The translations under genes and the position numbers were made by a program. A stretch of DNA of 53,632 nucleotides, taken from NCBI GenBank assembly GCA_017860345.1, contig JAFNAV010000027.1, positions 1 to 53,632 of the forward strand, read 5' to 3'. This document shows, one piece after another, positions 1 to 53,632 of this stretch. Every line of letters starts with the position of its first letter. Position 1 is the stretch's first letter. A model generated the notes under the pieces. That model made no database searches. It saw only the letters and a program-made list of their open reading frames with translations, and was not told the origin of the DNA. Source of the DNA: Bacteroidota bacterium (GTDB lineage Bacteria > Bacteroidota > Bacteroidia > Bacteroidales > Paludibacteraceae).

Positions 1-380
1 ACGATGCCGTGACATACAAAAGCGCTTTCATCATATCGGGAGGGAGTCTGGTTGCTTCAGGAGGTGCTACTGCTGTTCCGCAAGCTGCTTCCACTCAAAA
101 AACGGTATATATACGCTTTAGCACTCCGCTGGCTGCTTCTACTGTTATCAATATTCAGGATGCCTCCGGCAAATCCGTAATTTCATATAAAACTGCTAAA
201 TATGCGTATGCCGTTCTGGTGTCGTTACAGGCCTTGGCTGCCGAAACCTACTACGTTTATACCGGTGGTAGTGTAGCTGGTAATGAGCAAAACGGTTATT
301 ACAACAATGGAATTTACACTCCGGGAACACTGAGGGGCAGTTTTACAATCAGTAATTCGATTACAAGTGTAGCTTTCTAA
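1..380 (+). CDS. C-terminal fragment of a secreted carbohydrate-binding-domain protein (5' end outside window)
   Basis: The reading frame is open from the first bases of the window (codons begin at base 3) to a TAA at 378-380, so this is the tail of a larger gene. The GTG at 9 is an internal Val codon, not a start. The residues are rich in Gly, Ser, Thr and Tyr, with the pattern YKSAFIISGGSLVASGG and later YVYTGG and YTPGT. This resembles the C-terminal part of Bacteroidota carbohydrate-binding-domain proteins (DUF4353 type), in which an all-beta domain ends the chain. The family assignment rests on remembered pattern only. No catalytic motif is visible. A strong terminator follows at 405-450. 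Confidence 0.55.
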   Translation, partial: DAVTYKSAFIISGGSLVASGGATAVPQAASTQKTVYIRFSTPLAASTVINIQDASGKSVISYKTAKYAYAVLVSLQALAAETYYVYTGGSVAGNEQNGYYNNGIYTPGTLRGSFTISNSITSVAF

Positions 381-404
381 ATTTATTGTTTTTGATTTCA
401 GAAA

Positions 405-450
405 AATACCGGATTATCATTTGCATAAAATTTTATCCGGTATTTTTTTA
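405..450 (+). terminator. Intrinsic terminator after the carbohydrate-binding protein gene
   Basis: The arm AATACCGGAT (405-414) pairs with ATCCGGTATT (435-444), followed by a run of T to 449. It lies 25 nt after the upstream stop codon and before the helicase promoter, so it separates the two transcription units. Confidence 0.8.
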
Positions 451-471
451 TATTTTTCAGGGCTATTTCTG

Positions 472-479
472 TATCTTTG
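472..479 (+). promoter_or_regulatory. Bacteroidota -7 box for the RecD-like helicase
   Basis: TATCTTTG matches TAnnTTTG exactly. The preferred ATG is only 6 nt downstream at 485, about where transcription should begin, so the mRNA may be leaderless or nearly so. No clear -33 TTTG is seen; the T-rich tail of the preceding terminator lies in that position. Confidence 0.5.
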
Positions 480-484
480 TTTTC

Positions 485-1882
485 ATGTTACAGAATTATA
501 TATCGTCAGGTATACGTGCCGAATTACCTTTTGAACCTACCGAACAGCAGGCTCAACTTATTGATTTTTTGGGCGAATTTCTGATGGCTGACAATCCTGA
601 AAAAATTTTTCTGCTTCGCGGATATGCCGGAACCGGAAAAACATCGGTAGTAAGCGCCCTGGTAAGAGCGCTTAATGCCCTGAAACAAAAAACCATGCTA
701 CTGGCGCCTACCGGACGTGCGGCTAAAGTTATTTCGGGTTACTCAGGATTTCCTGCATTTACCATCCACAAGCGCATTTACAGACAAAAAGCAATGGGCG
801 ATTATCGGTTTCAACTGGCTGATAATCTTTTTAATCACACCCTTTTTATTGTTGATGAAGCGTCGATGATATCGAATACAGGCGGCGATGCCGAATTTGG
901 GTCGGGGCGGTTGCTCGACGATTTAATAGAGTTTGTATACAGCGGCGAAGGTTGTAGCCTTATTCTCTTAGGCGATACAGCTCAGTTGCCTCCGGTAATG
1001 CAACCACACAGCCCGGCACTCGAAAAAGATAAACTTGCCGGTTACGGACTTCGGGTTTACGACTTTGTTCTTACACACGTAGTGCGTCAGGCTCTTGAGA
1101 GCGGTATTCTGTACAATGCCACACGTCTGCGTAAAATGATTGTTGAAGAAAAAACATCTGATTTCCCTAAATTTGATGTAGCCGGATATAAAGATATAAG
1201 TCACCTCAATGGCATGGATTTGATTGATGAAATCCAGCGGGCATACGATGGTGTAGGGGTGGAGGATACTATTGTAATTACCCGTTCAAATAAACGTGCA
1301 AATATCTACAACAATGGTATCAGATCCAGAGTAATGCTTAAAGAAGAGGAACTCACTAATGGTGATTTACTGATGGTTACGAAAAATAATTATTACTGGA
1401 ACAAGCCCTACAAAGAGATTGATTTTATTGCTAATGGCGATATTCTGGAAGTAGTACGCGTCAGAAAATATAAAACCATGTATGGTTTCAGGTTTGCTGA
1501 TCTTACACTTCGTTCGCTTGATTATGATTGGGAAATTGATGCTCTTATCTGGCTGGATTTGCTGCAAAGCGATTCGCCTAAAAGCTCTAATGCTCTGCAT
1601 CAAAAGCTGTTTGAAGCTATTGCTGAGGATTATCCTGAAATTACAAACCGAAAATTTCTTATCAAAACAATATACGAAAGTGAATTTTTTAACGCTTTAC
1701 AGGTAAAATTTGCTTACGCAGTTACTTGCCATAAAGCGCAGGGCGGACAGTGGAAAAAAGTGTTTGTTGACCCGGGGCAGATTTCGGACGAACAAGTGAA
1801 CAGTGATTTTTATCGTTGGATGTATACAGCTCTTACTCGTGCCACCGATACCGTATTTCTCGTCAATTTTCCTGATACCTGA
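485..1882 (+). CDS. RecD-like superfamily 1 DNA helicase / AAA ATPase
   Basis: This 465-residue protein is a predicted ATP-dependent DNA helicase of the RecD/Dda-like superfamily 1, cytoplasmic, probably acting in recombination or repair. Seen from the ATG at 485: a Q-motif-like TEQQ near residue 20, Walker A GYAGTGKT at about 46-53, Walker B IVDEAS, a Q-containing motif III (GDTAQLPPV), and a C-terminal UvrD/RecD-like block with CHKAQGGQW and YTALTRAT, the last being motif VI with its arginine. An upstream TTG (386) would add 33 residues, but that stretch runs through the terminator hairpin and the promoter, so the ATG at 485 is preferred. RecB and RecC partners are absent nearby. Similar stand-alone helicases are common in Bacteroidota. 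The exact substrate is not shown. Confidence 0.85.
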   Translation: MLQNYISSGIRAELPFEPTEQQAQLIDFLGEFLMADNPEKIFLLRGYAGTGKTSVVSALVRALNALKQKTMLLAPTGRAAKVISGYSGFPAFTIHKRIYRQKAMGDYRFQLADNLFNHTLFIVDEASMISNTGGDAEFGSGRLLDDLIEFVYSGEGCSLILLGDTAQLPPVMQPHSPALEKDKLAGYGLRVYDFVLTHVVRQALESGILYNATRLRKMIVEEKTSDFPKFDVAGYKDISHLNGMDLIDEIQRAYDGVGVEDTIVITRSNKRANIYNNGIRSRVMLKEEELTNGDLLMVTKNNYYWNKPYKEIDFIANGDILEVVRVRKYKTMYGFRFADLTLRSLDYDWEIDALIWLDLLQSDSPKSSNALHQKLFEAIAEDYPEITNRKFLIKTIYESEFFNALQVKFAYAVTCHKAQGGQWKKVFVDPGQISDEQVNSDFYRWMYTALTRATDTVFLVNFPDT

Positions 1883-2136
1883 CACCGCATATTCATGAGT
1901 GTGAAAGCTATTTATATAGCTGGTCAATAGTATTTTAATAGTTCTTTTTATTATATAAAATTTGTATACAATAACCTCAAAACTTCAGAACATTCAATTT
2001 ACCGAACTACTGTGTTTATGCTCATTTCTTGTTCATTTATTTCAAATTTATCTTAATTTTCTTTCGTTCAGGGTATTATCAAAAGAAAATTCAATCGTTT
2101 TATTAAAATGTGTGAAATAATACAAAAATAAATATA
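1883..2136. other. AT-rich intergenic region without a recognisable gene
   Basis: About 250 nt of AT-rich DNA lie between the helicase and the lipoprotein operon. A short imperfect palindrome (AGCTATTTATATAGCT) is near 1906-1921 but has no T-run. No tRNA, riboswitch or sizeable ORF was recognised. Confidence 0.5.
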
Positions 2137-2144
2137 TATATTTG
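2137..2144 (+). promoter_or_regulatory. -7 box for the lipoprotein/OmpA operon
   Basis: TATATTTG is an exact TAnnTTTG match 28 nt before the ATG at 2173. The upstream element is weak (TGTG at 2111-2114). Confidence 0.5.
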
Positions 2145-2172
2145 CATAAAGAAACTTATTCATAAACGAATC

Positions 2173-3858
2173 ATGAAAAAATTATTTGACTTCAAAATTG
2201 TGCTGATGGTCATTATCAGCTTTTTAATGTTATCTTGTATGGTAGATAACAATTTGGACGACGAACTGAAATTTGACCAGTCGCTGGCCGTGCCTATCGG
2301 TGATGCCGAACTCAGTATTGAGGATATTCTGAATCGTTTGGATTCTGTTAAAGACTATATCTCTACCAATCAGGATTCAATATTTTTTTCCTACACCGAT
2401 TCTCTGGTTTGGAGTTTAAGAGACATACCGATGATGGGGCTTACCAATACCATTACCAAATCTCATACTTTGCCTTATCCATATACTATACCTGCCGGAA
2501 ATACGTATAATGTAGAGATGGATGATGTCATAGATTTAGGTATAAACGATAATCTTGAAGACCAAAGAATTGATAGTATTATTGCCTATTCGGCTCAGCT
2601 AAGTTTCACTTTAAACAAAAATCAACTCAATATAAATCCTTCGGATGTTAAGATTACCTTTACATTCCCCTCCGGAAATGCTTCTCAAGGCGATTTAAAA
2701 TTTACCAATAGTAGCGATAATGCTGGTATTGTTTACCAACCAACAGCTTTTGGGGTACCCGGTAATGTTACTTTACCTTCTTTCGCTTTGGCATTGCGCA
2801 AGTCAGGAGTGAATTTATCCACATTGCCTGTTCATGTAAATATCGCCATAAAACCCAGTTCTTCGGTTGCTACTCTTACACAATCGTCGGTTTCTATCAG
2901 TATGAAGGTCACGGATTTAGCTTTCAAGTATGCCAGAGGTCTGTTTAGTCCTACACTTACAAACGATAATCAGATAGAAAACATTGATCTTACCGATTTT
3001 ATGAAATCTTTACCGGAAGGGCTGTTCAGACTTTCGGAACCTGCTATTAATTTCAGTATCAGGAATAGTCTCGGTATCAAAATAGGTCTTAATGTTGATT
3101 ATTTTAAAGCTTACCACAGCGATAATTCCCTTGGCGAAGTTTATGCCGACTTTGGCAATGGCAGGCGGGATACTCAGATAAGTATTAGCCCGGCCCGTAA
3201 AATAGGCGAAACTGTAACCACTTTGTATACAATAAATAATGCTAATGGTAAACTGGACGCACTATTCGACAACAATCCTATTTACGATATGCTTTCGTAT
3301 CAGTTTAATTCCGTAAACCTCAGAAAAGACTCAGTGGGGGCTCAGGACTTTATAACACCTAAAGGAAAGTTGAAACTGGATTTTGATGTCAGAGTACCTC
3401 TGAAGTTTAATGCGGGCAGCTATGTAGCATTTTCAGATACTATCAAAAATATTGACCTTGACAGCCTTCTTAAAGAAGATTATCTTGAAAAAGCAATTAT
3501 TGTGCTAAAAGTTACCAACGGGCTTCCTATCGGAGTGCAGGTAAAACCGGTTTTTCTGGCAGAGGACTATACTCCTTTGGATGATAGCCTTCAGCCCGAT
3601 TCGGTGCAGGTAAGTCCGGCACCGGTTACAAGTCAGGGGGCAGTGATAAAGGATAATATTGAAGCCCAGAATGTACAAATAGAAATCGAAAAAGATCAGT
3701 TTACCGAATTTAAAAAAGCCAAACACCTTTATCTTCATGTGTTGCTTAAAGGCGATAATGGTGAAAAAATATTCTTTGAAAAATCCAATAGCATTCAGTT
3801 TAAACTTGGCATATGGGTGAAAGGGGATTATACATTAAATCTTAAGTCGAATAACTAA
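2173..3858 (+). CDS. Unrecognised outer-envelope lipoprotein
   Basis: This is a 561-residue protein of unknown function. The N-terminus is a lipoprotein signal: two Lys, a hydrophobic stretch, then LMLSC with the acceptor Cys at residue 22, followed by acidic residues, which in Bacteroidota often mark export to the outer membrane. The mature part is Ser/Asn/Asp-rich with alternating hydrophobic residues, suggesting beta-sandwich domains; no enzyme motif is seen. The stop is 16 nt before the next gene, a DUF5723/OmpA protein, so the two are very likely co-transcribed and may form one envelope complex. That pairing is inference from spacing. I do not recognise the family. Confidence 0.8.
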   Translation: MKKLFDFKIVLMVIISFLMLSCMVDNNLDDELKFDQSLAVPIGDAELSIEDILNRLDSVKDYISTNQDSIFFSYTDSLVWSLRDIPMMGLTNTITKSHTLPYPYTIPAGNTYNVEMDDVIDLGINDNLEDQRIDSIIAYSAQLSFTLNKNQLNINPSDVKITFTFPSGNASQGDLKFTNSSDNAGIVYQPTAFGVPGNVTLPSFALALRKSGVNLSTLPVHVNIAIKPSSSVATLTQSSVSISMKVTDLAFKYARGLFSPTLTNDNQIENIDLTDFMKSLPEGLFRLSEPAINFSIRNSLGIKIGLNVDYFKAYHSDNSLGEVYADFGNGRRDTQISISPARKIGETVTTLYTINNANGKLDALFDNNPIYDMLSYQFNSVNLRKDSVGAQDFITPKGKLKLDFDVRVPLKFNAGSYVAFSDTIKNIDLDSLLKEDYLEKAIIVLKVTNGLPIGVQVKPVFLAEDYTPLDDSLQPDSVQVSPAPVTSQGAVIKDNIEAQNVQIEIEKDQFTEFKKAKHLYLHVLLKGDNGEKIFFEKSNSIQFKLGIWVKGDYTLNLKSNN

Positions 3859-3874
3859 ACTAACTGATTGAAAA

Positions 3875-6310
3875 ATGAAAAAATTTATTGCTTCACTATT
3901 GATTGCATCTGGTTTAAGTTTGTTGTCTTTGTATGAGCTTCGCGCTCAGCAGGTCAACACCCTGTATTTTATTGAAAATGCGCCTGTGCGTCACTATCTG
4001 AATCCGGCTTTTCAGCCTTTGAGTAATTTTTATTTAGGACTACCTGCTTTAGGATATTCGCAGTTTGGTGTTGGAAACAATAGCTTTACCATCAGCTCTT
4101 TATCGGCTGATAAAAACAAATTGTACAGCTCGCTCAGACTAAATACCATGCTCAATACTGATCTGCAGGTGAACTTACTTGATTTTGGTTTTAGAGTAAA
4201 AGATGCGTACTGGACTTTTGCCCTGACGCAAAAAGTTGATGCACAGGTTAGTATGCCTAAAGATTTGTTTAAATTATTGCTGTTTGGCACTCCCGAAATG
4301 GAAAATAATATTTATAATCTGGGGTCGCTAACGGTTGGTGCTAACGCTTATACTGAGGCTGCTCTGGGATATTCCCGAATACTTAATGATAAATGGACCA
4401 TCGGAGCTAAAGCAAAATTCTTATACGGCATGGCTAATGTGTCGGGTACTTTTGATAACTTTACCCTGAATGCCGGTATCGATTCCTGGACTATTAAAGC
4501 TAATGGTACTTTAAATGGCTCGTCGCTGGCCAAAGTGACTGTTGGTGACGATCTCGGGTCGGTCGACGCTGAGTTTGACCCGGAAGATACAAGTGTGTAT
4601 ACACATCCGGCCGGTTTAGGAGGTGCTTTTGATTTGGGAGCCACCTTTAAACCAACTGAAGCGCTTACTCTGGCTGCTTCTGTAATTGATTTGGGAATGA
4701 TAAGATGGTCGAGAAATGTAAACAATATTGGCTACAATACCGATTATGCCTTTACGGGAATGGGTAGTTTTGATGGTTCCCTTTTCGACAATGTTGATAT
4801 GGAACAAATTGGCGATTCGTTGTTGGATGCTTTCCAAAACGCAGTAATTACGAATCAAAGCACCAAGGCCTATACATCTTATCTCAGTCCTAAGTTAAAC
4901 CTGAGCGCTGAATACGGCATTCTGAAAAATGCCATTACTTTCGGTCTTTTATCGCGTACATTAATCAAACGAAAAGCTATTTACGAAGAAATTACTACTT
5001 CGTTAAATCTTCGTCCTGCCAACTGGATGAATATGTCGTTCAGCTATTCGCTGCTCAATGGAAAAGCCAGCAATTTTGGTTTTGGGTTAGGGTTCAGAGT
5101 GTTGATGCTCAATGCTTTTGTTGCTGCTGATTATCTCCCCACTACGTATACGAAAATCAGATTGAGTGATTTGGGATTGGATAATTCCGAATCAGGCTCA
5201 TCCGACCAGATTACAGTGCCTTATAGAACCAACCGGGTTAATCTTGCAATTGGATTTAATCTCGTGTTTGGAAACAAACAAGACGAAGACAAAGACGGGG
5301 TAAGCAATAGATGTGATATATGTCCGGGTACGCCTTTGAATGTGAAAGTAAAAAAAAACGGCTGTCCGGTAGACGCGGATGGTGATAACGTACCGGATTA
5401 TTTAGATAAATGTCCGGATACCCCGGCTGAGGCTATTCATAGTGTTGATAAACAAGGCTGTCCGCTGGATACCGACAAAGATGGTGTACCGGATTATTTG
5501 GATAAATGCCCGGATACCCCCCTGGGTCAGGCAGGTAAAGTTGATGCCAATGGTTGCCCTATAGATGAAGATAAAGACGGAGTTAGCGACTTTGAAGATC
5601 ATTGTCCGGGTACACCCGAGGGCGTTAAAGTAGATGAAAATGGATGCCCGTTTGATGAAGATGGCGATGGGGTAAGCGATTTTCTTGACCTTTGCCCTGG
5701 TACACCCAAAGCCGCCAAAGGAATGATAGATAAAAATGGTTGCCTGCTGGATACTGATAACGATAGCGTGCCCGACTATATGGATCAGTGCCCCGACACT
5801 CCGGCTGCTGCCCGTGGTATGGTGAACGAAAAAGGGTGTCCGCGCGATACTGATAACGATGGAATACCGGATTATTTAGACAACTGTCCGAAAATAGCTG
5901 GTGTGGCTGCAAATCAGGGTTGCCCCGAGGTGAAAAAAGAAGTTCGCACGCTGTTTCAGAAAGCGCTTCAGGGCATTCAGTTTGAAACAGGTAAAGATCT
6001 TATCAAAGTTTCGTCGTACCCAATTCTTAATCAGATAGCCAAGGTGCTTTTGTCAAACCCTACTTATTTGATAGAAGTTCAAGGACATACCGATAATGTG
6101 GGAAAAGCGGATTTAAATAAAACTTTGTCCGAAAAAAGGGCGATAGCCGTTCAAAAATACCTGATAAATAAGGGAGTGTCATCAACCAGAATTACAGCAA
6201 AAGGATTTGGCGATACATTGCCCGTGGCGAAGAACGATACGCCTGCTAACAGAGCAAAAAACCGACGGGTAGAGTTTGTTTTGTCTTTCGAAGAAATTAA
6301 ATACGAATAA
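3875..6310 (+). CDS. DUF5723-like beta-barrel protein with thrombospondin type 3 repeats and OmpA domain
   Basis: The 811-residue protein has a signal peptide (about residues 1-25, ending ELRAQQ) and a long N-terminal region (about 30-465) of alternating beta-type sequence resembling the Bacteroidota DUF5723 family. Then come seven thrombospondin type 3 calcium-binding repeats (about 469-685; units such as DEDKDGV with paired Cys and CPDTP), and a C-terminal OmpA peptidoglycan-binding domain (about 700-805) with GHTDNVGKADLN and NRRVEF. Known domain roles suggest an outer-membrane or periplasmic protein tethered to peptidoglycan through a calcium-stiffened stalk. It follows a lipoprotein gene at 16 nt and ends in a terminator at 6326-6361. 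The substrate or function of the N-terminal domain is unknown. Confidence 0.85.
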   Translation: MKKFIASLLIASGLSLLSLYELRAQQVNTLYFIENAPVRHYLNPAFQPLSNFYLGLPALGYSQFGVGNNSFTISSLSADKNKLYSSLRLNTMLNTDLQVNLLDFGFRVKDAYWTFALTQKVDAQVSMPKDLFKLLLFGTPEMENNIYNLGSLTVGANAYTEAALGYSRILNDKWTIGAKAKFLYGMANVSGTFDNFTLNAGIDSWTIKANGTLNGSSLAKVTVGDDLGSVDAEFDPEDTSVYTHPAGLGGAFDLGATFKPTEALTLAASVIDLGMIRWSRNVNNIGYNTDYAFTGMGSFDGSLFDNVDMEQIGDSLLDAFQNAVITNQSTKAYTSYLSPKLNLSAEYGILKNAITFGLLSRTLIKRKAIYEEITTSLNLRPANWMNMSFSYSLLNGKASNFGFGLGFRVLMLNAFVAADYLPTTYTKIRLSDLGLDNSESGSSDQITVPYRTNRVNLAIGFNLVFGNKQDEDKDGVSNRCDICPGTPLNVKVKKNGCPVDADGDNVPDYLDKCPDTPAEAIHSVDKQGCPLDTDKDGVPDYLDKCPDTPLGQAGKVDANGCPIDEDKDGVSDFEDHCPGTPEGVKVDENGCPFDEDGDGVSDFLDLCPGTPKAAKGMIDKNGCLLDTDNDSVPDYMDQCPDTPAAARGMVNEKGCPRDTDNDGIPDYLDNCPKIAGVAANQGCPEVKKEVRTLFQKALQGIQFETGKDLIKVSSYPILNQIAKVLLSNPTYLIEVQGHTDNVGKADLNKTLSEKRAIAVQKYLINKGVSSTRITAKGFGDTLPVAKNDTPANRAKNRRVEFVLSFEEIKYE

Positions 6311-6325
6311 GCTTATACATTTCAA

Positions 6326-6361
6326 AAAAAAGGAACTTTTATTTAAGAGTTCCTTTTTTTG
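6326..6361 (+). terminator. Intrinsic terminator of the lipoprotein/OmpA operon
   Basis: AAAGGAACT (6329-6337) pairs with AGTTCCTTT (6348-6356), followed by a T-run, 19 nt beyond the OmpA-protein stop. Confidence 0.8.
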
Positions 6362-6406
6362 TATAAAAAAACTGCCAAAATTTATGGTTTTTTGCTTGTA
6401 TTTTAA

Positions 6407-6414
6407 TACTTTTG
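6407..6414 (+). promoter_or_regulatory. Candidate -7 box for yebC
   Basis: TACTTTTG matches TAnnTTTG and is followed by C. It would give a leader of about 75 nt before the ATG at 6497. No good -33 element is seen. Confidence 0.4.
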
Positions 6415-6496
6415 CGCTCCGGAACTTAAAAACAAATTTTTTAAAAAACCGCTATAATAATCTGGTGCGTTAATTTTTACAGTAAAATAAAATTAT

Positions 6497-7210
6497 ATGG
6501 GAAGAGCGTTTGAATATAGAAAAGCTACCAAACTAAAACGTTGGGGTAATATGGCCCGCGTGTTCACTAAACTGGGTAAACAAATTACTATTGCTGTGCG
6601 CGAAGGTGGATCTGATCCTGATACCAACCCGCGTCTAAGGGTGCTTGTTCAGCAGTCGAAGAAAGAAAACATGCCAAAAGAAAATGTGGAACGCGCCATT
6701 AAAAAAGCTACATCCAAAGACGAAGCTGATTACAAAGAAATGGTGTACGAAGGATACGGACCTAATGGTATAGCCATTGTTGTAGAAACAGCTACCGATA
6801 ATCCTACCCGCACCGTTGCCAATATACGCAGTTATTTTAATCGTTACGGCGGTTCATTGGGCACTACTGGCTCTTTGCAGTTTCTTTTTGACCATAAATG
6901 CGTATTCAAAATAGCTGCCAAAGAAGGTGTATCGCTTGACGATTTGGAATTGGAACTAATTGATTTTGGAGTGGATGAGTTGGTCGAAGATGAAGATGCC
7001 ATAATTCTTTATGGTGAATTTCAATCATATTCATCTATTCAAAAACACCTTGAAGAAAATGGTTTCGAAATTTTCAGTGCCGAATTTGAGCGTATCCCCA
7101 ATGACATGAAAGAACTTAACGAGGAGCAAAAAGCGCAGGTAACCAAGTTGCTTGATAAGATTGAAGATGATGAAGATGTTCAGAACGTTTTTCACAACAT
7201 GGTAGAATAA
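6497..7210 (+). CDS. yebC: YebC/PmpR family (TACO1-like) protein
   Basis: The 237-residue length is typical for this family. The start MGRAFEYRKATKLKRWGNMARVF is the conserved N-terminal signature, and blocks such as NPRLRVLVQQ, NMPKENVERAIKKA and YEGYGPNG follow. Family members are cytoplasmic. They were named as transcriptional regulators; newer work ties the TACO1/YebC group to translation of difficult sequences, so the annotated role is uncertain although the family is not. The gene is monocistronic here: it has its own candidate promoter and a hairpin terminator (7217-7250) shared with the convergent acyltransferase gene. The C-terminus is acidic (EDDEDVQNVFHNM), as usual in the family. 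Confidence 0.95.
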   Translation: MGRAFEYRKATKLKRWGNMARVFTKLGKQITIAVREGGSDPDTNPRLRVLVQQSKKENMPKENVERAIKKATSKDEADYKEMVYEGYGPNGIAIVVETATDNPTRTVANIRSYFNRYGGSLGTTGSLQFLFDHKCVFKIAAKEGVSLDDLELELIDFGVDELVEDEDAIILYGEFQSYSSIQKHLEENGFEIFSAEFERIPNDMKELNEEQKAQVTKLLDKIEDDEDVQNVFHNMVE

Positions 7211-7216
7211 ATACAG

Positions 7217-7250
7217 AAAGAGCCGCGAAAAAAATTCACGGCTCTTTTTT
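7217..7250. terminator. Bidirectional terminator between yebC and the GNAT gene
   Basis: AAAGAGCCGCGAA (7217-7229) pairs with TTCACGGCTCTTT (7235-7247) with one mismatch, followed by T on the plus strand. The minus-strand copy overlaps the end of the convergent gene and has only a short T-tract, so it works best for yebC. Confidence 0.7.
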
Positions 7251-8331
7251 ATTTAAGTTCTTTCACGGTTTGTTTTTTTCTGGCTTCTTTCTTATCCGAG
7301 TGTTTTTCTTCTTTCAGCTTTTTCTTCTCAGCCTTTTCTTTTTGTTTAATCTCACGGGCAATTTTTTTCGCTTTCTTACGCTCTTCAAGTACTATTTTAA
7401 GATATTCAATATACGGTTCAATATATCTTTTGCGCTTGGTTTCAAGTAAGTCGGCCATGGTTACCATAATGCCCGATTCGTACACCGAACCAAAGTCATG
7501 ATCCTGAATTACGCCAAACATACGCATCGTGTCGGTAAGCCCGATGTAAGCATTGATAAGTGGTGGGATAGTTTCGCCTTCGTTGCGAATTGACTTTTGC
7601 AGCGCTTTGTAATCGCCGGAAATACTATTGTCGGCAAAAAGATTGGCCGCAATTTTCTTACTGCTTTTACTTATTTCAAGAGGCTTTTTAGGCCTTATTA
7701 ATTCGTCCTTATCCGGGAAGTGCTTAAACATATATTCATGAATAAGCTCACGTGCTGTAGTCGGATAATCTTTATATATGGTTACTTTTCCTATGAAATA
7801 CCGAGCATTTTTTATCGAATGAATCAACGCACCCAAACCATCCCAAAGATTATCGAGCGCAAAAAGACTTTTGGTACCCATTTTCGACGATTGATAATCG
7901 GGCTGAACAAATGCACGTCCTAATTCAATGGTATAAGGCAAATAGTCGGTTACAAACTTCTGGCTAAAAGTAAATAAGTGCGACATCACAAATCTGGGCT
8001 GTCCATTTTCATCTATCTCTACATCGTTGCCCGATAAATATCTGTAACCACCTACAATTTCTTCGGAATGAGGATCCCAAACTATCAGCTGTTTGTAGGG
8101 TTTTTCAAGATAATCGTATTCATCTGTATCTATCTCCTCACCGGTACCACCACCACCCGAACGAAAAGAGAGCTCACGCAGCCTACCTATTTCAATCATC
8201 ACATTGGGTGCATTATGCGCATCTACAATGTATATTTCGTTGTGAGCCTTGTTGGTTGGACGTAAAAATTTATCAGCGCTCAGCTCTTTCTTAATCAATC
8301 CTCTGTCGACTGGTGCTATAATTGACTTCAT
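7249..8331 (-). CDS. GNAT-family acyltransferase, hemolysin/OlsB/GlsB-like, with lysine-rich tail
   Basis: This 360-residue protein resembles the 'putative hemolysin' GNAT group that includes OlsB (ornithine lipid) and Bacteroides GlsB (glycine lipid) N-acyltransferases, which use acyl-ACP. Supporting stretches are LRELSFRSGGGGTGEEID, the YDYLEKPYKQLIVWD segment, IVGGYRYL and ELGRAFVQPDYQ, all typical of the family's acyl-donor fold. An O-acyltransferase partner (GlsA) is not next to it, so the lipid product is inference. The last 45 or so residues are a highly charged Lys/Glu tail (EERKKAKKIAREIKQKEKAE), perhaps a membrane- or nucleic-acid-binding helix. The ATG is at 8329-8331, with a candidate promoter at 8376-8383. 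It faces yebC. Confidence 0.65.
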   Translation of the reverse strand: MKSIIAPVDRGLIKKELSADKFLRPTNKAHNEIYIVDAHNAPNVMIEIGRLRELSFRSGGGGTGEEIDTDEYDYLEKPYKQLIVWDPHSEEIVGGYRYLSGNDVEIDENGQPRFVMSHLFTFSQKFVTDYLPYTIELGRAFVQPDYQSSKMGTKSLFALDNLWDGLGALIHSIKNARYFIGKVTIYKDYPTTARELIHEYMFKHFPDKDELIRPKKPLEISKSSKKIAANLFADNSISGDYKALQKSIRNEGETIPPLINAYIGLTDTMRMFGVIQDHDFGSVYESGIMVTMADLLETKRKRYIEPYIEYLKIVLEERKKAKKIAREIKQKEKAEKKKLKEEKHSDKKEARKKQTVKELK

Positions 8332-8375
8332 TAAAATTAGTGGATGTTTTTTATACCTAACTCAAAATGCAGCAA

Positions 8376-8383
8376 CAAAAGTA
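8376..8383 (-). promoter_or_regulatory. Candidate -7 box for the GNAT gene
   Basis: On the minus strand this reads TACTTTTG, an exact TAnnTTTG, 45 nt upstream of the start codon. The remainder of 8384-8621 is AT-rich spacer between divergent genes with no ORF recognised. Confidence 0.45.
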
Positions 8384-8621
8384 ATGTTTTTTTGATTTAT
8401 ACTTATAATTTTTAAATAAAATGTAATAATTTTTTGATACAATGATTGTATAATTATTAAAATTAGGTTAAAGGCAATTCGTATATATTGATTGTTTAAA
8501 CTCCGATAAAACTCAAAAAAAACGAATATCAATTATTTTACTAATTAAACCAATATATACACACTGAAATTCATAAAAAAATACGATTTTTGCATACCGT
8601 AATATCAAACATTAATATAAC

Positions 8622-9809
8622 ATGAAAAAAACACATTTATTCATTATCCTTTCGTTTTTGGGTGCTTCAGTAAGTGCCAAAACGGTGCAAACTACCGATT
8701 ATATGGGATGGGCTGTGAAAATAGCCGACTCGGAGATGAAGCATAATCCGGAATTATGGATGGCCGATTTTGTAAAAACTCCCAAATGGGATTACACTCA
8801 GGGTTTAGTGGCTAATGCTATGTTACAGGTTTTCAATGCTACAAATGATTCGGTTTATTATAAATATGTAAAAACTTTTGCTGATTTCTTTATTCAGGAA
8901 AACGGTGAGATATTAACGTACAAAAAATCAGACTATAATATTGATAAACTCAATGGTGGACTTTTTCTGTATGACTTGTTTGCCAGGACCAAAGATCGTA
9001 AGTATCTGAATGCCCTCAATATTTTGCGCGAACAACTTTATACGCACCCTCGTGTAAGCGAAGGCGCTTTCTGGCACAAAAAGATATATCCGCATCAGGT
9101 ATGGCTTGATGGTTTGTACATGGGGTCGCCTTTCTACATCCGTTACGGGGTTATTTTTGATGTCCCCGAAATATTTAGCGATGTAACCAAACAATTTATT
9201 GTGGCCGATAAACATACGCTCGATCCTAAGACGGGTTTGAATTACCACGGCTGGGACGAAAGTAAAACTCAGAAATGGGCTAATCCCGTAACCGGACAAT
9301 CGCCTAACTTCTGGAGTCGCAGTATGGGATGGTATATGATGGCGCTGGTTGATGTCCTTGAATATCTGCCTCTTGACCATCCTGACAGAGCTAAACTTTT
9401 GAAAATACTGAATCGGTTATCTGCTTCATTAGTTAAATATCAGGACAAAAAAACGGGTATGTGGTATCAGGTAACTAATTTGCCGAAACGCTCTGGAAAC
9501 TATCTTGAATCTACCGGTACGGCTATGTTTGCCTACGCTTTTGCCAAAGGCGTTAACAACGGTTTTTTACCTGCAAAATATAAGAAATATGCTGTAAGCG
9601 CCTTTGACGGACTTGTAAAAAACAGTACCGTGCAAAATGCTGATGGCACTTACTCTATTACCAAAGCTTGTAGCGTGGCTGGGTTAGGAGGTACGCCTTA
9701 TCGCGATGGCTCTTTTGAGTATTATATCAATGAGCCGGTCAGAAGTGACGATCCCAAGGTTATTGGTCCATTTATTATGGCCGCTCTTGAACTCGTTAAA
9801 ATGAAATAG
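8622..9809 (+). CDS. GH105 unsaturated rhamnogalacturonyl/glucuronyl hydrolase (secreted)
   Basis: This 395-residue enzyme with a signal peptide (about 1-19, ending SVSA) belongs to glycoside hydrolase family 105 (YteR/YesR-like). It hydrolyses the terminal unsaturated galacturonic acid left on oligosaccharides by pectate or rhamnogalacturonan lyases, by hydration of the double bond. The (alpha/alpha)6 barrel signature is visible: MADFVKTPKWDYTQGLV, HKKIYPHQVWLDGLYMG with the likely catalytic Asp at residue 163, NFWSRSMGWYMMALVDVL, and TGTAMFAYAFAKGV. It is followed by a terminator and two further pectin-active esterase genes, which supports the substrate. Periplasmic location is inferred from the signal peptide. 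Confidence 0.9.
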   Translation: MKKTHLFIILSFLGASVSAKTVQTTDYMGWAVKIADSEMKHNPELWMADFVKTPKWDYTQGLVANAMLQVFNATNDSVYYKYVKTFADFFIQENGEILTYKKSDYNIDKLNGGLFLYDLFARTKDRKYLNALNILREQLYTHPRVSEGAFWHKKIYPHQVWLDGLYMGSPFYIRYGVIFDVPEIFSDVTKQFIVADKHTLDPKTGLNYHGWDESKTQKWANPVTGQSPNFWSRSMGWYMMALVDVLEYLPLDHPDRAKLLKILNRLSASLVKYQDKKTGMWYQVTNLPKRSGNYLESTGTAMFAYAFAKGVNNGFLPAKYKKYAVSAFDGLVKNSTVQNADGTYSITKACSVAGLGGTPYRDGSFEYYINEPVRSDDPKVIGPFIMAALELVKMK

Positions 9810-9840
9810 TCGAATATCTTTATATTTTCAAAAAATTACA

Positions 9841-9886
9841 GCGTGCCCCGAAAAGTCATATTTTCAGTGGCACGCATTATTTTTTC
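9841..9886 (+). terminator. Terminator after the GH105 gene
   Basis: GCGTGCC (9841-9847) pairs with GGCACGC (9869-9875), followed by ATTATTTTTT. A weak promoter-like TTTCTTTG sits at 9891-9898, just before the pectinesterase start, so the esterases may have their own promoter. Confidence 0.75.
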
Positions 9887-9899
9887 TTGATTTCTTTGT

Positions 9900-10946
9900 A
9901 TGATGTCCATGAACAGAAGTTTAATTTCGCTAATAGCGTTTATCACCGTATTTCAGATTGCAGTATCGCAAACCGCCAATTCGTCCGTAACATTACGTAA
10001 TTCTCTGCTGAATGACTCGGTTACTTTTACCGTGGCTAAAGATGGTAGCGGTAACTTCACCAGCATACAGGCGGCTATCAATGCTGTGCCTGATTATAGA
10101 AAGAAGCGAACAGTTATATTAATCAAAAACGGAACTTATGTTGAAAAAATAATTGTTCCGGAGTCCAAGCAGTTATTGACGATAATTGGCGAGGATGCTG
10201 AAAAAACAATTATTTCGTACGGCGACTGGGCGCAGAAAAAAACAATTCTGGGCGAAGATACCGGCACTTCGGGCTCGGCTACTTTTTATGTTTTTGCCAA
10301 AGACTTTTGCGCGGTCAATATCACTTTCAAAAATTCAGCTGGCCCTATCGGGCAGGCTGTGGCGGCACATGTTAGTGCCGATAGGTCTGTGTTTTTCCAT
10401 TGTCGTTTTTTGGGTTTTCAGGATACATTATATACTTATGCAGAAAATAGCAGACAGTATTACAAAAATTGCTATATCGAAGGTACTACCGACTTTATTT
10501 TCGGGTGGTCAACTGCGGTTTTTGACCAATGCGAGATACATAGTTTAGCCGATTCATATATTACTGCGGCTTCTACATCTCAAAATTCTGAATTTGGTTA
10601 CCTTTTTTATCGATGTAAACTTACGGCAGCACCAACAGTAACTAAAGTATATTTAGGACGTCCCTGGCGCATTTATGCTAAAACGGTTTTTCGTGAATGT
10701 GAGCTTGGTAACCATATACTTCCCGAAGGATGGCACAATTGGGGTAAAGCTGAAGCCGAAAAAACTTCCTTTTATGCCGAATATCTCAATTCTGGTTCCG
10801 GAGCAGGTACTTCGCAACGTGTAAAGTGGGCACATCAACTGTATAAAATACAAGCTGAACGCTGGACGGTAGAGCATGTTTTAAAGGGAGATGATGGTTG
10901 GAATCCTCAATTGAACGGTATAAATCAGACTATTAAATCAAAATGA
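9900..10946 (+). CDS. Pectinesterase (CE8), secreted
   Basis: The 348-residue protein is a carbohydrate esterase family 8 pectin methylesterase, which removes methyl esters from homogalacturonan and leaves free galacturonate and methanol. Seen: a signal peptide (about 1-23); the FTSIQAAINAVP block that opens the right-handed beta-helix; FQDTLYTY with Asp at residue 175; GTTDFIFG with Asp at residue 198 (the acid/base and nucleophile pair); and YLGRPWR with the conserved Arg and Trp. Several in-frame ATGs open the gene (9900, 9903, 9909); the first is used, though the third is possible. The stop is 1 nt before the next start, so it is tightly coupled to the CE12 esterase. Confidence 0.92.
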   Translation: MMSMNRSLISLIAFITVFQIAVSQTANSSVTLRNSLLNDSVTFTVAKDGSGNFTSIQAAINAVPDYRKKRTVILIKNGTYVEKIIVPESKQLLTIIGEDAEKTIISYGDWAQKKTILGEDTGTSGSATFYVFAKDFCAVNITFKNSAGPIGQAVAAHVSADRSVFFHCRFLGFQDTLYTYAENSRQYYKNCYIEGTTDFIFGWSTAVFDQCEIHSLADSYITAASTSQNSEFGYLFYRCKLTAAPTVTKVYLGRPWRIYAKTVFRECELGNHILPEGWHNWGKAEAEKTSFYAEYLNSGSGAGTSQRVKWAHQLYKIQAERWTVEHVLKGDDGWNPQLNGINQTIKSK

Positions 10947-10947
10947 T

Positions 10948-11790
10948 ATGAAACGAGCAACGAAAAACAATGGTTATCGTACAAGATTGTACAAAATTTT
11001 TACGGCTACAGCTGTTTTGCTTCTTCTGCTTGTAGCTGCCAAACCTAAACCGGTAAAGGTGTTTCTGGTTGGCGACTCTACTATGGCCGATAAAGCTCCG
11101 ATAGACGAAACTCCCGAACGTGGCTGGGGGATGGTGTTTCCTTCGTTCTTTAATGATAATGTGATTATTGAGAATCATGCCCGGAATGGTAGAAGCACTA
11201 AAACATTTATCTCGGAAGGTCGCTGGGATTTTTTGATAAACAGAGTAGGGAAGGGTGATTACGTTTTTATTCAGTTCGGTCACAACGATGAAGTGAGTAC
11301 CAAAAAGGCTTACGCCACTCCCGAAGAGTTCGATAAAAATCTACGAAAAATGGTGATTGATGTTAAAGCAAAAGGCGCAAATCCGGTGCTGTGTACTTCT
11401 ATAGCCCGCCGAAAATTCGATTCGATTGGCAATACGGTCGACACACACCCTGTATATCCTGAAATAATGAAAAAGGTAGCATCCGAACTAAATGTTCCGC
11501 TTATTGACATGAAAGCCGAAAGCGACAAAGTGTTGAAAAAATATGGAGTGGAAGCTTCTGCAAGATTATTTATGAACATAGAACCGGGCATATGGAAGGC
11601 TGTACCCGAAGGTAAAAAAGATGATACCCATCTGGTTGATGCCGGTGCTATGGAAATGGCTGCGTTAGCTGCCAACGGTATCAGGCAACTTAGGATAAAG
11701 CCTTTGAATAAATATCTTGTAAAACCATCCCAAATAAAAATGAAATATACGATTCCTGTAGAGGGTATTGAATCAGTGAAACCTCAGTAA
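10948..11790 (+). CDS. Rhamnogalacturonan acetylesterase (CE12, SGNH hydrolase)
   Basis: This 280-residue SGNH/GDSL hydrolase is most like carbohydrate esterase family 12 (RhgT/YesT type), which removes acetyl groups from rhamnogalacturonan. Seen: a membrane or signal segment (about 20-31), GDSTMADK with catalytic Ser at residue 44, the NGRSTKTF block, FIQFGHND with the oxyanion Asn, and DDTHLVDAGA with Asp226 and His228 of the triad. The Ser/His/Asp pattern is intact. The N-terminal hydrophobic stretch suggests export to the periplasm. It starts 1 nt after the CE8 stop and so shares its mRNA. No further gene follows in the unit before the DUF1015 promoter at 11944. Confidence 0.9.
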   Translation: MKRATKNNGYRTRLYKIFTATAVLLLLLVAAKPKPVKVFLVGDSTMADKAPIDETPERGWGMVFPSFFNDNVIIENHARNGRSTKTFISEGRWDFLINRVGKGDYVFIQFGHNDEVSTKKAYATPEEFDKNLRKMVIDVKAKGANPVLCTSIARRKFDSIGNTVDTHPVYPEIMKKVASELNVPLIDMKAESDKVLKKYGVEASARLFMNIEPGIWKAVPEGKKDDTHLVDAGAMEMAALAANGIRQLRIKPLNKYLVKPSQIKMKYTIPVEGIESVKPQ

Positions 11791-11943
11791 ATTATTGATA
11801 AAAAGCAAGTTTTATTGCTATTGTCGGATGTCTTTCTGTTGATAGAAGCATTAAAAAATAACCTGATTCAACCGGAGCTCAACTTGTTCATAAGTTAATG
11901 GGCTGATGATAGCTGTACAAATACTGCTTTCGGATATTTTTCT

Positions 11944-11951
11944 TACCTTTG
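11944..11951 (+). promoter_or_regulatory. -7 box for the DUF1015 gene
   Basis: TACCTTTG is an exact TAnnTTTG match 47 nt before the ATG at 11999; the -33 region is poor. Confidence 0.45.
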
Positions 11952-11998
11952 TAAGCTGTAAAAACAAACATTTATTTCATTAACAAAAAATTGTTTCT

Positions 11999-13246
11999 AT
12001 GGCTGTTATTAAACCATTTAAGGGCATTCGTCCTCCTAAAAACTTAGTTGAAAAGGTTGCTTCGCGTCCTTACGATGTATTAAATTCTGAAGAGGCTCGC
12101 ACCGAAGCTGCCGGAAACCCCATGTCGTTATATCATATAATAAAACCGGAAATAGATTTTGAACCCGGAACAGACGAACATGACGAAAAGGTTTATAATA
12201 AGGCTGTTGAGAATTTTACAAAATTTAAAAACGATGGCTGGCTTGTGCAGGATGAAAAGGAGAAATACTACGTTTATGCTCAAACAATGAATGGGAAAAC
12301 TCAGTACGGACTCGTGGTGTGTGCTCATGTGGACGACTATATGGAAGGCCGTATCAAAAAACACGAACTGACGCGCCGCGACAAAGAAGAGGACCGCATG
12401 AAACATGTGAGGATAAATAATGCTAATATAGAACCTGTTTTTTTTGCATATTCCCACAATAATGAATTGGACGAAATAGTGGCTGCTATCATCAAAAATG
12501 AGCCTGAATACAATTTTGTAGCGCCGGGCGATGGTTTTGGTCATCATTTTTGGGTAATCAACGACGATACGACCATAGCTCGTATTACAGAAATTTTTGC
12601 CGGAATTCCATCTTTATATATTGCCGACGGCCATCACCGTAGTGCTGCTGCTGCGCTCGTAGGCGACGAAAAGCGCCGTCAAAACCCTCACCATACAGGC
12701 AATGAAGAGTACAATTATTTCATGGCTGTATGTTTTCCTGATAATCAATTGAATATTATTGACTACAATCGGGTGGTTAAAGACCTTAATAATCTGACTG
12801 ACGAAGAGTTTCTGAGTAAACTTGAAAAAAGTTTTGTGGTAGAAAAAACAGGAACTGACACCTACAAACCCAATAAATTACATAATTTTTCGTTGTATTT
12901 GTCGGGCGAGTGGTATTCGCTTACAGCTAAAGAAGGTACTTACAACGACAATGATCCTATCGGCGTACTTGATGTTACAATCTCGTCGAACCTGATACTG
13001 GACGAAATACTCGGGATAAAAGACCTTAGAAGCGATAAGCGAATTGATTTTGTGGGAGGTATACGCGGCCTTGGCGAGTTGAAAAAACGTGTGGACTCAG
13101 GTGAAATGCGTGTGGCTCTGGCACTTTATCCTGTTTCGATGAAACAGCTGATAGATATTGCTGATACGGGCAATATTATGCCGCCAAAAACTACCTGGTT
13201 CGAGCCAAAACTTCGTTCAGGATTAGTTATACACGAGCTTGTTTGA
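11999..13246 (+). CDS. DUF1015 family protein
   Basis: This 415-residue cytoplasmic protein belongs to the DUF1015 family, recognised by VASRPYDVLN near the N-terminus, HELTRRDKEEDR, and the invariant YIADGHHRSAAAAL block around residues 200-215. The family is widespread in bacteria. In many Bacteroidota it sits beside serine biosynthesis genes (serC/serA), but here it does not: the neighbours are the CE12 esterase and PorE. The biochemical role is unknown; the HHR motif suggests ligand or nucleotide handling, but that is not proven. There is no signal peptide. A 98 nt spacer separates it from porE. Confidence 0.9.
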   Translation: MAVIKPFKGIRPPKNLVEKVASRPYDVLNSEEARTEAAGNPMSLYHIIKPEIDFEPGTDEHDEKVYNKAVENFTKFKNDGWLVQDEKEKYYVYAQTMNGKTQYGLVVCAHVDDYMEGRIKKHELTRRDKEEDRMKHVRINNANIEPVFFAYSHNNELDEIVAAIIKNEPEYNFVAPGDGFGHHFWVINDDTTIARITEIFAGIPSLYIADGHHRSAAAALVGDEKRRQNPHHTGNEEYNYFMAVCFPDNQLNIIDYNRVVKDLNNLTDEEFLSKLEKSFVVEKTGTDTYKPNKLHNFSLYLSGEWYSLTAKEGTYNDNDPIGVLDVTISSNLILDEILGIKDLRSDKRIDFVGGIRGLGELKKRVDSGEMRVALALYPVSMKQLIDIADTGNIMPPKTTWFEPKLRSGLVIHELV

Positions 13247-13344
13247 TCATTTTTGATAATCTAATATCATTCGATATTATTCGTTAAGCCAATGAAATGA
13301 ATTTGGTTTTAATGATTCATTGATAGAAAAAAAATCTTACCGGT

Positions 13345-15327
13345 ATGTTGAAAAAACTTTCTTATGTAGTATTTATCGGCACTATGGCTTTTAGTTTTCA
13401 TAGCTGTAGTTTAAGTTCGCGTATTAAAAAGGCAGATAAACAGTATGCCATAGGTGAATATTATGGTGCTGCCGACAGATACAAGAAGGTTTTGTCGCGT
13501 ATACCGGCCAAAAACAAAGCTTTGCGGGCGCGTATCGCTTTTAATCAGGCTGAATGTTACCGAATCCTGAATTATAATAATGCTGAGCAGATTTATAATC
13601 TTTCGGTGCGTTTCGGATACCCTGATAGTCTTGTGTATCTGAGGCGTGCTCAGGTTTTGCAACGAAACGGAAAATATGCTGATGCAGCTCAGAATTACAA
13701 CATTTACCTGCAAAAAGACCCGACCAACAAAATGGCAATCAACGGCTCAAAGCTTGTAGCCGAAGTGGAAGCTCTTAAAGCGAAACCAACACTTTATAAG
13801 GTGTCTAAAGTGCCTGCTTTTAATGCTCGTCGGTCTTATAGTTTCAGTCCTTCTTTTCTGAACGCCGATGGCGATGTGCTTTTTTTTACATCCAACAGAT
13901 CGTTTAATAAAAAAATTGTACAAAAAAATTCGCTGATTACCGGATTACCTAATAATAAAATATTCAGCGTGCGAAAAAATGCTGAAGGAAAATGGGAAAA
14001 ACCGTTGATAACCAGTTCCGATTTAAATACCTTACCGACCGACGATGGCGCTTGCGCTTTCAATAGTGAGGGTACGGTTATGTACTTTACCCGGGCACGA
14101 CAGCTACAGGATAGTGAACTCGGAACCGAAATTTATTATTCGAACCGAGCCGGAGGTGCCTGGAGCGATGCCAAGAAACTGACGATATTTAAAGATAGCA
14201 CTATTTCTGTGGCTCATCCGGCCGTATCGCCCGATGGTGAAACGATTTACTTCGTTTCGGATGCGCCAAACGGGTTTGGGGGTAAGGATATCTGGACTGC
14301 AAAAGTAAGTAATGGTGAGTGTACTGCTATCAGAAATCTTGGTGCAGATATAAACACGCCGGGCGACGAAATGTTTCCTACCGTTAAAAGAGATGGAACG
14401 CTTTATTTTTCGTCGAATGGTAAAGGAGGTTTGGGCGGACTTGATATTTTTAAGGCTGTTGCCGGAAAAGACCAAAAATGGAGTGTTGAGAATGTAGGAA
14501 TTCCTATTAACTCCAATGCCGACGATTTTGGAATCACCTTTGAAGGCAACAATGAGCGCGGATTTTTTAGTTCTAATCGCGGTGAAGTTCGTGGTTATGA
14601 TGCTATCTGGAAATTTGAATTGCCTGTATACGAATTTATTCTCGAAGGAAAAGTGCTTGACGAGTCGGCTAACCCGATACCGGATGCTGTGGTGCGTATG
14701 GTAAGCAATTCGGGTATGATTGTTAGGGTACAGACCAAAAAAGATGGTACCTACAGGATGAAAATTGATAAAGATTTGAACTGTGTGCTTATGGCTTCGG
14801 CACGTGGATACCTCAATAAAGAAGGTTCTTTGTCTACTGTGGGGGCTAAGGAAAGTAAAATATTCAATCTTGATTTCAGACTTTCTACCATTTACAAACC
14901 CGTTCAGCTGAACAATATTTTCTATGATTTTGGGAAATGGACTTTAACACCAGCTTCCGAAGCCGGACTCAAAGAGCTTGTAAAAACTTTGAATGATAAT
15001 CCGAATATAACCATGGAAATAAGCGCTCATACCGATTATGTGGGTAATAATGAGTCGAACAAAACACTGTCGGAGCGTAGAGCTAAATCGGTGGTCGATT
15101 ATCTGATAGCTGCCGGTATAAAAGCCGACAGACTCACGTCGGTAGGATATGGCGAAGAAAAACCTTTTGTTGTAGATGCCACAAGCGCACAGAAATATCC
15201 TTTTCTGAAAGAAAATGACATTCTGAATGAGGATTTTATAAAAAAACTATCGCCCGAAAATCAGGAAACGGCTAATCAGATTAACCGGCGCACCGAATTC
15301 CGGGTTTTGAAAACAACTTACAAATAA
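13345..15327 (+). CDS. porE: PorE-like type IX secretion envelope lipoprotein (TPR, PD40, CRD-like, OmpA)
   Basis: This 660-residue lipoprotein has the lipobox FHSC with Cys at residue 21. The architecture matches PorE (PG1058) of Porphyromonas gingivalis: N-terminal TPR repeats (about 30-140), a PD40/WD40-like beta-propeller (about 165-430; blades such as SPDGETIYFVSD and DGTLYFSSNGKGG), a carboxypeptidase-regulatory-like beta-sandwich (about 435-520; LEGKVLDESANPIPDA), and an OmpA-like peptidoglycan-binding domain (about 530-655; AHTDYVGNNESN, RRTEFRV). PorE is needed for type IX secretion and links the outer-membrane complex to peptidoglycan. Similar four-domain proteins with other roles exist, so the porE name is inferred from domain order and length. 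It is followed by thyA at 36 nt, so read-through is plausible. Confidence 0.75.
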   Translation: MLKKLSYVVFIGTMAFSFHSCSLSSRIKKADKQYAIGEYYGAADRYKKVLSRIPAKNKALRARIAFNQAECYRILNYNNAEQIYNLSVRFGYPDSLVYLRRAQVLQRNGKYADAAQNYNIYLQKDPTNKMAINGSKLVAEVEALKAKPTLYKVSKVPAFNARRSYSFSPSFLNADGDVLFFTSNRSFNKKIVQKNSLITGLPNNKIFSVRKNAEGKWEKPLITSSDLNTLPTDDGACAFNSEGTVMYFTRARQLQDSELGTEIYYSNRAGGAWSDAKKLTIFKDSTISVAHPAVSPDGETIYFVSDAPNGFGGKDIWTAKVSNGECTAIRNLGADINTPGDEMFPTVKRDGTLYFSSNGKGGLGGLDIFKAVAGKDQKWSVENVGIPINSNADDFGITFEGNNERGFFSSNRGEVRGYDAIWKFELPVYEFILEGKVLDESANPIPDAVVRMVSNSGMIVRVQTKKDGTYRMKIDKDLNCVLMASARGYLNKEGSLSTVGAKESKIFNLDFRLSTIYKPVQLNNIFYDFGKWTLTPASEAGLKELVKTLNDNPNITMEISAHTDYVGNNESNKTLSERRAKSVVDYLIAAGIKADRLTSVGYGEEKPFVVDATSAQKYPFLKENDILNEDFIKKLSPENQETANQINRRTEFRVLKTTYK

Positions 15328-15363
15328 GATTCAGGGCTTTTATTTGAACTTGATTATATTTTT

Positions 15364-16158
15364 ATGAAACAATATCTTGATTTGCTCCAGAGAGTGATGG
15401 ATGAAGGCGTACGGAAAGACGACCGTACCGGGACAGGAACAATTAGTGTGTTCGGGCATCAGATGCGCTTTAATCTTGATGAGGGATTCCCTTGTCTTAC
15501 CACAAAAAAACTTCATCTTAAATCGATAATTCACGAATTGCTTTGGTTTCTGAATGGCGATACCAACGTTAAGTATCTTCAGGAAAACGGGGTACGTATC
15601 TGGAATGAATGGGCCGACGCTGATGGAAACTTAGGACATATTTACGGATATCAATGGCGCTCATGGCCCAACTACAACGGTGGATATATTGATCAGATTA
15701 CCGAAGCCGTCAATACAATAAAGAATAATCCCGACTCTCGCCGCATTATTGTAAGTGCTTGGAATGTAGGTGATTTGCCTAATATGAATTTGCCTCCATG
15801 CCATGCTTTTTTTCAATTTTATGTAGCTAATGGTCGTTTGAGCTTACAGCTTTATCAGCGAAGTGCCGATATTTTTATCGGAGTACCTTTCAATATAGCC
15901 TCGTACGCGCTACTGCTGCAAATGATGGCTCAGGTTACCGGACTACAAGCGGGCGATTTTGTACATACGCTTGGTGATGCTCATATTTATACCAATCATA
16001 TTGAGCAGGTTAAACTACAGATGAGTCGTGAGCCAAGAAAACTGCCAATCATGAAAATGAATCCGGAGGTAAAAAGTATTTTCGATTTTAAATTTTCCGA
16101 TTTTGAGCTTGTTGAATACGACCCTCATCCGCATATCAAAGGTGAAGTGTCTGTATAA
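15364..16158 (+). CDS. thyA: Thymidylate synthase
   Basis: This enzyme methylates dUMP to dTMP using 5,10-methylene-tetrahydrofolate, which becomes dihydrofolate. The 264-residue length equals that of E. coli ThyA. Conserved features are all present: [14 protein letters not shown] near the N-terminus, [23 protein letters not shown], the active-site [10 protein letters not shown] with Cys at residue 146, and [14 protein letters not shown]. It ends with a perfect 11-bp hairpin terminator (16200-16225) and is followed by folA, whose product recycles the dihydrofolate. It is 36 nt from the porE stop and may share its transcript. Confidence 0.98.
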
Positions 16159-16199
16159 TACACACTTGCTTATTTTATGTGCAGTTATTTACTTACTTT

Positions 16200-16233
16200 A
16201 ACGGATAATTTGTAAATTATCCGTTTCTTTTTT
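16200..16233 (+). terminator. Terminator of thyA
   Basis: AACGGATAATT (16200-16210) pairs perfectly with AATTATCCGTT (16215-16225), with a 4-nt loop and a following TCTTTTTT tract. Confidence 0.85.
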
Positions 16234-16242
16234 GTATTTTTG
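16209..16242 (+). promoter_or_regulatory. Candidate folA promoter overlapping the thyA terminator
   Basis: TTTG (16209-16212) and TATTTTTG (16235-16242) have a spacer of 22 nt. The -33 element lies in the terminator hairpin. The leader to the folA ATG is then about 130 nt and contains only a 23-codon ORF (16267 onward), which is probably chance. Confidence 0.45.
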
Positions 16243-16381
16243 TAATGCTGTCTGTTTACGATTGATGATTACTTTTCGGGTTAACCCAAGCAAACTACTT
16301 AATAATCTGCCATTTTTTTATATCACGTGCAGATAAGTTCAGTAAAGTAATTGTAAATATAAAATCGTAAATTTAAATATT

Positions 16382-16879
16382 ATGTCAAAGATTTCGATTA
16401 TCGTTGCTGTTGCAGAAAATTACGCTATTGGCAAATCAAACAAACTACTGTGGCATTTACCTGCCGATCTTAAACATTTCAAACAATTGACTACAGGCCA
16501 CGCTGTAGTAATGGGAAAAAGAACTTTTGAGAGTCTGCCAAACGGTCCGTTACCCAACCGTAAAAACATTGTACTTACCTCCATTCCTTCCGAAGGTGTT
16601 ACCAAAGAATATTTCGAGGCTGATTCGCTCGAAGATGCTATAGAACTTTGCGAACATGAAAACGAAATATTTATCATCGGTGGAAGTACTGTTTATAAAC
16701 AGAGCATCGACAAAGCTGACGCCATGTACATCACCTGGGTACATAGCGAGTTTGTAGCCGATGCTTATTTCCCGGAAGTGGATTTTTCTAAGTGGAACGA
16801 AGTTTCGAGAGAAGACCATCCCGCCGATGAAAAAAATCCGTATTCTTACACATTCTCATATTACGAGAAGAAAAAGTAA
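16382..16879 (+). CDS. folA: Dihydrofolate reductase
   Basis: The 165-residue enzyme reduces dihydrofolate to tetrahydrofolate with NADPH, closing the cycle with ThyA just upstream. The standard chain is present: MSKISIIVAVAENYAIGK at the start, WHLPADLKHFKQLT with the folate-contacting Asp in the LPADLKHFK loop, VVMGKRTFESL, the IFIIGGSTVYKQ nucleotide-binding Gly-Gly block, and YITWVHSEFVADAYFPE near the C-terminus. It ends before a terminator at 16912-16948. The candidate promoter overlaps the thyA terminator. Confidence 0.97.
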   Translation: MSKISIIVAVAENYAIGKSNKLLWHLPADLKHFKQLTTGHAVVMGKRTFESLPNGPLPNRKNIVLTSIPSEGVTKEYFEADSLEDAIELCEHENEIFIIGGSTVYKQSIDKADAMYITWVHSEFVADAYFPEVDFSKWNEVSREDHPADEKNPYSYTFSYYEKKK

Positions 16880-16911
16880 GTTCGTAAAACGTACAAAAAT
16901 ACTCTTTAAAG

Positions 16912-16948
16912 CGCTGTTTCTTAATTTATTTACGAGACAGCGTTTTTT
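16912..16948 (+). terminator. Terminator of folA
   Basis: CGCTGTTTC (16912-16920) pairs with GAGACAGCG (16934-16942, one G-U pair), followed by TTTTTTAT. Confidence 0.8.
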
Positions 16949-16983
16949 ATTTATGTCTGATAAATCATTATTAAAAGTACAAT

Positions 16984-17015
16984 TTTGCTTATAATACTAA
17001 AATGAATTATCTTTG
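16984..17015 (+). promoter_or_regulatory. Canonical Bacteroidota promoter of asnA
   Basis: TTTG (16984-16987) and TATCTTTG (17008-17015) are separated by 20 nt, which matches the family consensus well. The ATG at 17045 is 29 nt downstream. Confidence 0.65.
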
Positions 17016-17044
17016 TTTGGTAAAAAAACAATAATTCAAAAAAC

Positions 17045-17985
17045 ATGAGCTATCTTATAAAACCCAAAGATTACAAACCCTTACTAAACCTGCAGCAAAC
17101 TGAACTTGGAATAACCCGGATTAAAGAGTTTTTTCAGTCCAATCTTTCTGCCGAACTCAGACTGCGACGCGTTACTGCTCCTTTATTTGTGTTGAGAGGC
17201 ACTGGTATCAACGACGATTTGAATGGAACTGAAAGAGCTGTTAATTTTCCTATCAAGGACATGAATGAAGTCAGAGCTGAGGTGGTACATTCTTTAGCCA
17301 AATGGAAACGGGTTACGCTGGCCGATTACAATATTGAAAATGGTTACGGAATATATACCGACATGAATGCCATTCGTGCCGACGAAGAATTAGGTAATCT
17401 TCATTCGCTATACGTGGATCAATGGGATTGGGAACGTGTAATGACAGCCAATGAACGCAATATAGATTTTCTTAAAACCATAGTTAGGAAAATTTATGCT
17501 ACGCTCCTGCGTACTGAATATCTGGTTTCGGAAACATTTCCTGAGATAAAACCAATTTTACCCCAGGAAATTACATTTATTCATGCTGAGGAACTCAGGC
17601 AGCTTTATCCTGACCTGACTCCTAAAGAGCGTGAAACTGAATTTGCAAAAAAACATAAGGCCATATTTATTATTGGCATAGGGGGGCTGCTTGGCAATGG
17701 TGAAAAACATGATGGCCGGGCACCCGACTATGATGATTGGTCAACGATTGGTGAAAATGGATTAGCCGGCCTTAACGGCGATAAGGTAAGGAGGAAAGGC
17801 TTGAAATGTACTTCCATAAAAGATTGATGACCGACACGCTGCCTCTGTCGGTTGGTGGTGGCATCGGGCAGTCGCGTCTTTGCATGTTTTTACTACGCAA
17901 AGCTCATGTTGGTGAAATTCAGGCAAGTATTTGGCCCGATGACATGAAGGAGCAGTGCAGAAAACTGAACATTCACTTAATTTAA
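17045..17985 (+). pseudogene. asnA: Aspartate-ammonia ligase (asnA) broken by internal deletion and frameshift
   Basis: AsnA makes asparagine from aspartate, ammonia and ATP; the family is usually about 330-345 residues. Residues 1-246 in the starting frame are a normal AsnA N-terminal part (LQQTELGITRIKEFFQ, VDQWDWERV, IIGIGGLLGNGEKHDGRAPDYDDWSTIGENG, GLNGD). After base 17782 the frame changes. The starting frame runs 14 wrong residues to TGA at 17825, while another frame continues with [49 protein letters not shown] and ends HLI at 17985. The two parts total about 312 residues, so about 33 residues are missing, including the SSMGIRV segment that binds substrate in known AsnA. A deletion of about 100 nt (length 1 mod 3) explains both effects. 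The promoter is intact. An assembly error is the alternative. Confidence 0.85.
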
Positions 17986-18067
17986 TAGCAAAACTATTTT
18001 TTTATAGTATAAAGCTCCTGATTATTTGCTAATCCGGTGCTTAATGGATTTTTAAATTTAAAACGAA

Positions 18068-18099
18068 ATTGATATGCTGATAGGATTTTTATAATTTTG
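18068..18099 (+). promoter_or_regulatory. Promoter of hisIE
   Basis: ATTG (18068-18071, three of four bases of TTTG) and TAATTTTG (18092-18099, exact TAnnTTTG) are spaced 20 nt apart. The ATG is at 18129. Confidence 0.6.
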
Positions 18100-18128
18100 T
18101 ATCTGTTTATCAAAGAAAAAATTTTATA

Positions 18129-18722
18129 ATGAATATAGACTTTCAAAAATCGGGTGGACTCGTTCCTGCCATAATACAGGATGAGCTTACATCTAAAGTG
18201 CTGATGCTTGGATTTATGAATGAAGAGGCTTTGGCAAAAACTCAGGAAACCGGACAGGTTACGTTTTTTAGCAGAACCAAAAACCGACTTTGGACCAAAG
18301 GGGAGGAGAGTGGTAATTTTCTGAATGTTGTATCTATTGTGCCGGACTGCGACATGGATACGCTCCTGATTAAGGTTCATCCGGTAGGTCCGGTATGCCA
18401 CACCGGTGCCGATACATGCTGGAATGAAAAAAATGAAGGTGATTTTGCTTTTCTGAACTTTTTGCAGAAATTTATTCAAAAGCGATATCAGGAAATGCCC
18501 GAAGGATCGTACACAACATCGCTATTCCAAAAGGGTATTAACAGAATGGCTCAGAAAGTTGGCGAAGAGGCGGTGGAAACTGTGATTGAGGCCACAAATG
18601 GTACTGAGGAGGGTTTTTTGTACGAAGCGTCAGATTTAGTTTATCACCTGATTGTACTGTTAACATCCAAAGGATATTCGCTGGATGATTTGGGTCGTGA
18701 GCTTAAAAAAAGACATAAATAA
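18129..18722 (+). CDS. hisI: Bifunctional phosphoribosyl-AMP cyclohydrolase / phosphoribosyl-ATP pyrophosphatase
   Basis: The 197-residue fusion (HisIE) catalyses the second and third steps of histidine biosynthesis. The N-terminal HisI domain (about 1-105) shows LMLGFMNEEALAKTQETGQVTFFSRTK, WTKGEESGN and the metal-binding DCDMDTLL and CHTGADTCW. The C-terminal HisE domain (about 110-197) shows GSYTTSLFQKG and KVGEEAVETVIEATNG with the metal-binding acidic helix. Length and order are as usual in Bacteroidota. It is not in a his operon here: upstream is broken asnA, downstream is an FtsE-like ATPase at 30 nt. Co-transcription with ftsE is likely. Confidence 0.96.
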   Translation: MNIDFQKSGGLVPAIIQDELTSKVLMLGFMNEEALAKTQETGQVTFFSRTKNRLWTKGEESGNFLNVVSIVPDCDMDTLLIKVHPVGPVCHTGADTCWNEKNEGDFAFLNFLQKFIQKRYQEMPEGSYTTSLFQKGINRMAQKVGEEAVETVIEATNGTEEGFLYEASDLVYHLIVLLTSKGYSLDDLGRELKKRHK

Positions 18723-18752
18723 AAATTAGCTAAAGCCAATACATATAAAAAT

Positions 18753-19529
18753 ATGAGCAATAAACTCTTAATAAAATATTCTGGTGTAGATGTGTATCAG
18801 CAGGAAGTACAGGTTCTTCGCAATGTAAATCTCGAAGTGCATACCGGAGAGTTCATCTATTTGCTTGGTAAGGTAGGTAGCGGCAAAAGCTCGTTACTCA
18901 AGACTTTTTACGCTGAATTACCTGTTGATGCTGGTACTGCTGGTGTGCTTGGATATGACCTGAACGCGATTAAGGATTCGGAAATACCCTTACTACGAAG
19001 AAAAATAGGCATTGTTTTTCAGGATTTTCAGCTGTTGTCTGATCGCAGCATACAAAAAAATCTGGAGTTTGTACTTTATGCCACTGGTTGGAAAGATAAA
19101 AATGCCGTAGCTGAGCAAACCGAAAATGTGCTGAAACAGGTCGGCATGTCCAATAAGGGTTACAAAATGCCTCATCAACTTTCGGGTGGGGAGCAGCAAC
19201 GTGTTGTGATAGCCCGTGCCCTGTTGAACTCACCGGAAATAATTTTGGCCGATGAACCTACGGGCAATCTTGACCCCGAAACGGGTGAGCAATTGGTAGA
19301 CCTGCTTTACAATATCCGAAACTCTGGTACAACGGTGATTATGGCTACGCATAATTTACAATGGTTGAAGCAGTTTCCTGGTCGGATACTGCGTTTTGAT
19401 AACGAAGAAATACATGAAATAGATGATGTTGAAAAAATTGAGGTTGTGAAAATGCAACTTATTGCCGACAACGATCAGGTTATCGAACAAACTGTGATTG
19501 TAGAAGAAGATGAGAATATCAGAGGTTAA
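18753..19529 (+). CDS. ftsE: ABC transporter ATP-binding protein, FtsE-like
   Basis: This is a 258-residue ATPase with Walker A GKVGSGKS (residues 39-46), a Q-loop ([10 protein letters not shown]), the signature LSGGEQQR, Walker [17 protein letters not shown] and a His switch (ATHN). It matches FtsE, which with FtsX controls cell-wall hydrolases at division; related LolD/MacB ATPases are the alternatives. FtsX is not next to it in this window. The last 40 or so residues are an acidic extension ([24 protein letters not shown]) beyond the usual FtsE length of about 220. It follows hisIE at 30 nt and precedes a small zinc-ribbon gene at 40 nt, so all three may be one transcript, ending at 19804-19843. 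Confidence 0.8.
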
Positions 19530-19569
19530 ATTTTCTTATTTATGAGATATTTGCAAAAACGCTTATAGT

Positions 19570-19779
19570 ATGAAAAAACTCAATTGCCCTCAGTGTAAGA
19601 TAAATAGATTCAGGGTAAAAAACGACAGGGATGAATATGTAGTTGTAACCGTAAGCGCTGATTACGAAATTTTTCCCCTGCATCCCGGGGTTTCGCTCGA
19701 AGGCTATAATCTGGACGTATTGTACTGCTTAGGGTGTTCCTGGAAGGGTAGTGCTAAATCGTTAACTACTAAACATTAA
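19570..19779 (+). CDS. Small zinc-ribbon-like protein
   Basis: This 69-residue protein has an N-terminal CPQC pair (residues 5 and 8) and a C-terminal CLGC pair (near residues 55-58), the classic spacing of a four-cysteine zinc ribbon. The middle is a beta-rich segment (EYVVVTVSADYEIFPLHPG). No family name is recognised. It lies between ftsE and a strong terminator. A GATATTTG (one mismatch to TAnnTTTG) about 16 nt before the start could give it its own weak promoter. The function is unknown. Confidence 0.75.
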   Translation: MKKLNCPQCKINRFRVKNDRDEYVVVTVSADYEIFPLHPGVSLEGYNLDVLYCLGCSWKGSAKSLTTKH

Positions 19780-19803
19780 TAAGCCCAAAATATAAATCCA
19801 TAA

Positions 19804-19843
19804 AAAAAAGCATATCATTCAATGTAAATGATATGCTTTTTTT
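19804..19843. terminator. Bidirectional terminator between the zinc-ribbon and Cys/Lys-repeat genes
   Basis: GCATATCATT (19810-19819) pairs perfectly with AATGATATGC (19827-19836). A on one side and T on the other make it work in both directions. Confidence 0.85.
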
Positions 19844-19864
19844 ATTTTAAGAATCTATATAAGA

Positions 19865-20164
19865 CTATTTCTTAGCAGCTTCAGCTTTTTTTTCTTTACA
19901 GCATTCTTTTTTCTGACCATCAGCTTTATTGCATTCCTTGCCTTCAGCTTTTTTGTCTTTACAACAAGCTTTACCCTCAGCTTTTTTGTCTTTGCAGCAT
20001 GCTTTGTCATCAGCCTTTTTTTCTTTACAACAAGCTTTATCTTCAGCTTTTTTTTCGCATTTAGCTTCTGTTTTTGGTTTGTCAACTTTAGGAGTTTGTC
20101 CTATGGCTACGGTTGCTGTTGCGAAAACTGCAATCAGCGACAGAATAAAAATTCTTGTTTTCAT
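19865..20164 (-). CDS. Secreted Cys/Lys-rich repeat peptide
   Basis: This 99-residue protein has a clear signal peptide (MKTRIFILSLIAVFATATVAIGQ, about 1-22). The mature part is almost only Lys, Ala, Glu, Asp and Cys, arranged in imperfect 11-residue units of the form EKKAEDKACCK: about four close copies, then degenerate ones ending KKECCKEKKAEAAKK. Cys appear as CC pairs, with single Cys at the edges. No domain is recognised. The start ATG (20162-20164) and signal peptide argue that it is a real gene and not a shadow; the plus-strand ORF through the same repeats is the shadow. Possible roles are metal or thiol chemistry in the periplasm, or a cross-linked surface peptide; both are inference. 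Confidence 0.75.
   Translation of the reverse strand: MKTRIFILSLIAVFATATVAIGQTPKVDKPKTEAKCEKKAEDKACCKEKKADDKACCKDKKAEGKACCKDKKAEGKECNKADGQKKECCKEKKAEAAKK
19880..20070. repeat. Imperfect 33-bp tandem repeats coding the CC/Lys units
   Basis: On the plus strand, the words TTTACAACAAGC, TTTGCAGCATGC and TTTACAGCATTC recur about every 33 nt together with CAGCTTTTTT or CAGCCTTTTTT. The repeats carry the 11-residue units of the minus-strand peptide. The copies are close enough to be prone to slippage or recombination. Confidence 0.7.
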
Positions 20165-20308
20165 TTTTTGAGTTTTAGTTTTTATTTATAAAGTAAATTT
20201 CTGAACAATGATAGCAATTTTTGTGCTGAAAATAATTATTTAAGTCATAATTATTACATTTTTTAGCAGATATTCCAATTCATTAGTGAAATTTGAAATT
20301 ATTCCAAT

Positions 20309-21070
20309 TTATCGGTCGGATATTTTTTCAACCAGATACATGCTGCATACGCCAAATGTAAAGTTTTTATACTTGATAATTTTAAAACCGTTTTCAGCAA
20401 GTATACTGATTAGTTTTTCGCCACTTGCAAAAGTATGCATCGATTTTGTAAGATAATCGTACGCTCTGCTATCTGATGAAAGAAGCTTCGATGTTGTTCG
20501 CACAAATATTTGAGTGTAAAGCCTGTAGCCTTTTAATAAGATGCCTTTAGTGGGTTCATTCATTTCAAGTATCAATAAGTGTCCTGAGGGTCTGAGTACC
20601 CGGTGTATCTGTGTCAGACTTTCGGATAGTTTCTCGAAGTTTCTTATTCCAAAAGCAATGGTTGCAACGTCAAACGAAGCATCATGATAGGAGAGTGTAG
20701 CACAATCCTGAACTTCAAAGTGTATCTTATCGCTTAGTCCGGCATCGTTTACTTTTTTACTTCCCACCACCATCATTTGGTTTGAAATATCAACACCTGT
20801 AACATGATCGGGTGAAAGATATTTAAAGGCTTTGATACATACATCGCCTGTACCGGTTGCTATATCCAGTATTTCTTTGTGAGGATAGGCTTTAAGCGAT
20901 AATAACGCTTTTTTCCGCCAGATACGAGCCATGCCCCACGACATAATATCGTTGAACTTATCATATTTGTCCGAAATGGTATTGAACATTCTGGATAGTT
21001 GTTCCGTTTTAGCCTCCGTTTCGTTATAAGGTTTTTCTTTCGTATATTCTTTATATTGAGTATTATCCAT
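20309..21070 (-). CDS. ubiE: Demethylmenaquinone / 2-methoxybenzoquinol methyltransferase
   Basis: The 253-residue SAM-dependent methyltransferase (MenG/UbiE) makes the final C-methylation to menaquinone, the usual quinone of Bacteroidota. Visible features are FNTISDKYDKFNDIMSWG near the N-terminus, the SAM-binding ILDIATGTGDVCI, the GVDISNQMM acidic loop, VATIAFGIRNFEKL, and the RVLRPSGHLLILEM strand. The length fits the family. The gene is alone: 163 nt separate it from a DUF998 gene upstream and 144 nt from the Cys/Lys-repeat gene downstream. It matches the menaquinone need of the type II NADH dehydrogenase at 28.3 kb. Confidence 0.95.
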   Translation of the reverse strand: MDNTQYKEYTKEKPYNETEAKTEQLSRMFNTISDKYDKFNDIMSWGMARIWRKKALLSLKAYPHKEILDIATGTGDVCIKAFKYLSPDHVTGVDISNQMMVVGSKKVNDAGLSDKIHFEVQDCATLSYHDASFDVATIAFGIRNFEKLSESLTQIHRVLRPSGHLLILEMNEPTKGILLKGYRLYTQIFVRTTSKLLSSDSRAYDYLTKSMHTFASGEKLISILAENGFKIIKYKNFTFGVCSMYLVEKISDR

Positions 21071-21244
21071 GAAAAAATCAATGTTTGAGGTAAATTGGTT
21101 TTTAAATTTTAAATTGATTGTGAATTATAGGCATTTTTTCAATTAAATATATAAGACACATACTAACAAATAGTTATTGATGCTATAGCATCAATCTTGG
21201 GCTTACAATTCCGATAGTTATAGGGTTTTAAACCACATGAACTC

Positions 21245-21874
21245 TTATACCGTTTTATATATTTTTAATGAAAAAATGGTAAGCCACAATTGTAAACTGC
21301 CAATGTTTAAGCGTTCAACTAACCCAAAAAAAGGTAGGTTGCCGATATAAAAAATGGCAGATAGAGAACCGAAAATCACAATTAGAACTGATGTTATTAC
21401 TGAATATCCTGCAAATTTTTTCCATATTTCAAATTTCCGGAAACCTAAACCCAGCAATAAAGGCGAAATAATTGTGAAAGGAACTATCAGCATCGTTACG
21501 ATAATATGCATTTTTCCGTTGAAAGTAGCTACCGCTCCCGGTAAATCTTCAGGGAAAAAACCATATGCCAACGAAATTGTTTCGAGAATAAGCAAGCATA
21601 AAGCACCCAAAAACACGAGCTTGCCGTAGTTATAAGCATAAAAAGCGAAAAATAATAACGAAAAAAATAAGGCAAACGCGCTATAGGCATTCGTGATGAG
21701 CAAAAGAAAATCTCTATCGGGAGCTCCGGCAGCTGTAAGGTTGCTTATAGGCTCCATTAAATGACTGTAACCCGGCCATAACAGCCCGCCCGCTACCACA
21801 TGATAGAGGTACAAAAAAGCAGCTAAAGCGCCCGAAAGCATAAAATATGGAAGAAATCTGCGTAAATATTGCAT
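21245..21874 (-). CDS. DUF998 family membrane protein
   Basis: This is a 209-residue hydrophobic protein with about six predicted membrane segments. The start GALAAFLYLYHVVAGGLLWPGYSHLMEPISNLTAAGAPDRD is typical of DUF998, where the SHLMEPISNL-like motif near the first loop is conserved. No enzymatic role has been assigned to the family as far as I know. It lies between lgt and ubiE on the minus strand, 71 nt from lgt. Whether it shares a transcript with lgt is unclear. Confidence 0.75.
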   Translation of the reverse strand: MQYLRRFLPYFMLSGALAAFLYLYHVVAGGLLWPGYSHLMEPISNLTAAGAPDRDFLLLITNAYSAFALFFSLLFFAFYAYNYGKLVFLGALCLLILETISLAYGFFPEDLPGAVATFNGKMHIIVTMLIVPFTIISPLLLGLGFRKFEIWKKFAGYSVITSVLIVIFGSLSAIFYIGNLPFFGLVERLNIGSLQLWLTIFSLKIYKTV

Positions 21875-21945
21875 AATCTCTTTCTTAAATATCTATTCTG
21901 TCTATACTTGCCTGCCAGTATATAATGAGAGTAGTTTCCCGTTGT

Positions 21946-22758
21946 TTATTTAAGCTCTGAAACGGGTTTGCTTTTAAAACTCCTGTACACAAGCCATATT
22001 CCCCAGATAATAAATGGAAGACTGAGTATTTGCCCCATATTTAATATCATACTGGCTTCAAATTCTTCCTGATTCAGTTTTATAAATTCCAGAAGAAAAC
22101 GCGTGAGAAATACAATAATTAAAAATGTGCCAAAAATTAAACCTGTTCTTTTGTAAGCTTGTTTTTTCCAGTACAACCACCAGGTTAGCGCAAAAGCCAC
22201 TAAGCAATAAAGTATTTCGTAAATCTGAGTAGGATGATGCGGTAAGCCGTCGCCATGTGGGTCATTTACAAATATAAATCCCCATGGCATAGTGGTTACG
22301 TCTCCATAAATCTCTGAATTCATAAGATTTCCCAAACGGATACTGGCACCTGCAATGGCAACACCTATAACCAAGCGGTCGAATGTCCAGATATAACCTT
22401 TTTTGGTGACATTTTTATTGTACAAATACATAGCCGCCATAATTCCAAATGCACCTCCATGACTTGCCAAACCTCCATGCCAGATATAAAGTATTTCTAT
22501 CGGATTAGCCAAATAGTATTCAGGATCGTAGAACAAACAATGGCCTATACGAGCACCGATTATAGTACCAAGCACTGCGTATACAAATAGTTTATCAAGC
22601 CAGTTTTCGGGCAGATTTTCGTTTTTATATAGCTTCTGAACTATCATCAACGCTAACCAAATACCTACTGCCCACAATAAACCATACCAACGGACTGACA
22701 ATGGTCCAAGTTTAAAAAGCTCAGGCTCTACGGCCCAGGTAATATAATCCAGTATCAT
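21946..22758 (-). CDS. lgt: Phosphatidylglycerol--prolipoprotein diacylglyceryl transferase
   Basis: Lgt transfers diacylglycerol from phosphatidylglycerol to the lipobox cysteine of prolipoproteins at the inner membrane, the first step in making the several lipoproteins coded here. The 270-residue chain has seven or so membrane segments. Conserved blocks are VRWYGLLWAVG, GARIGHCLFYDPE, IWHGGLASHGGAFG with the functional His, and IRLGNLMNSEIYG with the Arg and Asn of the Lgt signature. An upstream TTG (22788) would add 10 residues but overlaps the secA terminator, so the ATG at 22758 is chosen. It follows secA but is separated by that terminator. Confidence 0.95.
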   Translation of the reverse strand: MILDYITWAVEPELFKLGPLSVRWYGLLWAVGIWLALMIVQKLYKNENLPENWLDKLFVYAVLGTIIGARIGHCLFYDPEYYLANPIEILYIWHGGLASHGGAFGIMAAMYLYNKNVTKKGYIWTFDRLVIGVAIAGASIRLGNLMNSEIYGDVTTMPWGFIFVNDPHGDGLPHHPTQIYEILYCLVAFALTWWLYWKKQAYKRTGLIFGTFLIIVFLTRFLLEFIKLNQEEFEASMILNMGQILSLPFIIWGIWLVYRSFKSKPVSELK

Positions 22759-22782
22759 AAAAAATATTGTATTTGAAAATAA

Positions 22783-22826
22783 AAACAAGAGTATGAATAT
22801 ATAAAAACATATCCATACTCCTTGTG
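22783..22826 (-). terminator. Terminator of secA
   Basis: On the minus strand the two arms (plus-strand 22785-22795 and 22814-22825) pair over about 11 bp with a single bulge, and a U-rich tract follows. Confidence 0.65.
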
Positions 22827-22836
22827 AATTTTATAT

Positions 22837-25800
22837 TTATGCCCCGTGGCAATTTTTGTATTTTTTACCGCTACCGCAAGGGCAAGGGTCGTTTCGGCCA
22901 ACTTTTTTCTCAACCCGGATTGGTTCAGGTTTTTGCTGCTCGCGGGTATCCTGTCGGGTGGCGTCATCTCCCGAACCGGAACTCAATTCTGCTTTTTGAG
23001 TTTTGTAGCGGCTCAAATCCATTCGTTGTACCGGACGGGCTTCACGCACTTCTTCGGGCTCACGCACTGGTATTTGTCCTCGCATCAGTATGGATATCAC
23101 CTTACGGTTCATCGAGTCAATCATTTCTTTGAATAATCCGAATGATTCAAGCTTATAGATCAACAATGGATCTTTTTGCTCGTAACTGGCGTTCTGTACA
23201 GAGCTTCGCAACTCGTCGAGCTGGCGAAGGTGTTCTTTCCACTCATCGTCAATTACATACAGCAACGATTGTTTTTCGAAAGATTTTACAACTTCGCGTC
23301 CTTCGGTTTTATAGGCTGTTTCAAGATGGGTGGCTACGTTAAATACGCGTTTGCCATCGGTTACCGGTACAAGAATGTTGGTGTACTGCTGACCTTGTTT
23401 TTCGTAAACCTGCTTGATAACCGGATATGCTACCGCCGATAGTTTGTCCATCTTACGTTTAAAGGTGGCAATGGCGGCTTCTGCTATTTGCTGACCAAGC
23501 TCTGAGGGTTTTGTCGAATTATAAGCGTCCTCAGTAAATGGAGCTTCCATGGCAAAAACTTTAATCAGTTCTTCGTTTAGAAACTCATAATCACCACTAT
23601 TCTTAGCATTTTCGGTTATTGCCTCTGCTGCATCGTAAATCATATTGGTGATGTCAACACCTATGCGTTCGCCCATCAAAGCATGACGGCGTTTGCCGTA
23701 CACAACTTCGCGTTGCGAGTTCATCACATCGTCGTACTCAAGTAAGCGTTTTCGTATACCAAAGTTGTTTTCTTCTACTTTCTTTTGCGCACGTTCTATT
23801 GATTTTGAAATCATCGAGTGCTCAATCATTTCACCTTCTTCAAATCCAAGACGGTCCATGATTCCCGATATACGTTCGGAACCAAACAGACGCATCAAAT
23901 CATCTTCGAGAGAAACATAGAATATGGATGATCCCGGGTCGCCCTGACGACCGGCACGACCACGCAACTGGCGATCGACACGGCGGCTCTCGTGACGCTC
24001 TGTACCCATGATAGCCAAACCTCCTGCATCTTTTACTTCCTGAGTAAGCTTAATATCGGTACCACGACCGGCCATATTGGTGGCAATGGTTACCGTACCG
24101 GTTCGACCGGCTTCGGCTACAATATCTGCTTCGCGCTGGTGTAGCTTGGCATTCAGTACATTATGTTTTATTTTACGACCGGTAAGCATGCGGCTCAGTA
24201 ATTCTGAAATTTCTACCGAAGTAGTACCTACCAGTACCGGACGTCCTGCTTCGACCAATCTTACGATTTCATCAATTACGGCAATATACTTTTCACGTTT
24301 TGTTTTGTAAACGCGATCTTCCATGTCTATTCGCGCAATAGGTCTGTTGGTCGGAATTACCACAACATCCAGTTTGTAGATGTCCCACAACTCACCGGCC
24401 TCGGTTTCGGCTGTACCCGTCATCCCCGACAGCTTGTGATACATGCGAAAGTAATTCTGTAACGTTATGGTAGCAAATGTTTGAGTGGCTGCCTCTACAG
24501 TAACACGCTCTTTGGCTTCGATGGCCTGATGTAACCCGTCGGAGTAACGACGGCCTTCCATAATACGACCGGTTTGCTCATCTACAATCTTTACCTTATT
24601 ATCAATTACTACATACTCCACATCGCGTTCAAACAGCGAGTAAGCTTTCAGTAATTGATTGATGGTATGTACACGTTCCGATTTTACTGCGTAATTTTGG
24701 TTCAGTTCATCCTTACGGTTACGTTTTTCATCGGCACTGAGCGATTTGTCTTTTTCTATTTCGGCAATTTCACTTCCTACATCAGGCAATACGAAGAAAA
24801 GCGGGTCTTCACTATTATCCGTAATCAAATCGATACCTTTGTCGGTAAGTTCGATTGTTTTATTCTTTTCGTCGATAACAAAATAGAGCGGATCGGTAGC
24901 TATATGCATATTACGGTTGTTTTCCTGCATATAAAACTCTTCAGTTTTGAGTAACTGTCCTTTAATACCCTGCTCACTCAGGAATTTAATTAAAGGTTTG
25001 TTTCTTGGCATACCTTTGAAGGAACGAAATAAAGCTAAAGCTCCATCTTCCTGAGCTTTTTTATCTTCCGATTTTAAAAGGGTACGGGCATCGGCCAAGT
25101 ATTTGGTGGCCAATGTTTTTTGGGCATTTACTAACTTTTCGACCTTAGAGCGCAACTCGTCAAATAACTGATCTTCGCCTTTAGGTACAGGCCCAGAGAT
25201 AATAAGAGGTGTACGGGCATCGTCAATAAGCACCGAGTCAACCTCATCCACAATGGCGTAGTTATGCTTGCGTTGTACCAGGTCTTCAGGGCTGGTGGCC
25301 ATATTGTCGCGCAGATAGTCGAAACCAAATTCATTATTAGTACCGAAAGTTATATCGGCCAGATAAGCCTGACGTCTTTCTTCTGAATTTGGACGATGTT
25401 TATCAATACAATCGACCGACAAACCATGAATCATATACAAAGGTCCCATCCATTCTGAGTCACGTTTCGACAGATAGTCGTTCACCGTTACAACATGTAC
25501 TCCGTTGTGTGTAAGCGCATTAAGAAAAACAGGCAGAGTAGCTACAAGCGTTTTTCCTTCTCCTGTTCCCATTTCGGCAATTTTACCTTTGTGCAAAACC
25601 ACACCCCCGAAAAGCTGTACATCGTAATGTACCATTTCCCATTTTACGAGGTTGCCGCCAGCTGTCCATTCATTTTTAAAATGAGCTTTATCACCTTCAA
25701 TACTAACAAAATCGTATTTGGCAGCTAAATTCCGGTCGAACTCGTTAGCCGTAAAAACCAATTCACTATTTTCAGACAAGCGACGGGCAGTATCCTTTAC

Positions 25801-26139
25801 AATTGAAAAAGCATCAGGCAAGATTTCCTCAAGTACTTTTTCATATTTTTCTGTTACTTCTTTTTCGAGTTTATCTATTTCATTATAGATTTTTTCGCGC
25901 TGGTCAATCTCAGTTTCTTCAATGGAAGCTCTAAGTTCAGCTATCCGGCTTTGCTCTGGTGCTACAAACTCCTGAATACGAGCTTTAAGAGCCTCGGTGT
26001 GAGCACGAAGTTCATCATTGCTCATGTCTTTTATCTTTTCGTACGCTGCTTTAATTCTCTCAACATACGGCTCGATTTCTTTCAGGTCACGCAGTGCTTT
26101 GTTGCCGAAAAGTTTTTTTAGAATGTCGTTAAATCCCAT
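22837..26139 (-). CDS. secA: Preprotein translocase ATPase SecA
   Basis: SecA drives preproteins through SecYEG by ATP hydrolysis. The chain is 1100 residues, longer than E. coli SecA (901) but usual for Bacteroidota, which carry insertions; the extra charged stretches around residues 330-480 fit. Seen: [19 protein letters not shown] (Walker A) near residue 190, [23 protein letters not shown] (Walker B), [65 protein letters not shown], and a C-terminal SEC-C zinc motif [13 protein letters not shown]. The ATG at 26137-26139 opens [15 protein letters not shown] -7 box lies at 26189-26196. Confidence 0.98.
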
Positions 26140-26188
26140 GTTATTGATATTTAGTTTTTATTTCAGTCCGAATCCTTTATAAAGCTTA

Positions 26189-26196
26189 CAAAGATA
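26189..26196 (-). promoter_or_regulatory. -7 box for secA
   Basis: On the minus strand this reads TATCTTTG, an exact TAnnTTTG, 50 nt before the secA start; TTTC at 26215-26218 could serve weakly as the -33. Confidence 0.55.
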
Positions 26197-26251
26197 CTAT
26201 TTTTTGGTAGAAATGAAATGTGCAAGTTAATAAAAGACTTGTTACTTTTTA

Positions 26252-26287
26252 CAAAAAACGCTCCGTAATAATCCGGAGCGTTAAAAA
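26252..26287 (-). terminator. Terminator of the YihY/BrkB gene
   Basis: AACGCTCCG (26257-26265) pairs with CGGAGCGTT (26274-26282), with A-runs that become T-runs on the minus strand. The stem is symmetrical. Confidence 0.8.
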
Positions 26288-26360
26288 CTTATGGCATCAT
26301 AAAATATAATTATTTTAATTTTTTGATTATCAGATTTTTGAAATACAAACAGATCTAAAT

Positions 26361-27686
26361 TCAAATATCTTTAACCAATATTTTATCTGCCAAAAATTCC
26401 GATTTATCTTTCAAAGCTGTAATTCTCTGCCAAAAATCGTCCATATCCTTGCTTTTGTTTTTCAAAAACTGTTCTGTACCGTAGCTATCAAGCTTATCAT
26501 AAACTAATTCTACAGTCAATTGATTAATATCTATTGCCGGTTGATAGCTTTTATGGCGGTTATTTTGATTATAAATCTCATTTAAAACCTCTGCATCAAC
26601 CAGGTTGTTGAGTATTTCGTTTGTTATCCTCATTGGCAATCTGTAATCACGACTTATTTCGTCGGAAGATAACGGAGGCTTCTGAGCTTCAAATTGTTTC
26701 ACTATAATATAGGTTACAAATAATGTAAGGAAATTCTTATATCGATTGCTTATGTTTTTGGAATCGGCCTCAAAATCAAAATTCCGGATATTTTGCGATA
26801 CATAAGATATTTCGGCTCCAAGCAACACAATCAGACACGAAATCTGCAACCACAAGAGCAACAGCGGAATGGCAGCAAAGCTACCGTATACCACATTATA
26901 CCTCGATAAATATACCTGTCCATTGATATAAAGCAACTGAAACAACTGGAAAGCCGAACCGGCAATAATGCCTGCTACAAGGGCGTTTATAAACTTTACT
27001 CTGGTATTGGGTATCACCAGATACATGATGGTGAAAATAAGCCAGTTGATAAAATAAGGCGTAAAATATACAGCAATTCTTAACAACGGACTGAATAGCT
27101 CGTAAACTAAAGATTTTGATAATACTGTATTGATATAGATGGATATACCGCTGGACAACACAATAAATACCGGTATAACAAGCATGGCCGAAAAATAGAT
27201 CGAAAACTGGCGAACGATAGAACGGGGTTTTTTCACTTGCCAAATACCGTTAAATGCAAGCTCAACCTGTATGAAAAAATTCATTACAGAAAACAACAAA
27301 ATAGCTATGCCAATGCCTATAAACAGGCCTCCTTGCGTGGTCTCAAGATACTTTTTTACAAATTCCATAACCGTTGGAAGCATATCCGATTGCGCAATGA
27401 ATGAATCCAGCAACCATTTTTCTATCATGACTTCAACCCCAAAACCACGCCCGATAGCAATAATAAGCGCAAACATGGGAACTACGGCAAATAAGATAGA
27501 GTAGGTGAGAGCCGATGCCTTTAGATTCAGCCTTTCCTGAATATAACCTCTAATGGCCAAAAATATGATTTTTACAAGCGTAAATAACATGTTTCTGGTG
27601 CGCGAAAGCTCATGCTCGGTAAGGCGCCATATATCCGTTCTTACAAAACAATATATCTTTACTATAAAATCGATGATTTTAGACAT
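26361..27686 (-). CDS. yihY: YihY/BrkB family inner-membrane protein
   Basis: This 441-residue protein belongs to the YihY/UPF0761 (BrkB) family, once annotated as ribonuclease BN, a label no longer trusted. Evidence: LNLKASALTYSILFAVVPMFALIIAIGRGFG in the first membrane region, GIAILLFSVMNFFIQVELAFNGIWQVKKPRS, NTRVKFINALVAGIIAGSAFQLFQ, and YNVVYGSFAAIPLLLLWLQISCLIVLLGAEISYV. About six membrane segments are followed by a soluble C-terminal part of about 140 residues that resembles a winged-helix region (SSDEISRDYRLPMRITNEIL). The role of the family is unsettled. It lies 60 nt from the 3' end of rnpB, on the same strand. Confidence 0.88.
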   Translation of the reverse strand: MSKIIDFIVKIYCFVRTDIWRLTEHELSRTRNMLFTLVKIIFLAIRGYIQERLNLKASALTYSILFAVVPMFALIIAIGRGFGVEVMIEKWLLDSFIAQSDMLPTVMEFVKKYLETTQGGLFIGIGIAILLFSVMNFFIQVELAFNGIWQVKKPRSIVRQFSIYFSAMLVIPVFIVLSSGISIYINTVLSKSLVYELFSPLLRIAVYFTPYFINWLIFTIMYLVIPNTRVKFINALVAGIIAGSAFQLFQLLYINGQVYLSRYNVVYGSFAAIPLLLLWLQISCLIVLLGAEISYVSQNIRNFDFEADSKNISNRYKNFLTLFVTYIIVKQFEAQKPPLSSDEISRDYRLPMRITNEILNNLVDAEVLNEIYNQNNRHKSYQPAIDINQLTVELVYDKLDSYGTEQFLKNKSKDMDDFWQRITALKDKSEFLADKILVKDI

Positions 27687-27746
27687 GCTTTACTATAAAT
27701 TTGGCAATATATATAAATTGATTTTGTAGGCTTATGAAATAAAAAT

Positions 27747-28113
27747 AATAGTAAGCCTGTAAGCCGGGTTCTGTGCCTTATCCCTGAGAATAAGGTGTTT
27801 GTCATTTATCTTGGACGGCGGTCACCCGTCGCCTCCAGCAATCTACCCCCCGGCATCGGACGAGCCATCCTACATGCGCCGGTATACATGATCTTGCAAC
27901 CCATAAGGTGTACGGCTACTGCTGTTGCCAGCAATACCGGTGAGCTCTTACCTCACCTTTTCACCCTTATCGCACCTCATCAAGAGGCTCGACGGTTATT
28001 TTCTGTTACACTACTCTGCTCTCACAAACAGCTTCCCGTTAGGAAATATGGTGCTCTGTGTTGCCCGGACTTTCCTCACAGCCAAAGACTGAGCGACAAA
28101 CCGGCTTACTATT
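27747..28113 (-). ncRNA. rnpB: RNase P RNA (bacterial class A)
   Basis: The minus-strand RNA cleaves tRNA 5' leaders together with RnpA. The ends pair to form P1: the plus-strand words aatagtaagcc (27747-27757) and ggcttactatt (28103-28113) are perfect complements. The universal core is present: on the minus strand GAGGAAAGTCCGGGC (from about 28079 downward), GGGTGAAAAGGTGAGGTAAGAGC (P10/P11 region), and near the 3' end GATGCCGGGGGGTAGATTG and CAGAACCCGGCTTACAGGC. The length is about 367 nt. A -7 box (28121-28128) is just where the transcript should start. Confidence 0.95.
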
Positions 28114-28120
28114 ATTGATG

Positions 28121-28152
28121 CAAATATACGGATTTTTCTACGTTTTGTAAAA
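28121..28152 (-). promoter_or_regulatory. Promoter of rnpB
   Basis: The minus strand reads TATATTTG (28121-28128) with TTTA (28149-28152) 20 nt upstream. The start expected about 7 nt on falls at 28114, which matches the 5' end of P1. Confidence 0.7.
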
Positions 28153-28341
28153 AAGCTTTCGTATTTTAATCAATAATCGTTGCAATTGACTTACAATATG
28201 TTCTGACAATGTTTTTTAGTTATTTTTGGTTTTTTCTTAAATATCTCAGGAGACAATTAAAGAAAAATTTCTTTAAATACTCAACTTTATGATCAATTAA
28301 ATTGTTTAAATGAATACAATAACAAAAAAATATTTTAAAAA

Positions 28342-29637
28342 ATGGATTTGTCAGGTATTAAAAAAGGGGATAAAATTGTAATTATTGGCGGTGGGTTTGC
28401 CGGACTGCAATTAGCCAAACAGCTACGAAAGGCTGATGCTAAGGTAATATTAGTGGATAAACAAAATCATCATCAGTTCCAACCACTTTTCTATCAGGTG
28501 GCCAGCGGACGACTTGAGCCTTCGAGCATTTCTTTTCCTTTTAGAAAAATATTTCAGAAAAGTAAAAATGTGGATTTCAGGATGGCTGATATTGTAAAAA
28601 TTATTCCTGAACAAAATAAGCTGATGACGGCCTACGATAGGAGCATCGCCTATGATCATTTGGTTATTGCCACCGGATGCCGAACTAATTTTTTTGGAAA
28701 TAAAGAAATTAGTGAGAATGCTTTTTCCATGAAAACCACTCAGGAATCTATTGATATAAGAAATAAAATTCTTTTTAGTTTTGAAAAAGAAATTTTTGCT
28801 CGTCCTGAAGACAAGCAAGCCTGGATGAATATCATCATTGTTGGCGGTGGTCCTACAGGCGTAGAGCTTTCAGGTGCTTTTGCAGAGCTTAAAAACAATG
28901 TATTACCAAAGGATTATCACAATATTGATTTCTCCAAATTTCAGATTATTTTGCTCGAAGGAAGTAAAAATACACTGAATAATATGAGTGAAGAGTCACA
29001 TATGGCTTCGCGTAAATATCTTGAGGATCTTGGGGTTATCGTACGTACCGAAACAATCCTTACATCGTACGACGGCAATGTAGCTACGTTAAACAATGGT
29101 GAAAAAATTCCTACTAAAAATGTAATTTGGGCAGCCGGGGTTACCGGTAACATTATTGAAGGGCTGAACCCGGAACACATAGTCCGAAACCGTTATGTGG
29201 TCGACAGGTTTAACAAGCTCGTTGGCTATGAAAATATTTACGCCCTGGGCGACATTGCTTATATGGAAACTCCTAAATATCCTCACGGGCATCCACAAGT
29301 GGCCAATGTGGCTATAAATCAGGCTAAAAATCTGGCAAATAATATTTTACATGTTTTAAATGGTAAACCCAGCAAGCTTAGCGAGTACGAGTATAATGAT
29401 TTGGGAATGATGGCCACCATAGGCAAACATAAGGCGGTGGTGGAATTTCCATTTTTAAAATTCAAAGGGCCGGTAGCCTGGTATGTATGGATGTTTCTGC
29501 ACCTGATGCTGATATTGAGTGTACGTAATAAACTGGTAATATTCTTTAATTGGGCATGGAGCTATCTGACCAAAGATACTTCGCTCAGACTAATCACCAA
29601 TATCGATTATAAAAAAGATAAAGTTACAGATTTTTGA
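28342..29637 (+). CDS. ndh: Type II NADH:quinone oxidoreductase (NDH-2)
   Basis: This 431-residue flavoprotein passes electrons from NADH to quinone at the membrane face without pumping protons. Seen: FAD-binding IVIIGGGFAGLQLAKQLRKA (about 12-31), VDKQNHHQFQPLFYQVASG (conserved in NDH-2), a second dinucleotide fold IIVGGGPTGVELSGAFAEL, the FAD-contact YALGDIAYMET, and AINQAKNLANNIL. The C-terminal part has a hydrophobic/amphipathic stretch (VAWYVWMFLHLMLILSV) that would anchor it in the membrane. Menaquinone is the likely acceptor, given MenG nearby; this is inference. The terminator at 29660-29703 closes the gene and faces pgm. Confidence 0.9.
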   Translation: MDLSGIKKGDKIVIIGGGFAGLQLAKQLRKADAKVILVDKQNHHQFQPLFYQVASGRLEPSSISFPFRKIFQKSKNVDFRMADIVKIIPEQNKLMTAYDRSIAYDHLVIATGCRTNFFGNKEISENAFSMKTTQESIDIRNKILFSFEKEIFARPEDKQAWMNIIIVGGGPTGVELSGAFAELKNNVLPKDYHNIDFSKFQIILLEGSKNTLNNMSEESHMASRKYLEDLGVIVRTETILTSYDGNVATLNNGEKIPTKNVIWAAGVTGNIIEGLNPEHIVRNRYVVDRFNKLVGYENIYALGDIAYMETPKYPHGHPQVANVAINQAKNLANNILHVLNGKPSKLSEYEYNDLGMMATIGKHKAVVEFPFLKFKGPVAWYVWMFLHLMLILSVRNKLVIFFNWAWSYLTKDTSLRLITNIDYKKDKVTDF

Positions 29638-29659
29638 TGACCTTTGACCTCCAGAATCA

Positions 29660-29703
29660 AAAAAAATGCAAAGTATTCTTCAATAAATACTTTGCATTTT
29701 ATA
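29660..29703. terminator. Bidirectional terminator between ndh and the phosphohexomutase
   Basis: AATGCAAAGTATT (29665-29677) pairs perfectly with AATACTTTGCATT (29686-29698), with an A-run before it and T after it. Confidence 0.85.
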
Positions 29704-29727
29704 TTTTTAAACTCTGTATATCAAAGA

Positions 29728-31476
29728 TTAAACTCCGAGCGAAGCTCTCACTGCATCTATCTTGGCGTTGGCAGCGGCGTCAGCAGCATTGTACTCTTCG
29801 CGCGATTTCATTTCACCGCGTACTTCAATATAGAACTTAATTTTAGGCTCAGTACCTGAAGGACGAACCGAAATTTTAGTACCATCAGCAGTAAAATATT
29901 GCAATACGTTAGATGTAGCAGGCATGTCAAGAACCGATTGTTCACCTGTTTCAACATTCAGAGCTTTCAGCGTTTTGTAGTCTTTAATCAGAATTACTTT
30001 AGAGCCGGCAATTGCTTTTGGAGGGTTAGCGCGGAAATCACTCATCATTTTTGCAATTTCTTCGGCTCCGGATTTTCCTTTGCGAACTACCGAAATTCCT
30101 TTTTCTTTACCATAGCCGTATTCCAGATAAATATCCTGAAGCAATTGATACAATGTTTTACCATTGTCCTTAGCCCAGGCAGTAATTTCGGCCATTAGCG
30201 TACATGACGACACCGCATCTTTGTCGCGAACAAAGGTTTCGGGCAAAAAGCCATAGCTCTCTTCGCCACCGCCAATATATTGTTTAATTCCCTCATTTTC
30301 ACGCATTACAGCCGCTATCCACTTGAATCCGGTAAAGCAGTCGTAACATTCTACACCATTTTGTTCGGCTATCTGTTTTATAATCTCGGTGGTTACTATC
30401 GTTTTTACCACAAACTCATGGCCTTTAATCCGGCCAAGCTCTTTCCAGCGACGTATCAGATAATATACAAAAATAAGAGCAGTTTGGTTGCCATTTACAA
30501 GTATCCATTCCCCTTTGTCATTTTTCACGGCTATGCCCAGTCTGTCGGCATCCGGATCCGAAGCCATCACAATATCAGCATCAGTTTCAATCGCTTTTTT
30601 TACGGCCATATCCAAGGCAGCTGGTTCTTCCGGGTTAGGCGACACTACAGTTGGGAAATTACCGCTTACAACATTTTGTTCGGGTACGGCTATAATGTTG
30701 GTAAAGCCATACTCGCGCAAGGCCCTGGGTATAAGCTTCACGCCAGTTCCATGGATAGGTGTGTATACTATTTTCAGGTCGTTATTGCGTTGTATGGCTT
30801 CCGGCGAAAGCGAAAGCGTTTTTATGGCGTCAATAAATTTTTTGTCAATTTCTTCGCCAATAATTTGAATAAGTTCAGGGTTTCCGCTGAATTTAATGTC
30901 ATCAACGTTTGTAATTTTAAGTACTTCGGCTATTACATTCTCATCGTGCGGGGCTATCATCTGAGCACCATCGTCCCAGTACGCTTTGTAACCGTTATAT
31001 TCCTTAGGATTATGCGAAGCTGTAAGGATAATACCACTCTGGCAGCCTAAATGACGAATGGCAAACGATGCCTCGGGGGTAGGACGGAGGTCTTCGAACA
31101 GATATACTTTGATGTTGTTGGCTGAGAAAATATTGGCCGATATTTCGGCAAACAGTCGGCTGTTGTTACGGCAATCGTGACCAATCACAACGCTGATTTG
31201 ATCTAAATGAGCAAACTGCGATTTTAAGTAGTTGCTCAAACCCTGAGTAGCAGCTCCTACGGTGTAAATATTCATACGGTTGCTACCTGCACCCATAATA
31301 CCGCGCAGTCCACCTGTTCCGAACTCAAGATCGCGATAAAACGATTCTATTAACTCTGTTTTGTCTTCCGCATCAAGCATCCGGCGTACTTCAGACTTGG
31401 TTTCTTCATTGTAATTGCCATTAAGCCAAACCTGAGCTCTCGCTATTACATCGTTCAATAAAGAATTATTTTCCAT
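29728..31476 (-). CDS. Phospho-sugar mutase (phosphoglucomutase/phosphomannomutase)
   Basis: The 582-residue enzyme of the alpha-D-phosphohexomutase family interconverts hexose 1- and 6-phosphates, linking glycogen or amylose and envelope sugars to glycolysis. Motifs in order: TASHNPKEYNGYK with phosphoserine at residue 154; metal-binding SDPDADRLG; the sugar-binding GGGEESYGFLPET; and the phosphate-binding RPSGTEPKIKFYIEV near the C-terminus. The N-terminal FGTGGLRGIMGAGSNRMN is typical of the longer PgcA-type enzymes. Glucose versus mannose specificity cannot be settled from sequence alone. The gene ends at a shared terminator. Upstream are the MFS gene and its terminator at 31553-31592. 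Confidence 0.93.
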   Translation of the reverse strand: MENNSLLNDVIARAQVWLNGNYNEETKSEVRRMLDAEDKTELIESFYRDLEFGTGGLRGIMGAGSNRMNIYTVGAATQGLSNYLKSQFAHLDQISVVIGHDCRNNSRLFAEISANIFSANNIKVYLFEDLRPTPEASFAIRHLGCQSGIILTASHNPKEYNGYKAYWDDGAQMIAPHDENVIAEVLKITNVDDIKFSGNPELIQIIGEEIDKKFIDAIKTLSLSPEAIQRNNDLKIVYTPIHGTGVKLIPRALREYGFTNIIAVPEQNVVSGNFPTVVSPNPEEPAALDMAVKKAIETDADIVMASDPDADRLGIAVKNDKGEWILVNGNQTALIFVYYLIRRWKELGRIKGHEFVVKTIVTTEIIKQIAEQNGVECYDCFTGFKWIAAVMRENEGIKQYIGGGEESYGFLPETFVRDKDAVSSCTLMAEITAWAKDNGKTLYQLLQDIYLEYGYGKEKGISVVRKGKSGAEEIAKMMSDFRANPPKAIAGSKVILIKDYKTLKALNVETGEQSVLDMPATSNVLQYFTADGTKISVRPSGTEPKIKFYIEVRGEMKSREEYNAADAAANAKIDAVRASLGV

Positions 31477-31552
31477 ATTATTTTTAATTTGTCTTATTTT
31501 AATCGGTTTTTGAAATGCTAAGATACTAATAATTTCTGAATGAAAAGCATCT

Positions 31553-31592
31553 GAAAAAGAAAAAGAGACATCCGGAAAAGATGTCTCTTATA
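31553..31592 (-). terminator. Terminator of the MFS gene
   Basis: AAGAGACATC (31563-31572) pairs with GATGTCTCTT (31580-31589); the minus strand then runs into TTTCTTTTTC. Confidence 0.75.
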
Positions 31593-31827
31593 TATCTGAT
31601 TAAGTGTTATTTAAGTGTAACTGATTATTTGTACTTCCTGTCATTGTTTTTTGTTTGACTTTTAAAGCTTTGCGATACAAAAACTATCAGTAAAACAGAA
31701 CAATAGCTACAGTAGCTAAGTATAAATCTCTACAAATTCTGATTACGAATGAGGTATCAGAGCATCTGCTCCCGAACCTGCAATTTGAAATTTTTCGCTC
31801 AAAAGTTACACTTTTATATTGCCATTT
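31593..31827. other. Non-coding spacer between phosphohexomutase and MFS genes
   Basis: With the preceding terminator this is the longest gene-free stretch in the window (31477-31827). It is AT-rich, has no recognisable tRNA, riboswitch, promoter or ORF, and has only a short GCTAC/GTAGC inverted repeat (31706-31716). Its length is unusual, since it would be the 3' untranslated end of the MFS mRNA. Confidence 0.5.
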
Positions 31828-33237
31828 TTAGTCCTTTACATTGGGTAATTCTAATCCGTAACCCATACGCTTGTCTTCTTTTTTGAGCAGAAAAGCAAAT
31901 AAAATACCCACAAACCCAAAACATGCAAAAATAAGCATAGGGAGCATGTAATTGTACTGTGTCAGATGCTGTACCGAGCCATCTACAACTTTGGTTACAG
32001 TGCCTGTTATACAATATTTATCCAATACACTCCCTATAAGTAAAGGCACACCCATCAGCCCCCAGTTTTGTACCCAAAATATCATGGCGTAGGCTGTTCC
32101 GAGCTTGCTGTGCGGGATAATTTTGGCAACTGCCGGCCACATGGCCGAAGGAACCAATGCAAATGCAACTCCTAAAAGCAATACCAAACCAATAGCCACC
32201 GGAAGACTGTTGAGCGATGGTATTGAAAACAGTAAATGTACAATAACCAACAGAATAGAACCTAAAACCATGATTGATGCAGCTCGGCCTTTTTTGTCGG
32301 AAATACCACCAAACAAAGGGGTAAGAAGCAGCGCACTGGCAGGCAATAATGCGGGGATATAACCTGCAAAAGTATCTGATACTTCAAATTTTTGTACAAT
32401 CAGGTTGGTTGCATATTTAATAAATGGGAAAACTGCCGAATAAAACAAAACGCAAAGAATGGCAATATACCAGAAAGCGCGGTTTTTGGCGATGGTAGCC
32501 ACGTCCGAAAATTTAAACTCTTCTTCTTTGGCAATGCCGGCTTCTGTTTCTTCTTTATCTAATTTTTTATCGATAAATACGAAAAAGATAAAAACAATTA
32601 AACCGATACAAAGCAGAAGCAAAGCCACGATTACCGGGGCACTTATGTTCTTTGTCAGGTTGAAGAGCGGTAGCGGGGTAAACATGGCCAGCGCTGTGCC
32701 AATACGTCCTGTTGAGGTATTCAATCCTATGGCCAGCGCCATTTCTTTACCTTTAAACCATCTTACTACGGCTTTGTTGGCCGTGATGCCAAACATCTCG
32801 GCTCCAACGCCGAAAATACCAAAACCTAAGCCTGCTATCACAGCCGATTTTGCTGTGGGGCTTATCAGTTGATGTCCGAAAATTACCAACTCGTAAGTAC
32901 CCCCACCAATGTGTCCTGAAATGGCCCAATACTTAATAAATGCACCTACCAACATGGTAGAAATAGCCAGTATTCCTGTAAAACGGGTTCCCATTTTATC
33001 GAGAATAATACCGCTTATGATAAGCATAAATAAAAATACATTGAACCAACCGTATCCACTGGTAAATAATCCATATTCGGTTGCTGTCCAATGCAGATTT
33101 CCCTGAAGCTTTTGCTGTAAAGGTGCCATGGCATCGGTTAGATAATAAGAACACAGCATGGTGAACGAAACCAGTATCAGCACAAACCATCTGGCCGATT
33201 TTGACTCCCTGAGCGAAGTCGAAATTTTTTCTGTCAT
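31828..33237 (-). CDS. Major facilitator superfamily transporter
   Basis: This 469-residue inner-membrane protein has about 12 hydrophobic segments. The N-terminal half ends with a cytosolic charged loop (KLDKEETEAGIAKEEEFKF). Signatures are YGLFTSGYGWFNVFLFMLIISGIILDKMGTRFTG, which holds the loop 2-3 motif (ILDKMGTRFTG), and PLFGGISDKKGRAA, the loop 8-9 counterpart. Sequence alone does not show the substrate. Related Bacteroidota proteins are annotated as anion/cation or nitrate/nitrite-type MFS, but I would not transfer that. It has its own good promoter (33307-33337) divergent from clpC and a terminator after a long 3' spacer, so it appears monocistronic. Confidence 0.9.
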   Translation of the reverse strand: MTEKISTSLRESKSARWFVLILVSFTMLCSYYLTDAMAPLQQKLQGNLHWTATEYGLFTSGYGWFNVFLFMLIISGIILDKMGTRFTGILAISTMLVGAFIKYWAISGHIGGGTYELVIFGHQLISPTAKSAVIAGLGFGIFGVGAEMFGITANKAVVRWFKGKEMALAIGLNTSTGRIGTALAMFTPLPLFNLTKNISAPVIVALLLLCIGLIVFIFFVFIDKKLDKEETEAGIAKEEEFKFSDVATIAKNRAFWYIAILCVLFYSAVFPFIKYATNLIVQKFEVSDTFAGYIPALLPASALLLTPLFGGISDKKGRAASIMVLGSILLVIVHLLFSIPSLNSLPVAIGLVLLLGVAFALVPSAMWPAVAKIIPHSKLGTAYAMIFWVQNWGLMGVPLLIGSVLDKYCITGTVTKVVDGSVQHLTQYNYMLPMLIFACFGFVGILFAFLLKKEDKRMGYGLELPNVKD

Positions 33238-33306
33238 AAACTTTTGTTTTCTCTAAATTGTTTATTCTTTAAAATTTTTTGTGGTTTTTGTTTTAAAAAA
33301 ATCACG

Positions 33307-33337
33307 CAAAGCTACTGAAAAAATTCATCCTATCAAT
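33307..33337 (-). promoter_or_regulatory. Promoter of the MFS gene
   Basis: The minus strand has TAGCTTTG (33307-33314, exact TAnnTTTG) and ATTG (33334-33337) with a 19-nt spacer. The start codon is at 33235-33237. Confidence 0.6.
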
Positions 33338-33453
33338 TAAACTGACAAAATTACCTGATAATCTTGTACTTTTTTTTCGGTATTATTTTTGACCTGATAT
33401 CAATGCACCTGTATAAAAACATCTGTGCTGAGATATGGGTATTGTTTTTTTAG

Positions 33454-33461
33454 TATATTTG
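33454..33461 (+). promoter_or_regulatory. -7 box for clpC
   Basis: TATATTTG, an exact TAnnTTTG, is 26 nt before the preferred ATG at 33488. It lies inside the longer reading frame that starts at 33425, which argues against that upstream start. Confidence 0.55.
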
Positions 33462-33487
33462 TAAACTATAGTAAAGGATTGTATTAT

Positions 33488-35992
33488 ATGACCATAAATT
33501 ATTCAGAACAACTACATAACGTGTTAAACTACAGCACTCAAGAGGCTGAGAGACTGGGCAACAATTATGTTGGTCCGGAACACTTATTATTGGGAATGCT
33601 CAGAAACGGAACCGGTAAAGCTATCGATATTCTGAATCGTTCGCATGTCAATATCATTAAGGTTAAACAAACTATTGAAAGTAAGATACGTACCGACCGT
33701 GAACCCGAAGGGGGTGAAATTCCGGTACTTAAAAGTACTGAACGTATCAAAAAAATTATGGAGCTTGAAACGCGTTCCATGTCTGCTGAAACTGCTGATA
33801 CAGAACATCTTTTATTGGCAATTTTAAAGGAAAAAAACAACCTTGCCGTAGAGGCTTTATCGGATGAACACCTGACGTATGAGATGGCTAAATCATTCAT
33901 TGAAGATCCTGACAATTCGTCGGTGACCGACTCTGCTTTTCAGGAAGATGATGAGGAAGATGACGATATACGGCGCAAACAACGCTCGCAAAGTGCTTCA
34001 AAACAAAGTGATACGCCTGCGCTGGATACTTTCGGGGTGGATATTACCAAAGCTGCGCAGGAAAACCGACTTGATCCCATTGTGGGACGCGAAAAGGAAA
34101 TTGAACGTTTGGCACAAATTCTGAGCCGGCGTAAAAAGAACAATCCTGTACTTATTGGCGACCCGGGTGTAGGTAAATCGGCCATTGTAGAAGGATTGGC
34201 ACTCAGAATTATACAGCGCCGTGTATCCCGCGTACTGTTCGACAAAAGAGTGGTATCGCTCGATATGGCATCAATTGTGGCGGGCACCAAATACCGTGGA
34301 CAGTTTGAAGAACGTATTAAAGCCATCCTGAATGAGTTACAGAAAAATCCGGATGTAATTCTTTTTATCGACGAAATACATACCATTGTAGGTGCAGGAG
34401 GTGCTCCGGGCTCGCTGGATGCTGCTAATATGCTGAAACCGGCTTTGGCTCGTGGCGAAATTCAATGTGTGGGTGCTACCACGCTTGATGAATACCGCCA
34501 GAGTATTGAAAAGGACGGGGCTTTGGAGCGCCGATTCCAGAAAGTGATGGTTGATCCTACTACGGCTGAAGAAACGTTGCAGATTTTGCAAAATATCCAG
34601 GACAGATATGAATATCATCACAATGTAAGGTATACGCCTGAAGCTATTGAGGCTTGTGTGCGCCTTACCGACAGATATATCACTGAACGCTGTTTCCCCG
34701 ACAAGGCAATAGATGCTTTGGACGAAGCCGGCTCGCGTGTTCACATTGGTACTGTATCGGTTCCGGCTGAAATTGAGGAACTCGAAAAAAGAATGGAAGA
34801 GCTTAAAGCAGAAAAGCTTAAGGTGCTTAATGAGCAGAAGTATGAACTGGCCGGACCTATTCGCGATCAGGAAAAACAAGCACAATATCAACTGGAAGAT
34901 GCCATAAAACGCTGGGAAGAAGATGCTCAGAAACATCCTGAGACTGTGGATGAAGAACAAGTGGCCGAGGTGGTGGCTATGATGTCGGGCATACCGGTAC
35001 AACGTATTGCTCAGGCCGAAGGTTTCAAACTCCGACAAATGAAAGAAACGCTGCAAGGTAAGGTTATTGGTCAGGATGAAGCTGTAAATAAAATAGTTAA
35101 GGCGATACAACGTAACAGAATTGGACTGAAAGATCCAAGTAAACCCATTGGGTCGTTTATTTTTATTGGTCCTACCGGTGTTGGTAAAACTCACTTAGCC
35201 AAAATTTTAGCTGAGTTTATGTTTGATAGTGCCGATGCTCTTATCAGGGTTGATATGAGCGAATATATGGAAAAATTCAGCGTGTCGCGCTTAATTGGAG
35301 CACCTCCGGGGTATGTGGGTTACGAAGAAGGCGGACAATTGACCGAAAAGGTTCGCCGCAAACCATATTCTATTGTGCTACTCGACGAGATTGAAAAGGC
35401 GCATCCTGATGTATTTAATCTGTTGCTACAGGTGATGGACGAAGGCCGACTGACTGATAGTCTGGGTCGTAGAATAGATTTCAAAAACACGATTATTATC
35501 ATGACATCCAATGTGGGAACGCGTCAATTGAAAGATTTTGGTAAAGGAGTAGGTTTCAATACTCCAACTGATGTTTCATTAGACTCTGAATTTTCAAGAG
35601 GGGTAATTCAAAAAGCTTTGAACAGAACTTTTGCCCCAGAGTTTCTCAATAGGGTAGATGATATTATTATGTTTGATCAATTAAGTAAAGATTCTATCAA
35701 ACAAATTATTGATTTGGAACTTAAAGGATTATTCGGACGGGTAACCGGAATGGGATATAAGCTTGAATTATCTGACGAGGCCAAAAACTTTATTGCCGAA
35801 CGTGGATATGATGTTCAGTTTGGAGCCCGCCCGCTGAAACGCTCTATCCAGCGATATCTGGAAGATCAGCTTGCCGACATTGTTCTTTCGGGCGAGTTAG
35901 AAGCCGGCGATACTATTTTGATGGAGTTGGCAACTGATAATCAGGAAATAAAAGCGAGAATTGTAAAACCTACAACCGCATTGCCTGAATAG
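33488..35992 (+). CDS. clpC: ATP-dependent Clp protease ATP-binding subunit ClpC
   Basis: This 834-residue AAA+ unfoldase feeds proteins to ClpP and handles damaged or regulated proteins. Domains in order: Clp N-terminal double repeat (about 1-145; YSEQLHNVLNYSTQEAERLGNNYVGPEHLLLGML); first ATPase with GDPGVGKSAIVEGLA and FIDEIHTIVGAG; a ClpC-type middle coiled coil (EELEKRMEELKAEKLKVLNE); and second ATPase with GPTGVGKTHLAKILAEFMF, LLDEIEKAHPDVFNLLLQVMDEGRLTDS and the C-terminal D2-small domain (QFGARPLKRSIQRYLEDQLAD). The ATG at 33488 is preferred over the upstream frame because of the -7 box at 33454. A terminator follows. Confidence 0.97.
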   Translation: MTINYSEQLHNVLNYSTQEAERLGNNYVGPEHLLLGMLRNGTGKAIDILNRSHVNIIKVKQTIESKIRTDREPEGGEIPVLKSTERIKKIMELETRSMSAETADTEHLLLAILKEKNNLAVEALSDEHLTYEMAKSFIEDPDNSSVTDSAFQEDDEEDDDIRRKQRSQSASKQSDTPALDTFGVDITKAAQENRLDPIVGREKEIERLAQILSRRKKNNPVLIGDPGVGKSAIVEGLALRIIQRRVSRVLFDKRVVSLDMASIVAGTKYRGQFEERIKAILNELQKNPDVILFIDEIHTIVGAGGAPGSLDAANMLKPALARGEIQCVGATTLDEYRQSIEKDGALERRFQKVMVDPTTAEETLQILQNIQDRYEYHHNVRYTPEAIEACVRLTDRYITERCFPDKAIDALDEAGSRVHIGTVSVPAEIEELEKRMEELKAEKLKVLNEQKYELAGPIRDQEKQAQYQLEDAIKRWEEDAQKHPETVDEEQVAEVVAMMSGIPVQRIAQAEGFKLRQMKETLQGKVIGQDEAVNKIVKAIQRNRIGLKDPSKPIGSFIFIGPTGVGKTHLAKILAEFMFDSADALIRVDMSEYMEKFSVSRLIGAPPGYVGYEEGGQLTEKVRRKPYSIVLLDEIEKAHPDVFNLLLQVMDEGRLTDSLGRRIDFKNTIIIMTSNVGTRQLKDFGKGVGFNTPTDVSLDSEFSRGVIQKALNRTFAPEFLNRVDDIIMFDQLSKDSIKQIIDLELKGLFGRVTGMGYKLELSDEAKNFIAERGYDVQFGARPLKRSIQRYLEDQLADIVLSGELEAGDTILMELATDNQEIKARIVKPTTALPE

Positions 35993-36015
35993 TAAACACG
36001 GAATATGTTTTTTAT

Positions 36016-36056
36016 TTTACAGGCTGATTAATTGAGTTTAATCAGCCTGTTTTATT
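36016..36056 (+). terminator. Terminator of clpC
   Basis: ACAGGCTGATTAA (36019-36031) pairs with TTAATCAGCCTGT (36038-36050), followed by TTTATTT. Confidence 0.8.
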
Positions 36057-36143
36057 TATATTTTCTATTTCAACACATAAACAGCTGTCAATTAATACAC
36101 CTTTTTATTTAAAACATTACACATTTAAGAATTATATATTTCA

Positions 36144-36151
36144 TATATTTG
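36144..36151 (+). promoter_or_regulatory. -7 box for the hybrid two-component regulator
   Basis: TATATTTG is an exact TAnnTTTG 30 nt before the ATG at 36182. The -33 element is poor (TTTA near 36124). Confidence 0.5.
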
Positions 36152-36181
36152 TAATTCGTATTTTTTAGTTGTTTTTATACC

Positions 36182-39100
36182 ATGAAAAAAATCCTGATTT
36201 TATTTTTTGCTCTGAATGTATCCTTTCAGATTTGGGGAAATGTGCACGAAAATGTCCGATTTCAGCATTTCTCAGTCGACGACGGTCTGTCGCAAAACAC
36301 CGTCATGGCTATTATTCAGGATAAAAAGGGATTTATGTGGTTTGGTACCTGGGATGGCCTGAATAAGTTCGATGGTTATGAATTTACCATTTATAAGTCG
36401 AAACCGGGCGACCATAGCAACATTACCACCAACAGAATTGATTATATTCATGAAGATAAATTCGGATATATCTGGTTCCAGACTTACGACGGACGCATTC
36501 ATCGTTTCGACCCTAAAACAGAGCATTTTTACAGCTTACCTTATGCCACTAACAGGTTTATTTACACTGTAGAACGGAGCAGGAGATTTATTGAGTCTTC
36601 CAAAGGCGAATTATGGGTAGCAACCAATGAAATTGGTGCTATTCGTATAATTACCGACCCCAAAACGGGCAATGTAAAGACTTACGAGTATTCAACTTTC
36701 TCCGACCAGCCTATTTCTAACAATACCATCAACTTTGTTCAGGAAGATGAACAGGGTAATATGTGGCTGGGTACAAATGGTGGTTTGTTTTGCGTAAATA
36801 CGGTTACCAACCAAATTAAAAATTTTCTGCCAAATCCGGGAATGCAAATCAATGCTTTTTATTCATTTATGAAAATGAAAAACAATCTTTGGTTTGGAGA
36901 TAAAAATGGTAATATCTGGATTTTTTCGGTTAAAAATAATGGTTTTGAACTACTTAGATTGAATGAAAAGGCAAAAGTAACTGATATAAAATCGATTGAC
37001 AACGATCATGTAATTATTACTACGAATAATTCAGGATTTTATATTTATACAATTTCTCAAAAGTCTTTGAAGAACTTTAATAAAATGTCGACACTTGTTC
37101 TGCAAACCAATAATTTTATTTCGGTGGCAGTTGATAGTTATGGTGTGGCATGGCTCGAAGCTGACCAAACCGGAGTTTTCAGATACCGGCTTAGCGACAA
37201 CTCGCTGAAATACTTTCATTTAAAGATTGATGCCGTGAACAGAATGTCGGTATTGCCCAATTTTATTGTTTACGAAGATGTGAAAAAAAGATTGTGGATT
37301 AATTTGCAGGGTGGGGGATTTGCCCGCTACAACCGGACTATAGATGCGCTCGACTATTTTTATAACGAACCTGAAAGCCATGACTGTAAATTCTCGAATG
37401 TAATTCACTCGGTTTACTCTGACAGGAGTGGTAATCTTTGGCTGTGTACTTATAATAAAGGATTGGAAAAAATTAGCTTTCATACTCCTCAATTCAGAGT
37501 GGGCAAAGTAAATACATCGATAAATACATTGACTTCCAATGAGATACGTGCAATACAACAAATATCAAACGGAAATATTATCATTGCAACCAAAGATGGA
37601 AGTATCCGATTCTTTGATAAAAACCTGAAAACCATTGGCTTATTGTCGGAAAATGGTACTGTTGGATCTAACGGCAGGTTATCTGACATGGCTTATTGCA
37701 TACACGAAGACCGAAAGAAAAATATCTGGATTGGTACGAAAGGAGCCGGGATAATTAAGCTTATTCCAAAATCTGTCAACTCTGAAAAACCGGTTTACAC
37801 CTTGCAGCAATTTACCAACAACCCTATGGATAACAATAGTTTATCAAATGATAATATCTATAGTATCATCGAGGATTCGGCTGGAAGAATACTTGTAGGG
37901 ACATTTGGAGGCGGACTGAATATTGTGAACGAAGCTAACGGAAAAACTACTTTTTTGAATTATAAAAACAAACTCTCCACTTATCCTATCAGCAAATGCT
38001 CTAAAATAAGGCATCTTATTCAGGATAAATCGAATACCGTATGGATAGCCACTACCGATGGCATACTTCAGATTGATAATTTCATGACTCCCAAAATGAA
38101 GGAGTATTATATCGAGAAGTTGCCAAATACAAGCAATAGCCTGAGTAATAATGATGTGCATTACTTTCATATCGATAAAAAAAATCAACTGTGGATTGGT
38201 ACTTTTGGAGGTGGATTAAATAAACTTATATCGAAGGCTAAAGCTAATAAACCTGCTGTTTTTGAGCAATTTACAACAAAAAATGGCATGGCTAACGATA
38301 TTGTGTTAAGTATTCAGGAAGATAAAAAAGGATCGTTGTGGCTGAGTTCCGAAAATAATATCTCACGCTTTGATCCCGATAAAGGTTTCTTTCAGAACTA
38401 CAATGTACTCGACGGAATCAATGATGCACATTTCTCCGAAGCTGCCAGTTTATTTACTAAGTCGGGCGAAATGCTTTTTGGCAGCAACAAGGGTTACTAT
38501 TATTTTATACCCGGCAAAATAAGTCAAAACTCAGAAGTACCTCCTATTGAGTTTACTAAGTTTCAGCTTTTCAATAAAGATGTTGCTGTAGGTGAAAAGG
38601 GAATGCCGCTCAAACATAGCATTGGCTATTCTGATATAATTGAGCTTACTCATAAGCAGTCGGTTTTCAGCATTGAATATGTGGCCATCGACTTTTCGTC
38701 GAATGCCGATGAGATAAGCTATGCATTTATGCTCGAAAACTTTGAAACTCAGTGGAACTATGTCAGAAATCAGCGTAAGGCCACCTACACCAACCTGCCT
38801 AAGGGTACTTATTACTTTAAAGTCCGCTCGACCAACAGCGAAGGCGTATGGGTTGATAACGAAAAGGTTATAAAAATTAAGATCTTACCTTCATTCTGGG
38901 AAACTCCTTTTGCTTATATTCTCTATTTCATTCTGTTTGCGTTGCTAATGTACGCAGTTTACTATCTTACTACTACCTATTCAAAACTTAAAAACGAGGT
39001 AGTTATAGAGCAAAAGGTTACCGATATAAAACTACGGTTTTTCACCAACATATCGCACGAACTCCGAACGCCACTCACTTTAATACTCGCGCCTGTTGAG

Positions 39101-40585
39101 AATATTCTTAAAACAGAAAGGTTGAATGAAAGTGCTAAAGAGCAGTTGCTTGTTGTGCAAAACAATGCTAACAGAATGCTTCGCCTTATTAATCAGATAC
39201 TTGACTTCAGAAAAATTCAAAATAAAAAAATGAGACTGAAAGTTCAGTTAACTTATTTTGATAGACTGATAAAAGATATTTGTGCTAACTTCAGTAAGGA
39301 GGCTGTGGATAAAAATCTGAATTTCAGAATTATAAATAATGCCGGTAGTGTAAAACTCTGGATTGACAGAGACAAAACTGATATAATTATTTACAACCTG
39401 CTTTCTAATGCGTTTAAATACACACCTAATGGTAAAAGTATTGAAGTTATTATCGAAAATGCAAGCAATAACAGTGGAGTTATGGTTAAAGTTGTCGATG
39501 AAGGAGTTGGCATTCCCCGAGAAAAACGACTTTTCCTTTTCGAGCGATTTACGTCGAACAATGAAATACAAAGCCTTGGAAACCAAAAAGGTACCGGAAT
39601 TGGATTAAGCCTTGTAAAAGAACTTGTAGATCTGCATAAAGGGGTGATAGAGGTAGAGAGCGAGCCTGGCGCGGGTACTACCTTTACTGTTACTTTCCGT
39701 AGCGGAAAAAGCCATTTTGGCGATGATGTAGACTTTGTAATTGAAGATGAAGAAGATAAGGTGAATGATGTTGATAGTAAAATCTTGATTGATGAGGTTG
39801 AAAATTATATTTCGGTAAAAGAAGCACCACTTATTTTAGTAATCGAGGACAATGATGATATGCGTAATTTCCTGCACAAGGTGCTTAGCAAAACCTATAG
39901 GGTAGAAACGGCATATGATGGCGAAAACGGCTTGGAAATTATCAGAAAGCTCGTACCCGACCTGATAGTTACCGACTTAATGATGCCTAATATGGATGGT
40001 TTGCAATTGACTGATATGGTGAAAAATAACGAACATACAAGTCATATCCCGGTTATACTGCTTACTGCCAAATCGGCCATCGAAAGCAGGTTGCAAGCGT
40101 TGAAAACCGGTGCCGATGATTATATTACAAAGCCATTCAGTCCGGTTCTACTCGAAGCCCGAATTGAAAATATACTGGAACAACGCAAACGCTTGCAGGA
40201 GCGATATCGCAGAAGTCTTCTTGATCTGGAGCCGGCCAAGGTCGAAATGGCATCGCAGGATGAAATATTTCTGGCCAGATTGCTTAACTTCATGGAAAAA
40301 AATATTGATAACAGTGAACTTACTGTCGAAGATATGGTTTCGGAAATGGCTTATGGTCGCACGGTGTTCTTTAATAAATTAAAAGGTCTTACGGGACTTG
40401 CTCCAATTGAATTTATCCGCGAATTACGTATTAAACGGGCAGCTCAGTTGCTCAAAACCAGCGAGTATAATATTTCACAAATTACCTATATGGTTGGCAT
40501 GAGCGATTCCAGATATTTCAGTAAATGTTTCAAAAAAGTATATGGAATGACTCCAAGCGAATACAAAAAAAGTCTGGAAAACTAA
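36182..40585 (+). CDS. Hybrid two-component system (sensor propellers, kinase, receiver, AraC-type output)
   Basis: This 1467-residue one-protein phosphorelay is the Bacteroidota HTCS type. Order: signal peptide (about 1-19); two-component regulator propeller repeats (about 25-770; FWTWDGL-like FGTWDGLNKFDG and IWIGTKGAGI, LWIGTFGGG units); Y_Y_Y domain (about 830-895); membrane span (about 905-930); HisKA with phosphoacceptor His959 in FFTNISHELRTPLT; HATPase (DEGVGIP, GTGIGLSLVKELV); receiver with phospho-acceptor Asp1265 in IVTDLMMPNMDG and Lys in YITKPFSP; and C-terminal AraC HTH (about 1365-1465; ITYMVGMSDSRYFSKCFKKVYGMTPSEY). HTCS proteins sense a glycan breakdown product in the periplasm. 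No polysaccharide utilisation locus lies beside it, so its target is unknown. Confidence 0.95.
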   Translation: MKKILILFFALNVSFQIWGNVHENVRFQHFSVDDGLSQNTVMAIIQDKKGFMWFGTWDGLNKFDGYEFTIYKSKPGDHSNITTNRIDYIHEDKFGYIWFQTYDGRIHRFDPKTEHFYSLPYATNRFIYTVERSRRFIESSKGELWVATNEIGAIRIITDPKTGNVKTYEYSTFSDQPISNNTINFVQEDEQGNMWLGTNGGLFCVNTVTNQIKNFLPNPGMQINAFYSFMKMKNNLWFGDKNGNIWIFSVKNNGFELLRLNEKAKVTDIKSIDNDHVIITTNNSGFYIYTISQKSLKNFNKMSTLVLQTNNFISVAVDSYGVAWLEADQTGVFRYRLSDNSLKYFHLKIDAVNRMSVLPNFIVYEDVKKRLWINLQGGGFARYNRTIDALDYFYNEPESHDCKFSNVIHSVYSDRSGNLWLCTYNKGLEKISFHTPQFRVGKVNTSINTLTSNEIRAIQQISNGNIIIATKDGSIRFFDKNLKTIGLLSENGTVGSNGRLSDMAYCIHEDRKKNIWIGTKGAGIIKLIPKSVNSEKPVYTLQQFTNNPMDNNSLSNDNIYSIIEDSAGRILVGTFGGGLNIVNEANGKTTFLNYKNKLSTYPISKCSKIRHLIQDKSNTVWIATTDGILQIDNFMTPKMKEYYIEKLPNTSNSLSNNDVHYFHIDKKNQLWIGTFGGGLNKLISKAKANKPAVFEQFTTKNGMANDIVLSIQEDKKGSLWLSSENNISRFDPDKGFFQNYNVLDGINDAHFSEAASLFTKSGEMLFGSNKGYYYFIPGKISQNSEVPPIEFTKFQLFNKDVAVGEKGMPLKHSIGYSDIIELTHKQSVFSIEYVAIDFSSNADEISYAFMLENFETQWNYVRNQRKATYTNLPKGTYYFKVRSTNSEGVWVDNEKVIKIKILPSFWETPFAYILYFILFALLMYAVYYLTTTYSKLKNEVVIEQKVTDIKLRFFTNISHELRTPLTLILAPVENILKTERLNESAKEQLLVVQNNANRMLRLINQILDFRKIQNKKMRLKVQLTYFDRLIKDICANFSKEAVDKNLNFRIINNAGSVKLWIDRDKTDIIIYNLLSNAFKYTPNGKSIEVIIENASNNSGVMVKVVDEGVGIPREKRLFLFERFTSNNEIQSLGNQKGTGIGLSLVKELVDLHKGVIEVESEPGAGTTFTVTFRSGKSHFGDDVDFVIEDEEDKVNDVDSKILIDEVENYISVKEAPLILVIEDNDDMRNFLHKVLSKTYRVETAYDGENGLEIIRKLVPDLIVTDLMMPNMDGLQLTDMVKNNEHTSHIPVILLTAKSAIESRLQALKTGADDYITKPFSPVLLEARIENILEQRKRLQERYRRSLLDLEPAKVEMASQDEIFLARLLNFMEKNIDNSELTVEDMVSEMAYGRTVFFNKLKGLTGLAPIEFIRELRIKRAAQLLKTSEYNISQITYMVGMSDSRYFSKCFKKVYGMTPSEYKKSLEN

Positions 40586-40701
40586 ATTTCAGAAATTTTT
40601 GAGTACCTTTGAAGTCCTGTTTTGAATGTAATTTTTCAAAACAATTAAAAATCAACTTATTATAGGTAGTTATTTATAATAATTACAAATTTATTATTCA
40701 T

Positions 40702-40736
40702 TTTGCTTAGAAGTATGCACATTATTATTAATTTTG
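40702..40736 (+). promoter_or_regulatory. Candidate promoter of the carboxylase operon
   Basis: TTTG (40702-40705) and TAATTTTG (40729-40736) are spaced 23 nt apart, slightly long. A second exact -7 box, TACCTTTG, lies at 40604-40611 and would give a leader of about 190 nt. One of these likely serves the carboxylase genes; which one is not clear. Confidence 0.45.
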
Positions 40737-40810
40737 TGCAGGATTTTATTTGAACGATTTATTTAAATAAATTGTTAGTATAAAGTTTAAGAAACTTTTT
40801 TAAAAGTATA

Positions 40811-42346
40811 ATGAATAAAAGTAAAGTATTTGAGCAACGCCTTAAAGCGTTGCAAGAGATGGAAGACAATGCTGCACACCGGCAGCACCTGAAAGGAAAA
40901 CTCACTGCTCGTGAGCGTATTAATGTTCTCTTCGACGAAGATACCTTTTTTGAACTTGATGCTTTTGTAGCTCCATCGCAAACTCCGGTCAGTAGTAAAC
41001 AATCTAATTTTGGTGATGGCGTAGTAGTGGGTCGTGGTCTGGTTCAGGGGCGAAGCGTTTTTGCTTATGCGCAGGACTTTACGGTACTGGGAGGCTCGCT
41101 CGGATATGCTCATGGGATGAAAATAGCCAAAGTTCAGGAAATGGCTCTAAAGCTTGGTGCTCCTATAGTAGGTTTAATGGATTCGGGAGGTGCCCGAATA
41201 CAGGAAGGTGTTAAAAGCCTTTCTGCTTATGCTACTATTTTTCGCAACAACGTGAAATCGTCCGGCATTATCCCTCAGATTTCGGCTATTTTAGGTCCGG
41301 CTGCCGGAGGCGCTGTTTATTCGCCGGCTCTTACCGATTTTATTTTTATGACCAATCAAACATCTTATATGTTTGTAACTGGTCCTGATGTGGTTAAGGA
41401 GGTGCTCAATGAAGATATTGATATGGAGGCACTTGGAGGTGGAAATGTACACGCAGGCAAAAGTGGAGTAGCACATTTTGTTTCCGACGATGAAGAACAT
41501 ACCATCATGCTCATCCGTAAGTTATTGTCGTATATTCCTTCAAATAACTACGAAACTCTACCTGTTTCCAACCTGATTAGCGTATATCAATCGCGGCAGG
41601 AATATTTGGACAAAATTATTCCGGACGACCCCAACCGCCCGTACGACATGAAAGAAATTATCAATATCATTGTTGATAAAGATACTTTCTTTGAAGTACA
41701 TGAGAAATTTGCTCAAAACATCCTCGTTGGGTTTGCCCGGCTCAATGGTAAAACCATTGGCATTGTAGCCAATCAACCTAAAGTAATGGCTGGTACCCTC
41801 GATATTAATGCCAGTGTAAAAGGCGCCCGCTTTGTGCGCTTCTGTGATGCCTTCAATATCCCGTTACTCGTTTTGGAAGATGTACCTGGCTTTTTACCCG
41901 GCGTTGAACAGGAGCACAATGGTATCATTCGCAACGGAGCCAAACTGCTTTATGCTTTTTGCGAAGCTACTGTGCCCAAAATTACAATTATCACCCGTAA
42001 AGCTTACGGTGGTGCTTATATTGTAATGAGCAGTAAAAATACAGGTGGCGATTTCAACTTTGCATGGCCTACTGCCGAAATTGCTGTGATGGGCCCCGGT
42101 GGTGCTATCAAAATTGTGAATAAGCATGAATTATCTAAATCCGATGATAGAGCTGCACTCGAGAAAATGCTTATCGAAAAGTATAAAGAAGAAGTAGCTA
42201 ACCCCTATAAAGCCGAAGAACTTGGGCTTATTGACGAGGTGATTGTTCCGTCTAAAACAAGACAGATTTTGATTACTGCTTTCGAAATTTTATCTAATAA
42301 ACAGTACCGTAAACCAGCACGTAAGCATGGTAGTATACCGCTCTAA
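40811..42346 (+). CDS. pccB: Acyl-CoA carboxylase carboxyltransferase subunit (propionyl/methylmalonyl-CoA type)
   Basis: The 511-residue carboxyltransferase moves a carboxyl group between biotin and an acyl-CoA. The chain has both crotonase-like halves: GKLTARERINVLFDEDTFFELD at the start, LMDSGGARIQEGVKSLSAY, ILGPAAGGAVYSPALTDFIFM (oxyanion Gly-Ala-Gly), and in the second half DVPGFLPGVEQEHNGIIRNGAKLLYAF and KAYGGAYIVMSSKN. Length and motifs fit PccB/MmdA. Because a biotin carboxylase and a biotin carrier follow, an ATP-driven propionyl-CoA carboxylase is the best guess; a sodium-pumping decarboxylase or transcarboxylase subunit is possible but would need other partners. Operon order: this gene, biotin carboxylase, biotin carrier. 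The gap to the next gene is 115 nt. Confidence 0.9.
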   Translation: MNKSKVFEQRLKALQEMEDNAAHRQHLKGKLTARERINVLFDEDTFFELDAFVAPSQTPVSSKQSNFGDGVVVGRGLVQGRSVFAYAQDFTVLGGSLGYAHGMKIAKVQEMALKLGAPIVGLMDSGGARIQEGVKSLSAYATIFRNNVKSSGIIPQISAILGPAAGGAVYSPALTDFIFMTNQTSYMFVTGPDVVKEVLNEDIDMEALGGGNVHAGKSGVAHFVSDDEEHTIMLIRKLLSYIPSNNYETLPVSNLISVYQSRQEYLDKIIPDDPNRPYDMKEIINIIVDKDTFFEVHEKFAQNILVGFARLNGKTIGIVANQPKVMAGTLDINASVKGARFVRFCDAFNIPLLVLEDVPGFLPGVEQEHNGIIRNGAKLLYAFCEATVPKITIITRKAYGGAYIVMSSKNTGGDFNFAWPTAEIAVMGPGGAIKIVNKHELSKSDDRAALEKMLIEKYKEEVANPYKAEELGLIDEVIVPSKTRQILITAFEILSNKQYRKPARKHGSIPL

Positions 42347-42461
42347 CCTACAAAGAATGTTCTGACAGAACTTTCTTTTGTAAATAAACGCGATAAATTA
42401 AGACATTTTCATTCTCCGATATTTTTTACTGAAAATCATTGGATTATAACTTAAAATTATA

Positions 42462-43958
42462 ATGAAAAAAAGACTATTAATAGCTAACAGGAGCGAAATA
42501 GCTATCCGCATTATACGCTCTGCTCACAAACTGGGCATGACAGCTGTCGTTTTTCAAAGCGACAGAGAGCCGGATGCTCTTTATCTTAAATACGCCGATG
42601 AAATTATTCCGGCTAAAGACGCAAGCAACGAAAAAGCGATTTTTCTGGATGCTGAACGTATTGTTAAGTTTGCTCTTGAGTATAAGATTGATTTGATTCA
42701 TCCGGGATACGGTTTTTTATCCGAAAATCCGGATTTTGCAGCACTGTGTGTTGATAATGGAATTAATTTCATAGGTCCTTCTCCTGAATTAATTAGGGAT
42801 ATGGGACTCAAAACTGTGGCTAAAAGTATGGCTATCAAAGCGGGACTACCGCTTGTACCCGGAAGCGATGGCCCTGTAAAAGATGCTGAAGCCGCTACTG
42901 CTTATGCTAATAAAATAGGCTATCCGGTGATACTTAAAGCTTCGGCTGGCGGTGGTGGACGTGGTATGCGTATTGTAGAAAAACCCGAAACCATTGAGCG
43001 TAATTTCAAATCGGCATCGGACGAAGCATTGGCTGCCTTTAGCAATGGTGATATGTTTATCGAAAAATATCTGCAAAACCCAAAACATCTTGAATTTCAG
43101 ATTCTTGGCGATAAGCATGGTAATGTAGTGCATTTGGGCGAACGTGAATGCTCGCTCCAGCGCAAGCATCAGAAAATTGTGGAAGAAGCTCCATCGGCAA
43201 GTGTGACCGAAAAAATGCGTGCCGAAATGGGCGAGATGGCTGTTAGGTTTGCTAAGTCCATCGGATATTTTTCGGCAGGTACTATCGAGTTTATTATGGA
43301 CGAAGATGGCTCATACTATTTCATGGAAATGAATACACGTATTCAGGTAGAACATCCTGTTACCGAAATTGTTACCGGGGTGGATCTTGTTGATTGGCAA
43401 ATAAGAGTGGCACTGGGCGAAGAACTGACTCTGAAACAAAGCGATATTCATATTCAAGGTTGGGCTATTGAATGCCGCGTAAATACCGAGGATCCGCAAA
43501 ACAGATTTAGTCCGCAAACCGGCTTTATCGATAAAGTATACTTTCCGCAAAAAGATTATATCCGTATCGAAACCGGTGTACAAAGTGGTTCGGTAGTAAC
43601 ACCGTATTTCGACTCCATGATTGCCAAAATAATCGTAAAAGGTAATGACAGACAGGATGTTATACAAAAAACACTGGATGCTTTAAACGAGTTTAATCTG
43701 ATTGGACTGAAAACAACAATTCCATTCTGCCGGACTGTATTAAACCATCCTGATTTTGTAAATGCAACATATACAACCCGTTGGGTGGATCAGGTATTCA
43801 CTCCTGAAATGCTCGAAAACGAGGACGATGAAATTATCGGTGCACTGGCTGCCACTATTATGTATGCTTCGGAATATCTACAGTTATCATCGGATTTACC
43901 TACTTATAAATACGACCGGTTAAATGTATGGGTATTAAACAAAAGATTGAATTATTAA
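42462..43958 (+). CDS. accC: Biotin carboxylase subunit
   Basis: This 498-residue ATP-grasp enzyme carboxylates biotin with ATP and bicarbonate. Seen: KKRLLIANRSEIAIRIIRSAHKLGM, HPGYGFLSENPDFA, the flexible glycine loop KASAGGGGRGMR, ECSLQRKHQKIVEEAPS, FMEMNTRIQVEHPVTE (catalytic Glu, Asn and Arg), and GWAIECRVNTEDP. It is about 50 residues longer than E. coli AccC, with a C-terminal extension ending in YEYLQLSS-like sequence that may contact partner subunits. It lies between the carboxyltransferase and carrier genes, 41 nt from the latter, so all three act together. Confidence 0.94.
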   Translation: MKKRLLIANRSEIAIRIIRSAHKLGMTAVVFQSDREPDALYLKYADEIIPAKDASNEKAIFLDAERIVKFALEYKIDLIHPGYGFLSENPDFAALCVDNGINFIGPSPELIRDMGLKTVAKSMAIKAGLPLVPGSDGPVKDAEAATAYANKIGYPVILKASAGGGGRGMRIVEKPETIERNFKSASDEALAAFSNGDMFIEKYLQNPKHLEFQILGDKHGNVVHLGERECSLQRKHQKIVEEAPSASVTEKMRAEMGEMAVRFAKSIGYFSAGTIEFIMDEDGSYYFMEMNTRIQVEHPVTEIVTGVDLVDWQIRVALGEELTLKQSDIHIQGWAIECRVNTEDPQNRFSPQTGFIDKVYFPQKDYIRIETGVQSGSVVTPYFDSMIAKIIVKGNDRQDVIQKTLDALNEFNLIGLKTTIPFCRTVLNHPDFVNATYTTRWVDQVFTPEMLENEDDEIIGALAATIMYASEYLQLSSDLPTYKYDRLNVWVLNKRLNY

Positions 43959-43999
43959 TCTGTAATTATCAGTATTTAAATTAAATAAATCCATAAAAA

Positions 44000-44548
44000 A
44001 TGGGAACTTCATATATTTATAAGCGGGATGCTTCCCGGTTGTTTATTGCCGTAAGAGATAATGGTAAGCGATATAAACTCTATATTCCTAAAGAGTCAAA
44101 GCCGGTAATTGATGGTAAGGAATACGACATTGATTTTATTGAACAGGGAGACTCGCAATATATTTTCGACTGGAATGGAAAGCGTTTTCAATGCGAATTG
44201 GTGTCGCGTGACCAGAACAAAGCTGTGATTAAAGTTAATGGCGTTGAATACAAATATAGTCTGGAGTCTTTGTTTTCGTATATTCGTAGGGGTATGATTA
44301 ACAGCGATGCCAATAAAATTGACGAAAATAATATCATTGCACCCATGCCGGGTAAAATTGTTGATATATTCTTGTCGGAAGGTGATTTGGTGAATGCTGG
44401 TGAACCGATTCTTACGCTGGAGGCCATGAAAATGCAAAATGAAATTACGGCTAACTGCAATGGCATAATTCAAAAAATAAAAGTACAGGCCGGACAGTCA
44501 GTAATGAAGGATGAGCTGCTGATTGAAATACAATCTATAGACTTGTAA
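44000..44548 (+). CDS. Biotin carboxyl carrier protein
   Basis: The 182-residue protein carries the biotin of the complex. The C-terminal biotinyl domain (about 112-180) has IIAPMPGKIVDIFLSEGDLVNAGEPIL and the acceptor motif EAMKM with the biotinylated Lys at residue 144, followed by ANCNGIIQKIKVQAGQSV. The N-terminal part (about 1-105) is a separate beta-rich region (GTSYIYKRDASRLFIAVRDN) not found in AccB, but reminiscent of carrier subunits of propionyl-CoA-type carboxylases. It is the last gene of the operon; the next hairpin (44661-44703) may end it. Confidence 0.92.
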   Translation: MGTSYIYKRDASRLFIAVRDNGKRYKLYIPKESKPVIDGKEYDIDFIEQGDSQYIFDWNGKRFQCELVSRDQNKAVIKVNGVEYKYSLESLFSYIRRGMINSDANKIDENNIIAPMPGKIVDIFLSEGDLVNAGEPILTLEAMKMQNEITANCNGIIQKIKVQAGQSVMKDELLIEIQSIDL

Positions 44549-44616
44549 ATCAGATATTTTTCAATATTTCAACAAAAACTAACCGGCAATAGATTTTCTA
44601 TTTAAAGTTTTTATAG

Positions 44617-44647
44617 TTGCTTATTATAAACTGATTTTGTACTTTTG
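44617..44647 (+). promoter_or_regulatory. Possible promoter upstream of the exonuclease hairpin
   Basis: TTG (44617-44619, in GTTG) and TACTTTTG (44640-44647, exact TAnnTTTG) are spaced 20 nt apart. A terminator-like hairpin lies downstream, before the exonuclease ATG, so either this promoter is chance or its transcript meets an attenuator. Confidence 0.4.
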
Positions 44648-44660
44648 AAATTATTTTCTA

Positions 44661-44703
44661 AAAACTTTTCTGTAGTTAAAATACTATGGAAAAGTTTTTT
44701 TTA
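44661..44703 (+). terminator. Hairpin terminator after the carboxylase operon, in the exonuclease leader
   Basis: AAAACTTTTC (44661-44670) pairs with GAAAAGTTTT (44689-44698), with an inner TAGT/ACTA pairing and a T-run after it. It is the only plausible terminator for the carboxylase operon. Confidence 0.75.
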
Positions 44704-44731
44704 TACTTTACATGCACATAAACAAACACTT

Positions 44732-45283
44732 ATGAATTTTGTAGCGATAGATTTTGAAACTGCCCATGCCGATTTTCCTTGCGAAATCGGGCTTACGCGC
44801 GTAACCGATGGTGTGATAGGCGAATCAAAATCATGGCTCATTAAGCCGGCTTGTTTTCCTTATATGAATCCATGGAATGAGCGGGTACATGGCATATCGT
44901 CGGCTGATTTAGCTGATGCGCCAGGTTTCGATGAAATATGGCCTGAATTAAAGCTCTGGATTGATGACAGTTATATGGTGGCGCACAATGCCGCCTTTGA
45001 TATGAAGGTACTCAGGTCTGCGCTCCAATACTACGATTTGGCCGTGCCCTGGGTTGAGTATTTTTGTAGTGTAAGCCTTTCCCGTCGTGCATGGAAAAAT
45101 TTGCCGAGTCACTCGCTTGGTACGCTCTGCGAGTTTCACAACATTCGTTTTCGGCATCACCGGGCTGGCGACGATGCCAGAGCTTGCGCTATTATTACAC
45201 TCAGGGCTTTTGAAGAATTAGGTATCAGACATCTCAGCGATGTTGAACAAAAAGTACTGAAAATAAAAAGATTAGATAAATAA
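44732..45283 (+). CDS. DEDDh-type 3'-5' exonuclease (DNA polymerase III epsilon-like)
   Basis: This 183-residue cytoplasmic exonuclease has the DEDDh core: FVAIDFETA (Asp and Glu, residues 6 and 8), YMVAHNAAFDMKVL (Asp), and FRHHRAGDDARACA with the His and Asp of the last motif. The middle VHGISSADLADAPGFDEI is typical of the epsilon/PolC-like family. It is probably a DNA trimming or proofreading enzyme used in repair. The ATG at 44732 gives the MNFVAIDFETA start common in the family; the longer frame from a TTG at 44645 runs through a hairpin and has no family support. A terminator lies at 45286-45332. Confidence 0.88.
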   Translation: MNFVAIDFETAHADFPCEIGLTRVTDGVIGESKSWLIKPACFPYMNPWNERVHGISSADLADAPGFDEIWPELKLWIDDSYMVAHNAAFDMKVLRSALQYYDLAVPWVEYFCSVSLSRRAWKNLPSHSLGTLCEFHNIRFRHHRAGDDARACAIITLRAFEELGIRHLSDVEQKVLKIKRLDK

Positions 45284-45285
45284 AA

Positions 45286-45332
45286 AACAATATCCTCCCG
45301 TTACTCATAAAGCAAGAGGAGGATATTTTCAC
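45286..45332. terminator. Terminator between the exonuclease and tpx genes
   Basis: AATATCCTCC (45289-45298) pairs with GGAGGATATT (45318-45327), with T after it; A-rich DNA on the other side lets it work for tpx too. Confidence 0.75.
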
Positions 45333-45372
45333 ACGTAAATAAATATGCCAAAATTTATCGGCATACTTATAT

Positions 45373-45861
45373 TTAAAATTTTACTTCGTAGCTTGGTTCT
45401 TCTACTATTTCAGGAACAAGCTGATTGTAAACCACTTTACCGGTTTCGTCAATGGCTACTACCGAACGAGCCATCAATCCTGCCAATGGGCCATCGTTCA
45501 TCAACACTCCATAATCGGTAGCAAAATTATTGTATCGGAAATCAGATGCTGTAATTACTTTATCTAATCCTTCGGCACCACAAAAACGACTGGCGGCAAA
45601 AGGTAAGTCTTTCGACACACAGATTACAATTACATTGTCGTTAGATGCAGCTATTTTATTGAAATTACGTACCGAAGCAGCACAAACTCCTGTGTCGATG
45701 CTTGGGAAAATATTCAGAATAACTCTTTTACCTTTGAAATCGGAAAGAGATATTTCATTCAATCCTGCACCTACAAGCTTAAAATCAGGTGCTTGTGTAC
45801 CTACAGCAGGTAAACTGCCGTTAGTTTTTACTTCAGTTCCTTTAAATGTTACAGTTGCCAT
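45373..45861 (-). CDS. tpx: Thiol peroxidase (Tpx, atypical 2-Cys peroxiredoxin)
   Basis: The 162-residue peroxiredoxin reduces hydrogen and lipid peroxides using thioredoxin, in the cytoplasm. The peroxidatic Cys is at residue 60 in FPSIDTGVC (with the Thr three residues before it, as in the family) and the resolving Cys at 94 in ASRFCGAEG. The N-terminal [23 protein letters not shown] is typical of Tpx. The gene reads away from the lipoprotein gene with which it shares a 110 nt divergent spacer. It probably serves oxidative stress defence in an organism that is mostly anaerobic. Confidence 0.96.
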
Positions 45862-45935
45862 TTTTTAGTTGCTTTATTATTGTTATTTAATGTTGACTTT
45901 GTTTATATAAGTAACGCGCAAAGGTTCTTTTTGTT

Positions 45936-45943
45936 TATATTTG
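45936..45943 (+). promoter_or_regulatory. -7 box for the metallopeptidase-like lipoprotein gene
   Basis: TATATTTG is an exact TAnnTTTG 28 nt before the ATG at 45972. An AACCTTTG on the minus strand (45919-45926) could be a near-consensus box for tpx. Confidence 0.45.
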
Positions 45944-45971
45944 TATTGAATTTTTTGGGAAATTATTTTTA

Positions 45972-47147
45972 ATGAAAAGTAAGAAAATCATATACATCTT
46001 ATTGCCATTTGTTCTTGTTAACTCATTTTCGTGCAAGGATGGCGACGAATATCGTGTTGATGATGAGTTTGCACTGTACGTCGCCCGGTTCGAAGAGGAA
46101 GCGCTGAAACGTGGTATGAATTTAAACCTTAAGAGTTCAGGATTGATTATGGAATTTGCTGATTTAGATGATGATAAAGCCGGCTTATGTCATTATGAAA
46201 ACCCCATACGAATTGAAATTGACCGCGAGTACTGGAAAAATACCAGCGGACGTGCCAGTACTGATTTTATGCGCGAAGACCTGATTTTTCATGAACTCGG
46301 ACATGGTATACTTGGCCGGAAACATATCAATACAACGCTTGCAAACGGCGACTGGAAATCGATGATGTGTGGAGGTACCAAGGTGGATAACAGACCCTGG
46401 AATATCAATTACAGAGGTTTCAGGCGCGAGTATTATATCAACGAATTATTCAAAGAAAGCACTCCTGCTCCCGAGCTTACAAGTCTTACTTTTACTGAGG
46501 ATACCACTGGCTTTCAAAGCAAAGTTTTTCTTAGTTTTGATTCTGAGAAGAAAGAAGACATGGGCTGGAATGTAGCAAATACAGATAGCTATTCTATTAG
46601 TATTGATAATAAAAGAATGAAGTTTGTATCCGGCATTAACCTGTCATATCTGATACTCGCTAATACCAGTGTGGACGTTTTGTCAGACTTTATGTACGAA
46701 ATTAGCCTGGAATGTCAACCTGTAAATACCGGTGATCAGTATGGTATTGTTTTTGGGAGTAGCGACGATAGCGGGAATGATGTTGATTTTTTTTCCATAG
46801 CTAATACGAAAAAAATGTACATGGGCAACCGACGTTGGTACAGCTTTTTTACCGAACTTAACATCAGTGCAATAAAGGAAAATACTGAAAACAAGCTTAC
46901 TGTTATGAAAAAAAATGGTATGCTCTATTATTTTGTAAATGATGTGTATGTGTATTGCTCTGAATCTGAGTTAAATACAGCTGGTAGTCAGTTTGGTTTT
47001 ATTGTGCCGGCCCGTGGAGTTTTATGGCTCAACAATTTTAGAGTCAAAACTAAAGGTACTGACCGGTCTAAAATTGGAGCGATACAGTTTTCTGATTTTG
47101 AAACAAGATTAGTACCTGTAGAGAACTTAGGAAAAGTTAAAAACTAA
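45972..47147 (+). CDS. Lipoprotein with zinc-metallopeptidase-like motif
   Basis: This 391-residue lipoprotein has the acceptor Cys at residue 21 (NSFSC). A HELGH motif lies at residues 107-111, followed by GILGRKH with His118. That is a zincin-type site, but the third His is one residue further than in metzincins (HExxHxxGxxH). The N-terminal domain (about 30-170) also has CHYENPIRIEIDREYWKN. The C-terminal half (about 180-380) is beta-rich and ends with VLWLNNFRVKT, like the jelly-roll end of LamG/concanavalin domains, suggesting glycan or surface binding. I do not recognise a named family; 'putative metallopeptidase' is the honest label. It is 45 nt before a GH13 gene, possibly co-transcribed. 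Confidence 0.7.
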   Translation: MKSKKIIYILLPFVLVNSFSCKDGDEYRVDDEFALYVARFEEEALKRGMNLNLKSSGLIMEFADLDDDKAGLCHYENPIRIEIDREYWKNTSGRASTDFMREDLIFHELGHGILGRKHINTTLANGDWKSMMCGGTKVDNRPWNINYRGFRREYYINELFKESTPAPELTSLTFTEDTTGFQSKVFLSFDSEKKEDMGWNVANTDSYSISIDNKRMKFVSGINLSYLILANTSVDVLSDFMYEISLECQPVNTGDQYGIVFGSSDDSGNDVDFFSIANTKKMYMGNRRWYSFFTELNISAIKENTENKLTVMKKNGMLYYFVNDVYVYCSESELNTAGSQFGFIVPARGVLWLNNFRVKTKGTDRSKIGAIQFSDFETRLVPVENLGKVKN

Positions 47148-47192
47148 ATCTTGTAGTAACTTATTTATTGATTGAAACGAACTTAATTTTTA

Positions 47193-48875
47193 ATGTCAAA
47201 ATTTACAATATACCAGGTATTGCCGAGGCTTTTTGGTAATTATAATACCACCCGTAAACATAACGAAACCATTGAAGAAAACGGATGCGGCAAGTTCAAT
47301 AGCTTTACAGACAAAGCTTTAAAAGAGATTAAACAGCTCGGCATAACGCATATTTGGTACACTGGTATCATTGAGCATGCAACTAAAACTGACTACACTG
47401 CTTATGGTATTCGCAACGATCATCCCGGTATAGTGAAGGGGCAAGCTGGTTCGGCTTATGCTATCAAGGACTATTATGATGTTGATCCGGATTTGGCGGA
47501 ACATGTTCCAGACAGGATGAAGGAGTTTGAAGCTCTCGTTAAAAGAACTCATAAAAATAATTTAAAAGTAATTATTGATTTTGTACCCAATCACGTTGCG
47601 CGACAATATTTTTCGGATGCAAGACCTGAAGGTGTTGCCGACCTTGGAGAAAACGACCATTCAGAATGGCATTTTTCGCCTTTAAATAACTTTTATTATT
47701 TCCCTGATCAGGCATTCAAACCGGGATTTGATGTTGCCGGCTATTCTGAATTTCCGGCAAAAGCTACAGGTAACGACCGCTTTACTCCATCGCCCAATAT
47801 GGATGACTGGTACGAAACCGTTAAACTGAATTATGGTGTAAACTATACTGAAGGAATGCAGAAACAGTTTTCGCCAATTCCGGATACATGGTTTAAAATG
47901 AGGGATATATTGCTATTTTGGGCTGAAAAAAAAGTGGATGGATTCAGATGCGATATGGCCGAGATGGTACCTGTTGAGTTTTGGGGATGGGTTATACCTC
48001 AAGTTAAACTAAGCTTTCCGGAAGTGATTTTTTTGGCCGAAATTTACAATCCTGCCGAATATCGTAATTATCTGGCCAATGGTAAATTCGACTATTTGTA
48101 TGATAAAGTAGGGCTTTATGACAAACTCAGAGCTATTACGTCGAAAAATTTTCCGGTTCGCGATATCACTAATTGTTGGCAGTCGTTAAATGGAATTGCC
48201 GACCAGATGCTCAATTTCCTCGAAAATCATGATGAACAACGCATTGGTTCTGGATTTTTTGCCGGCAATGGTATGTATGCCGAACCGGCTATGATAGTTG
48301 CTGCTACGCTTGGCAAAGCGCCTGTTATGATTTACAGTGGTCAGGAATTGGGCGAATCGGGTATGGATAACGAAGGCTTTAGCGGATACGACGGGCGTAC
48401 TACTATTTTCGATTACTGGGGCGTAAAATCTGTTCAGGCCTGGGCCAACAACGGTAAATTTGATGGTGAACATTTAACTACAGAACAACGTGAGTTAAGA
48501 GCATTTTATAGCAAGCTATTAAACACAACCATCAATGAAAAAGCAATTACTGAGGGTGTGATGTACGACCTTGAGTTTGCAAACTTTGATAATCCTCATT
48601 TTAATTCGCATGAGCAGTTTGCTTATTTCCGTAAGTATAACGACGAATTACTGCTTATTGTGTTGAATTTTCATGATAGAAACTTATACACCGAAGTTCG
48701 TATTCCTTTAGAAGCATTTCAATACCTGAATATTGATGAAGGGAATACGTATACCTGCTTGGACTTGCTTACCGGCATTTACGAAGATGATGCAACACTA
48801 AGTTCGGGTCAGGTTTTTAAAACAACATTGCCACCCTGGAAAGGAAAAATATTTAAACTGAATAAAAAGGCTTGA
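47193..48875 (+). CDS. Cytoplasmic alpha-amylase family (GH13) enzyme
   Basis: The 560-residue glycoside hydrolase family 13 enzyme has no signal peptide. The four conserved blocks are present: DFVPNHVA; GFRCDMAEM with nucleophile Asp254; FLAEIYN with acid/base Glu283; and ENHDEQRI with Asp347, the transition-state-stabilising Asp. A C-terminal beta domain (about 430-560; YLNIDEGNTYTCLDLLTG) follows. Being cytoplasmic, it probably acts on imported maltodextrins or storage glycogen, which would feed the phosphohexomutase at 29.7 kb; subfamily and exact bond are not shown. It may share an mRNA with the lipoprotein 45 nt upstream. A strong terminator is at 48912-48958. Confidence 0.9.
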   Translation: MSKFTIYQVLPRLFGNYNTTRKHNETIEENGCGKFNSFTDKALKEIKQLGITHIWYTGIIEHATKTDYTAYGIRNDHPGIVKGQAGSAYAIKDYYDVDPDLAEHVPDRMKEFEALVKRTHKNNLKVIIDFVPNHVARQYFSDARPEGVADLGENDHSEWHFSPLNNFYYFPDQAFKPGFDVAGYSEFPAKATGNDRFTPSPNMDDWYETVKLNYGVNYTEGMQKQFSPIPDTWFKMRDILLFWAEKKVDGFRCDMAEMVPVEFWGWVIPQVKLSFPEVIFLAEIYNPAEYRNYLANGKFDYLYDKVGLYDKLRAITSKNFPVRDITNCWQSLNGIADQMLNFLENHDEQRIGSGFFAGNGMYAEPAMIVAATLGKAPVMIYSGQELGESGMDNEGFSGYDGRTTIFDYWGVKSVQAWANNGKFDGEHLTTEQRELRAFYSKLLNTTINEKAITEGVMYDLEFANFDNPHFNSHEQFAYFRKYNDELLLIVLNFHDRNLYTEVRIPLEAFQYLNIDEGNTYTCLDLLTGIYEDDATLSSGQVFKTTLPPWKGKIFKLNKKA

Positions 48876-48911
48876 GAAGCAGACAAGTAGTATTATAGTT
48901 TTAGATTGTAT

Positions 48912-48958
48912 AAAAAGGGCAGGAGAGAGGTTGAAAAACTTTCTCCTGCCTTTTTTTT
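48912..48958 (+). terminator. Terminator of the GH13 gene
   Basis: GGCAGGAGA (48918-48926) pairs with TCTCCTGCC (48942-48950), followed by eight T. A preceding A-run gives some activity for the converging TPR gene. Confidence 0.85.
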
Positions 48959-48985
48959 AAATCAGCACAACCGACTGAAAATTAT

Positions 48986-51022
48986 CTATTTATCACTAAA
49001 ACGTTGCAGTAAATTATATGATTTGTAAATACCTAATTCCCCGGCTTTACTCAGGTCGTTAAGTCCCTTACTATCTTCACCAATAAAAAGGTAGGTAAGT
49101 CCGCGATTAAAATACGCCTCTGCAAAATCAGGATCACTCTCGATGGCTTTGTTATAGTTTGTAATCGCAGTTTTAAAATCGCTCTGTGTGCAAAGTACAT
49201 TGGCCTTATTGAAATATGCAAAGGAGAAATCAGGAGCAAGACCTATCACCTTGTCATAGTCACGCATAATCATTTCGGCATCAAACTTGGCTTGGGTTTC
49301 ATCGGCCAACCGTTTTGATTTTTCGGTCGATTTTTCAAGCAAAACTTCGTTATTATCCTGCAACGTACTACGTTTATATTCTATATATTTATATCTGATA
49401 TTAGCTCTGCAAAAATATGCCAAAACAAAATCCGAGCGTATTGATAAAGCCTTATTTAAATCTTCGATGGAGCTGTTGAAATCCTGCACAAGTGCGAATT
49501 CCAATGCTCGGTAAAAATATAAATCGGCATTCGCATTATCAGCAGCTATGCGTTTTGATATATTATTAATTTCATCAAAGTGCTGGTTTACAAGCTCTGA
49601 GGTCAAAGCCAGCTCATTGTTGGTTATTTTCAGCACAGTACTGAGTACTTTTCTTTTGTTATAATCTTCTACAATAGGTTCGTACAGGTTTGTTCTGCGT
49701 ATCTCGTCGGGTTTAGAATAATAGCTGAGAACAAAGTTTTTTTCATTCACCACATCGGTGTAGATATTCTGAATATTTCCGCGTCTTCCATCCTGATATT
49801 TTGTATCGGATTGGCTATCGTCAATATCCTGATTTACAAATCTGTTGAAAATTTCGGTTTTACGCGATGCTGCAGATTTTGGAGCGTTGGCGGCTATCTT
49901 GTTATCACCGGCTATCTGAGCCTTCTTTTTAATGTTATCTTTATTTTTCTCAATTTCATAAGCCTGCTGCCTGTATCTGAACGATTCTTTACTATTTCCC
50001 AAACCATCCTGCGCTTCGGCAATTCCCCAGTAAGCTGGTATAAAATACGGATATTTACCAATAATTTTATTGAAATCGGCTATAGCATTTCTGTACAAAC
50101 GCAAGGTATTGTTAAGCATAGCCCTCCTGTAAAGTGCATCGTAATTTGCACTATCAAGAGTTAATACCATATTAAGGTCGGATAGCGCATTGTTGTTATC
50201 TCCCAGATTAGCTCTTAGTAAAGCTCTGTTATAATAGGCCAAATCGCCTTTTTTATCAAGCTTTATCGCATTATCGTAATCGCTGAGTGCCTGTCTGAAA
50301 TTTTTACGCTGTACGTTTAATATACCCCGGTTAATGTAATCGCCTGAAAATTTTGAGTTGTACTTAATTGCCTGTGAATAATCATTATAGGCTTTCTCGG
50401 TCTCATTTTTTTGCATGTGTAGCAATGCCCTTGCACTCCATCCGTTGCTGCTTGTACTATCTCTTTTAATGTATTCGTTGAACGATATTTCGGCAGCCAG
50501 AGTATCTTTCGTTGCCAATTGAATAAAACCCTTCTCGTAATAAAGGTTTGACTTTGGATTCAGTCTCATGTAAGTATCCAAATCGGTCATGGCATCTTTG
50601 TAGTTTTCGAGCCGCATGTTAGCATCCATGCGATTCAGCAGCAAATTCATATTGTCAGGACTAAATTCATATGCTTTCGAAAAGTCCTTTACAGCCTCAT
50701 CATACAACTTCAGGTTACGACGGGCGAATCCTCTGATATAATAAGCCTGTGGTACAAAAGGATTGCGCTCAATAGATTCAGTAGCGTCCAACTCGGCTCC
50801 TTTGTCATCGCCCAGCTGAATTTTTGCCATTGCCCTGTACATATAGGGTTCGGCCATATAAGGCTTAATTTTTATTACCTGATTAAAATATTGTATCGAA
50901 AGTACATAATCCTCAAAATATAAAGCATTCCGACCTATGGTCAGAATACGGTCGGTGTTCCACTGGGCAAATCCGAATATATGTAAACTACCGAAAATAA
51001 TTATGAATATGAGTTTCTTCAA
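48986..51022 (-). CDS. Secreted tetratricopeptide-repeat protein
   Basis: This 678-residue protein has a signal peptide (about 1-19, KKLIFIIIFGSLHIFGFAQ) and repeated 34-residue TPR units through residues 20-350 and again about 480-665. Examples are YMYRAMAKIQLGDDKGAELDA, YYIRGFARRNLKLYDEAVKDF and YFNRGLTYLFIGEDSKGLNDL. A charged non-TPR linker (about 360-480) separates two blocks. Such proteins are scaffolds; the partners are unknown. The start codon is TTG (51020-51022); no ATG is available that keeps the signal peptide. It is next to a class A penicillin-binding protein at 121 nt on the same strand, which hints at an envelope role. Confidence 0.85.
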   Translation of the reverse strand: MKKLIFIIIFGSLHIFGFAQWNTDRILTIGRNALYFEDYVLSIQYFNQVIKIKPYMAEPYMYRAMAKIQLGDDKGAELDATESIERNPFVPQAYYIRGFARRNLKLYDEAVKDFSKAYEFSPDNMNLLLNRMDANMRLENYKDAMTDLDTYMRLNPKSNLYYEKGFIQLATKDTLAAEISFNEYIKRDSTSSNGWSARALLHMQKNETEKAYNDYSQAIKYNSKFSGDYINRGILNVQRKNFRQALSDYDNAIKLDKKGDLAYYNRALLRANLGDNNNALSDLNMVLTLDSANYDALYRRAMLNNTLRLYRNAIADFNKIIGKYPYFIPAYWGIAEAQDGLGNSKESFRYRQQAYEIEKNKDNIKKKAQIAGDNKIAANAPKSAASRKTEIFNRFVNQDIDDSQSDTKYQDGRRGNIQNIYTDVVNEKNFVLSYYSKPDEIRRTNLYEPIVEDYNKRKVLSTVLKITNNELALTSELVNQHFDEINNISKRIAADNANADLYFYRALEFALVQDFNSSIEDLNKALSIRSDFVLAYFCRANIRYKYIEYKRSTLQDNNEVLLEKSTEKSKRLADETQAKFDAEMIMRDYDKVIGLAPDFSFAYFNKANVLCTQSDFKTAITNYNKAIESDPDFAEAYFNRGLTYLFIGEDSKGLNDLSKAGELGIYKSYNLLQRFSDK

Positions 51023-51142
51023 ATCGTAATTTTTATATTTTGATTAAATGATGAGTGCAAAATACGGAAATATGTTTTAAATAAATCCCAAAGAAGGCTT
51101 ATCTTTAGCTTTATTTGGGATTTATACTAATTTTTTCCGAAT

Positions 51143-53467
51143 TTACTCTTCACTGCTGTACATATTAGCGTTGCAGGCTTCGTCTACATCAAAAGTGGTT
51201 GGGATATCAAACTTTTCGGATGCTGAGTAACCGAGACTTGAATCGTTCAGTACTTTTTTCATATATAATGCCCATATTGGCAAAGCCATACTGGCGCCTT
51301 GTCCTTCGCGTATATTGTCGAAATGAATAGACCTGTCTTCGCCGCCTACCCATACTCCCGAAACCAAAGATGGGGTATAACCCATAAACCATCCATCGGA
51401 ATTATTCTGTGTAGTACCTGTTTTACCGCCCATTTGCATGTTGAGACCGTATACCGAACGGATACGCCCACCTGTACCTCCATCAACTACTGCACGCATC
51501 ATATATATCATTTTGTAGGCAGTGGTTTCACTGAAAATTTCGTGCATTTTCGGGGCAAAGTTTGCTATAACATTTCCGTTAGAGTCTTCAATACGTGTTA
51601 CATACAATGGCTCAACCCTGATACCTTTATTAGGATAGGCTGTGTAAGCATCTACCATTTCGGATACCGAAATTTCGCATGGACCCAGACATAACGACGG
51701 CACTGCATCTAACGGGCCGCGAACACCAAAGGAGCGCATGAGTTTTACCAAAGCATCGGGAGTAAACAAACTCATCAGATAGGCTGAAATCCAGTTGTCG
51801 GAGTTGGACAAACCCCATTTTAATGATACAATATCACCTACGTTTTTACCCTTGGTGGTGGTTTTTGGTGTCCAGGTTCCGCCTGTTCCGTTAGGGAACG
51901 AAATAGGGCGCCAGGAGGTTTTATCGCATGGCGACATGCCTTCTTCCATGGCTAATGTGTACAAATATGGCTTAACCGTAGATCCTACCTGTCTGCGACC
52001 GGTATTCACCATGTCGTACTGAAATTGCGAAAAATTAGGACCTCCAACATAAGCTTTTACATGACCGCTCCGGGCATCGATTGACATGAAACCACATCGC
52101 AGAAAGTGTTTGTAATAACGAATCGAGTCAATAGGAGATAATACCGTATCAATCATCCCGTTATATGAAAAAACCTGCATATCAACAGGCTTGCTGAAAG
52201 CTTTTTGAATTTCAGACTCGCTTAAATTTTGTTCTTTGGAATGCCTGTAGCGGTCGCTCTGCTTCATGGCAGCATTGATAATTTTATTGATTTCGTCCTG
52301 ATTAACCAGTCTTGAAAACGGAGCTGTTTTTCGTCCTTTCTTTTCTTTAAAGAATGATTTTTGTAACGATTCAATATGTTCTTTTACAGCCTCTTCTGCA
52401 TACTTTTGCATGCGTGAGTCGATGGTTGTGTATATTTTCAAACCATCTGTGTAAATATTGTACGGAGATCCATCAGGCTTGTGGTTTTTGTTGCAAAAAC
52501 CGTAGAGCGGATTGTTTTCCCATTGCCAAACATCATCTTTGTATTTTTGCTCCTGCCAACTTGCATAATCACTCTTTTTTGGCTCTTTGGCTGTGAGTAT
52601 GGATCTCAGATACTCCCTGAAATAGGGAGCAGGTCCTTGTTTGTGATCAGCTCTTTGAAATTTTACGTCTAAAGGCAGCGCTTTGATTGAATCAAATTCC
52701 TGTCGGGTAATATACCCTGCTTTACGCATTTGATTTAGTACCACGTTCCGACGTTCGCGCGAGCGTTCATTAAACCGGTAAGGATTATAGTACCAGGGAT
52801 TTTTACACATGCCTACCAGAGTGGCTGCTTCTTCAATTTTGAGTTTAGATGGTGTTGTGTTAAAGTATACTTGCGAGGCCGACTTAATTCCTTCGGCATT
52901 GTACAAAAAGCTGAATTGATTCAGATAAAGAGTTATAATTTCTTCTTTTGTGTATAGCCGTTCCAGTTTTACGGATATAACCCACTCAATAGGCTTTTGA
53001 AAGATACGACTTATGAAATTTTCAGCTTCAGGAGAGTATAACTGCTTGGCCAACTGCTGAGTGAGTGTACTACCACCTCCGGCACTTTTTTTCTGAAAAA
53101 TACCACGAAGTACCAAAGCTCTCGTAAGAGCAATTCCATCGATTCCCGAATGGTCGTAGTAACGCACATCTTCGGTAGCTACCAAAGCGTCAATTACATG
53201 CTTGGATATCTGATTGTATTCAACTTTAACACGATTTTCATCACTTTTAGAAAAACGCCCTAATAATTGAAGATCAGACGAATATATTTCGGTTGCATAT
53301 TTATTAATTGGATTCTGCAACTCATCAATTGGTGGTAAGTAACCTATCCAGCCAATGGTAATAAATACAAATATTAATATGATAGAGAAAATTCCAAGAA
53401 CAAATAATCTCCAAAACCATCTCGAAAATTTTCTTCGGAAATCATTACTTTGAACAGTTTTTGCCAT
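51143..53467 (-). CDS. mrcA: Class A penicillin-binding protein 1A (glycosyltransferase/transpeptidase)
   Basis: This 774-residue bifunctional enzyme polymerises and cross-links peptidoglycan. It has a short cytoplasmic N-terminus, one membrane anchor (about 20-42, VLGIFSIILIFVFITIGWIG), a GT51 domain (EDVRYYDHSGIDGIALTRA with the catalytic Glu, then GGGSTLTQQLAKQLY), a linker, and a transpeptidase domain with SxxK in GSTVKPYL (Ser496), SxN in LSNSDNW, and KTG in GGKTGTTQN. An upstream frame adds 10 residues (53497) but the ATG at 53467 gives MAKTVQSND, a normal start. A -7 box lies at 53495-53502. The C-terminus is an acidic tail. Confidence 0.96.
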   Translation of the reverse strand: MAKTVQSNDFRRKFSRWFWRLFVLGIFSIILIFVFITIGWIGYLPPIDELQNPINKYATEIYSSDLQLLGRFSKSDENRVKVEYNQISKHVIDALVATEDVRYYDHSGIDGIALTRALVLRGIFQKKSAGGGSTLTQQLAKQLYSPEAENFISRIFQKPIEWVISVKLERLYTKEEIITLYLNQFSFLYNAEGIKSASQVYFNTTPSKLKIEEAATLVGMCKNPWYYNPYRFNERSRERRNVVLNQMRKAGYITRQEFDSIKALPLDVKFQRADHKQGPAPYFREYLRSILTAKEPKKSDYASWQEQKYKDDVWQWENNPLYGFCNKNHKPDGSPYNIYTDGLKIYTTIDSRMQKYAEEAVKEHIESLQKSFFKEKKGRKTAPFSRLVNQDEINKIINAAMKQSDRYRHSKEQNLSESEIQKAFSKPVDMQVFSYNGMIDTVLSPIDSIRYYKHFLRCGFMSIDARSGHVKAYVGGPNFSQFQYDMVNTGRRQVGSTVKPYLYTLAMEEGMSPCDKTSWRPISFPNGTGGTWTPKTTTKGKNVGDIVSLKWGLSNSDNWISAYLMSLFTPDALVKLMRSFGVRGPLDAVPSLCLGPCEISVSEMVDAYTAYPNKGIRVEPLYVTRIEDSNGNVIANFAPKMHEIFSETTAYKMIYMMRAVVDGGTGGRIRSVYGLNMQMGGKTGTTQNNSDGWFMGYTPSLVSGVWVGGEDRSIHFDNIREGQGASMALPIWALYMKKVLNDSSLGYSASEKFDIPTTFDVDEACNANMYSSEE

Positions 53468-53494
53468 ACAAATGCTAAGTTTTACGATAAAGTA

Positions 53495-53502
53495 CAAAAA
53501 TA
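53495..53502 (-). promoter_or_regulatory. -7 box for the penicillin-binding protein gene
   Basis: The minus strand reads TATTTTTG, an exact TAnnTTTG, 28 nt before the ATG. The rest of 53503-53632 is AT-rich with no gene recognised. Confidence 0.45.
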
Positions 53503-53632
53503 CAATTTTTTTTCGACTTAATTTTTGAATCTCCTAAATAAAATTTATTTATTTAAGCTATTGATTATCAACTAATCAACATACATTAAATCACTTATTA
53601 TCATATTAGAAACATGAATACCTTCACTGGTA

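Follow-up and report, generated by a model that had tools for sequence, protein, structure and literature searches.

In Escherichia coli, asparagine can be made by the aspartate--ammonia ligase AsnA (11AS/12AS), which belongs to a protein family described by TIGR00669 and PF03590. One report (PMC3854871) states that the main chain of L249 in this enzyme hydrogen-bonds the AMP ribose, and that AsnB enzymes can use glutamine or ammonia. When bacterial genomes evolve with two redundant asparagine synthetases, losing either asnA or asnB is an ordinary event. The locus described here lies in a window of 53,632 nucleotides, the whole stretch of DNA that was analysed (C3:1-53632), from a Paludibacter-like (Bacteroidales) draft genome of 3.27 Mb in 113 contigs that is 86% complete; among named records, its nearest asnA matches come for the most part from metagenome-assembled genomes that carry the label Paludibacter or Bacteroidales. 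Like E. coli AsnA, the window asnA matches the family, with both of its pieces in order and on one strand, but it differs from that family in lacking 32 codons and one base, so that the frame is broken. With a probability of about 0.8, a single, recent and simple 97-nt deletion inactivated the only detected asnA of this bacterium, and its loss is tolerated through asnB.

The 5' piece of asnA (17045..17782, + strand) comprises codons 1 to 246 and is at most 88% identical to same-genus relatives over these residues. The 3' piece (17785..17985, + strand) comprises codons 280 to 345, i.e., 66 residues, and the stop codon in a different frame, and is 84% identical to a full-length relative over query residues 278 to 345. 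The junction lies at 17782..17783 (no strand assigned), where both alignment and spacing indicate that 97 nt present in the relatives are missing. Beyond the junction, the frame of the 5' piece continues for 14 out-of-frame residues to a stop codon at 17825-17827 (tail 17783..17827, + strand), and the open reading frame starting with the ATG at 17045 therefore spans 17045-17827 and specifies a 260-residue product. The spacing between the two conserved blocks was compared in 29 named relatives (L038-L066), one of which (L049) ends too soon for measurement. It was 99 nt in 26 of the 28 measurable relatives, 98 nt in L043, which carries a downstream frameshift of its own, and 96 nt in L064, versus 2 nt in the window, which means that 97 nt (32 codons plus 1 nt) are missing and that the frame is lost.

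An earlier note on this DNA had described a frame-breaking loss of some 100 nt from within asnA, with 246 and 66 residues preserved in different frames, about 33 residues missing and a join near 17782, and had proposed an alignment to full-length AsnA of relatives; that alignment confirmed this geometry and every one of these numbers. The NCBIfam model TIGR00669 (330 positions) gave the same picture, with the 5' piece matching model positions 11-236 and the 3' piece 269-328, leaving 32 positions uncovered. Neither the 260-residue open reading frame (262.6 bits) nor the 66-residue piece (72.5 bits) reached the cut-off of 292.8 bits, and the intact relative L039 scored 394.9 bits. Divided between two frames and short of 97 nt, the window asnA does not form the single open frame of an AsnA gene, and as assembled it has the attributes of a pseudogene, namely clear homology and a disabling lesion, while the 86%-complete genome offers no intact copy.

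The deletion removes residues 247 to 278 and part of residue 279. Since residue 246 aligns with E. coli Asp235, the missing stretch begins at E. coli position 236, and according to the alignment it includes the position of Leu249. Eleven columns within residues 247-279 were invariant in 24 homologues (W250, L254, E259, S261, S262, M263, G264, R266, V267, Q275 and L276); thus the window copy lacks the L249 equivalent as well as the invariant E, SSMG and R residues of this AsnA segment. In the AlphaFold model of the intact relative L039, which has a mean pLDDT of 77 (approximately 90 in the missing part and below 50 at 44-82 and 109-123), the missing part corresponds to a strand (256-266), a helix (269-278) and most of another strand (244-251). 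The broken gene would accordingly specify only a 260-residue fragment in which one helix, two strands and some of the AMP-binding site are missing. Because the invariant columns, the L249 position and the predicted core strands and helix are all missing, the truncated protein should be inactive, and a working enzyme from this gene is very unlikely. The view of the earlier note that a substrate-binding segment was removed is supported in that a ligand-binding segment is missing.

The rest of the locus displayed no sign of decay. A Bacteroidota-type -7 promoter element, TATCTTTG, is located upstream of asnA (17008..17015, + strand), with TTTG at 16984-16987, 20 nt before it. The -7 element, taken by itself, occurred in the 110 nt preceding asnA in 28 of 28 relatives, whereas three control stretches contained it in 1, 2 and 2 of the 28. 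The full two-part promoter pattern was found upstream of asnA in only 2 of 28 relatives, and its single occurrence in the window, versus 1.26 expected by chance, is not significant by itself. The promoter, which had been noted as intact, is thus in place with respect to its -7 element. The window protein matches all of the 161 residues that do not vary among 26 same-genus relatives, including those downstream of the lesion; these 26 were retained out of 29 relatives after removal of L009, which is frameshifted, and of L030 and L031, which belong to other families of the order. As several intact relatives also score zero, this count speaks for an absence of relaxation in the window copy and not for unusual constraint. 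The mean dN between the window and its relatives (0.141) was similar to that among the relatives (0.140), and dS between the window and the eight closest relatives listed yielded no value due to saturation. Zero changes at 377 nonsynonymous sites would place the neutral divergence since the loss at roughly 0.008 per site or less (3/377). Judged from the sequence, the loss of asnA would be very recent, or else the lesion would be an assembly error. The unchanged invariant residues and dN agree with the earlier view of a recent event. That nothing else has decayed would be expected of a very recent deletion, but also of an artefact in an intact gene.

The conservation of the 5' part and the presence of the promoter element could also be explained if the 260-residue fragment had been retained in a new function without catalysis, such as regulating another protein or acting on it as a dominant-negative partner, instead of being a fresh pseudogene. 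Recency already accounts for the conservation of the 5' part, however, and the fragment lacks strands of the predicted fold. Moreover, among 47 other genus genomes searched, 35 had an asnA match, one of which was cut short, and the same truncation was found in none of the 34 in which asnA could be read at that place. Such a role is therefore regarded as extremely improbable.

It is also conceivable that the cells have an intact asnA and that the contig skips 97 nt through an error in assembly or consensus. The undecayed state of the rest of asnA and the fragmented, 86%-complete source genome are compatible with such an error, but several features of the junction speak against it. In the 29 relatives, the positions corresponding to the two breakpoints share only 0 to 2 nt (mean 0.83 against a background of 0.69), and exact words found less than 20 nt away from both breakpoints do not exceed 7 nt; the relatives serve here as a proxy for the lost bases of the window species. 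With breakpoints sharing so few nucleotides, a repeat-driven collapse has no visible cause, and both repeat-mediated deletion and repeat-mediated collapse were rejected on this basis. The retained flanks in the window share no word longer than 5 nt, but this comparison does not bear on a collapse, which leaves a single copy of the repeat. Furthermore, a 121-nt stretch over the junction matches a single place in the genome, the window contains no N, and the neighbouring genes thyA, folA and hisIE match their counterparts in relatives along 90% or more of their length. The unique junction, the absence of breakpoint repeats and of N, and the unsplit neighbours favour a true deletion, and an assembly error is considered unlikely.

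A deletion carried by only part of the population, with the consensus following one allele, would likewise leave a sequence without decay, and very young mutations are often polymorphic. The contigs yielded no second, intact allele, and this possibility is judged improbable. We infer that the cells themselves, and not just the assembled sequence, carry the deletion; it is probably real and represents the ordinary loss of a redundant isozyme.

The gene order around the lesion is OmpA/PD40 protein, thyA, folA, asnA, hisIE and ABC ATPase, in which thyA and folA were named by eye. Both genes flanking asnA are open and syntenic: among the 29 named relatives, 18 of 18 matches to folA (16382..16879, + strand) and 17 of 17 matches to hisIE (18129..18722, + strand; Pfam PRA-CH and PRA-PH) cover at least 90% of the length. 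The same held for 17 of 17 matches to thyA, 12 of 18 to the OmpA-like open reading frame and 10 of 18 to the ABC ATPase. The window asnA occupies a folA-asnA-hisIE place that it shares with 14 of the 29 relatives, in which all three genes lie within the fetched stretch; several of the other stretches end early. A Pfam scan of thirty other open reading frames in the window left two without a match, and no family split over neighbouring open reading frames was noticed by eye among these thirty. Elsewhere in the window, positions 8622-11790 encode a pectinesterase flanked in the list of genes by a GH88 family protein and a GDSL lipase-like protein, a run that may be a cluster for pectin degradation, and a 99-residue open reading frame at 19865-20164 (- strand) has a signal-peptide-like start (by eye), repeated Lys/Cys-rich units and no NCBIfam match.

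With a full-length relative as the query (E ≤ 10), no second asnA was detected in the 86%-complete genome, and only the two pieces described above matched. The alternative raised in the earlier note, that the window gene is a decayed duplicate of a second, intact asnA, consequently found no support and was rejected, since only one copy was detected in the draft genome.

A search of the genome for asnB, which the earlier note had also proposed, identified an intact gene that encodes a 557-residue protein starting with MCGIV. It matches NF006949 over model positions 1-554 of 554 with 936.6 bits, versus a cut-off of 499, and the start methionine is directly followed by a cysteine, the catalytic residue of AsnB enzymes; the gene therefore has the length, score and N-terminus of an AsnB gene. 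It adjoins an open reading frame that resembles gltD by eye. An intact asparaginyl-tRNA synthetase (AsnRS) is also present (623.9 bits, over the cut-off). No gatA match was found in the 86%-complete genome, and none of the 22 genus genomes covered by this search, the present one included, passed the gatA cut-off, with six giving weaker matches. Of the fallbacks proposed earlier for asparagine supply, AsnB stands as a possible one, and the Asp-tRNA(Asn) amidotransferase route was rejected, given the absence of a gatA match in this incomplete genome and the presence of AsnRS. The further claim that ammonia-dependent asparagine synthesis has been lost was overstated, because asnB is intact and AsnB enzymes can use ammonia. 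With asnB intact, asparagine auxotrophy is not predicted for this organism. Loss of asnA would be tolerated because the intact asnB would make asparagine and the ordinary AsnRS would charge tRNA-Asn; that AsnB covers the need in this way is our inference from gene content.

Across 48 genus genomes, the present one included and many of them incomplete, asnA was found in 36 and asnB in 40, the latter counted at E ≤ 1e-100 for the asnB type of the window genome. Both genes were present in 32 of the 48 (with the broken window copy counted) and neither in the available sequence of four (G006, G061, G070 and G019), indicating that the presence and absence calls are noisy or that another route exists; in G006, a different gene scores above the cut-off of the asparagine-synthase model TIGR01536. 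Among the 36 genomes with asnA, the gene was unbroken to residue 344-345 in 33, cut at residue 196 by a contig edge in one (G071), and broken in two, one of them the window copy. The second broken gene, in Paludibacter sp. isolate ppb03 (G022; L009/L043), has a frameshift at about residue 319 and hence an incorrect C-terminus in a frame of 339 codons; this may be a real shift or a sequencing error. Of 80 named loci, 79 have an open frame of 335 codons or more, the exception (L049) running off its contig; as the frameshifted L043 is among the 79, this threshold does not prove an intact C-terminus.

A hisIE locus was obtained from 10 of the 12 genomes without asnA. In five of these loci (L150, L151, L152, L153 and L155), folA is separated from hisIE by 163-331 nt that contain no asnA match; folA was not seen in the other five, where three stretches end early and two (L154 and L157) do not. 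In a small hisIE tree (591 columns, support weak in places), the five genomes with folA next to hisIE fell in at least two places, with G063 beside the asnA-bearing G016 (97/96) and with G070, G009, G007 and G005 together (86/82); the tree tool counted no independent losses. Taken together, the gene counts and these loci make asnA look dispensable in parts of the genus. Among the results examined from the open-access literature, none dealt with a loss of asnA in this genus.

In conclusion, annotators should not credit this genome with AsnA, and the deletion leaves the knowledge of asparagine synthesis unchanged; its value is that of a neat illustration of how the loss of a redundant enzyme begins. 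The same end state, in which one of the two asparagine synthetases is missing, occurs elsewhere in the genus, where the available sequence of 8 of 48 genomes contains asnB alone and that of 4 of 48 asnA alone. The window differs from these clean absences in displaying an early stage of the process, probably a fresh deletion within a gene that is otherwise preserved.
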